This document shows, in pieces, positions 1 through 40,027 of a stretch of DNA of 40,027 nucleotides. Numbering within the stretch: the first letter of the stretch is position 1; each line of letters starts with the position of its first letter. The position numbers and the translations under genes are program-made. The notes under the pieces were generated by a model, which was not told the DNA's origin, made no database searches, and saw nothing but the letters and a program-made list of their open reading frames with translations. Origin of the DNA: Bacteroidales bacterium (lineage in GTDB: Bacteria > Bacteroidota > Bacteroidia > Bacteroidales > UBA10428); NCBI GenBank assembly GCA_016938235.1, contig JAFGVA010000052.1, positions 1 through 40,027 of the forward strand. Reading direction: 5' to 3'.

Positions 1-9
1 ATATGGCGG

Positions 10-27
10 TCCCGATAATTATCGGGA
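10..27. repeat. 18-bp palindrome in the tRNA-Leu D-loop
   Basis: TCCCGATAATTATCGGGA is a perfect palindrome. It sits between GGCGG and TGGTAG, where a tRNA-Leu normally reads GGCGG-AATT-GGTAG. It differs from the copies at 77-94 and 4704-4721 only in the two central bases (AT instead of GC). Confidence 0.9.
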
Positions 28-76
28 TGGTAGACGCGCTGGTCTCAAACACCAGTGCCTTCGGGCGTGCCGGTTC

Positions 77-94
77 TCCCGATAGCTATCGGGA
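77..94. repeat. 18-bp palindrome in the tRNA-Leu T-loop
   Basis: TCCCGATAGCTATCGGGA lies between the two T-stem strands. It replaces the usual GATT of the T-loop (GGTTC-GATT-CCGG becomes GGTTC-palindrome-CCGG). The copy is identical to the one at 4704-4721. Confidence 0.9.
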
Positions 95-115
95 CCGGCT
101 CTGGGTACTAAAAAG

Positions 116-148
116 CCTCTGAAATTCAAAACTTCAGAGGTTTTTTTT
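116..148 (+). terminator. Intrinsic terminator after tRNA-Leu
   Basis: The stem CCTCTGAA (116-123) pairs with TTCAGAGG (133-140), with a 9-nt loop, followed by eight T (141-148). It ends the tRNA-Leu transcript before the recombinase gene. Confidence 0.9.
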
Positions 149-175
149 ATTTCATATATACCCCTATGTAAAGTA

Positions 176-195
176 GTGGGGTGTAAGTGGTAATT
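176..195 (+). repeat. Left direct repeat upstream of the recombinase gene
   Basis: GGGGTGTAAGTGGTAAT (178-194) matches GGGGTGTAGGTGATATT (1099-1115) with about three differences. Both copies end a small inverted repeat: ACCCC at 160-164 pairs with the GGGGT here, and ACACCC at 1073-1078 pairs with the right copy. The pair encloses the tyrosine recombinase gene and could be its recombination sites. That function is inferred. Confidence 0.5.
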
Positions 196-209
196 CCTGC
201 ATAATTGAT

Positions 210-240
210 AATTTCTGCAATAAAAATGAAAGCAGAAATT
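210..240. repeat. Inverted repeat at the recombinase start codon
   Basis: AATTTCTGC (210-218) pairs with GCAGAAATT (232-240), a perfect 9-bp stem spanning the chosen ATG. A related AATTCCTGC lies just upstream (192-200). In the mRNA the hairpin would cover the start site. In DNA it could be part of a recombinase or operator site. Confidence 0.6.
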
Positions 241-1053
241 TATTACTTAATCAAACACATGCAGTACAATAGGTACAGCGAGCAGACAATTAGACTTTAT
301 GTTCATCAAATTCAACAATTCATGGATTCATTTAATACAAATCCCAGATTGATTGGAGATGCTGATATTCAGGCATATCTGGAATCAAAAACGATAGCTG
401 ATAAATGCTCTCGTTCGGCTCAAAACCAGATGATTAGTGCCTTGAAGATGTTTTATGATAAAATAGTTAAGAAACCTATTGATGATAGTGTTTTTGTTCG
501 GCCAAAAAAGACAAACTATTTGCCGACAGTTCTCTCAAAAGAAGAAGTAAAATCCATAATTGATTCGATTAATAATCTAAAGCATAAAGCAATTATAAGC
601 ACTATTTACAGTTGTGGTTTGAGGATTAGTGAGCTGATAAATCTTCACATCAGAGATATTGATTCTAAGAGGATGGTGATTTTTATTCGAGACTCAAAAG
701 GTAATAAAGATAGAATAGTACCATTATCAAAGAAACTATTAGAATTATTAAGAAAATATTGGATCCAGCATAAACCTGTGACATTTCTATTTGAAGGAGC
801 TGACTCTGTCAGATATAGTAGAGAAAGTGTATCAAACATTCTTAAAAGGGCTGTGAAATTCAATAAAATAGAAAAACATGTAACTATTCATTCATTAAGA
901 CATAGTTATGCAACGCATTTAATGGATGCAGGTGTAAATCTAAGATTGATTCAATCTATACTTGGACATAAGAATATTAAAACGACAACTATATATACAC
1001 ATGTTTCAAATCAAAATATTCAGGATGTGTTTTCACCTCTAGATGACTTGTAA
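226..1053 (+). CDS. Tyrosine recombinase / site-specific integrase
   Basis: This is a 275-residue XerC/D-like recombinase with an N-terminal SAM-like core-binding domain (about residues 5-90) and a C-terminal catalytic domain (about 100-265). The catalytic set is complete: R133 (GLRISEL), H222 and R225 (HSLRHSYATHL), H248 (LGHKN) and nucleophile Y257 (TTIYTHV). The frame opens at a TTG at 205, but ATG 226 is chosen because the extra residues are not needed for the fold and 210-240 is an inverted repeat. The C-terminal SPLDDL tail resembles that of Bacteroidota integrases that move with small mobile elements (from memory). The gene stands alone, next to a tRNA, between related direct repeats, with no cargo or other phage gene. 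It is therefore more likely a small self-contained element than the chromosome-dimer resolvase. The terminator at 116-148 isolates it from the tRNA promoter. Confidence 0.9.
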   Translation: MKAEIYYLIKHMQYNRYSEQTIRLYVHQIQQFMDSFNTNPRLIGDADIQAYLESKTIADKCSRSAQNQMISALKMFYDKIVKKPIDDSVFVRPKKTNYLPTVLSKEEVKSIIDSINNLKHKAIISTIYSCGLRISELINLHIRDIDSKRMVIFIRDSKGNKDRIVPLSKKLLELLRKYWIQHKPVTFLFEGADSVRYSRESVSNILKRAVKFNKIEKHVTIHSLRHSYATHLMDAGVNLRLIQSILGHKNIKTTTIYTHVSNQNIQDVFSPLDDL

Positions 1054-1067
1054 TTGGTTTGAACAAC

Positions 1068-1188
1068 CACCTACACCCAACACGCATTAAAAAGCATTGG
1101 GGTGTAGGTGATATTGCGGGCTGCAAAGCCCGTATCATATCCCTTGCACCGGGATACGTCCGCAATGCGCAATCCCCAACGACTTTTT
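1068..1188. repeat. Folded sequence downstream of the recombinase (candidate recombination site)
   Basis: Two alternative folds are visible. The first pairs CACCTACACCCAA (1068-1080) with TTGGGGTGTAGGTG (1097-1110). The second is a long nested structure: AAAAAG (1089-1094) with CTTTTT (1183-1188), TTGGGG (1097-1102) with CCCCAA (1174-1179), and ATTGCGG (1113-1119) with CCGCAAT (1160-1166). Inside these are two hairpins, GGGCT/AGCCC (1118-1131) and TATCCC/GGGATA (1138-1156). The shape recalls folded integron attC sites, but the terminal boxes are in the opposite orientation to attC, so it is not a canonical one. The structure is seen directly; the role is inferred. Confidence 0.6.
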
Positions 1189-1264
1189 ACTGCAACCGAT
1201 AAGATATCTAATAATAAATCTTTGCAATCGCCGTTCAATAATAAACCAACCCGTGTAATCTGCT

Positions 1265-2530
1265 ATGAAAAGAAACCAAACATGCTGTCTATTTCTTTTA
1301 ATAATTTCGGTATATAGTAATTACAAATTATACAGCCAGGAACAGACAGTAAAAAATACAGCTTACTCAACAGTAACTGACTCTGTAATTCAGCAAAACA
1401 ACGAACTGGCATTTCAATTTTTTCAAGAATCCGAAGAGTTTAAAAAGAATTTTAATATTACTCAGGCAACAAAATCAATAAAAAAAGCCATACAGCTTGA
1501 TTCACTGAATCTTACATACCTGTACCAGTTTGCTGATATCTGTAAGCTTTCTGATAACACGAAAGGAGAAATTCAGACATACCAGAAAATTATTGAAATC
1601 GACTCCACCTTGATTAATGCAAAATTTAGACTGTCAAATGCTTACTTCAAATCGAAAGATTACATTAAGGCATTTCTTGGCTACCAGGAAATATTCAGCA
1701 AAGATTCAACAAATTGGCTGGCGCTCAGGAAACTGGCATTATGTGCAGAAAACATAGAGGTTCCCAACAGTTTTGTTCTCCCATATTACTGGCAGGTTTT
1801 AGCATTAAATCCTGACGATAAGCTATCGAAGTACCGAATTAGTGCACTGCTTCTTGAAGATAACGAATATGAAAAAGCCGTAGATGAATTGAACTTATTT
1901 ATAGCAACTGACTCAAACGATACCCAGTTCAGAAAAAATATTGGATTTGCTTACCTGAATATTCATAATTACGACTCTGCCATAGTGCATTTTACAAAAT
2001 GTGTTGAAGAAAATGACACTTCTTTTTTTGTAGAAAAGTACCTTGGCCTTTCTTACCAGAGTAAGGGTGAAAATCAACAAGCCATACACTGGCTTGAATC
2101 GGCTCTGAATCAGAAAACTGATGACTACCAAACTTATTATTTTCTTGGTAAGGCAAATAGCGATTTATTAAGGTTTGAGCAAAGTACGAAGTATCTGAAC
2201 ATGGCGATGAATTTGTTGAGGCCTAATGAAAAAGTTATATCGAAAGTTTACTACGAGCTTGGCCGGTCATATGAAGGGTCAGATAATTACGAGATGGCAA
2301 CTGAATCATATAACAAGGCCGTTCAATACGACAGGGAAAATGTTATGCTGTATTATACCCTTGGAACCTATTATTATTTAATGTCGGATATTGAATTGGC
2401 AGAAAAGTACCTGTCAATGTATATCGACAGCTCAAAAGCTTACAATAAGGTTAACTCTTACTATTTGCATGAATCAGAAAATATTGTAAGACGAATACAG
2501 GAAAATAAGTTCTGGGAAGGAGAAAATTAA
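1265..2530 (+). CDS. Secreted tetratricopeptide-repeat protein
   Basis: The 421-residue product starts with a signal peptide (hydrophobic LLIISVY stretch, cleavage near LYSQ at about residue 25). A chain of TPR helices follows from about residue 40 to 410. Typical TPR positions are visible in segments such as ALNPDDKLSKYRIS, NIGFAYLNIHNYDSAIVHF, YYFLGKANSDLLRFEQS and LYYTLGTYYYLMSDIELAEKYL. No catalytic domain is visible, so the protein is probably an adaptor or assembly factor in the periplasm. It is followed 84 bp later by the Mpl-like gene on the same strand, which may be co-transcribed; a cell-envelope role is inferred from that. The specific partner is not known. Confidence 0.85.
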   Translation: MKRNQTCCLFLLIISVYSNYKLYSQEQTVKNTAYSTVTDSVIQQNNELAFQFFQESEEFKKNFNITQATKSIKKAIQLDSLNLTYLYQFADICKLSDNTKGEIQTYQKIIEIDSTLINAKFRLSNAYFKSKDYIKAFLGYQEIFSKDSTNWLALRKLALCAENIEVPNSFVLPYYWQVLALNPDDKLSKYRISALLLEDNEYEKAVDELNLFIATDSNDTQFRKNIGFAYLNIHNYDSAIVHFTKCVEENDTSFFVEKYLGLSYQSKGENQQAIHWLESALNQKTDDYQTYYFLGKANSDLLRFEQSTKYLNMAMNLLRPNEKVISKVYYELGRSYEGSDNYEMATESYNKAVQYDRENVMLYYTLGTYYYLMSDIELAEKYLSMYIDSSKAYNKVNSYYLHESENIVRRIQENKFWEGEN

Positions 2531-2614
2531 TATTCTTTAACAGCGTTAATAAAAAGTTTTTTATTTAACCTGCATCAGTGCTACATTTCATGTCGGTAGA
2601 ATTAATGACTAGAA

Positions 2615-3982
2615 ATGAGAATACATTTTATTGCAATAGGTGGAGCAGCCATGCACAACCTTGCACTGGCCCTTGCAGAGAACGGATACCAGGTTACCGG
2701 ATCGGATGATGAAATTTTCGATCCTGCAAAAATGCGTCTGGAAAAAGCAGGTTTGTTACCTGAAACAATGGGCTGGAACCCTGAACAGATTACCCATGAA
2801 ACAGACGCAATAATTCTGGGGATGCATGCCCGGAAAGATAACCCCGAACTGTTAAAAGCACAGTCGCTTGGAATAAAAATTTATTCATATCCGGAGTTTC
2901 TCTATAAACACACCAAGAATAAAACCCGCGTTGTTATTGCCGGAAGTCATGGTAAAACAACAGTAACTTCAATGATAATGCACGTATTAAAAACCACCGG
3001 TATCAATTATGATTATATGGTAGGTGCTCAAATTGAAGGATTTGACACCATGGTTTCATTGAGGCAAGATACTGAAATTGCTGTTTTTGAAGGTGACGAA
3101 TACCTTTCGTCGCCTATTGACAGAAGACCAAAATTCCTGCATTATAAACCTCATATTGCTGTTATTAACGGCATTGCATGGGATCACATTAATGTATTTC
3201 CTGATTTTGAAATGTATGTCGATCAATTTAGAATCCTTGTTGAATCCGTTAAACCCGGCGGGGTTGTTTATTATAATAGTGATGATACTGTTTTGAGTGA
3301 TCTCATGGCTTTGATTGAAAGAAAGGATATCTCTGTTGAAGAATTCAGCATGCATGCTTTTGAAAACAGAAATGAAGAAACAATTCTGAAAAAAGACGGA
3401 AAAGACACTGTACAGGTTAGCATTTTTGGCGAGCATAATATGCGTAACATTTCTGCAGCAAAAAAAATATGCCTCAAGCTGGGGGTAGGTGAAAATGAGT
3501 TTTACGATGCTATATCTTCTTTCTCGGGTTCTGCAAAAAGACTTCAGCTTTTACATGAAGACAAGAAGAATAAAGTGTTTCTTGATTTTGCACATGCCCC
3601 GTCGAAAGTACATGCTACCGTGCAAGCCGTGAGGAATAAATTTCCTGAAAGTGAGTTGCACTGCGTACTGGAGCTTCATACTTTCAGTAGTTTAAATAAA
3701 CAATACCTGAAAGATTACAAAGACACTTTAGAATATGCCGATAATGCCATTGTTTATTTTAACCCTGAAGTAGTAAAACATAAAAACCTTCCTGAAATAA
3801 CAATTGATGACATTAAGATTGCTTTTCAGAAAAAAGATTTGGTAATTACAAATTCAACCGATATATTCAGGACTTCATTAAAATCTTCCGATTCAACAAA
3901 AAAAACCAAGGTTTACCTTTTTATGAGTTCCGGTAATTTTAATGGATTAACCTATAACGATTTAATATCTTTTTGTTATTAA
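2615..3982 (+). CDS. mpl: Mpl-like Mur ligase (UDP-MurNAc:L-Ala-D-Glu-mDAP ligase)
   Basis: The 455-residue protein is a full-length Mur ligase. The N-terminal Rossmann domain opens with IHFIAIGGAAMHNLA and GSDDEIFDP, the form typical of the Mpl branch. The central ATPase domain has the P-loop GSHGKTT with K114. The C-terminal domain contains FDFAHAPSKVHAT-like residues (seen as LDFAHAPSK). Mpl enzymes reattach the tripeptide recovered from old murein to UDP-MurNAc, recycling peptidoglycan in the cytosol. MurC is the main alternative, but the start motif and the absence of other mur/fts genes nearby favour Mpl. The ATG at 2615 places the glycine-rich loop at the extreme N-terminus, as is normal for the family. 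Confidence 0.85.
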   Translation: MRIHFIAIGGAAMHNLALALAENGYQVTGSDDEIFDPAKMRLEKAGLLPETMGWNPEQITHETDAIILGMHARKDNPELLKAQSLGIKIYSYPEFLYKHTKNKTRVVIAGSHGKTTVTSMIMHVLKTTGINYDYMVGAQIEGFDTMVSLRQDTEIAVFEGDEYLSSPIDRRPKFLHYKPHIAVINGIAWDHINVFPDFEMYVDQFRILVESVKPGGVVYYNSDDTVLSDLMALIERKDISVEEFSMHAFENRNEETILKKDGKDTVQVSIFGEHNMRNISAAKKICLKLGVGENEFYDAISSFSGSAKRLQLLHEDKKNKVFLDFAHAPSKVHATVQAVRNKFPESELHCVLELHTFSSLNKQYLKDYKDTLEYADNAIVYFNPEVVKHKNLPEITIDDIKIAFQKKDLVITNSTDIFRTSLKSSDSTKKTKVYLFMSSGNFNGLTYNDLISFCY

Positions 3983-4044
3983 TTCGATTTAAAAGACCAG
4001 GTTTTTTGTTAAATTTATTTTATCTAATAACAACATAAACAAGA

Positions 4045-4605
4045 ATGGAAGTTAAAGGAACCGCTGTAATTGCTATCAGGGATTATGTAAAATCAGAATA
4101 TAGTTCTGAGTTTCAAAAGTGGGTTGAGACCCTGCCAAAAGACTCTAAAGATATTTTAACCGGAGCCATTGACTCTACCAAATGGTACAATGTTCAGGCT
4201 GGTGCTATTGATCCAACAAAAAAAATTGGAGAATTTTTCTGCTCGGGAAATCTCAAGAAAGGGGCATGGGATGCAGGCAGGTTCAGTGCTCAAAAGGCTC
4301 TTACCGGGATATACAAAATTTTTGTGAAAGCGGCTTCACCCTCATATATTATTCAAAGAGCATCGAGGGTTTTCTCGACTTACTACAGGCCATGTGAAAT
4401 AAATGTTGTGGCTTCGGGACAAAAAAATGTAAGCGTAGAAATGAGTAAGCTTACCGAAAGACATGAGGTAATTGAAAACCGTATTGGCGGATGGATGCAA
4501 AAAGCCCTCGAATTATCGGGTTGTGAAAATGTTAAAGTAGCTATTTCGGAGGTAAGAAAAGACAGTGCCGGAATAGTTGTTGAGTTTGCCATGAGTTGGG
4601 ATTAA
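4045..4605 (+). CDS. Uncharacterised 186-residue cytosolic protein, possibly DUF2378-like
   Basis: I do not firmly recognise this gene. The product has no signal peptide and no membrane segment. Its layout (an N-terminal part with repeated IDPTK/IDSTK phrases, a helical middle with WDAGRFSAQKALTG, then FSTYYRPCEINV and a C-terminal alpha/beta part) recalls the DUF2378/TIGR02265 group of proteins distantly related to heme-NO-binding and V4R domains. The assignment is tentative. It sits 62 bp after the Mpl-like gene and just before the tRNA-Glu promoter, and could be the last gene of that run or have its own promoter. Codon use looks like its neighbours. Confidence 0.75.
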   Translation: MEVKGTAVIAIRDYVKSEYSSEFQKWVETLPKDSKDILTGAIDSTKWYNVQAGAIDPTKKIGEFFCSGNLKKGAWDAGRFSAQKALTGIYKIFVKAASPSYIIQRASRVFSTYYRPCEINVVASGQKNVSVEMSKLTERHEVIENRIGGWMQKALELSGCENVKVAISEVRKDSAGIVVEFAMSWD

Positions 4606-4621
4606 TTTTTTTTGAAAAAAA

Positions 4622-4652
4622 TTTGCAGCAATTAAAAATTCTACTACTTTTG
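4622..4652 (+). promoter_or_regulatory. Promoter of the tRNA-Glu locus
   Basis: TTTG (4622-4625), a 19-nt spacer and TACTTTTG (4645-4652) match the Bacteroidota sigma-ABfr consensus TTTG-N19-TANNTTTG exactly. It lies about 30 bp before the broken tRNA-Glu copy and drives that copy and the intact tRNA-Glu. Confidence 0.85.
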
Positions 4653-4681
4653 CAATCCGATTTCAAGACGATATCAAAAAT

Positions 4682-4745
4682 GGTTCGTTCGTCTAGGGGT
4701 TAGTCCCGATAGCTATCGGGAACCAGGTTTTTGATGAAAACCACT
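4682..4745 (+). pseudogene. Broken tRNA-Glu copy with an inserted palindrome
   Basis: Bases 4682-4703 match the first 22 bases of the intact tRNA-Glu at 4785 except for one change (GGTTCG for GGTCCG). At the D-loop, where the intact gene continues GACGCCAGG, this copy has the palindrome TCCCGATAGCTATCGGGA (4704-4721) and then ACCAGG. After CCAGGTTTT it diverges: GATGAAAACC (4733-4742) is the reverse complement of the GGTTTTCATC expected in the anticodon arm. The variable, T and 3' acceptor regions are missing, so it cannot make a tRNA. Confidence 0.8.
4704..4721. repeat. 18-bp palindrome in the tRNA-Glu pseudogene
   Basis: TCCCGATAGCTATCGGGA is identical to the copy at 77-94 and is again placed in a tRNA loop region, here the D-loop. 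Confidence 0.9.
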
Positions 4746-4784
4746 TAAGAACAGCCAATTGAATTAGATATCATAGTAAAATAT

Positions 4785-4856
4785 GGTCCGTTCGTCTAGG
4801 GGTTAGGACGCCAGGTTTTCATCCTGGTAACAGGGGTTCGATTCCCCTACGGACTA
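4785..4856 (+). tRNA. tRNA-Glu (TTC)
   Basis: A complete cloverleaf is visible: acceptor GGTCCGT with ACGGACT (a G-U pair at position 1:72), D arm TCTAGGGGTTAGGA, anticodon stem CCAGG/CCTGG around TTTTCAT giving anticodon TTC, and T arm AGGGG-TTCGATT-CCCCT. The discriminator base is A4856. CCA is not encoded. It is transcribed from the promoter at 4622 through the broken upstream copy and is followed by a terminator. Confidence 0.95.
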
Positions 4857-4861
4857 CAACT

Positions 4862-4892
4862 CCCACCTCAGTTGTTCTTTGGTGGGTTTTTT
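4862..4892 (+). terminator. Terminator after tRNA-Glu
   Basis: CCCACC (4862-4867) pairs with GGTGGG (4881-4886) and is followed by six T. Confidence 0.85.
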
Positions 4893-4898
4893 ATTTTT

Positions 4899-4937
4899 CC
4901 CCCATCCTTGTATACTAGTTATAGGGTGGGGGTTTTT
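4899..4937 (+). terminator. Second tandem terminator after tRNA-Glu
   Basis: CCCCCATCC (4899-4907) pairs with GGGTGGGGG (4924-4932), one wobble pair, followed by a T run. Confidence 0.7.
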
Positions 4938-5072
4938 GTTTTTGGTCAGCAATGTATCAACCAGTCTCTTATTACATCCAAAAAAGTCTTCATCTTAATT
5001 CCTTTTCTAAACCTGTAAGCTTTTTCTTGAAAAGTTGATAACCAGATGATAACTTCCTGTTTTTCAGCTTGA

Positions 5073-5324
5073 CAATGGTATTATGAAAACGATAGAGCAA
5101 GCTTTGAAAAAAAACTTGCAGCTTACCTTACTGAAAACTGCAGAAGAAAAGAACTGAAACAACAATTTATGTCTATCTCGCACTCTATAAGAAACAAGGA
5201 GAGTAACCCCAGAAACAATACAAAACGGGCTATCAATAAACTACTAAGCGAAGAGGCATGCTTGTTTGATAATTACAAGTTAATCGACCAAAATAAACTT
5301 CAGGAAGCATGTATTTTAAAATAA
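5073..5324 (+). pseudogene. Small open frame without a clear start, possible gene remnant
   Basis: A frame stays open for 83 codons from just after a TGA (5070-5072) to TAA (5322-5324). The predicted peptide is polar and lysine/glutamate-rich, with segments such as YLTENCRRKEL, RAINKLLSEEA and LFDNYKLID, so it reads like helical protein rather than random AT-rich sequence. The first in-frame ATG is at 5169 and would give only 51 residues. No domain is recognised. It may be the 3' remnant of a decayed gene, a short real gene, or chance. Confidence 0.3.
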
Positions 5325-5578
5325 ACATCGTGTAATTCTGCGGCTTAACTGAATTATTGCAATAATTATTACCTGTTAGTTTTTCTACAGCCGGTATGTT
5401 TGAATAAATTATTGGAGAATAGTTTATCAGCACGAAATTCGCATGGAAGCCTTTCAAATCTTAATTTTTTAAGATAACTTTAATAGAAGCAGTCTCTTAT
5501 AATTAATATTTGCATAAGTTTAAGAAAGCGTTGGAAAGTTTCATATTTTAAATTAAAAATGAAAACAACTAAATAACT

Positions 5579-5666
5579 GAATGCCAGAATGCATGAATTG
5601 GTGAATGAGATAAATACCAGCATTTTTTTATTCATTCATTCAATTATTTTAGCATTCTCGCATTAC
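5579..5666. repeat. Imperfect inverted repeat, ~35-bp arms
   Basis: The left arm (5579-5613, containing AATGCCAGAATGC and TGAATGA) is an imperfect reverse complement of the right arm (5629-5666, containing TCATTCA and GCATTCTCGCATT). The arrangement resembles a small palindromic repeat unit or MITE-like remnant. It carries no coding capacity and lies about 75 bp before the chemoreceptor start. Confidence 0.6.
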
Positions 5667-5741
5667 TAACGCCTTTTTATTTCAATTTATAATTAATACA
5701 ACGCAAAGATATACTATAACCTTAATATTCAGATTTATAGC

Positions 5742-6860
5742 ATGAACGATATTTTAAAATTCAGCCTGATTGTAGTTTTTGGTCTAATTCCATTTGGCTT
5801 TGGAGTAGTATGGATATTGTACCGGGGAACCATCATTTTTAGTACTGCTTTAACTGTTTTTATTGGCGCTATGGGTGTGGGTATTGTTTCTTTTACAATA
5901 GGTCAACTGGGATTGGTTCATTTGTATTGGGGTATACCTGTTTGTTTGGTCTGGCTGGTAACAATGAATTTCGTGGCAAAAAAAATAATACGGGATCCGC
6001 TGAGAGAACTTAATGCTTCTATTCGTGAATTGGCTACCGGTAATCTTGCAAAGAAAGTGCACCTGAAAAGTAAAAACCAAAATAACGAAGTTGGAGAAAT
6101 CTCTAAATCCCTTGAAATACTAAACAAAGAAATATACAATGCAACGCACAACATCAATAAAAGTAGTGAAGAAGTTTTAATTATGAGCAGGGAGATTGCA
6201 CATACCTCCGATGAACTTATTCAGGGTGCAAACCAACAGGTTGCTATTGTAAGCCTTCTGAAAGAAAGTATGCAACATATGAGTAACATAGTGGAAGAAA
6301 ACAAAAGGAATGCTGTGAATTCGGAAAGTCACTCTGAAGCAGGTGCCAGACAAATTATAAGGGTAAATGATCAAATGGAGCAGCTTGTTCAGGCAATGAA
6401 GGGAATTAAACAAAACATTGGCAACATTAACAATATTGCTTTACAAACCAACATCCTGGCTTTAAACGCAGCCGTTGAGGCAGCTCGTGCAGGGGAATAC
6501 GGCAAAGGCTTTGCTGTTGTTGCTGCCGAAGTCAGAAAATTAGCCGAGAACAGCCGGCAATATGCCAACGATATCAACATAATAATTAAACAGGGAGTAG
6601 ATATTTCGAATGTCACAGCAGAAAGTCTCTCGGAAACTGTACCGCGTATTCAGGAATCGGTATCCCTGATAAATCAAATCTCGAAAGGCAGTTCTGTTCA
6701 AGTGGATGAAAACAGACGAATTAATCAGGGAATAGAACAAGTTGACGAGCAGAATAAAAATAACGCCTCTCATGCAGATTCCCTTGCCAATTCGGCACAG
6801 ACTCTAAAAGAACAGGCTGAAGTATTGAGGAAATCGGTTGAGTTTTTCAGATTTGAATAA
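5742..6860 (+). CDS. Methyl-accepting chemotaxis protein without a periplasmic sensor domain
   Basis: The 372-residue chemoreceptor begins with three closely spaced hydrophobic segments (about residues 6-27, 30-54 and 58-80) with no room for a periplasmic ligand domain. A HAMP-like linker follows ([22 protein letters not shown], about 87-110), then a long cytoplasmic coiled coil with the conserved signalling hairpin tip ([20 protein letters not shown], about 235-255, then [15 protein letters not shown]). Such proteins activate a CheA kinase through CheW. No cheA, cheW, cheB or cheR lies nearby. The signal may be membrane state or an intracellular cue. It is flanked by an inverted repeat upstream and another downstream and is transcribed alone. 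Confidence 0.9.
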
Positions 6861-6887
6861 GATTCAAAAGAGATTTTATTATAAAAA

Positions 6888-6968
6888 ATGAGGTTGTTCC
6901 AATAATCCATTTTTCGCTATCCTCAACTTGCAGCGATAATTATGAGTGGATTATTGAGACAACCTCAT
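6888..6968. repeat. Long inverted repeat between convergent genes, possible two-way terminator
   Basis: ATGAGGTTGT (6888-6897) and AATAATCCA (6901-6909) pair with TGGATTATT (6947-6955) and ACAACCTCAT (6959-6968), separated by a 3-nt mismatch on each side. The 37-nt loop has its own hairpin TCGCT/AGCGA. It lies between the stop codons of the chemoreceptor and the sugar transporter. It lacks a proper T run, so it may be a repeat unit as well as a transcription barrier. Confidence 0.65.
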
Positions 6969-6976
6969 CTACCCTT

Positions 6977-8248
6977 CTAGGCTTTTACAAAATGTCCTTT
7001 CCAGCCATAATAAGCAATATATATGTAGCATAAAACAGGTAGTATAAAAGAATGGTGCAATCCCACTGAGGAGTCAGCTAAAACACCTTGTAAGAATGGT
7101 ATTAATGCACCTCCGACAATTGCCATACACAATATACCTGAGCCCTGTGGTGTGTGTATTCCCAGTTTATTTATTGCCAATGTGAAAATGGTTGGGAACA
7201 TGATGCTGTTAAAGAATCCGACAGCAATAATGGTATACATAGCCAGTTTCCCGGAAACTAACATGGTTGCAATTACCAAAAGGGAGGCAACTATTGCATT
7301 AAATGTGAGTATTTTACCAGGTTTTACCTTTTGCATTATTGCAGCACCAATAAAACGGCCAACCATAGCTCCGCCCCAATAATAAGCAATTTTATTACCT
7401 GCTGCAGATTCACTAAGATTGGCAATCTCTGGTAATGCGAAAAACTTCACAAGGAAACTTCCAATGGATACCTCTGCTCCTACGTAAACAAATATTCCAA
7501 CTGCCCCAAGTACAAGGTGTGTAAATCCCCAGGCATTTTTATGTGTCTTCTCAACTTCACTTTTTGAAGCTTCCGGTTTTTGGTCTTCATCACTGCTTAA
7601 AATCACCGGTAGCTTAATAAAAGCAATAACAGCTGCCAGAATAAATAAAACAGTCATTAATCCCAGGTACATATTTTGAACCACTGCTGCTTCTTCTGCA
7701 GCACTTACACCCTGTTCTACAACAGCTAAAATCAGTGCCGAACCTATAAAGGGCGCAATGGTTGTTCCCAGTGAGTTAAAGGCTTGTGTCAGGTTAAGTC
7801 TGCTTGAAGCTGTTTCGGCCTTACCTAAAATAGACACATAAGGGTTGGCTGAAACCTGCAATAAAGTAATTCCTGTTGCCAAAACAAAAAACGCTGCCAG
7901 GAAGAAAGCATATGAATGAACTTCTGCTGCCGGATAAAACATTAATGCTCCGATGCCGGCAATTACCAGCCCAATAACAATGCCCTTTTTATACCCTATA
8001 CGGCTTACTAAAGACCCTGATGGTAACGACATTAGCGCATAAGCAGTAAAGAATACAAACTGAACCAGCATGCCTTCGGCATATCCTAATTCAAACACAT
8101 TCATCAGGTGAGGAATGAGAATGTCATTCATACAGGTAATAAATCCCCACATGAAGAAGAGCGTTGTTAATACAGTTAAGGGGAAAGTGTAATTTCCATT
8201 GGCACTTGATTGTATTCCTTTGGTTGGTGTTGATATTGATGCTGCCAT
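6977..8248 (-). CDS. FucP/GluP-family sugar:H+ symporter (MFS)
   Basis: The 423-residue protein has twelve predicted membrane segments and the FucP-family signature near the start (FFMWGFITCMNDILIPHL) followed by VFFTAYALMSLPSG and SANPYV. Family members import fucose, glucose or galactose with protons across the inner membrane. The close match to the glucose/galactose branch (TLLQVSANPYVSILG) suggests glucose or galactose, but specificity cannot be read from sequence alone. The start ATG at 8248 gives a short cytoplasmic N-terminus before the first helix. It may handle monosaccharide released by the nearby esterase or the maltose locus; that link is inferred. Confidence 0.88.
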   Translation of the reverse strand: MAASISTPTKGIQSSANGNYTFPLTVLTTLFFMWGFITCMNDILIPHLMNVFELGYAEGMLVQFVFFTAYALMSLPSGSLVSRIGYKKGIVIGLVIAGIGALMFYPAAEVHSYAFFLAAFFVLATGITLLQVSANPYVSILGKAETASSRLNLTQAFNSLGTTIAPFIGSALILAVVEQGVSAAEEAAVVQNMYLGLMTVLFILAAVIAFIKLPVILSSDEDQKPEASKSEVEKTHKNAWGFTHLVLGAVGIFVYVGAEVSIGSFLVKFFALPEIANLSESAAGNKIAYYWGGAMVGRFIGAAIMQKVKPGKILTFNAIVASLLVIATMLVSGKLAMYTIIAVGFFNSIMFPTIFTLAINKLGIHTPQGSGILCMAIVGGALIPFLQGVLADSSVGLHHSFILPVLCYIYIAYYGWKGHFVKA

Positions 8249-8405
8249 TGTTGCTTTTTTTATTGTTAATGAATAAAAGTTTTTCTTTAAAATATACTGT
8301 TTTTCTGATTTAAATGTAAAAACATATTTTTCAATACAAGCCGGTTAAAATTGATTTCTTTAAATGCAGTAATTAATTAGTATGGAAAAGATTGAAAAAG
8401 TATTA

Positions 8406-8999
8406 CTAAACAGATTCTTTGAATGAATTGAATATTTCCTTTCCAAATGCCATACATTCTTCCCGTTTGAGGTTATCGTATTCGGGCATATTGAATCCCT
8501 TCAGCATTTTTGCAGATTCTTCATCGAGCAAACCAAAAGTTACCCTGCCAAGAAATACCCTTGAAGGTACATCTTTGGTTTCTGTTAATAAAGCAATATG
8601 ATTGTTAATCAGTTCGTTTGTTTGTTTGCTGGTTGGAGGTTGCATCATGTTTCCACACACGGCAAAATGTCCACGTACTTTTCCTTTAAGCATTTCTTTA
8701 TTTTTATTCAAATAATATTGCAGCTCTTTGGAAACTTTCCCGGATCTGATTGAACCACCCACAATAATGTTGGCATACATACTCAGATCAGGAATTTCCC
8801 GAACATCAAAAAGATTGGCAAGGCCATTCATTCCTTCAGAAATCCATACTGCTGCATCGCGTGAACTGCCACACCAGGTAGAATATAAAATTGCCCAATC
8901 AGCCGACCTCGGATAATATTCCAGGGCATTTGCTTTTTTTGCCAATAGCATTCCTCCTATTCCCAGGAGGCCGGTTTTAAAAAATGTTCTTTTGTCCAT
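8406..8999 (-). CDS. Exported flavodoxin-domain protein
   Basis: The 197-residue protein begins MDKRTFFKTGLLGIGGMLLAKKANA, a Tat-like leader with only one arginine (KR-TFF), and then a flavodoxin-like fold. WAILYSTWCGSSRDAAVWI occupies the place of the FMN phosphate loop, and IIVGGSIRSGKVSKELQYYL and FAVCGNM follow in the usual flavodoxin order. Related proteins include HemG-type menaquinone-dependent protoporphyrinogen oxidases, which are normally cytosolic. Here the leader predicts export. FMN binding and any redox partner are not proven. It is followed (158 bp) by the sugar transporter on the same strand. Confidence 0.75.
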   Translation of the reverse strand: MDKRTFFKTGLLGIGGMLLAKKANALEYYPRSADWAILYSTWCGSSRDAAVWISEGMNGLANLFDVREIPDLSMYANIIVGGSIRSGKVSKELQYYLNKNKEMLKGKVRGHFAVCGNMMQPPTSKQTNELINNHIALLTETKDVPSRVFLGRVTFGLLDEESAKMLKGFNMPEYDNLKREECMAFGKEIFNSFKESV

Positions 9000-9168
9000 T
9001 GCATTATGTGCTTACTGTTATTATTCGATTTATTATTTATCAAATAAATTTTAGTTCCCGTAAATGCTACAATTATTACTAAAGCTTTTTTTTTATTCAG
9101 GATTGATGTTGTGAGCAACACCTGATCTCACTGACATACAGGCGCATCGGATTCAACCCTATATAGGC

Positions 9169-10759
<1,591 letters not shown>

Positions 10760-13750
10760 ATGTTAAAAAAAATACTTCTCATTAGTCTGATTTTTATTAC
10801 AATCAGTCTTAACGCCCAAATGGTTCTTGAATACAATACTGAACTTTCAGAAGGCACAACAATAACAGTCCCCTTAAACGGTACTGTTGATGTATCTGTT
10901 GATTGGGGTGATGGAACAACTCCGGAACAATTTAACACACCGGTTAATGCTAATCATACCTACAGTACCGAAGGTATTTATACTGTAAGCATAAGCGGCA
11001 CTCTAAGCTGGTTTGGTTTCAGCCCAATTGCCGGGGTTACAAACGACAAGCTTACAAGGTGTATCAGTTTTGGAGATGTTGGACTAAGCAGTCTGTCGAG
11101 AGCATTTTATAAAGCAAAAAACCTTATTCAAGTGCCAAGTCAAATACCCGGCACAATAGAAAATTTATCAAATGCTTTCCAGGGGGCGACTTTATTTAAC
11201 CAGGATTTAAATAATTGGGATGTGAGTAATGTATCTGATATGAATTATATGTTTATGAGTGCTAGTAGTTTTAATCAGAACATTGGAAATTGGAATGTGA
11301 GCAAAGTGACAAATATGAGTTTTATGTTTTATCAAGCCACTGCTTTTAACCAAAATATAAGTACGTGGAACGTTAGTAATGTTAAGAACATGCGCTATAT
11401 GTTTTCAGAGGCCAGTAATTTCAATCAAGATATTGGTAACTGGAATGTTAGTAATGTTACTGATATGGGCTGCATGTTTTTATGGGCCGAGGCATTTAAT
11501 CAGGATATTGGGAATTGGGATGTGAGTAAGGTAACTGATATGGTATCAATGTTTAATAGCCTTGAACTATTTAATCAGAATATCAGTAGATGGGATGTAA
11601 GTAGTGTAATAAATATGTCCGCTATGTTTTTCGGTGCAAAATCATTTAATCAGGATATTGGAAACTGGGATGTCAGTAATGTTACTGATATGGGTTACAT
11701 GTTTAATGATGCCTCATCTTTTAATTCCGATATTGGTGATTGGGATGTAAGCAACGTTAAATGGATGGACAACATGTTCTATTCTGCAGAATCCTTTAAC
11801 CAGGATATTGGTTCCTGGGATGTGAGTAATGTTACCACGATGAGGGAAATGTTTATGGCTACTCAAAGTTTTAATCAGGATATCGGGAATTGGGATGTGA
11901 GTAGCGTTACCGATATGTCAGGCATGTTCTGGAATGCGAATGCATTCAACCAGGGTATTGGAGACTGGGATGTGAGTAATGTGGAAGATATGAGCTATAT
12001 GTTTCATTACTGCCCAATGTTTAACCAGGACATAGGGAACTGGGATGTAAGTAATGTTATTAATACCGAACATATGTTTAACGGTGCCTATGTCTTCAAT
12101 CAGGATATTGGCCGATGGGATGTGAGCAAAGATACCTGCATGGCATACATGTTTGGTGCAGCTACCTCATTTAACCAGGATATAAGTAACTGGGACGTGA
12201 GCAATGTTGAAAACATGACGGCTATGTTCGGTACAATGGATCATTTTAATCAACCCATCGGTAAGTGGAATGTTGGTAAAGTGAAATCGATGGCTGGTAT
12301 GTTTTATGGATGTAAAGTCTTTAACCAGGATCTTTCGGAATGGGATGTAAGCAATGTTACCAATATGTCGCATATGTTCCCGGCAGCATTTGAATTCGAC
12401 CAGGACATTAGCAGTTGGGATGTAAGCAGTGTGACTAATATGTATGATATGTTTGCCGCCATGCAAATTTCAACGCCCTATTATAATAATTTGTTAAAAA
12501 GCTGGTCGTCTCAGCAATTACAGAGTAATGTAATCTTTTCTGCAGGATGGAGCAATTATTCTCCCGGTGAGTCTGCCGATGCCCGCCAAAGTATAATCGA
12601 TACCTACAATTGGACAATAATGGATAACGGAGAATCCGGAGCCCCATCCATTTTAACAAACCCTGTTGAGAATATTTCATTCACCTCTGCAACTTCAGGT
12701 GGAAACATTGTTTCCGATGCAGGAAGCAGTGTTACTGATAGGGGTATTGTCTGGGATACCTTATACAACCCTACCCTTGAAAAAAATAAAGGAACAGTAA
12801 CAAACGGCACAGGTACTGGCTTATATTCATGTGATCTAAATGGTCTTACTCCCGGGAATACTTATTATGCAAGGGCTTATGCAACAAACAGCAATGGAAC
12901 AGCTTATGGGCATACAAAGAAGTTTATCCCGCAAAAAGCATTAACCCTGACCGGTGTCATAACTGCCAATAGTAAAACCTACGATGGTACAAATGCCGTT
13001 GAAACAGACAATTATGAACTCGTATTAACCGGAATTGAAAGCGGACATGAAGACATAGCATTGGGGCAAGTAAAATTCGTTTTTGAAGACAAAAATGCCG
13101 GAAACGATAAAGCAGTGATAATTAAAGATGCTGTTTTTATAGGTTCTGACTCTCTTAAATATTTTCTTTCATCAACAGAAAGCGCAACTACAACTGCTAC
13201 TATTGAGCCAAAGACTGTAACAATAAGCGGAGATTTTTCGGTGAAGAATAAAACATATAACGGTACAACCAATGCAATTATCAAGGATAATAATTTAGTC
13301 GTTGACGGGAAAATAAGATGGGATGATTTGACGCTTTCCAACCTGGAACTTAATTTTGCACAACCCGAAATAGGCAGTAATATTTTAGTTTCGATAACAA
13401 GTGCTGAACTATTTGGTGCCGACAGTTTAAACTATGTTTTATCGCTCGAAAGTGCCCCAACCTGCCTGGGAAATATTGTAGAGTTCAGTGGTATTCCAAA
13501 TTCTGTTTCTAAAGATGAGCTTTTAGTTTATCCCAATCCGTTTAACGATTATATAGTCATTCAAAACAATCAGGAAATTGAAAGCGTATCACTGCATAAT
13601 ATTCTGGGCAAAACCGTTTTTACCACTACCGAAACAATGCAAGGGAACATTAAAATCTCTACGGAACATTTACCTAGGGGTACGTACTTCATTACTTTCA
13701 GGTTTTCTAATAACACTGAACAGAAGACTCTGCCTATTATTAAACTTTAA
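10760..13750 (+). CDS. Large T9SS-exported surface protein with DUF285 (BspA-type) repeats
   Basis: The 996-residue protein starts with the signal peptide MLKKILLISLIFITISLNAQ; the in-frame ATG at 10733 is rejected because it would precede this leader. A PKD-like stretch (DWGDGTT) follows, then 17 tandem 25-residue repeats (11195-12469) of the form FNQDIGNWDVSNVTDMxxMF, the DUF285/BspA-like unit. A fibronectin-like module (GLTPGNTYYARAYATNSNGTAYG), two YDG-type modules (SKTYDGTNAV and NKTYNGTTNA) and a C-terminal T9SS sorting domain (DELLVYPNPFNDYIVI ... GTYFITF) complete it. It is predicted to be carried to the cell surface by the type IX system and may act in adhesion or substrate contact. 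It stands alone and ends in a strong terminator. Confidence 0.93.
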   Translation: MLKKILLISLIFITISLNAQMVLEYNTELSEGTTITVPLNGTVDVSVDWGDGTTPEQFNTPVNANHTYSTEGIYTVSISGTLSWFGFSPIAGVTNDKLTRCISFGDVGLSSLSRAFYKAKNLIQVPSQIPGTIENLSNAFQGATLFNQDLNNWDVSNVSDMNYMFMSASSFNQNIGNWNVSKVTNMSFMFYQATAFNQNISTWNVSNVKNMRYMFSEASNFNQDIGNWNVSNVTDMGCMFLWAEAFNQDIGNWDVSKVTDMVSMFNSLELFNQNISRWDVSSVINMSAMFFGAKSFNQDIGNWDVSNVTDMGYMFNDASSFNSDIGDWDVSNVKWMDNMFYSAESFNQDIGSWDVSNVTTMREMFMATQSFNQDIGNWDVSSVTDMSGMFWNANAFNQGIGDWDVSNVEDMSYMFHYCPMFNQDIGNWDVSNVINTEHMFNGAYVFNQDIGRWDVSKDTCMAYMFGAATSFNQDISNWDVSNVENMTAMFGTMDHFNQPIGKWNVGKVKSMAGMFYGCKVFNQDLSEWDVSNVTNMSHMFPAAFEFDQDISSWDVSSVTNMYDMFAAMQISTPYYNNLLKSWSSQQLQSNVIFSAGWSNYSPGESADARQSIIDTYNWTIMDNGESGAPSILTNPVENISFTSATSGGNIVSDAGSSVTDRGIVWDTLYNPTLEKNKGTVTNGTGTGLYSCDLNGLTPGNTYYARAYATNSNGTAYGHTKKFIPQKALTLTGVITANSKTYDGTNAVETDNYELVLTGIESGHEDIALGQVKFVFEDKNAGNDKAVIIKDAVFIGSDSLKYFLSSTESATTTATIEPKTVTISGDFSVKNKTYNGTTNAIIKDNNLVVDGKIRWDDLTLSNLELNFAQPEIGSNILVSITSAELFGADSLNYVLSLESAPTCLGNIVEFSGIPNSVSKDELLVYPNPFNDYIVIQNNQEIESVSLHNILGKTVFTTTETMQGNIKISTEHLPRGTYFITFRFSNNTEQKTLPIIKL
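11195..12469 (+). repeat. 17 tandem 75-bp coding repeats (DUF285)
   Basis: Seventeen in-frame units of exactly 75 bp encode 25-residue repeats. DNA identity between units is moderate and third positions differ often. The array therefore looks old and kept by selection on protein sequence, not freshly expanded, but recombination between units is still possible. Confidence 0.95.
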
Positions 13751-13784
13751 TCAGAGATTAAAGCATATAACTAAATAGTATAGA

Positions 13785-13826
13785 AATAACAAACCCACTC
13801 CCTGATTATGAAGTGGGTTTGTTATT
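13785..13826. terminator. Two-way terminator
   Basis: AATAACAAACCCACT (13785-13799) pairs perfectly with AGTGGGTTTGTTATT (13812-13826). It lies between the convergent surface-protein and lipoprotein genes and can serve both. Confidence 0.85.
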
Positions 13827-13869
13827 CAATTTTATATTCAGCAAAAAAAGCTTTCTCCCTTCCCGAAAT

Positions 13870-14412
13870 TTATTTTAAAACGTCAGCTTTCACTTTTGCT
13901 TTCATGTCAAGGCTTACGCTAAGAGTCATCGGAGCATACGATGAAGTGCCTTCTATGGAAACAGTTAGCTTCTCATAATTTAAAAGTTCATTTCCCAGGG
14001 CTAATAAATCGTCTCCACTAATGTTTTCCAATGAAATTTCAGCATTGTTGTCTGTCAAATTATTTAAAGTATAAGACCAGTTTGCCTCTTTAGCTTTGAT
14101 AGTCAATTCATTAATTGTTTCACCCTCGGGTATTCCATTCAATTTGCATTTAACATCGTATACTTTAATCTCTTTTATCTTTTTCAGATACTTGTTCAAA
14201 TCTTTGTTTTCAGCAATGTCTATCGTGTCAACTTCGTAATAACTGTAGCCTTCAAGCGTCGATTTCAGATCATTTGTTGTAACACCTACAGGCTCAACAA
14301 TGTCAGCAACCATTGTTTCTGAAATGGTTGTTTCAAAGCTGACTTCTCCCAGGTCGTCACATGCATACAATGCAAGCACAAATACTGCTAATAATAATAC
14401 TTTTGTTTTCAT
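13870..14412 (-). CDS. Uncharacterised lipoprotein
   Basis: The 180-residue protein has a lipoprotein signal ending LALYAC (lipidated Cys at about residue 18) followed by acidic DD, a pattern compatible with surface export in Bacteroidota. The mature part is mostly beta, with acidic and serine/threonine-rich stretches, and no recognised catalytic motif. Its C-terminal half (LTVSIEGTSSYAPMTLSVSLDMKAKVKA) looks like a beta-sandwich. No gene partner is evident; the upstream gene is divergent and the downstream one convergent. Function unknown. Confidence 0.8.
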   Translation of the reverse strand: MKTKVLLLAVFVLALYACDDLGEVSFETTISETMVADIVEPVGVTTNDLKSTLEGYSYYEVDTIDIAENKDLNKYLKKIKEIKVYDVKCKLNGIPEGETINELTIKAKEANWSYTLNNLTDNNAEISLENISGDDLLALGNELLNYEKLTVSIEGTSSYAPMTLSVSLDMKAKVKADVLK

Positions 14413-14712
14413 AGTCTGTCCTTTTTAGCTTAAATATTTCTGTTTTAAAAATTCTGAATTGTCGGGATATCTATTTAAAGTTATGAAAAAAAAACTTTCG
14501 CCAACTATTAAAATACTTCATACTAACTACTTTAATTTATTATTGTTCAGTATGGATAAAAGTATGTTTTTCTAATTATTCCAAATCAGACACATGAATC
14601 ATTGCGACTAAAAAAATAAAAACATAAATAAACCAATAAATACTTACTCGACTTCTGATAATTAAAGAGAATTCAGGCTCCTTGTTTAGACTCTAACAAA
14701 CTAACAATTAGC
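14413..14712. other. Divergent intergenic region
   Basis: Very AT-rich sequence between the lipoprotein gene and the histidine kinase gene. Apart from the kinase promoter at its right edge I see no site, repeat or reading frame. Confidence 0.5.
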
Positions 14713-14744
14713 TTTGGCTGTTAACCTTATTTTTTGTAACTTAT
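14713..14744 (+). promoter_or_regulatory. Likely promoter of the hybrid kinase gene
   Basis: TTTG (14713-14716), a 20-nt spacer and TAACTTAT (14737-14744) approach the Bacteroidota consensus; the last two bases of the -7 box differ. It lies 30 bp before ATG 14774, which argues against the upstream TTG start at 14714. Confidence 0.5.
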
Positions 14745-14773
14745 ATACAACCAAACTGTTGAGCGAGAGCAAT

Positions 14774-17281
14774 ATGGTAGAAACCATGGAACATAGACTA
14801 AAAGAGCTTGTATCAGCAATACAGGAACCTTTTATTGTTATAGATTCAAATGCTATTATTATTACCATTAACCAAATTGCCGAGCATGATTTTAATTTTG
14901 TTTCAAAAGATCTTATCGGCAAAAATTTATTCAGTTGTTTTTGCCCCATAGAAAAATATTGCAACAAATGCTATCTAAATAATCAAATTCCATCAAATTG
15001 TATTCTTAATTACAAGGACCATCGCTTTAAATTATCTAGTCTTTCATTCACCATTGAGAAGGTAGATTATTTCTTATTGAAAATATTGCCGGTTCATGGA
15101 GTAGCTCAAAACAGCGAACTATCATTTAGATCTCTTATAGGGATGCTGGTTACAGATTCTGAGGGAAAAATCCAATTTGCAGATGAACATTTTTGTTCCC
15201 TGACTTGTCAAAACGAACAGGAAATTGAAGGCAAAAGTATTCTGCATCTTTTTCCCGAAGAAGCTTATTATTTATATGCATACCTGAAGAATCCAGCAAA
15301 AGGACTTGAATGTGACATAGTAAGAACAAACTGTGAGTTTGAACGAAATCATTATATAAATATTGATGTTCTGCAAACTCCGAATGAACCCGAAAAATAT
15401 TTCTGGCTTTTCCATGAGATAAAAAACGAAGAGCTCAAAAGAAGTCGTGATAATTTTCAATCCTTATTCAAAGAAATGGTAAGCGGCTTTGTATTGTATG
15501 ATGTGGTTCTAAATGATGAGCTGGAGGCTTGTGATTTAGTCTTTAATACTGTAAATCCGGCATTTGAAAAATTAATGAAAATTGATGCCGATCGTGTGGT
15601 TGGAAAATCCTTCAGAGAATTAATTCCTGAATATTTTAACACCTGGATTGAGATTTACAATGAGGTGTTAAATACTGGTCGCCCCTCTAATAGCATCAAG
15701 TATATCAAACAATTCAATAAATATTTCGAATACGTTTCCTATATACCCGAGCAAAATAAGTTCGCTCTGGTTTTTAATGATGTAACCCAAAATGTTCAGA
15801 GTAGATTTGAACTTGATAAAATATTTGAATTATCTACCGATCTAATCTGTATCCTTGATAAGGATGGAAATCTGAAAAAAGTTAACCCGGCGTTCTCAAA
15901 TATTTTGGGATACGATTGTACTGATTTATTAGACAGTAATCTTGATAATTATCTTTTAAAAGCTGAATCGGGTAATATTCGACACATTTTTAAAGAACAA
16001 CTGGTTTCGGGAGAAACAATAGAACACAAACAGAACAGGTTCATCTCAAAAGATGGCAGGGTTGTATGGCTTTCATGGACTTTTCAGCCCCTGACTGAAG
16101 AACAAAGTGTTTTTGCTTTTGGCAGAGACATTACCACCAACAAAGAATATGAATACGAACTTATAAAGGCCAAGGAATTGGCTGAGGAAGGAGATAAACT
16201 TAAATCTGCCTTCCTGGCCAATATGTCTCATGAGGTCAGAACTCCTATGAATGCTATTATCGGATTTGCCACCCTACTCGACAATGAAGATCTGGATGCT
16301 GAAAGAAGAAAGAAATACATAGAAATTATCCGAGGACGTTGTGATGACCTTTTGAGAATTATTGATGATATTCTTGATATCTCAAAAATTGAGGCAAGTC
16401 AATTAGATATTAACCCGGAACCTTTTTCAATTAAAACTTTCCTTAACGAAGCTCTGGTAATTCATAACCAAAGGCTCGAATTTTCGGAAAAAACAAGTAT
16501 CAGATTCAGTATTCTTCCAATTGAGGGTGATATTATGATGTATACCGATAAACAACGTTTGATGCAGGTTCTGAATAACCTTGTTGACAATGCGATAAAA
16601 TTTACTCTTGAAGGATCGATAAATATAGGCGTGAAACAACTTCCCAATAATAAGGTGCAATTCTCAGTAACAGATACAGGCATTGGAATTCCACCTGAAA
16701 AGTTCGATTTGATATTTCAAAGGTTCAGACAAGCCGAAGAGAACCTGTCAAGAAAATTTGGTGGTAATGGTCTGGGGCTGGCTATATGCAAACCTCTTAT
16801 CGAACTTATGGGAGGCAAAATTTGGCTTGAATCTGTAGTTGATGTTGGATCGACTTTTTACTTCACTATTGAACAGGATTTGAATAAGGAGCAGCTTGAA
16901 ATACCTGAAACCCTTAATAATATTTCTATCCTGATTGTTGAAGATGACAGACACTCCATTAATTATCTGCGTATACTACTTGAACAGTTTGGAACAAATA
17001 TCATCCATGCCCGAAGTGGATACGAAGCATTAAAAATACTAAAAGATGGCACTAAGTTTGACCTGATAATCATGGATATACAATTAACTGATATTAACGG
17101 GCTGGAGCTTACACAGGCCATACGTGAATTTAATAAGGAAATACCTATTATTGCAGAAACAGCTTTTGCACAAAATGCCGATAGAGAGACCTGCCTTACT
17201 GCAGGTTGCAACGATTATATAACAAAGCCCATTGATGACGAAGAACTACTTGCCCTCATAGGAAAGCATATAAAAAAATAG
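14774..17281 (+). CDS. Hybrid sensor histidine kinase with four PAS-like domains
   Basis: The product is 835 residues from ATG 14774. In order there are four PAS-like sensor segments (about 1-110, 115-225, 230-340 and 350-460), a HisKA domain with the phospho-accepting His in NMSHEVRTPMN, a HATPase domain (NLVDNAIKFT, GIGIPPEKF, GNGLGLAICK) and a C-terminal receiver domain whose phosphorylation Asp is in LIIMDIQL. No membrane helices are visible, so it is probably a cytosolic sensor. The first PAS domain has a cluster of cysteines (CFCPIEKYCNKC) that could bind metal, a cluster or thiol signals. The receiver has ETAFA where LTAxA is usual. No partner regulator is adjacent, and the gene runs to 2 bp from the convergent SDR gene. 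Confidence 0.92.
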   Translation: MVETMEHRLKELVSAIQEPFIVIDSNAIIITINQIAEHDFNFVSKDLIGKNLFSCFCPIEKYCNKCYLNNQIPSNCILNYKDHRFKLSSLSFTIEKVDYFLLKILPVHGVAQNSELSFRSLIGMLVTDSEGKIQFADEHFCSLTCQNEQEIEGKSILHLFPEEAYYLYAYLKNPAKGLECDIVRTNCEFERNHYINIDVLQTPNEPEKYFWLFHEIKNEELKRSRDNFQSLFKEMVSGFVLYDVVLNDELEACDLVFNTVNPAFEKLMKIDADRVVGKSFRELIPEYFNTWIEIYNEVLNTGRPSNSIKYIKQFNKYFEYVSYIPEQNKFALVFNDVTQNVQSRFELDKIFELSTDLICILDKDGNLKKVNPAFSNILGYDCTDLLDSNLDNYLLKAESGNIRHIFKEQLVSGETIEHKQNRFISKDGRVVWLSWTFQPLTEEQSVFAFGRDITTNKEYEYELIKAKELAEEGDKLKSAFLANMSHEVRTPMNAIIGFATLLDNEDLDAERRKKYIEIIRGRCDDLLRIIDDILDISKIEASQLDINPEPFSIKTFLNEALVIHNQRLEFSEKTSIRFSILPIEGDIMMYTDKQRLMQVLNNLVDNAIKFTLEGSINIGVKQLPNNKVQFSVTDTGIGIPPEKFDLIFQRFRQAEENLSRKFGGNGLGLAICKPLIELMGGKIWLESVVDVGSTFYFTIEQDLNKEQLEIPETLNNISILIVEDDRHSINYLRILLEQFGTNIIHARSGYEALKILKDGTKFDLIIMDIQLTDINGLELTQAIREFNKEIPIIAETAFAQNADRETCLTAGCNDYITKPIDDEELLALIGKHIKK

Positions 17282-17283
17282 TT

Positions 17284-18198
17284 TTAATTGTTTTGTAATG
17301 CATCCCGAATAGAATATTCCCGGAAATCAAATCCTTCATCAATTAACTTTGCCGGTTTAACATGCTGGTTGTTTAAAAATACTTGTGATAATGAACCTGT
17401 TAACGCCCTTAATAGAAATGCTGGAACATGTATTTTTAAAAGTTTTCTTCGATAGTAATCTGCAATCTGTTCCTGAATATCAAGTATTGAATTTGCATGA
17501 GAACTTACAGCATTATAAATGTTCGTTTTAGTTGAATTTTTCATGAGGTACTCAAAAATCCTAATCAGATCTTTTGCTCCAATCCAGGGCATATATTGTT
17601 TGCCGTTACCGGGGATTATATTAACTCCAAACCTAAATAATTGTGCAATTCTCCTGACAAAACCCATGCCCGGAGAAATAACAACTCCAATTCTCAAAAC
17701 AATTAAACTGGTTGTAAAGGCATTCAGCTTATGGGCTGCTTGTTCCCAGTTCGTGCATACATCTGCAAGATAGCCCCCTCCAGCACCGTTTTCTTCATTC
17801 AGAACTTCAAACGGACGATTCCCATAATATCCAACTGCACTTACCGAGATTATTTTATCGGGTTTTACACCCAACTTTTGTAATGTCTTTTCCAAAAGGT
17901 TTAAGGAGTTCAAACGGCTTTCGAGAATTTCTTTTTTCCTTGATTTTGTCCATAGTTTGTCGGCAATACCAACTCCTGAAAGGTTAATAATATAATCCTG
18001 ATTCTTCAGACTTCCTTCATCAATAATACCCTTTGCCGGGTTCCAGTTAAAGATTTTTATTCCTTCTCTTACCTTTCTTACAGACCGCGACAATATGCTT
18101 ACATTATATCCCCTTTCAATAAGATAAGCGGAAAGCATAGTTCCTATTTCGCCCGAACCTCCAGCTATTAAAACATTATTTCTTCTCTCACTTTCCAT
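17284..18198 (-). CDS. TIGR01777-family NAD(P)-binding SDR protein
   Basis: The 304-residue protein opens with the Rossmann motif GGSGEIG (about residues 13-19 from the chosen start), followed by the family phrases NWNPAKGIID, DYIINLSGVGIAD, SVSAVGYYGNR (active-site YYGN region) and LRIGVVISPGMGF. The C-terminal DUF1731-like segment (PAFLLRALTG, VKPAKLIDEGFDFRE) completes a normal-length YfcH-type protein. The substrate is unknown for the family. A TTG codon at 18225 extends the frame, but ATG 18198 gives the usual N-terminus and is preferred. Its stop lies 2 bp from that of the kinase gene, with no visible terminator between them. Confidence 0.88.
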   Translation of the reverse strand: MESERRNNVLIAGGSGEIGTMLSAYLIERGYNVSILSRSVRKVREGIKIFNWNPAKGIIDEGSLKNQDYIINLSGVGIADKLWTKSRKKEILESRLNSLNLLEKTLQKLGVKPDKIISVSAVGYYGNRPFEVLNEENGAGGGYLADVCTNWEQAAHKLNAFTTSLIVLRIGVVISPGMGFVRRIAQLFRFGVNIIPGNGKQYMPWIGAKDLIRIFEYLMKNSTKTNIYNAVSSHANSILDIQEQIADYYRRKLLKIHVPAFLLRALTGSLSQVFLNNQHVKPAKLIDEGFDFREYSIRDALQNN

Positions 18199-18451
18199 TG
18201 TGTATAAAAAATTATGGCATATCAATTGTTATTATAATATTAAGCATTTTAGGTGTTTGGAATAAAAGATTTATAGTATAAAAATCAATTTGCAGAAAAA
18301 GTTTGTACATTTTTATAATCAAGTGTTTTACGACATTTATATAACACATAAAATACAACATTTGTTATTAAGATATTGAAAAACCTGTATTCGTATATGT
18401 AAAAAAGCTTGCAAAAAGGTACAAAAATGTAGGATTAAAAATTTTTTAGAT

Positions 18452-18703
18452 ATGTCAATTGTAAACGCACAAAAATTTTTAGAAAAAATTCAGACCGATA
18501 ATGAATTCCGAAAAGAAGTAACGCATACAAAAGAGTTGAACAAATTTGAAGAAATCCTGAAGAATAAGAATATGAATTTTTCAAGTTCTGAAATGGAAGA
18601 AGGCTTTAACACGCTGCATGTAAGTTGTCAGAGCTACGAACAAGCTGAAGACCTGAAGAATGCCTACCTTTTTTATCAGTTATTAATATCATCAATTAGC
18701 TAA
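18452..18703 (+). CDS. Small Nif11-domain-like protein
   Basis: The 83-residue product matches the layout of the Nif11 domain: MSIVNAQKFLEKIQTDNEFR at the start and a second helix around NKNMNFSSSEMEEGF. Nif11 domains occur as stand-alone proteins near nitrogen-fixation genes and as leader peptides of some ribosomally made peptides. There is no double-glycine cleavage motif and no modifying enzyme nearby, so a peptide-precursor role is unlikely. It is the first of three tightly placed small genes: the next start is 3 bp after its stop. Function unknown. Confidence 0.8.
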   Translation: MSIVNAQKFLEKIQTDNEFRKEVTHTKELNKFEEILKNKNMNFSSSEMEEGFNTLHVSCQSYEQAEDLKNAYLFYQLLISSIS

Positions 18704-18706
18704 ATT

Positions 18707-19027
18707 ATGGATTCAATTAGATTGCGACCATTTGGTATTGTCAAAGAAATTATTGAAGAACTGGGTGCTGAAATTTCATACTATTATGATGACCTGATTT
18801 TTGTTGATAACAATACCTTCCTGTTATGCTTCGACGACGCTAAACAGAATAATTTAAAATTGTACCTCAATACAGATTGTGAAAAAGGAATGGCTAAAAA
18901 AATCAGGACAGCTATTTCGGGCGCAGCTGCCAGCAGAGAGTTTAAAATTACCGATTTAGGTTTTTTTGAACTGATACCTAAAGAAGGTTCTGAAGAAATA
19001 GATATAGTTTTTAAGGATAATGTTTAA
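18707..19027 (+). CDS. Uncharacterised 106-residue protein, second gene of a small cassette
   Basis: I do not recognise this protein. It is soluble and has no signal or membrane segment. It looks alpha/beta, with a helical start (RPFGIVKEIIEELGAEIS), a short beta pair (YYYDDLIFVDNNTFLLCFDD) and a charged C-terminus (KEGSEEIDIVFKD). One conspicuous feature is the small-residue stretch AISGAAASREF. Its start is 3 bp after the Nif11-like gene, implying translational coupling, and a winged-helix gene follows 28 bp downstream. It is a good candidate for the partner of the Nif11-like protein. Confidence 0.75.
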   Translation: MDSIRLRPFGIVKEIIEELGAEISYYYDDLIFVDNNTFLLCFDDAKQNNLKLYLNTDCEKGMAKKIRTAISGAAASREFKITDLGFFELIPKEGSEEIDIVFKDNV

Positions 19028-19055
19028 CTTTCAGCAAACTAAATTCTTGGTAATT

Positions 19056-19232
19056 ATGAGTGCTAAAGATCAAGTTCTTGAAGCTATGAAGAAAGCCGGC
19101 AAGCCACTAAAAGCCGGTGAAATAGCTGAATTGACCAACCTGGACAAAAAGGAAGTGGATAAAGCCATGAAGGATCTTAAAAAAGAAGAGCTTATTGTGT
19201 CTCCCAAAACTTGTTTTTGGGAACCAAAATAA
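19056..19232 (+). CDS. Small winged-helix DNA-binding protein
   Basis: From ATG 19056 the product has 58 residues: MSAKDQVLEAMKKAGKPLKA, a helix-turn-helix with EIAELTNLDKKEVDKAMKDLKK as recognition region, and a short wing with SPKTCFWEPK. The longer frame from 19020 is rejected because the conserved part starts at MSAKD. Its size suggests a minimal transcription factor or an adaptor; it is the last of the three-gene cassette. Targets are unknown, and control of its own operon is a reasonable guess. Confidence 0.8.
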   Translation: MSAKDQVLEAMKKAGKPLKAGEIAELTNLDKKEVDKAMKDLKKEELIVSPKTCFWEPK

Positions 19233-19254
19233 TCTTTCTATATAAGTTTTTTAA

Positions 19255-20862
19255 CTAATAATCAGGATAATTCTTTTTGCCAATCAGGTTTAAATCTCCT
19301 GTGTCTGGCGGATAATCTATCGTGTAGTGTAAGCCCCGGCTTTCTTCGCGGCGCATAGCCATCTTTATCACCAGGAAACCTACATTAATCAGGTTTCTTA
19401 ATTCGCATAATTTAACCGACACGGTTGATTTACGATATAACTCTTCCGTTTCTGTCCAGATTATTTCGAGCCTGTCGAGTGCACGCTTCAACCTGATATT
19501 TGAGCGAACAATACCAACATAGGCACTGAATATCTGTTGAACTTCGCGATAACTCTGGGTAATTAATACCATCTCTTCGGGATGTGATACACCTGTATCG
19601 TTCCAGTCCGGAATATCCTCCATGAATTGGTAATCTTTAAAAGTGCTCAGAACATGCTTAGCGGCAAGATCGGCAAATACAATAGCCTCAATAAGAGAGT
19701 TTGAGGCCAGCCTGTTAGCTCCATGCAGACCTGTTGACGCCGTTTCTCCGGCAGCATACAAACGTTTTATCCAGGTTTGCGCATGGCTGTTGACCTTAAT
19801 ACCACCGCATAAGTAATGAGCCGATGGTACAACCGGAATATAATCCTTAGCAATATTAATTCCCAGGGACATACATTTCTCGGTAATATTCGGAAAATGT
19901 TCCTTAAGGGCCTTTTCTTCCAGGTGAGTGCAGTCTAAATAAACAAAATCATCGCCCCGAACCTTCATTTCATTATCGATGGCTCGTGCAACAATATCGC
20001 GTGGGGCTAATGAACCTCGTTCATCGTATTTATGCATAAATTCTGAACCGTTGGCGGTACGAAGAATGGCTCCAAAACCCCGTAATGCTTCAGTTATCAG
20101 ATACGCAGGTTTTTCTCCCGGATTATAAAGCGAAGTAGGATGAAACTGGACAAACTCCATGTTTTCAACCGTTCCCTTTGCCCTGTAAACCATGGCAATG
20201 CCATCGCCGGTAGCAATTTGAGGATTTGTAGTTGAACCGTACAAATTACCGGTTCCACCGGTTGCAATTAATGTTGCCTTAGATAAAAATGTGTAAACCC
20301 TTCCTGTTTCCTGATTTAAAACGTATGCCCCGTAGCATTCAATATTACTGTGCCTTCTCTTTACGAGGTGCCCCTGGTGGTGCTGGGTTATAATATCTAC
20401 TGCAAAATAATTTTCAAAAATATCAATGTTCTTGTGGTTTCTCACCTTTTCAGAAAGAGCTCTTTGTATCTCAGCTCCGGTGTTGTCTTTATGGTGAAGA
20501 ATTCTGTGCTCGCTATGACCTCCTTCTTTAGCAAGATCAAATTTTCCGCTTGCCTGTTTATCAAACTCCGTTCCCCACTTAATAAGTTCCTTGATTTGCT
20601 TTGGCCCTTCCTTTACAACAAGTCTAACTACTTCTTCATTACATAATCCGGCTCCTGCAATTAGTGTATCCTGAACATGTTTTTCATAATCGTCGGGGGC
20701 ATAAGTTACAGCAGCAATGCCTCCCTGCGCATAAGATGTATTCGTCTCGGTAAGTTCTTTCTTTGTAATAATGGCAACCTTTCCAAATGGGGCTACCTTT
20801 AATGCAAAACTCAGGCCTGCCAGACCAGAACCAATGACCAGAAAATCATAATGCCTTTTCAT
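19255..20862 (-). CDS. nadB: L-aspartate oxidase
   Basis: The 535-residue flavoenzyme oxidises L-aspartate to iminoaspartate, the first step of de novo NAD synthesis in the cytosol. The FAD-binding motif GSGLAGLS starts at about residue 11, followed by TSYAQGGIAAV, the substrate-region motif HSEHRILHHKDNTG and the late FAD motif GLHGANRLASNSLIEA, all typical of NadB. Length is normal. nadA and nadC are not adjacent. It has its own promoter with an inverted repeat at the predicted transcription start. It converges on the winged-helix gene, 22 bp away. Confidence 0.96.
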   Translation of the reverse strand: MKRHYDFLVIGSGLAGLSFALKVAPFGKVAIITKKELTETNTSYAQGGIAAVTYAPDDYEKHVQDTLIAGAGLCNEEVVRLVVKEGPKQIKELIKWGTEFDKQASGKFDLAKEGGHSEHRILHHKDNTGAEIQRALSEKVRNHKNIDIFENYFAVDIITQHHQGHLVKRRHSNIECYGAYVLNQETGRVYTFLSKATLIATGGTGNLYGSTTNPQIATGDGIAMVYRAKGTVENMEFVQFHPTSLYNPGEKPAYLITEALRGFGAILRTANGSEFMHKYDERGSLAPRDIVARAIDNEMKVRGDDFVYLDCTHLEEKALKEHFPNITEKCMSLGINIAKDYIPVVPSAHYLCGGIKVNSHAQTWIKRLYAAGETASTGLHGANRLASNSLIEAIVFADLAAKHVLSTFKDYQFMEDIPDWNDTGVSHPEEMVLITQSYREVQQIFSAYVGIVRSNIRLKRALDRLEIIWTETEELYRKSTVSVKLCELRNLINVGFLVIKMAMRREESRGLHYTIDYPPDTGDLNLIGKKNYPDY

Positions 20863-20885
20863 CTACAGAATAATTAATACTATTT

Positions 20886-20913
20886 TATACTCTCCGCGCT
20901 ACGGGATAGTATA
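20886..20913. promoter_or_regulatory. Inverted repeat at the nadB transcription start
   Basis: TATACT (20886-20891) pairs with AGTATA (20908-20913), and TCC (20893-20895) with GGA (20904-20906). It sits just downstream of the -7 box, over the expected transcription start and leader. This suits an operator for an NAD-responsive repressor or a leader hairpin. The identity of any regulator is unknown. Confidence 0.5.
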
Positions 20914-20916
20914 ATT

Positions 20917-20947
20917 CAAAATTAGATCACAAAAATCCAACAGAAAA
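20917..20947 (-). promoter_or_regulatory. nadB promoter
   Basis: Read on the minus strand, TTTT (20944-20947), a 19-nt spacer and TAATTTTG (20917-20924) match the Bacteroidota consensus except for one -33 base. Confidence 0.65.
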
Positions 20948-20963
20948 CAACAAATGTTTGTTT

Positions 20964-22244
20964 TTACAGATATTTCTGCAAATCGAACCCAATATCACTT
21001 CGGAAATATTTGCCTTCGAAGTCTATAATTTCGGCGTTTTGATAGGACACCTTAAGTGCTTCATTAAAAGTATTACCGAGTGAACTAACAGAAATAACCC
21101 GACCACCGTTTGTCAATACTTTATCTCCATCCGGCTTTGTGCCGGCATGAAATATAATGCTGCCTTCCGTTTTATCAAGACCTTTAATTTCTATGCCTTT
21201 GGGGTAACCTCCCGGATAGCCGCCCGATACCAGCATAACAGTAACACAAGCCTGTTCATCGATTTCAACAGAAACTTTGTCGAGTTCTTTTTTTGCTGCT
21301 GCTTCAAAAACTTCGAGTAAATCGGTTTTTAACCTGGGCATAATAACTTCTGTTTCCGGATCTCCCATACGTACATTGTACTCAATTACTTTGGGTTGTC
21401 CATTCAAATTCATCAATCCAAAAAAGATAAACCCTGTATACGGTATATTGTCTTTCAGAAGACCGTCAACAGTTGGTTTAATGACTTCCTGCTCAACTTT
21501 TGCAAGGAACTCTTTATCGGCAAACGGAACGGGTGAAACACAGCCCATACCCCCGGTATTCAATCCTGTATCACCTTCGCCAATTCTTTTATAGTCCTTG
21601 GCTTCAGGCAAAATTTTATAGGTTATCCCATCGGTAATAACAAAAGCAGACATTTCGATGCCTGACAAGAATTCCTCGATAACAACTTTCTTGCTGGCAG
21701 CACCGAATTTACCGTCAAGCATAGCCTTTAATTCGGCTTTTGCCTCTTCCAGAGAATCTAATATTAAAACGCCTTTCCCGGCAGCCAGACCATCGGCTTT
21801 TAACACGTAGGGCGATTGAACAGAATCTAAGAATTGATATCCTTCACTGAGGTTTTCTGAAGTTACTGAAAGATATCCGGCGGTAGGAATATTATGCCTG
21901 TTCATAAATTCTTTGGCATATTCTTTACTTCCTTCGAGATCTGCACCTGCTTTACCCGGACCAATCAATAACAAACTGCTAAACTCCGGTTTTGACTGAA
22001 AATATTCAATAACACCTTTTACCAGCGGATCTTCAGGGCCAACAACCAACATATCGATACTATTACTGCGAATAAATGCAGCCAGTGAATCAAAATCATC
22101 GGCTTCGAGGTTTACATTTTCGCCACACAATGCTGTTCCTGCATTTCCGGGTGCTATATAAAGTTTAGTAAGCTTCTGACTTTGACTAATTTTCCAGGCT
22201 ATTGCATGTTCACGGCCACCTGAGCCCAGTAATAATACCTTCAT
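20964..22244 (-). CDS. purD: Phosphoribosylamine-glycine ligase
   Basis: The 426-residue enzyme joins glycine to phosphoribosylamine with ATP, the second step of purine synthesis. It starts MKVLLLGSGGREHAIAW, the GARS N-domain signature, and continues with LVVGPEDPL, the ATP-grasp stretch (VLKADGLAAGKGVLI) and the metal/ATP-binding phrase YNVRMGDPETE. Length is normal. It is upstream of nadB on the same strand but separated by nadB's own promoter. The leader carries a good -7 box at 22280. Confidence 0.97.
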   Translation of the reverse strand: MKVLLLGSGGREHAIAWKISQSQKLTKLYIAPGNAGTALCGENVNLEADDFDSLAAFIRSNSIDMLVVGPEDPLVKGVIEYFQSKPEFSSLLLIGPGKAGADLEGSKEYAKEFMNRHNIPTAGYLSVTSENLSEGYQFLDSVQSPYVLKADGLAAGKGVLILDSLEEAKAELKAMLDGKFGAASKKVVIEEFLSGIEMSAFVITDGITYKILPEAKDYKRIGEGDTGLNTGGMGCVSPVPFADKEFLAKVEQEVIKPTVDGLLKDNIPYTGFIFFGLMNLNGQPKVIEYNVRMGDPETEVIMPRLKTDLLEVFEAAAKKELDKVSVEIDEQACVTVMLVSGGYPGGYPKGIEIKGLDKTEGSIIFHAGTKPDGDKVLTNGGRVISVSSLGNTFNEALKVSYQNAEIIDFEGKYFRSDIGFDLQKYL

Positions 22245-22279
22245 CCGATATTCTGTTTATTTATAAGCAAAAATTTGTG

Positions 22280-22287
22280 CAAACTTA
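22280..22287 (-). promoter_or_regulatory. Putative -7 box of purD
   Basis: The minus strand reads TAAGTTTG, a consensus TANNTTTG box, 35 bp before the start codon. No clear TTTG lies at the right distance upstream. Confidence 0.4.
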
Positions 22288-22367
22288 AAAAAATCCACTA
22301 AAGTTTCCGAAAATAATATAACGATGCTCATTACTGAACTTTTTTTAATGAAAATAACTTTCCTAGT

Positions 22368-23855
22368 TTACTCAATTAAAATCAAATATTCCCAGGGATC
22401 GATAGTTTTAACCTCCTCTTCGTTCATTACTACCGACTCCTGCTTAAAATAATTGGTGTAAGCTCCGGCAATTCCTGAGGGAACTGTGTATTCCTGTTCT
22501 TCGCCTGAAAGGTTAAGAATTACAAATGCATCGGCTTCGTCGGTAAATCTTTTAAATGCAAATACCTTTTTATTCTTAACACAAAGTGTTTCCATATCTC
22601 CACCTGCATTGCCATTCCAGAATAAGGTATTCTCTTTTTTCAGTTTGCCCAGGGCAAGGTAAAAATCATAAAAGCCTTTATCGTTCAAATCGATGGTATC
22701 CTTCTCAAAGAATTTTAATCTTTTGCTCATACCATATTCTTGTCCGCTGTAAATTAAGGGCATTCCGGGAACAGTGTAATAAAGTACTCCAAAGGTTTTT
22801 ACACCATCTCCCAATCGCTCAAAAACCGTTCCGTTCCATGAATTTTCGTCGTGGTTGGTAATGAAATTCATCCTGTAACAGGCTTTGTCATAGATACTGT
22901 CGTTTTTGGCAAAATATTCCATTAAAGCTTGCACATTCTTTTCACCTTTAGCTACCTGATTCATGATATGATGAAACTCCCAACCATAGTTCATATCGAA
23001 AGCTTTGTTGAGGTGGTTTGGAAATTCTGCTTCAGCAAGCATAAATACCGGTTTGATTTCATCAAGCTCGGGTCTGAGATCATCCCAGAAATCAGCAGGC
23101 ACCCACTCGGCAACATCGCAACGATAACCGTCAATATCGAATTCTGTAATCCAGTATTTAAAAATTTTCTTCATTTCCTCACGTAACTCATCGTTATCGT
23201 AATTAAGATCGGCTGTATCCCACCAATCTGTTTCATTTGGATCAATAGGATAGGTCATACCCAACTCTTTCAAATGTTTAAAATACTCCGGGTGAGCATC
23301 CATCCATTCTTGTTTCCATGGTATCGAATCTGCGTTTACCTTTGTATAGAAATCTGGCTTTTCTTTTATCCATGGATGATCCCATGCTGTATGATTTACA
23401 GCTATATCAAGAATAACTTTCATGCCAAGTTCATGAGCTTTACCTACAAGCGCCTGAAAATCTTCAACAGAGCCAAATTCAGAATTCACATCCATATAAT
23501 CTTTTATCGCATAATAACTCCCCAGGTATTTTTCCTGTTCTTTGGGATCATCCAGCTCCCCGGCCAAAGTCATCTGAGTTGCTTTACGATGCAGCTCGCC
23601 AATTGGAAAAACGGGCATCAGCCAAACAATATCAACTCCAAGTTCTTTAATTTTAGGCAACTCTTTTGTGAAAGCTGTAAAGGTTCCTTCAGGAGTGTGT
23701 TGCCTGATATTTGCTTCGTAAATAACAGAACTTTTAGACCATTCCGGATGGTTAACCTCACATTTTACAACAGGCTCCTGCTTATTGTCTGTTTTGCTCC
23801 CTGTACAGGAGGCCAGAAAAAAAATTGCGGCTAAAAAGAATATCTTAATTTGCAT
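22368..23855 (-). CDS. GH13 alpha-amylase-family lipoprotein
   Basis: The 495-residue protein has a lipoprotein signal (FFLASC, Cys at about residue 17) and one GH13 TIM barrel. The nucleophile is D247 (GYRCDVAEW), the acid/base is E275 (LAEAE) and the third acidic residue is in TNHDENSW; DIAVNHT is region I. All are present, so it should be active. A short C-terminal beta domain closes it. It is the last gene of the maltose/alpha-glucan operon, 9 bp after the GH13 gene before it. It probably cuts alpha-glucans or oligosaccharides on the outer membrane, in the role of SusG, although it lacks SusG's extra starch-binding domain. Confidence 0.92.
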   Translation of the reverse strand: MQIKIFFLAAIFFLASCTGSKTDNKQEPVVKCEVNHPEWSKSSVIYEANIRQHTPEGTFTAFTKELPKIKELGVDIVWLMPVFPIGELHRKATQMTLAGELDDPKEQEKYLGSYYAIKDYMDVNSEFGSVEDFQALVGKAHELGMKVILDIAVNHTAWDHPWIKEKPDFYTKVNADSIPWKQEWMDAHPEYFKHLKELGMTYPIDPNETDWWDTADLNYDNDELREEMKKIFKYWITEFDIDGYRCDVAEWVPADFWDDLRPELDEIKPVFMLAEAEFPNHLNKAFDMNYGWEFHHIMNQVAKGEKNVQALMEYFAKNDSIYDKACYRMNFITNHDENSWNGTVFERLGDGVKTFGVLYYTVPGMPLIYSGQEYGMSKRLKFFEKDTIDLNDKGFYDFYLALGKLKKENTLFWNGNAGGDMETLCVKNKKVFAFKRFTDEADAFVILNLSGEEQEYTVPSGIAGAYTNYFKQESVVMNEEEVKTIDPWEYLILIE

Positions 23856-23864
23856 GATTTATAA

Positions 23865-26180
23865 TTATTTAAAATTTATTATTTCAAATGATACAGGCTT
23901 TAACGATACATTCAGTTTTGAATTTTCAAATGTTACTGATGAGCCAAATTCAGCTAAAGGTTCAGTTGAACTGTCAACGTCAAAATTCAAATCTTGTTGT
24001 TCGCGGCTCTTATTCAGTATTACCAAAACTTTTTTATCAAAATAAACTCTGAGGTAAGCAAAAATATTATTGTCGGCCTGCAGAATTCTGGTTTGCCCGT
24101 AAAGTAAGGGCATACTGTTCTTTCTGATGTCTATCAGTTTTTCAACAGTTTTCTTTACATCCAGTTCATGAGGTGTAAGGTACTCAAATTTCATTTGCCT
24201 GCGGTTATCCGGATCGTTTCCACCCGGCATACCGTATTCATCACCGTAATAAATTACTGGAATTCCCGGAATTGTCATATTGAAGGCCTGAAGCATTTTT
24301 AATTTTTCGTATGAAGCAGTATCTCCAACGCCAATATTTCGGATCCATCCGGCAACTTTGGCATCCTCGTTAAAACTTACTTCACCGCCCGCATAGGAAA
24401 TAAAACGCGCCCTGTCCTGATTGCCGGTAATATTGCCCATCAGGTTGTGGTATCCATAATATTTCCAGCTATCGCCCAAAACCGATTTTAATCTGCCGAA
24501 ATTTTCGTTATCCAAAGCAAAACAGGCTATTGCATTGTCATACGTATTAAAATCGAACTGGGCATCCAGCATTCCGCTACCTATATAACTACTTATGAGA
24601 ATTGGACTTCCATAGGTTTCCCCAATCTGGTAGAAAGGCTTATCGCCTCTCAATTCTTTCAGTTTCTTTGTGAGGGTTCTCCAGTAAAGTTCGTCGATAT
24701 GCTTGGTGGCATCGTGCCTGAAGCCGTCAATGCCAAATTTTGTATACCAGTATACTGCTGAATCAACCATGGCATCAACAACATCTTTTCTACGTAAATC
24801 AAGGGTTGGTAAAAAAGTGTCGAACCAGGTTGTAAGCCTGTGTTCATCCCACTTTTCGGTGTTCATTGTACCATCGGGTAAATAAAGGCTTGTTGCCCAG
24901 TCGGGATGCTCTTTGTATACCGGATGTTCCTGATGAACGTGGTTAGCCACATAATCGAGAAGGAAATTCATGTCATTCTCGTGGGTGGCACTAATAATTC
25001 CTTTTAAATCGTTATCGGTACCAAAACGGTAATCGATTTTGGTGTTTGAAACTGGCCAGTAACCATGGTATCCGCTGAATTTTGTGCGAGGATTTTTAAA
25101 CAAACCATAGGCTCCTTTCGGGTTTTGAACAATTGGTGAAAGCCAGATGGTGTTAACTCCAAGATCATTGAAATAACCCTCATCTATTTTCTTTTTTATA
25201 CCTGCTAAATCTCCACCAAAATAATTGGCTTTAGGAAGAATTTCCGGATCAGCTACAGGCTCATCATTTGAAGAATCTCCATTGCAAAAACGATCAACCA
25301 TCAGAAAGTACATAATCATGGTTTGCTTGTCGCTTCTGTCTAATTGAGAAGTACTTTCAACCACTTTCCCATATTCCAGAGGTATGAATACATCGTTAGA
25401 AATTCCATTTTCGTTATAGGCATGCACCCTGATAAATGAACGTTTTTCCTGTGAAGCCTCATCAGGTATTTGTAGTTCTATCTGGTTTCCTGAAACTGAA
25501 GGTGTAATTAATTTATTCTGCCACAGAACAAACCACTTTGTAATATCCTGGTTAGCAGAAAGACGGATACTCTTTTCTGAATAGGACTCTTCGGTAATAA
25601 ACGGCAAATCCTCCGGCAAAAATTTTCCGACTTGGAGCACAGAGTTATTTCCCATCTTTAAAGGATTCTCAGGATCGGAGAACTCATAGCCTTCGGAGTA
25701 AAACAAGTATTCATATACTCCGGGAGATACCATAAATTCCTGCTGCCATTCTCCGCCGATAAGAGTCATGCCTTTATTCCCGCGGTTCCAGTTATTCATA
25801 TTCCCGATAACCTTCAGGTTTTTGTATTTGCCGGTGTATTTGTGCTTAATAACAATCTTTTGCTTCTCACGATTTATTATCAGAATGTTTTCGCTATTCC
25901 CCGACTGAAACACCGAAACAGATGCCAGTGAAGCATACTTCGAGGGTTTAATTAATTTAAAAACACTGTCATTTACCCTGCTAACCTTCAACTTTTCCGG
26001 AAAAACAACGGAATCAACAGCTTTAAAGTCCAAAACATAATCGGAAAGATAGAATAAACTGGTATCTCCCTGTAATAGAAATGGAGTTGCCAGTCCCTGG
26101 ATTATATTACTTTTTTCTGACTTTTGCTGTGAGCAGGCTAATGCCAGAAAAGGAATTAATAACAATGCAATTTTCTTCAT
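23865..26180 (-). CDS. Multidomain GH13 lipoprotein
   Basis: The 771-residue protein has a lipoprotein signal (FLALAC) and N-terminal beta domains (about 20-280), including a CBM48/glycogen-binding-like module (KNLKVIGNMNNWN ... GVYEYLFYSEG). A GH13 barrel (about 290-690) and a C-terminal beta domain follow. The nucleophile Asp is in GIDGFRHDATKH, the acid/base Glu in QIGETYG and region I in LLDYVANHVHQEHP. Region IV reads GNQD where NHD is usual, so the histidine is replaced by glutamine while the Asp is kept. It starts 34 bp after the SusA-like stop and 9 bp precede the next gene, so all three GH13 genes form one transcript. Specificity may be pullulanase- or cyclodextrinase-like. Confidence 0.91.
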   Translation of the reverse strand: MKKIALLLIPFLALACSQQKSEKSNIIQGLATPFLLQGDTSLFYLSDYVLDFKAVDSVVFPEKLKVSRVNDSVFKLIKPSKYASLASVSVFQSGNSENILIINREKQKIVIKHKYTGKYKNLKVIGNMNNWNRGNKGMTLIGGEWQQEFMVSPGVYEYLFYSEGYEFSDPENPLKMGNNSVLQVGKFLPEDLPFITEESYSEKSIRLSANQDITKWFVLWQNKLITPSVSGNQIELQIPDEASQEKRSFIRVHAYNENGISNDVFIPLEYGKVVESTSQLDRSDKQTMIMYFLMVDRFCNGDSSNDEPVADPEILPKANYFGGDLAGIKKKIDEGYFNDLGVNTIWLSPIVQNPKGAYGLFKNPRTKFSGYHGYWPVSNTKIDYRFGTDNDLKGIISATHENDMNFLLDYVANHVHQEHPVYKEHPDWATSLYLPDGTMNTEKWDEHRLTTWFDTFLPTLDLRRKDVVDAMVDSAVYWYTKFGIDGFRHDATKHIDELYWRTLTKKLKELRGDKPFYQIGETYGSPILISSYIGSGMLDAQFDFNTYDNAIACFALDNENFGRLKSVLGDSWKYYGYHNLMGNITGNQDRARFISYAGGEVSFNEDAKVAGWIRNIGVGDTASYEKLKMLQAFNMTIPGIPVIYYGDEYGMPGGNDPDNRRQMKFEYLTPHELDVKKTVEKLIDIRKNSMPLLYGQTRILQADNNIFAYLRVYFDKKVLVILNKSREQQDLNFDVDSSTEPLAEFGSSVTFENSKLNVSLKPVSFEIINFK

Positions 26181-26214
26181 CGTGTTATTGTTAAATTTTT
26201 TAATTGATGCTGTT

Positions 26215-28056
26215 TTAGTATTTTAATTCTAACACCATCGCTTGTAAAGGTTTTAACAGCAGCTCGTCTGCGAAATTGATTTCCTGGCCTGTTATGACCT
26301 CAAAGGCAGTATTTTCATTTTGAAGTACCTCACGATATCTTTCAAGATTAAGGGAATACTCCGATTCATTTTTATTCAAAATAACCAGAACAGCCTCATC
26401 TTCGTTATAACGCGTATAAACATAAACTCCATCCTGTGGTATAAAGTGTTTAAAGCTTCCATGGTGGATCACATCTTTTGTTTTTCGCCAGTTCAGCATT
26501 TTCTTCATAAAATACTGGGCTTCTTTCTGAATATCAGTAAGGCCTTCGCCGGTAAATGCATTTACATTGTCACCTTGCCAACCACCCGGAAAGTCTTTGC
26601 GCCATGAGCCATGATCGATATAGGGCTGACCATTCATTAATATCTCTGAACCATAATAAATTTGAGGTGCGCCACGAACTGTACTATAGAACACCACAGC
26701 TGTTTTGTATTTATTAATATCGCTATCGATAATATCTGCAAACCTTGCCACATCGTGGTTGTCGAGGAATGTTACCAGATCATTGGGTTGGGAATAAAGA
26801 AAATCCTGACTTAATACACTGTATATTTTGGCAAAACCTTCATTCCAACCTTCTGGTTCTGTTAATGCGTCGTTTAAGGCAAAATAAAGTGGAAAATCAA
26901 ATACTGAATTGATATTAGAATTATATCCATTAATGCTTGTATTTTTTTGCCAACGGGAAACATGAGAAACTTCGGATAACCACGACTCTCCTACAACAGA
27001 AAAGTTTGGATATTCGGCATACAGAGCTTCTGCCCAGACAGCCATAGCATCCTTATCGGGATAAGGATAGGTGTCCATTCTTATACCGTCGAGATTGGCA
27101 TTCTCGACCCACCAAATACTGTTTTGTGCTAAATACTTTAATACATGAATATTTTGTTGGTTTAAATCGGCCATCGTAGAGTCAAACCAGCCGTTATTCA
27201 TTTTAATTTTGTCGTAGTCGGAAGCATAAGGATCTGTAGCCACTTCTCCCCGGTAATTGCTTCTTGTCAATTCGGGCCAGTTATGAACCCAATCTTTCAT
27301 TGGAAGGTCTTCGATAAGGTAGTTTTTTGTGCCTGCATGGTTGAATATCATGTCTTTAATAACTTTTATTCCCCTGGCGTGACATGACTCAACCAATTGC
27401 ATAAATTCTTTGTTTGTTCCCAGTCGTGCATCAATCTTATAAAAATCGGAAATAGCATATCCATGGTATGATTGCTGGTGCATATCGTTTTCGAAAACAG
27501 GATTTGGCCAAATTGCCGTAAAGCCCATGTCGGCTATGTAATCGAGATTATCCTGAATGCCTTTAAGATCGCCTCCATGACGCCCCAGTGATAATTCCCG
27601 GTAAGGCTTTTCGAGCATTCCCTGAATAGTGTCGTTTGCAGGATCACCGTTTGCAAACCTGTCGGGCATTAACAGGTAAATAACATCAGAGCTGTTAAAT
27701 CCGACCCGTTGAGAAGATCCTTCTCTCCTTTCTTTTAACTCATAAAACAATTTATATACTTGCTCTTCACCGTCTGATAATATAAGGTTAAAGCCCTTTT
27801 TCGCATCAGAATCAATTTTCAAATCAACAAACAAATAATTTGGATTCTCAACCGTAACTGTTTTTGTAATTTCAATTCCTGGTGAGTTAATATCTGCTTT
27901 CAAATGCCTTATGTTTTCTCCATAAATTAAGATTTCAAGGGTATCGTAATTCATTCCTTCCCACCAGAACGGTGGTTCAATTTTTAAGGAGTTTTGAGAA
28001 AATAAGATTGTGTTGACAAAAATAAGGGCTATGAACCAAAGTTTGTTTTTACACAT
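26215..28056 (-). CDS. susA: SusA-like periplasmic neopullulanase (GH13)
   Basis: The 613-residue enzyme has a cleavable signal peptide (FVNTILFSQ), an N-terminal cyclomaltodextrinase-type beta domain (about 22-115) and a GH13 barrel. The barrel opens with VIYLLMPDRFANGD and has DMIFNHAG (region I), DGIRMDTYPY (nucleophile Asp), VVGESW (acid/base Glu) and TFLDNHDVAR (region IV). This is the SusA layout: a periplasmic enzyme that trims imported maltooligosaccharides to maltose and glucose. It lies downstream of susD but behind a terminator. Length and motifs are normal. Confidence 0.93.
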   Translation of the reverse strand: MCKNKLWFIALIFVNTILFSQNSLKIEPPFWWEGMNYDTLEILIYGENIRHLKADINSPGIEITKTVTVENPNYLFVDLKIDSDAKKGFNLILSDGEEQVYKLFYELKERREGSSQRVGFNSSDVIYLLMPDRFANGDPANDTIQGMLEKPYRELSLGRHGGDLKGIQDNLDYIADMGFTAIWPNPVFENDMHQQSYHGYAISDFYKIDARLGTNKEFMQLVESCHARGIKVIKDMIFNHAGTKNYLIEDLPMKDWVHNWPELTRSNYRGEVATDPYASDYDKIKMNNGWFDSTMADLNQQNIHVLKYLAQNSIWWVENANLDGIRMDTYPYPDKDAMAVWAEALYAEYPNFSVVGESWLSEVSHVSRWQKNTSINGYNSNINSVFDFPLYFALNDALTEPEGWNEGFAKIYSVLSQDFLYSQPNDLVTFLDNHDVARFADIIDSDINKYKTAVVFYSTVRGAPQIYYGSEILMNGQPYIDHGSWRKDFPGGWQGDNVNAFTGEGLTDIQKEAQYFMKKMLNWRKTKDVIHHGSFKHFIPQDGVYVYTRYNEDEAVLVILNKNESEYSLNLERYREVLQNENTAFEVITGQEINFADELLLKPLQAMVLELKY

Positions 28057-28114
28057 AAGGTGTTGGTTTATTGTGTTTTTTATTAAATAAGGGTTTCATG
28101 AGATTAATTTACGG

Positions 28115-28146
28115 AAAAAATCCGGCCTCTGAAAGCCGGATTTTTT
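28115..28146. terminator. Two-way terminator between susD and susA
   Basis: TCCGGC (28121-28126) pairs with GCCGGA (28135-28140), an 8-nt loop between them, flanked by six A and six T, so it works on either strand. On the operon strand it follows susD and precedes the three GH13 genes. I see no promoter consensus between it and susA, so it may act as an attenuator that makes enzyme mRNA rarer than susCD mRNA. Confidence 0.8.
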
Positions 28147-28165
28147 ACCTATACTAATTCTAATA

Positions 28166-29752
28166 CTAATATCCAGGATTTTGTATCAGTCTGCCTTCCA
28201 TTGGCTCAATAGCAGTCTGAGGAATTGGAAGTAGTAAGGCTGTTTCGGGCGAAGTGGTTTCCTTATTCGTTTTTGGTAATAAGTATGTGCCGAAACGAAT
28301 CATATCCTGACGTCTGTGTCCTTCCCAGTATAGCTCACGACCCCGCTCATCAAGTATATCCATTAATTCAAAACCGCTTGTAATTTCGGGAGCTCCCCTT
28401 TTTGCACGTATTTCATTAACAATACTCTGAGCTCCACCTAAATCACCTCCGCGTGCAAGACACTCAGCTTTCATTAAAAGAGCATCGGCATAACGCCATA
28501 CAATAAAATCATTATCAACCCTGCTAGCAACAGTAACAACAGCCTTAGGATAATATTTTAAAACGCGAACTCCCTGTACCTCTGCTGCGTTTTCAAGTGG
28601 GCACTCAAAAGTAAAAGATAAAGGATTACCACCACGGTCTAAAATCTCTTCTCCAGCAATATTATACTGTTGACCGTAGTTAAAACCGCAAACAACGGCT
28701 AATTCTGCATATACTGAACTGTCTCCCCAACGTACATCGGTAGCAGTGTCGGTACCGTTAAACCAGCACTCTTCAAGATATCCCTGTGGAGCAATGCATC
28801 CGTTCCAGTTTGAATTATAGCCTCCGGAAAGGCTTTGGTTATAATGGAAAGTTATATTAGTCCATATAACCACATTATCTAAATTATAATTATCAGCATC
28901 GTCTAAAGGAACAGTAAAGATGGCCTCATCTCCTGGTTGAAGAAAATTTTCATCGTTTTTCGGTTTAAAAATGCCAAAATAATCATCTGCCAGGTGGTAG
29001 TTTCCAGGATTAATTATTTGATCAAGATATATCCTAGCAGAATCATATCCGGATACCCCAGTATAAATTTCTTTGTTCAAATAAAGTTTTGCTAAAAGCA
29101 TTCTGCCTGCATCCCGGGTTGGTATGCCATATGCAGCATCGCCTCGCTCAGGCATTTGGTTTAAAATGGCTTTCATATCACTAACAACATAATAGAAAGC
29201 TTTTTCCCTACTAAAAATTTCAGGAAATTCATCATACGCAGTACTTGCGGGATCACGATATGGCGATATGCCATATAAATCGATGAAAAGATACATGTAA
29301 TAATCTCTCAGGAATCTTAACATAGATCGGTATTCTTTCACTTCATCCGAAACATTCTCATCTTCACCTAAAACACCAATAGCAAAGTTCGCTGAAGCTA
29401 TACCTGTACTCAATGTATTCCAGACTTTTTTAACATCACCGTTCTGAGGGGTCCATTCCAACTTCCAATATTCCTGCCAAACACCACCATCAAACCAGTC
29501 AGATCCTCGTGTTGGGAAACATAATTCATCGGAAGTTGCTTCCATAACACCCCATACATTGTCTTTAGACCAAAAACCTCTAAGCTGACCTAATGCCGGT
29601 GCAACCAGGTTAATTAGTAAGTTTGGGTCTTCCAGTAATACTTCGGAAGTAATTTTATCTCTTGGCTCTTCTTCCAGGTCGGTACACGAAGTAGTAAGCA
29701 GAACACTTAGCATAAAAGTGCCCAGTACCATATATAATATTTTCTTATTCAT
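28166..29752 (-). CDS. susD: SusD/RagB-family outer-membrane glycan-binding lipoprotein
   Basis: From ATG 29752 the product has 528 residues; a TTG at 29761 is rejected. The lipoprotein signal ends LLTTSC and is followed by an acidic DLEEE tract typical of surface-exported Bacteroidota lipoproteins. The N-terminal SusD-like helical/TPR part and the C-terminal RagB/SusD domain (YADALLMKAECLARGGDLGGAQSIVNEIRAKRGA, split here across the conserved segment, ending in the ERGRELYWEGHRRQDMIRFG motif) are complete. It caps the SusC transporter and binds maltooligosaccharides. The gene is 19 bp downstream of susC. Confidence 0.95.
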   Translation of the reverse strand: MNKKILYMVLGTFMLSVLLTTSCTDLEEEPRDKITSEVLLEDPNLLINLVAPALGQLRGFWSKDNVWGVMEATSDELCFPTRGSDWFDGGVWQEYWKLEWTPQNGDVKKVWNTLSTGIASANFAIGVLGEDENVSDEVKEYRSMLRFLRDYYMYLFIDLYGISPYRDPASTAYDEFPEIFSREKAFYYVVSDMKAILNQMPERGDAAYGIPTRDAGRMLLAKLYLNKEIYTGVSGYDSARIYLDQIINPGNYHLADDYFGIFKPKNDENFLQPGDEAIFTVPLDDADNYNLDNVVIWTNITFHYNQSLSGGYNSNWNGCIAPQGYLEECWFNGTDTATDVRWGDSSVYAELAVVCGFNYGQQYNIAGEEILDRGGNPLSFTFECPLENAAEVQGVRVLKYYPKAVVTVASRVDNDFIVWRYADALLMKAECLARGGDLGGAQSIVNEIRAKRGAPEITSGFELMDILDERGRELYWEGHRRQDMIRFGTYLLPKTNKETTSPETALLLPIPQTAIEPMEGRLIQNPGY

Positions 29753-29771
29753 AATTATCAATTTAAATAGT

Positions 29772-32700
29772 TTAGAATGTTAGATTTACTCCAAACAAGA
29801 ATGTTCTTGCTTTCGGATAATTGGTTAAATCAATACCAAGCGACTTAACATCGTTCATATCTGCCGAGGAAGATACATCAGGATCATATCCGGTATATTT
29901 TGTCAATAGTAATAAGTTGTACCCTGAAGCATAAATACGACAGTTCTGTATCCAATCAATATTGTTAACATTCACATTGTATCCGATAGTTGCATTTGAC
30001 AACCTTAAATATGAACCATCTTCGAGATACCTGTCAGATTGTCTGTTTGTGAAACCAAAGCCAGCTGCATCCTCAACCCAACTCTGCAATGCATTCTGAG
30101 CCTGGTTTAAGTTCGTTTTCTCAAGCAATATAGCTGTATTATTGAATATTTTATTTCCATAAACTACATCAATGAAGAAATTGAAATCGAAGTTTTTGTA
30201 CCGGAAACTGTTGTTTAAGCCCATTGTAAATTTTGGTAGAGGAGAACCCATAAACATTAATGAATCGACTGAACCACCTGGGTTTTTCACATAAACTAAT
30301 TGTCCACGTGCGTTTACAGAATCAAATTTATACATATAGAAGGTTGCAAGAGACTTCCCGTTGGCATAAGCTTGAACATATGAACCTGTTAAGCCCTGAC
30401 CATCGACTGATCCTGTTGCAATAATATCTTCATCTGAAGCTAAAATATCAACAGCTTCATTATGAATAGCTGTAAAATTAAAGTTTACATCCCAACCAAA
30501 ATTATCTGTTGCTGCAATTACTCCGTTTATACCTATTTCCAGACCATTATTTAATATATACCCATCTTCGAGGTTTTTAACAAACTGATCGGTAGGAGAT
30601 AAAGGTTTTGTTGTTTTTGTTAGTAGTAAATCTGTAGTAACCTTTCGGAAGATATCAAATGTACCGGATAATCTACCTCCTAACACACCCCAATCCAATC
30701 CGATGTTTGTTGACCTTGTAGCTTCCCACGATAAAGAATCAGAAGGCGTTTTATCAAGCTTAAAACCCGGAATAACAACATTACCAATAATTGCTTTAGA
30801 ACCAGGATCTTCTTTTAACAAATAGGTTGAATTATCACTTGAAATTTCAGAGTTTCCGGTCATACCCCAACCTACTCTCAGTTTTAGATTGTTAAATATT
30901 CCCGTATTTTTAATGAAATCTTCCTGTGAAAGTCGCCATGCACCGGCAATAGAAGGGAAGTTACCATATTTCACATCCTTTCCAAATTTAGAGGAACCAT
31001 CATGGCGGAAAGATGCTGTTATTAAGTACTTCTCCTGCAGGTTATAATTAACACGTCCAAAAAAGGATTGTAATTCCTGGTATGTATCAGCCCAGGAATC
31101 TGAAATTCTAAGATTAACATCTCCACCTTCAGGATTATAATAATATTTTATTTCAGGTGTTGTAAAACCTTCTGTTGACCTTTTGTACCCGGATTTATCG
31201 ATTTTTTGGTAGGAAAAACCTGCCATCGCACCTATTGTACTAGATCCTATACTTTTGTTGTAATTTAATGTGTGTTCAATAACATAATTAATAAATTCAG
31301 ATGTATTAATGCTGGATTGCCCACCCATTGTTTGATAGTTAAGTTCCTGGCTTTGCATCGTCTTTCTGTTAGCCCCGGTATAATCAATACCAAAATTACC
31401 TTTGTAGTTTAATCCTTCAATAATTTTGAGTGTTGCAGAACCTCCTGCCAGTATTCTACTGGTTCTGGTAATATCCTCGGTAAGCTCGAGCATGGCAACC
31501 GGGTTTCTTTCCGATGTTGATTCTGACTGATAAAACTCACCGGTACTATCGTAAACCGGCCAGGTAGGATTAGCTTTTAAGGCATTTAATAATAAACCTC
31601 CTTCAAAACCATTGGTACCTATTGGCGGACGATTTTGTATGGTCTGAGCTGCGGTAAGGTTTGCTTCAACAAACAAACGATCTTTTATGGCTTTTTGTGT
31701 AAAGTTTATGCGGCTGTAATATCTTTTCTGATTTGAATTTTTAATTATGCCATTTTCGTCAGAATAGTTAAATGAAGCCATATACGAGGTTTTTTCAGTG
31801 CCTCCGGAAAATGAGAGATTATGGCTCTGACTAACTGCAGTTCTGAATACTTGATCCTGCCAGTCGGTTTCTGAACCCACATGGTTTTCATTAACTGCAT
31901 CAAGGCCAATAGTATCGATGCGATATGTTAACCATTCTTCGGCAGTTAAAACATCCAGCTTCTTCGGAAGTTTAGATATGCTCATGGTAGCAGCATAATT
32001 AACCGATGATACACCTTCTTTACCTTTTTTAGTAGTTATTAGTATTACTCCGTTTGCTCCTCGTGAACCATAAATTGCAGCTGCTGATGCATCTTTCAGA
32101 ATGTCAATCGATTCAATATCGTTTGCATTTAAAAAGTTTAACGGGTTTGAAGCTGCCGGACCACCAATACCTGATGCGGTAGCACCATCAGGCGAAGAGG
32201 CTGAGTTATCCAAAGGTACTCCATCAATTACATAAAGTGGTGACTGACCCGAACGAATAGTGCTGGCACCCCTGATTCTGATTGATGATCCTGCTCCGGG
32301 CTCTCCGTTGTTTGAAGTAATCTGAACACCGGCAATACGTCCCTGAATTAATTGTTCGGGTGTTGCTGAGGAAATTTTATTAAAATCATCTTCTTTCAGT
32401 GATGCTACTGATCCTGTAAGGTCACTTTTCTTTTGTATTCCGTAACCTACAACAACAACTTCATCCAGCTCCATTAAATCCTCATCTAATACAATGTCAA
32501 TTGTTGTTTGTCCGTTAACCTGAATTTCTTCGGTAATGTAACCGAGAAATGAATATACAAGTACAGCATTTGCATCGGGAACTGTGATAGAATAGTTTCC
32601 ATCCAGGTCGGTAATAACACCGGTAGTTGTTCCTTTGATTACAATGCTTACCCCTGGCAAGGCCTCTTCTCCATTTGAGGTTACCTGCCCTGTAACATTA

Positions 32701-32783
32701 ATACCCTGCGCATAACCAAATGCATACAGGAAACAAAATAGCAGGGTTAATACTACTTTGTATAAGTGTTGTTTGTAACTCAT
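29772..32783 (-). CDS. susC: SusC/RagA-family TonB-dependent outer-membrane transporter
   Basis: From ATG 32783 the product has 1003 residues, with a signal peptide ending FGYAQG. A carboxypeptidase-regulatory-like domain (VTGQVTSNGEEALPGVSIVIKGT) comes next, then the TonB-box region (LDEVVVVGYG), the plug (RIRGASTIRSGQSPLYVIDG) and a long beta barrel ending PKARTFLFGVNLTF. Such channels import oligosaccharides through the outer membrane, powered by TonB. ATG codons at 32816 and 32843 would lengthen the N-terminus without improving the leader. It lies 62 bp after the maltose phosphorylase gene and before susD, in one operon. Confidence 0.95.
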   Translation of the reverse strand: MSYKQHLYKVVLTLLFCFLYAFGYAQGINVTGQVTSNGEEALPGVSIVIKGTTTGVITDLDGNYSITVPDANAVLVYSFLGYITEEIQVNGQTTIDIVLDEDLMELDEVVVVGYGIQKKSDLTGSVASLKEDDFNKISSATPEQLIQGRIAGVQITSNNGEPGAGSSIRIRGASTIRSGQSPLYVIDGVPLDNSASSPDGATASGIGGPAASNPLNFLNANDIESIDILKDASAAAIYGSRGANGVILITTKKGKEGVSSVNYAATMSISKLPKKLDVLTAEEWLTYRIDTIGLDAVNENHVGSETDWQDQVFRTAVSQSHNLSFSGGTEKTSYMASFNYSDENGIIKNSNQKRYYSRINFTQKAIKDRLFVEANLTAAQTIQNRPPIGTNGFEGGLLLNALKANPTWPVYDSTGEFYQSESTSERNPVAMLELTEDITRTSRILAGGSATLKIIEGLNYKGNFGIDYTGANRKTMQSQELNYQTMGGQSSINTSEFINYVIEHTLNYNKSIGSSTIGAMAGFSYQKIDKSGYKRSTEGFTTPEIKYYYNPEGGDVNLRISDSWADTYQELQSFFGRVNYNLQEKYLITASFRHDGSSKFGKDVKYGNFPSIAGAWRLSQEDFIKNTGIFNNLKLRVGWGMTGNSEISSDNSTYLLKEDPGSKAIIGNVVIPGFKLDKTPSDSLSWEATRSTNIGLDWGVLGGRLSGTFDIFRKVTTDLLLTKTTKPLSPTDQFVKNLEDGYILNNGLEIGINGVIAATDNFGWDVNFNFTAIHNEAVDILASDEDIIATGSVDGQGLTGSYVQAYANGKSLATFYMYKFDSVNARGQLVYVKNPGGSVDSLMFMGSPLPKFTMGLNNSFRYKNFDFNFFIDVVYGNKIFNNTAILLEKTNLNQAQNALQSWVEDAAGFGFTNRQSDRYLEDGSYLRLSNATIGYNVNVNNIDWIQNCRIYASGYNLLLLTKYTGYDPDVSSSADMNDVKSLGIDLTNYPKARTFLFGVNLTF

Positions 32784-32845
32784 AGTTATTTTTTTAAAAG
32801 TTAGTTTTTTAAACATATTATAATGCAATAAAGGGTCGCTCATAC

Positions 32846-35152
32846 TTAAATTTTAATGTTGATTTTATCATTTCCGCCTATTCTATATTCTTTGCCTTTC
32901 AGAATAATTGTTGCCGGAACTTCAGACTCATTCTCAATATTGGTAACTCCACCTTTAAATTCGATTCTTAACTGACTGCCTCTGAATAATATTTTAAAAG
33001 TAAAGGATGTCCATTTTTCCGGAATCTGAGGATTCAGAACCAACTTGCCATTGCTTACCCTCTTGCCTGCAAATCCTTCAATAATTGCCATATAGGTGCC
33101 AGCCATTGAGGTAATGTGCAGTCCTTCATGTACTTCATGGTTATAATCGTCAATATCAAGACGGGAAGTTCTCAGGTAAAGCTCATATGCTTTATCCATG
33201 CGTTGTAATTTTGAGGCAAGTACAACATGTACACATGGAGAAAGTGATGATTCATGAACAGTTCGCGCTTCATAAAAGTCAAAATTCTTTTCTATGGTTT
33301 CATTGCTGAACTCGTTCTCAAAGAAATAAATACCTTGCAAAACATCTGCTTGTTTAATAAAGACAGATCTGAGTATTCTGTCCCACGACCATTTTTGATT
33401 TATTGGACGGTGTTTTGGGTCAAGCTTGTCGACTGTTAATTGTTCCTTGTCCATGTATCCATCCTGCTGAAGGAATATTCCGTCTTCACGTTCGGGCAGA
33501 TACATATTGCTTATTATTTCATTCCAAAACTTGTATTCTTTGTTTTCATCAAGTTTCAGCCGTTGAATTAATGCTGAATATTTTTGCTGATTTGCTTTTT
33601 TAACTTTAATTACTGCTTCAAGCGTGTATTTTAATGTCCACTGAGCAATCTTGTTGGTATACCAGTTGTTGTTAACATTGTTCTCGTATTCATTCGGACC
33701 AGTAACTCCAAGAATAACATACTTTTTCTTTTCTTCAGAAAAGTTAACTCTCTGAGCCCAGAATCTTGATAAAGCAATTAAAACTTCCAGCCCGTAATCA
33801 ACAAGATAGCCTTCGTCGCCGGTATGCAAAACATAGTTGTAAATGGCATACGACATGGCTCCATTCCGGTGAATTTCTTCGAAAGTTATTTCCCACTCAT
33901 TATGGCATTCTTCGCCGTTCATAGTAACCATGGGAAATAGAGCTGCACCATCGGTAAATCCAAGTTTCTGCCCGTTTTCAATGGCTTTATCCAGCTGTTT
34001 GTACCTGTATAGAAGCAGATTTTTTGATACCCGCGGTGGCGCTGTTGCCAGGAAGAATGGAATGCAATAAGCTTCGGTATCCCAATAAGAAGCACCCCCG
34101 TATTTCTCGCCGGTAAACCCTTTAGGTCCAACGTTTAGTCTTTCATCCTCGCCGGTATAGGTCTGGTTCAAATGAAAAATGTTAAACCTGATTCCCTGCT
34201 GGGCTTCTGCATCGCCTTCAATAATAATATCGCTATGTTCCCAAATGCTTGCCCATTTCTGTTTATGATCTGCCAGCATCTTATCATAACCTTCAGCAGC
34301 AGCTTCCCTGACAACTTTTTTTGCATCACTTAATATGCTCTCCCTGGAATGATTAAGTGATGATAAAACAGAAATATATTTAAGGATTTTCAGCTCAGAG
34401 TTTTTACTGATCTTTTGCTTATATGTTGCTGAAACAAACCCTTCTTTTGAACTATTTTCTAGGGTAATGTTAATTTCTGCATTATCCAGATAGCTCTTAA
34501 CGAACATGCCATTCGCAACATCAAATTCGGTTTTCTTGGTTTGTGTTTGAAGATATGCTTCATTTCCATCAACCTCATGTTTAATTTGCTTCCAGAAAAC
34601 TTCATCCCAGTTAGCATCCTGGTTAACAACATTACCATCGAGGTAAGGTGTGAACTCAATTTCGGCATCGAAGTTTAAGGGTTTTATGCTGTAACTAATA
34701 ACCCCGGTCTCTGGTTTTGCCATACTGAGAAACCTGCAGGCAGAAACCTGAACTTGTTTTCCCGAGGACATCTCTGCAACAAAATCACGACTTAGAGTCC
34801 CCTCCTTCATATTCAGAACTCTGGTAAAGGATAATACTTCACATTTAGATAAATCAAGAGATTCGCCGTCGATTTTAACTTTTATTCCAGTAAAGTTGGT
34901 TGAGTTCAGTACTTTAGCAAAATACTCCGGATAACCGTTTTTCCACCAGCCTACTTTTGTTTTATCGGGATAATATACCCCGGCAACATAAGTGCCCTGA
35001 AGCGTTTTTCCACTATAATCTTCTTCAAAGTTAGCCCTCTGTCCAAATTGTCCGTTTCCAATACTGAAAATACTTTCAGATGAGCGATGATTATCAGGAT
35101 TAAAATTATCCTCAATTATTAACCACGGATCTACTTTTAAGTACTTCTTCAT
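32846..35152 (-). CDS. GH65 maltose phosphorylase
   Basis: The 768-residue cytosolic enzyme uses phosphate to split maltose into glucose and beta-glucose-1-phosphate. Full GH65 architecture is present: an N-terminal beta-sandwich (about 1-270), an (alpha/alpha)6 barrel (about 310-700) with the general acid E488 in GPNEYENNV, the HESSLSP phosphate-site motif, and the C-terminal jelly-roll. E488 aligns with the known acid of Lactobacillus maltose phosphorylase from memory. Kojibiose and trehalose phosphorylases are related, but the alpha-glucan operon and pgmB fit maltose. It overlaps pgmB by 4 bp, so the two are translationally coupled. Confidence 0.92.
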   Translation of the reverse strand: MKKYLKVDPWLIIEDNFNPDNHRSSESIFSIGNGQFGQRANFEEDYSGKTLQGTYVAGVYYPDKTKVGWWKNGYPEYFAKVLNSTNFTGIKVKIDGESLDLSKCEVLSFTRVLNMKEGTLSRDFVAEMSSGKQVQVSACRFLSMAKPETGVISYSIKPLNFDAEIEFTPYLDGNVVNQDANWDEVFWKQIKHEVDGNEAYLQTQTKKTEFDVANGMFVKSYLDNAEINITLENSSKEGFVSATYKQKISKNSELKILKYISVLSSLNHSRESILSDAKKVVREAAAEGYDKMLADHKQKWASIWEHSDIIIEGDAEAQQGIRFNIFHLNQTYTGEDERLNVGPKGFTGEKYGGASYWDTEAYCIPFFLATAPPRVSKNLLLYRYKQLDKAIENGQKLGFTDGAALFPMVTMNGEECHNEWEITFEEIHRNGAMSYAIYNYVLHTGDEGYLVDYGLEVLIALSRFWAQRVNFSEEKKKYVILGVTGPNEYENNVNNNWYTNKIAQWTLKYTLEAVIKVKKANQQKYSALIQRLKLDENKEYKFWNEIISNMYLPEREDGIFLQQDGYMDKEQLTVDKLDPKHRPINQKWSWDRILRSVFIKQADVLQGIYFFENEFSNETIEKNFDFYEARTVHESSLSPCVHVVLASKLQRMDKAYELYLRTSRLDIDDYNHEVHEGLHITSMAGTYMAIIEGFAGKRVSNGKLVLNPQIPEKWTSFTFKILFRGSQLRIEFKGGVTNIENESEVPATIILKGKEYRIGGNDKINIKI

Positions 35153-35820
35153 TTTAGGTTAACTAATTTCAGTTTATTTACTATTTCTTCAAATGTTACA
35201 TTTGCAAATCCGGGTATGAGGTGGTCCCACCCGTTTAGATTTTCTGGCGCACCAACCCCTACACAAAACATATTGCCATTTCTGGCAGCATCAATTCCGG
35301 CTTGGGCATCTTCAAATACGATGCAGCTTTCCGGTTCAATTCCAAGTTCTTGTGCTCCTTTTAAGAATACTTCGGGGTCTGGTTTTGCATTCGATACCTT
35401 GGTGCCATCAATAACAGCATCGAAATAACTGTTAAGCTTCAACCTTTCCAAAATTAAAGGTGCATTCTTACTGGCCGAGCCAAGGGCTGTTTTTATACCC
35501 TTTCCTCTTAACTCTGTAAGAAATGCACTTACCCCTGGCAAAATTTCTTCTGGTTCAAGCTTTTCGATATATTCAACATACCACTCGTTTTTTTTTGCAG
35601 CTGACTTCTCCATATCGGCAGCAGTAAGCTCTTTGCCTCCAATCTCGAGAAGAATTTCAAGCGAACGCATACGACTTACTCCTTTTAATCTTTCGTTGTC
35701 TTCTTCGGTAAAATCGAACCCTAATTCGTTTGCCAATCTCTTCCAGGCCAGATAATGGTATTTAGCTGTATCTACAATTACTCCGTCTAAATCGAATATG
35801 CAAGCTCTAATTTTATTCAT
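35149..35820 (-). CDS. pgmB: Beta-phosphoglucomutase
   Basis: From ATG 35820 the product has 223 residues; a TTG at 35850 is rejected. It is a HAD-superfamily mutase with FDLDGVIVDT (nucleophile D10, acid/base D12), the beta-PGM-specific KGVSRMRSLE loop, GSASKNAP (motif II Ser) and FEDAQAGIDAA (metal-binding motif). It converts beta-glucose-1-phosphate to glucose-6-phosphate in the cytosol. Its stop overlaps the phosphorylase start by 4 bp, and it starts 10 bp after the transporter stop, so the order transporter-mutase-phosphorylase is a coherent unit. Confidence 0.95.
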   Translation of the reverse strand: MNKIRACIFDLDGVIVDTAKYHYLAWKRLANELGFDFTEEDNERLKGVSRMRSLEILLEIGGKELTAADMEKSAAKKNEWYVEYIEKLEPEEILPGVSAFLTELRGKGIKTALGSASKNAPLILERLKLNSYFDAVIDGTKVSNAKPDPEVFLKGAQELGIEPESCIVFEDAQAGIDAARNGNMFCVGVGAPENLNGWDHLIPGFANVTFEEIVNKLKLVNLK

Positions 35821-35830
35821 TATTATTTTC

Positions 35831-37567
35831 TTAATCGTTTTCTTTAACAAACAATACCATTACAGCTGCCAGTAAAAGGGATATTCCACCAATCAGCAAC
35901 GCGTAAATTGGTTGATCATCAAAGAAATATTGAACACAAAATCCTAAAATACTTGCTGCAACTATCTGTGGTATTACAATAAAAAAGTTGAAAATACCCA
36001 TATAAACACCCATTTTGTTTGCTGGTATTGCCCCGGTTAAAATTGCATATGGCATAGCAAGAATCGAAGCCCAGGCCAGACCAATACCTAATTCAGATAT
36101 TATGAGCATTTGAGGATTTTGAATTACAAAAAAAGATGCCATGCTGATACCTCCGATTACCAAAGATATTGCATGAACAATTGTTCTTTTTGTTCTTTTA
36201 GCCATCCACATAAGCAGGAAAGCCATAACCGCGGCAAAACCATTATAAACAGCCATTAAGATTCCAACCCAATCAGCCCCTTTGTTATACTCTTTGATAA
36301 TAGTGACCATCCGCTGTTGTGTTTTAGGCTGAAGCATAAGTGTTTGACTAACTGTTGTGTCAGCATAGAATTTTGCAGTACGAACAGTTGCAGTAACATT
36401 CTTGCCTGCTTCATAACGTTTTTCGAAGTGTTTTAAATCCTTTTGAATATCACTAAAGTTTCTCCATACCTCATCTTCAGGAACAGCCTTAATATTTGCT
36501 GTGGCCTGGTTTAGTTCGGTAAAAACCTCGTAATCTAATTTCATGTCGTATTTGGTGCTGGTAACACCCGATGTGGTGTATATCCACATAGAAAAAAGAG
36601 CAAACCATGAGAAAAACTGAACAAATGCCAATTGCTTCATGGTTATAGGCATTTTATTTAAATCTGAAATAATTTCAGAAAAACCTGTCTTTAGCTTTAA
36701 TTTTTTGAATATTCCGGCTAAAATTTCAAATACTCCAAAGGCAATTAATCCAATGGCAAAAATGTAAACCTCTTTCTCAACATGAATTCTCAACAGAGGT
36801 ATAGTAACAGCAACTCCCAATAAGATTAATACCAAACCAATTTTAAAATAGTTGGGTTCTTTCTTTGCATCTGCGGCATTTGTGTTAGTAGCTGATTCTT
36901 CTTTTAGTTTTTTCTCAGCGGCTTCGAATTCTTCTAATTGTTCCGGTGAATATTCTTTTGTTCTTAAAACAGTCCATAATACTGCGAGGAAAAAAACACC
37001 CCCCCCCAGATAAAAAGCTAATTTAAGACTTGGAGCTATTTCGTTGCCTGTGGCCACATTCGAAACATGAAACCAATTTGTTAAAATATAGGGAAGAGCC
37101 GAAGCAACAACGGCTCCGATTCCAATAAAAAAGCTTTGCATTGAGAATCCCATTGTCCGCTGATTGGGTGGAAGCATGTCACCCACAAAGGCCCGGAAAG
37201 GTTCCATTGAAATATTAATTGAAGCATCCATTATCCAAAGCGTGCCCACTGCAATCCATAAAGTGGGCGAATTTGGCATTGCCAGTAAAGCAATTGAGGC
37301 TAAAATGGCTCCTACAAGAAAATAAGGGCGTCTTCTGCCAAGCCTGGTCCAGGTTTTATCGCTATAATGACCAATAATGGGCTGTACAATCAGACCGGTA
37401 ATTGGAGCTGCGAGCCAATACACAGATAGTTTTCCAATGTCTCCGCCCAGAATTTCAAAAATCCGGCTAACATTGGCATTTTGTAATGCAAATCCGAATT
37501 GAATCCCTAAAAATCCAAAACTCATATTCCAGATCTGCCAAAACGAAAGATTCGGTTTATTTTTCAT
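35831..37567 (-). CDS. MFS maltose transporter (SLC45/GPH-like), first gene of the operon
   Basis: From ATG 37567 the protein has 578 residues. It starts FWQIWNMSFGFLGIQFGFALQN, the signature of the Bacteroidota maltose transporters related to SLC45, and has the loop RLGRRRPYFLVG. About twelve membrane segments are interrupted by a ~75-residue soluble insertion (about 345-420), longer than usual for MFS proteins. It should move maltose from periplasm to cytosol. A G9 tract (36999-37007 on the plus strand as C9) in the coding sequence is a slippage-prone site. A TTG-start extension to 37597 is rejected. The promoter lies about 75 bp upstream. Confidence 0.9.
   Translation of the reverse strand: MKNKPNLSFWQIWNMSFGFLGIQFGFALQNANVSRIFEILGGDIGKLSVYWLAAPITGLIVQPIIGHYSDKTWTRLGRRRPYFLVGAILASIALLAMPNSPTLWIAVGTLWIMDASINISMEPFRAFVGDMLPPNQRTMGFSMQSFFIGIGAVVASALPYILTNWFHVSNVATGNEIAPSLKLAFYLGGGVFFLAVLWTVLRTKEYSPEQLEEFEAAEKKLKEESATNTNAADAKKEPNYFKIGLVLILLGVAVTIPLLRIHVEKEVYIFAIGLIAFGVFEILAGIFKKLKLKTGFSEIISDLNKMPITMKQLAFVQFFSWFALFSMWIYTTSGVTSTKYDMKLDYEVFTELNQATANIKAVPEDEVWRNFSDIQKDLKHFEKRYEAGKNVTATVRTAKFYADTTVSQTLMLQPKTQQRMVTIIKEYNKGADWVGILMAVYNGFAAVMAFLLMWMAKRTKRTIVHAISLVIGGISMASFFVIQNPQMLIISELGIGLAWASILAMPYAILTGAIPANKMGVYMGIFNFFIVIPQIVAASILGFCVQYFFDDQPIYALLIGGISLLLAAVMVLFVKEND
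36999..37007 (-). repeat. G9 homopolymer in the maltose transporter gene
   Basis: Nine consecutive G on the coding strand encode the end of Leu and three Gly (YLGGGV) about a third of the way into the gene. A one-base change would truncate the protein early. Confidence 0.9.
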
Positions 37568-37645
37568 GCGTAGAATGGTTAATGTGAAATTGAGCAAGCT
37601 TTTTTATATTGCTCTTTTATTTAGCGTATTAAAGTTTTATTGAAT

Positions 37646-37676
37646 CAAATTTATCTCCGGTATACCGTGTAGCAAA
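37646..37676 (-). promoter_or_regulatory. Promoter of the maltose operon
   Basis: On the minus strand TTTG (37673-37676), a 19-nt spacer and TAAATTTG (37646-37653) match the Bacteroidota consensus exactly. Transcription should begin near 37640, leaving a leader of about 70 nt before ATG 37567. Confidence 0.85.
37658..37667. promoter_or_regulatory. CGGTATACCG palindrome inside the promoter spacer
   Basis: The 10-bp perfect palindrome lies between the -33 and -7 boxes, where a bound repressor would block RNA polymerase. It is GC-rich against a very AT-rich background. The binding protein is unknown. Confidence 0.55.
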
Positions 37677-37734
37677 AAAATAAAAAGCCCAAAACTGCTG
37701 TTTTTAGCATCAAATAAGGTCTGAAGCCGCATTT

Positions 37735-37744
37735 CAAACGTTTG
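37735..37744. promoter_or_regulatory. LacI-type operator, copy 1
   Basis: CAAACGTTTG is a perfect palindrome with a central CG, the usual form of LacI-family operators. Both copies share the longer context TTTCAAACGTTTGC. This copy is about 60 bp upstream of the -33 box of the maltose operon. Confidence 0.7.
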
Positions 37745-37927
37745 CGGAAAAAGTGATTTTTAAATAAAATTTTTTTTAAATAGTGCCAAAAACTGCTAAA
37801 AATCAGGTATTTCAATGCCTTAAGCTAAATTGTTTCTTAAAAATAAACCCTGGTAATTTGCTATTTGTTGGTTTTTATGCAAAAAATGCTAAAACAAAGC
37901 AGCTCATCCCTTATAAATTGTACGTTT

Positions 37928-37937
37928 CAAACGTTTG
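37928..37937. promoter_or_regulatory. LacI-type operator, copy 2
   Basis: CAAACGTTTG recurs 193 bp from copy 1 and about 120 bp before the GIN-domain gene. Its last four bases could double as the -33 TTTG of a rightward promoter ending in TATTTTTG (37955-37962), with a short 17-nt spacer. Confidence 0.65.
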
Positions 37938-38054
37938 CATAATATTTCGGAATATATTTTTGATTTATGCAGCGCATAGGAATTAAACTACGTCTTTTAC
38001 TATTTAGTTTAAACTTTTATTGTTAGAAATTTTATTAACCAAACTTCTTAAAAA

Positions 38055-38753
38055 ATGAAAAAAAAAGTAAGCTTAGGAATTTTTATAGCGCCATTTTTAA
38101 TTCTGCTTTTTGTAACAACAAGCAAATTGTATGCTTTTGAAGAACAACGCGATGTTAAGGATTTTAATGAAATTAGTTTTTCTATTGCCGGCAATTTGAT
38201 ATTGGATCAGGGGAATGAATTTAAATTTACTATTAGTGGCAATAAAAGCGACGTAGAGGAGATAATAACTAAAGTTGAAAACGGAAGGTTAATTGTTAAA
38301 ACCAAGTCGCACGTTCATAATCTTTCCGATATAGTTGTCAGAATTACTTTACCTGAACTTAGGAGTCTTGACCTGGCGGGCTCTGGTGATGTAGTTGCAA
38401 AAGAAAGTTTTAAATCTGATAATTTAAATATTTCAATTGCCGGCTCGGGTGATGTTGTGTTTGATAATCTGACTGCTGAAGAAGTTGAATTATCAATCGC
38501 AGGCTCAGGGGATATGATTATTAAAGGTAAAACCAAAGAACTGGAAATAAGTATTACCGGTTCAGGAGACATAAATACTGTAGAATTTACCGCTTCAGAT
38601 GTTGAGGTTAATATTACAGGTTCAGGAGATGCAAAGGTTTATGCAACAGATAAACTGGAAACAAATATTGTAGGTAGCGGTAGTGTATATTATAAGGGTA
38701 AACCACTTATTGATGCCAGCTCAGTGGGTTCCGGAAGTACTAAATCTTTATAG
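38055..38753 (+). CDS. Head-GIN domain (DUF2807) exported protein
   Basis: The 232-residue protein has a signal peptide (FIAPFLILLFVTTSKLYA) and a repetitive beta-helix of the DUF2807/head-GIN type, with six or so glycine-rich turns of the form AGSGD, TGSGD and VGSGS. Such proteins are common in Bacteroidota and are thought to be secreted or envelope-bound auto-transporter-like beta solenoids; their function is not established. It is divergent from the maltose operon across a region with two LacI-type sites, one close to its own promoter. It ends in a strong hairpin. Confidence 0.88.
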   Translation: MKKKVSLGIFIAPFLILLFVTTSKLYAFEEQRDVKDFNEISFSIAGNLILDQGNEFKFTISGNKSDVEEIITKVENGRLIVKTKSHVHNLSDIVVRITLPELRSLDLAGSGDVVAKESFKSDNLNISIAGSGDVVFDNLTAEEVELSIAGSGDMIIKGKTKELEISITGSGDINTVEFTASDVEVNITGSGDAKVYATDKLETNIVGSGSVYYKGKPLIDASSVGSGSTKSL

Positions 38754-38768
38754 AATGATATAATAACT

Positions 38769-38807
38769 AGCCACGAATTCACGAATAGTATTCGCGCATT
38801 CGTGGCT
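38769..38807. terminator. Two-way terminator with nested hairpin
   Basis: AGCCACGAAT (38769-38778) pairs with ATTCGTGGCT (38798-38807), followed by a T-rich run. The loop contains a second palindrome CGAATA-G-TATTCG. It lies between the convergent GIN-domain and OmpA-like genes. Confidence 0.8.
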
Positions 38808-38821
38808 TTTCTTTTTCAATC

Positions 38822-39829
38822 TTAATTCCCCTCCAGAATCTCAAAGATTTCATCCAGATTTGGAGTTAGTATTATCTCTGTGCGCCGATTCTTCTGTCTT
38901 GCTTCAGCAGTTTTTGCAGGATCTACCGGTAAAAATTCTCCCCGGCCACTGGCTGTTAATCTCTTTGGATTTATGCTGGAATTATCTAATAGTATTCTGA
39001 TTATCGCTGTTGCTCTTTTCACGCTTAAGTCCCAGTTGTCTTTCATTGCAGAACCCGGAATAACAGGCACATCATCGGTATGTCCCTCAATTGTAATATT
39101 AATATCCGGATTTTGTTCTAAAACAACGGCAAGTTTCTTTAATGCCGAAACACCGCGGGCATCCACTTCTGTGCTGCCGCTGCCAAATAGTAGTTTCTCA
39201 TCCAGCGAAACATAAACCTTTCCGTTCTTTTTAGTAATCGTTAAGCCTTGTCCCTCAAAACCCATCAGCGCATCGCTAACTTTTTTACGAAGAGCATTAA
39301 CAGCCTCATCTTTCTGGGCAAGCATACGTTCAAGATCCGATAAACGCTTGTTCCTGTCATCAAGTTCTGACGAGAGACGCTCCAATTCCCTGCGCTCTGC
39401 ATCCAGCTTTTGAGATAGCATGTTAAGCTGATCTTCTTTAGTATATAAATCTTTTTGGGTCCGCTCCAGTTGATTCATCATCTTTCTGGCCTCAGAATCA
39501 CTCCCACTTACTAATGCCTGGTGTGTCTGTTGAAGCTCTTTATAACGCTTGTCTAAAGATTGATACTCAGATTTCATTCTATTCAATTCTTCAACATCTT
39601 CCAGTTGTTGATTCTTAATGCGTTCTATTTCCTTTTCAGAACCTTCAACTTTTGATTTCAATTCAGTATTCTCTACGTTCAGCTGCTCATTTTCCTGCAA
39701 CATTTCTTCCCTTTCGCGATAGCAATCGTCCTTTTCCTTTACCGCTTCGTCATAAATTTTTGGTGCAGCACAAGCTGTGGCAAGCACAGTTGCAATTAGT
39801 CCTATAAATTTTATACCCTGAATGCTCAT
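38822..39829 (-). CDS. OmpA-family lipoprotein with long coiled coil
   Basis: The 335-residue protein has a lipoprotein-type signal (VLATACAA, Cys at about residue 20), a coiled coil rich in E/K/L/Q (about 25-190) and a C-terminal OmpA/MotB-like peptidoglycan-binding domain (about 205-330). The latter includes ITIEGHTDDVPV, NWDLSVKRATAIIRILL, SGRGEFLPVDP and RQKNRRTEI. The domain binds diaminopimelate in the murein, so the protein likely tethers the outer membrane, or something it carries, to the wall across the periplasm. A MotB role is unlikely because there is no membrane helix and no motA. It stands alone. Confidence 0.93.
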   Translation of the reverse strand: MSIQGIKFIGLIATVLATACAAPKIYDEAVKEKDDCYREREEMLQENEQLNVENTELKSKVEGSEKEIERIKNQQLEDVEELNRMKSEYQSLDKRYKELQQTHQALVSGSDSEARKMMNQLERTQKDLYTKEDQLNMLSQKLDAERRELERLSSELDDRNKRLSDLERMLAQKDEAVNALRKKVSDALMGFEGQGLTITKKNGKVYVSLDEKLLFGSGSTEVDARGVSALKKLAVVLEQNPDINITIEGHTDDVPVIPGSAMKDNWDLSVKRATAIIRILLDNSSINPKRLTASGRGEFLPVDPAKTAEARQKNRRTEIILTPNLDEIFEILEGN

Positions 39830-39950
39830 TTGTTAAAGAATATTAAAGTCCCCGATTATTCAATAATAAATCGAAAATAATTCGTTTTTATTGTATCTGC
39901 GAAATTACAACTTGTAGTATTTGTGCTCAAGAGTTATACGGATAAATTAT

Positions 39951-39958
39951 TAACTTTG
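39951..39958 (+). promoter_or_regulatory. -7 box of the gene at the right edge
   Basis: TAACTTTG fits TANNTTTG. A clear TTTG 19 bp upstream is missing. Confidence 0.45.
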
Positions 39959-39987
39959 CAGAAATTTGAGCTGAAGGATCTTATTGA

Positions 39988-40027
39988 ATGGCGATTGAAA
40001 AAAATTTATTGAACGGTATTAATTCGC
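39988..40027 (+). CDS. Start of a gene cut by the window edge
   Basis: ATG 39988 begins MAIEKNLLNGINS before the window ends. The LLxxINS start resembles that of 1-deoxy-D-xylulose-5-phosphate synthase (Dxs) in Bacteroidota, which often continues with P-x-D-L, but thirteen residues cannot settle it. The -7 box at 39951 fits a transcript starting near 39965. Confidence 0.5.
   Translation, partial: MAIEKNLLNGINS

Follow-up and report, generated by a model that had tools for sequence, protein, structure and literature searches.

Hairpin-bearing tRNA copies beside intact tRNA genes and small GIY-YIG nuclease genes in Bacteroidota

Introduction

Can a tRNA gene that carries a perfect palindrome in each of two loops still serve as a tRNA, and if not, what kind of sequence is it? 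The question is raised by the first 110 nucleotides of a Bacteroidales contig (GenBank JAFGVA010000052.1, assembly GCA_016938235.1), of which positions 1 to 40,027 were analysed and are referred to here as the window. The contig (C136) belongs to a 5.22 Mb draft genome in 239 contigs (G000). Mobile DNA is well known for settling at tRNA genes, and the known guests there mostly rely on integrases. Our comparison of the locus with its own genome, its genus and other Bacteroidota points to a different kind of guest. With a probability of roughly 0.6, we read positions 1-110 as a spare, non-functional tRNA-Leu(CAA) copy that most likely forms the distal end of an element built around a GIY-YIG nuclease gene on contig C80 of the same genome.

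Results

The hairpin-bearing tRNA-Leu(CAA) copy

Two 18-bp palindromes inside a tRNA-Leu(CAA)-like sequence, as described in the original prediction, are present at the start of the window (Table 1). Alignment with the intact gene of the same genome (C80:75251-75333, called by ARAGORN) is near-perfect, with identities of 8/9, 49/49 and 16/16 outside the inserts. The inserts are self-complementary and sit in loops, where they merely lengthen the arms, as had been proposed; loops or whole arms turned out to be recurring hairpin sites in other copies. Short loop stretches have indeed been replaced, but the replaced letters, judged against the C80 gene, are AAT and GACC and not AATT and GATT. The first base of the contig falls inside the acceptor stem of the copy, so that nt 1-4 are absent, and there is one mismatch within nt 5-13. 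The putative intrinsic terminator behind the copy, a hairpin followed by a T-run, was read directly from the sequence and is unlike the one behind the intact C80 gene.

Table 1. Features of the tRNA-derived loci in the window.
Feature	Position	Strand	Remarks
Disarmed tRNA-Leu(CAA) copy	1-110	+	Spans approximately nt 5 to beyond the 3' end of the gene; aligned to the intact C80 gene
18-bp palindrome TCCCGATAATTATCGGGA	10-27		In D-loop, replaces nt 14-16 (AAT)
18-bp palindrome TCCCGATAGCTATCGGGA	77-94		In T-loop, replaces nt 66-69 (GACC)
Putative intrinsic terminator 3' of the copy (hairpin, then T-run)	115-148	+	Read directly from the sequence
Truncated 5' tRNA-Glu copy, interrupted by a palindrome and followed by a second small hairpin	4682-4742	+	Matches 12 of the first 13 nt of the intact tRNA-Glu
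18-bp palindrome TCCCGATAGCTATCGGGA in the truncated tRNA-Glu copy	4704-4721		Third palindrome of the window
Intact tRNA-Glu(TTC)	4785-4857	+	ARAGORN; Rfam RF00005, 61.8 bits

A search of the window for TCCCGATANNTATCGGGA, with up to three mismatches permitted, returned three sites, all of them exact, against 0.10 expected. None of 100 shuffles reached three, and the palindromes are therefore not a product of chance. Positions 1-110 are not called as a tRNA by ARAGORN, nor by Rfam up to E=1. In the minimum-energy RNA fold the D-loop palindrome pairs with the T-loop palindrome and no cloverleaf is predicted; in this model, cloverleaf folding is lost.

Very probably, the copy no longer works as a tRNA. 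The suggestion that it functions with its hairpins kept or removed runs against both this predicted pairing and the intact gene on C80. The latter is a second tRNA-Leu(CAA) in the gene count, and the window copy is thus not the sole gene able to read UUG. Elsewhere, too, hairpin copies generally adjoin an intact gene for the same tRNA. The plain alternative that had been named alongside, a pseudogene, suits the window copy but misses a recurrent, phylum-wide class that is linked to GIY-YIG nuclease genes.

Behind the copy lies a tyrosine recombinase gene (226-1053; Pfam PF00589 and PF13495, with NF040815 (XerA/integron-integrase) just above its cut-off and TIGR02249 below). Imperfect direct repeats GTGGGGTGTARGTGRTA at 170-192 and 1091-1113 flank the gene, and 170-1113 is possibly a single-gene cassette. 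An integrative element using this recombinase and a tRNA-Leu attachment site was also considered; no uninterrupted tRNA end is present at the join.

Partial tRNA copies in the genome and genus

The window holds a second case, in which a truncated tRNA-Glu copy, interrupted by a palindrome, begins 103 nt ahead of the intact tRNA-Glu. Genome-wide, CCCGATANNTATCGGG occurs at 15 sites, and its reversed pattern at none. By reading, 11 of the 15 lie in tRNA-derived sequence: two in the window's Leu copy, and the other nine directly ahead of an intact gene of matching tRNA type as identified by ARAGORN (Pro, Leu twice, Met, Asn, Arg, Glu, Pro and Val). The remainder comprises a second, ambiguous site by the tRNA-Asn, two sites on C115 outside tRNAs and one on C9 that is only T-arm-like.

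A search for partial 5' copies near G000 tRNAs found 19, three of which are the start of another intact tRNA. Among the 16 left, upstream of intact tRNAs, 15 are followed closely, within 52 nt, by a perfect hairpin with a stem of 6 bp or more, and that of the last (Ser) is imperfect. On the same count, random windows score 9.7% in G000 and 7-13% overall, and intact tRNAs of five genomes score 12/40 (G000), 8/29, 10/35, 10/33 and 10/34. The corresponding values for 5' copies in members of the same genus are 7/10 in G001, 9/11 in G002, 3/4 in G005 and 0/2 in G007, the last two of which say little because intact tRNAs themselves often score hairpins.

The sequence of the hairpin varies. Upstream of the intact tRNA-Cys of G000 (L039, G000:C27:48278), a truncated copy of 47/48 nt is repeated three times in tandem and carries a different palindrome, TCCGCCGGTTGGCGGA. 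A double hairpin of 75-80 bp occupies the D-loop of truncated tRNA copies in G001 and G002 (L251, L293, L281, L295, L309, L316 and L370); it begins CTCCGA or TCCCGA and mostly ends TCGGGA. The tRNA-Gln(CTG) loci of G002 (L321) and G001 (L376) are an exception to the hairpin rule, with an upstream 5' copy at a similar distance that has no D-loop insert. Two further G000 loci, L028 (Pro TGG) and L047 (Ser GCT), have 3' partial copies downstream of the intact gene with a common motif, GATGAGAAC..GGTTCGAAC..CATGAG..CGAATAATCC.

The pattern TAGCTCN{12,30}TGGTTAGAG matched in 12 of 392 genomes of the order, and by eye only the G000 match is a D-loop hairpin insert; the search is a weak test, finding just one of the known copies of G000. 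D-loop inserts of any sequence were rejected as a general kind, the other matches being chance or tRNA duplications by eye. Two contig pairs (G000:C74 with G002:C58, and G000:C212 with G002:C69) are equally long with tRNAs at identical coordinates, which suggests cross-bin contamination.

Distribution across Bacteroidota

Scanning named genomes for GCTC followed by the palindrome gave at least 119 stretches. Judged by their titles, nearly all belong to Bacteroidota lineages; L213 is a Chlorobiota MAG and the title of L148 is unspecific. Among the matches listed, an intact tRNA starts within 300 nt downstream on the same strand at 73 of 146 palindrome places (62 stretches), one place has a tRNA upstream only and 72 have neither; the GCTC of the search pattern biases these counts toward D-arms and their strand, not toward a position upstream of an intact tRNA. 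Nucleotides 1-13 of the tRNA in question are matched perfectly in 53 of the 73 tRNA-preceding places listed and at 12/13 or better in 62. The TAGCTC of a D-stem still stands ahead of the palindrome in 25 of the 72 listed places that have no tRNA.

The class is not confined to draft genomes. In a complete chromosome (CP012155.1, L198), 11 tandem 5' copies stand 80 nt apart with about eight nuclease units. Further tandem cases are found at L160 and L199, and the class also occurs in records whose titles name Aequorivita and Salinimicrobium strains.

Some palindromes lie in other settings. At nine Flavobacteriaceae loci (L128, L146, L156, L158, L165, L170, L175, L185 and L195) the palindrome stands between sequences like TTGTTGGAGCTC and AGCGACTG, with no tRNA near. 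G034 contains a dispersed repeat of roughly 150 bp by eye, with the palindrome at a fixed place (L087, L090, L091, L094, L096, L098, L102 and L104). Near the end of stretch L149 the palindrome is followed by GTGAGGAAAGTCCGGGC, a context that we take to resemble RNase P RNA (rnpB); an Rfam search of 17 loci reported no RNase P RNA at L149, where the stretch ends 166 nt on.

Small GIY-YIG nuclease genes beside tRNAs

GIY-YIG genes were found inside the L199 repeat unit. The catalytic domain (PF01541) was confirmed in two proteins, with E-values of 1.2e-9 (C80) and 5.4e-10, and neither the C80 nor the L199 protein has a PHROGs match at E<=0.01. With these two proteins as queries, 11 of the 119 palindrome stretches listed gave a match, each within about 330 nt of the palindrome. 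The C80 protein had 31 matches in 19 of 60 genomes, its own included. We took 44 distinct small GIY-YIG loci, leaving out some lower-scoring matches and long UvrC-like frames. An ARAGORN tRNA on the same strand lies within 300 nt at 20 of these (21 if the tandem array L253 is scored by its first unit), with the gene behind the tRNA in 18 cases and before it in two. In the control, none of 23 distinct RAYT transposase loci is within 300 nt of a tRNA. At the other 24 GIY-YIG loci there is no ARAGORN tRNA within 300 nt of the matched gene; some of these stand at contig ends, in the array, or with tRNA fragments recognisable by eye (L253, L254, L263, L268 and L271), and others do not. L254, L263 and L271 show by eye the same order of pieces.

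That order takes two forms. In the first, an intact tRNA and a terminator are followed by a small GIY-YIG gene, then by a 3' fragment of that tRNA in which a hairpin replaces a loop or arm, and finally by a terminator. The second is its mirror: a 5' tRNA fragment with a D-loop hairpin, a GIY-YIG gene or short remnant, a leader and the intact tRNA. The GIY-YIG frames have roughly 80-150 codons. We hand-picked 26 loci among those with a tRNA ahead of the gene, excluding loci cut by contig ends. A 3' fragment of the same tRNA lies behind the frame clearly in 19 and weakly in two (L160 and L259); at L130, L262, L417, L424 and L430 no distal tRNA fragment was found.

Many of the 3' fragments have a visible hairpin, which replaces the T-loop at L250, L140 and L198, the anticodon arm at L257, L258, L259 and L265 and the D-loop at L402 and L412, and involves two arms at L129, L254 and L089. 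The intact tRNA keeps the arm that the hairpin replaces in the spare copy, i.e. the presumed target. On a tree of 23 nuclease proteins the hairpin arm changes five times, compared with a mean of 7.9 after shuffling, and 12-17 of 500 shuffles are as low; arm labels were set by eye, two-arm cases were placed in group A and the decayed C189 gene was excluded. This modest signal suggests that hairpin position follows the nuclease tree.

Within the genus, small GIY-YIG genes counted by frame length number 6, 7, 3, 1 and 0 in G000, G001, G002, G005 and G007. They run roughly alongside the partial-copy counts of 16, 10, 11, 4 and 2 in these five members. A Salinimicrobium pair (L136/L201) differs by the nuclease gene, and truncated tRNA copies are present in both; no clean empty site was found among the loci compared, this pair included.

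Position of the window relative to the C80 nuclease

On C80, the GIY-YIG homology begins 66 nt behind the intact tRNA-Leu(CAA), and the frame is open to the contig end. In the protein tree the C80 nuclease pairs with the one from Aequorivita vladivostokensis (L140; support 96/82), whose gene has a tRNA-Leu ahead and a T-loop hairpin copy after; the window's Leu copy likewise has a T-loop hairpin. A parallel is provided by tRNA-Phe in the same genome. Behind its tRNA-Phe, C199 breaks off within the first part of a GIY-YIG gene (81 nt, 97.5% identical to the gene on C189), and C189 carries this decayed gene and a Phe 3' fragment with a T-loop hairpin. C80 and C136 both end at the feature concerned and do not overlap. 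Given the L140 grouping with its T-loop hairpin, and a tRNA-Phe element split over two contig ends, C80 followed by C136 is the likely order, and the window probably holds the far, disarmed copy of the C80 nuclease element.

Discussion

The combined layout of intact tRNA, small nuclease gene and hairpin-bearing tRNA fragment recurs, and it multiplies in tandem. The best reading of the class is a SegB-like homing-endonuclease element on tRNA genes, whose layout is seen directly and which would spread by homing. By analogy with SegB, the nuclease would cut tRNA genes. Repair of the break would duplicate part of the tRNA while one copy stays intact, and the hairpin, by occupying the broken arm, would mark and destroy the cut site in the spare copy. 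Tandem multiplication of the units, followed by decay, could leave hairpin-tRNA remnants that lack the nuclease gene, and nuclease-free units such as the window's truncated tRNA-Glu may be remnants of this kind. It is a more tentative proposal, to which we give somewhat less than even odds, that this is a phylum-wide selfish class in which the GIY-YIG nuclease cuts one tRNA arm and the spare copy is immunised there by a hairpin of nearly free sequence, which would be produced or copied in a way not known for other homing elements. Several observations are counterpoints to the nuclease model: the intact tRNA still has the presumed target, many hairpin-bearing 5' copies have no nuclease gene, palindromes occur away from tRNAs, 24 of the 44 small GIY-YIG loci are without an ARAGORN tRNA nearby, and 5 of the 26 hand-picked loci are without a distal fragment.

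The most probable of the alternatives, which we still consider unlikely, combines two unrelated processes. Ordinary tandem duplication and decay could have produced the copies, a tiny independent mobile palindrome (REP/SDR-like, with ends TCCCGA/TCGGGA) could enter hairpin loops of any kind and persist in dead tRNA copies, and the GIY-YIG genes could be bystanders. Away from tRNAs, palindromes are seen by eye in the loops of other hairpins (L053, L057, L065 and L100) and between direct repeats (L066, L086 and L103), and at L014 and L099 they are nested in one another. The double hairpin of G001 and G002 has similar ends, and L384 is apparently a plain tandem duplication, its 33-nt leader included. 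Such a combination would, however, have to accommodate the hairpin behind 15 of the 16 G000 5' copies, far from the rates in random windows and intact tRNAs, as well as the several unrelated hairpin sequences that fill equivalent tRNA arms and the apparent dependence of arm position on the nuclease tree.

A mover for a loose palindrome was sought in RAYT. The scan covered 24 loci, 23 of them distinct (L115 and L397 are the same place), and TCCCGA..TCGGGA was found in none of the 23, which led us to reject RAYT as the palindrome mover. By inspection, RAYT counts do not track palindrome counts either, with eight hits and no palindromes in G010, and two weak hits and 15 palindromes in G000. One further RAYT gene outside the 23 (G034:C135:19202-19546) has a palindrome about 400 nt behind it (L090), within the dispersed repeat, and for this reason a RAYT may play a role in G034. 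Tandem duplication of leader plus tRNA was rejected as a general account, since the sequence before the first copy at L002/L003 differs from the leader of the intact gene. We also considered a processed-tRNA (RNA) intermediate as the source of the copies, which start at nt 1.

Less probable still is that the hairpin tRNA pieces are selected RNAs, with a regulatory effect on the intact tRNA, as decoys or leaders, or with the role of an antidote RNA to the nuclease. The near-identical tandem units of L198, with 11 copies, the frequent retention of stems and a tRNA-like shape, and the position of the units next to the intact tRNA and on its strand would all fit a selected RNA. The tRNAs that have copies nonetheless differ between species of one genus, with nearly none in G005 and G007, and the spacers of G000 share no common sequence between loci by eye. 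That the feature is an assembly artefact is very improbable: it does lie at a contig end of a fragmented draft whose equally long contigs in common with G002 indicate imperfect binning, but the same class is present in the complete chromosome and in the Aequorivita and Salinimicrobium strain records. Least credible is a working tRNA-Leu(CAA) with hairpins removed or tolerated, for which the perfect anticodon arm and most of the body (49/49) speak, against an intact gene elsewhere, the missing nt 1-4, the acceptor mismatch, the predicted fold that joins the two palindromes and the plain truncation of other class members.

Comparison with known systems

The nuclease-element reading invites comparison with several known kinds of element. 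Integrative elements use tRNA genes as attachment sites, keeping the tRNA intact and leaving a partial copy on the other side. The units described here differ in being about 45-420 bp long, in having no integrase and in carrying a hairpin in the partial copy. The small dispersed repeats (SDR) of Nostoc, attributed to Elhai in 2008, are reportedly tiny hairpin elements of about 20 nt with nested insertions. If so defined, they resemble the palindrome as dispersed hairpins of about 20 nt with nested copies (15 G000 sites; L014 and L099), whereas their sequences are said to be different and they belong to another phylum. We know of no link between SDR and tRNAs or a nuclease.

REP/REPIN sequences with their RAYT transposase are likewise short dispersed palindromes, single or paired (PMC3733652). 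They differ from the present case, in which 23 distinct RAYT loci lack the palindrome and one other has it about 400 nt away. No GTAG or CGTC tag was seen by eye at the palindrome end, where the flanks are tRNA or other local sequence. The mitochondrial hairpin elements DHE/RHE share with our elements the repeated single or double hairpins with conserved stems; they are organellar, and the available sections of their description mention neither a tRNA-restoring layout nor a linked nuclease (PMC2800124).

The closest system among the best literature matches listed, none of which describes hairpin-disarmed tRNA copies with a nuclease, is SegB, a free-standing GIY-YIG homing endonuclease of T-even phages whose gene adjoins tRNA genes (PMC13096335). 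SegB promotes tandem amplification of the tRNA-nuclease segment, a process that in the view of the authors begins when SegB cuts and microhomologous parts of the tRNA 5' region and the segB 3' region recombine (PMC13096335). Both systems thus place a GIY-YIG gene by tRNA genes and multiply in tandem, but SegB resides in a phage and not in a chromosome, and the accessible part of that report does not mention hairpin-disarmed tRNA copies (PMC13096335).

As far as our searches reached, the recurrent class of hairpin tRNA copies in Bacteroidota is not yet described. If our reading is true, an element that uses a nuclease and leaves behind one working tRNA together with a twin disarmed by a hairpin would represent a strategy unlike that of integrase-borne guests. 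Such an element could account for the tandem tRNA fragments of Bacteroidota and for contigs that break at their tRNA genes, and would offer a natural test bed for the genomic origin of perfect short palindromes. On bacterial chromosomes, it would be the counterpart of SegB, the tRNA-amplifying nuclease of phages.
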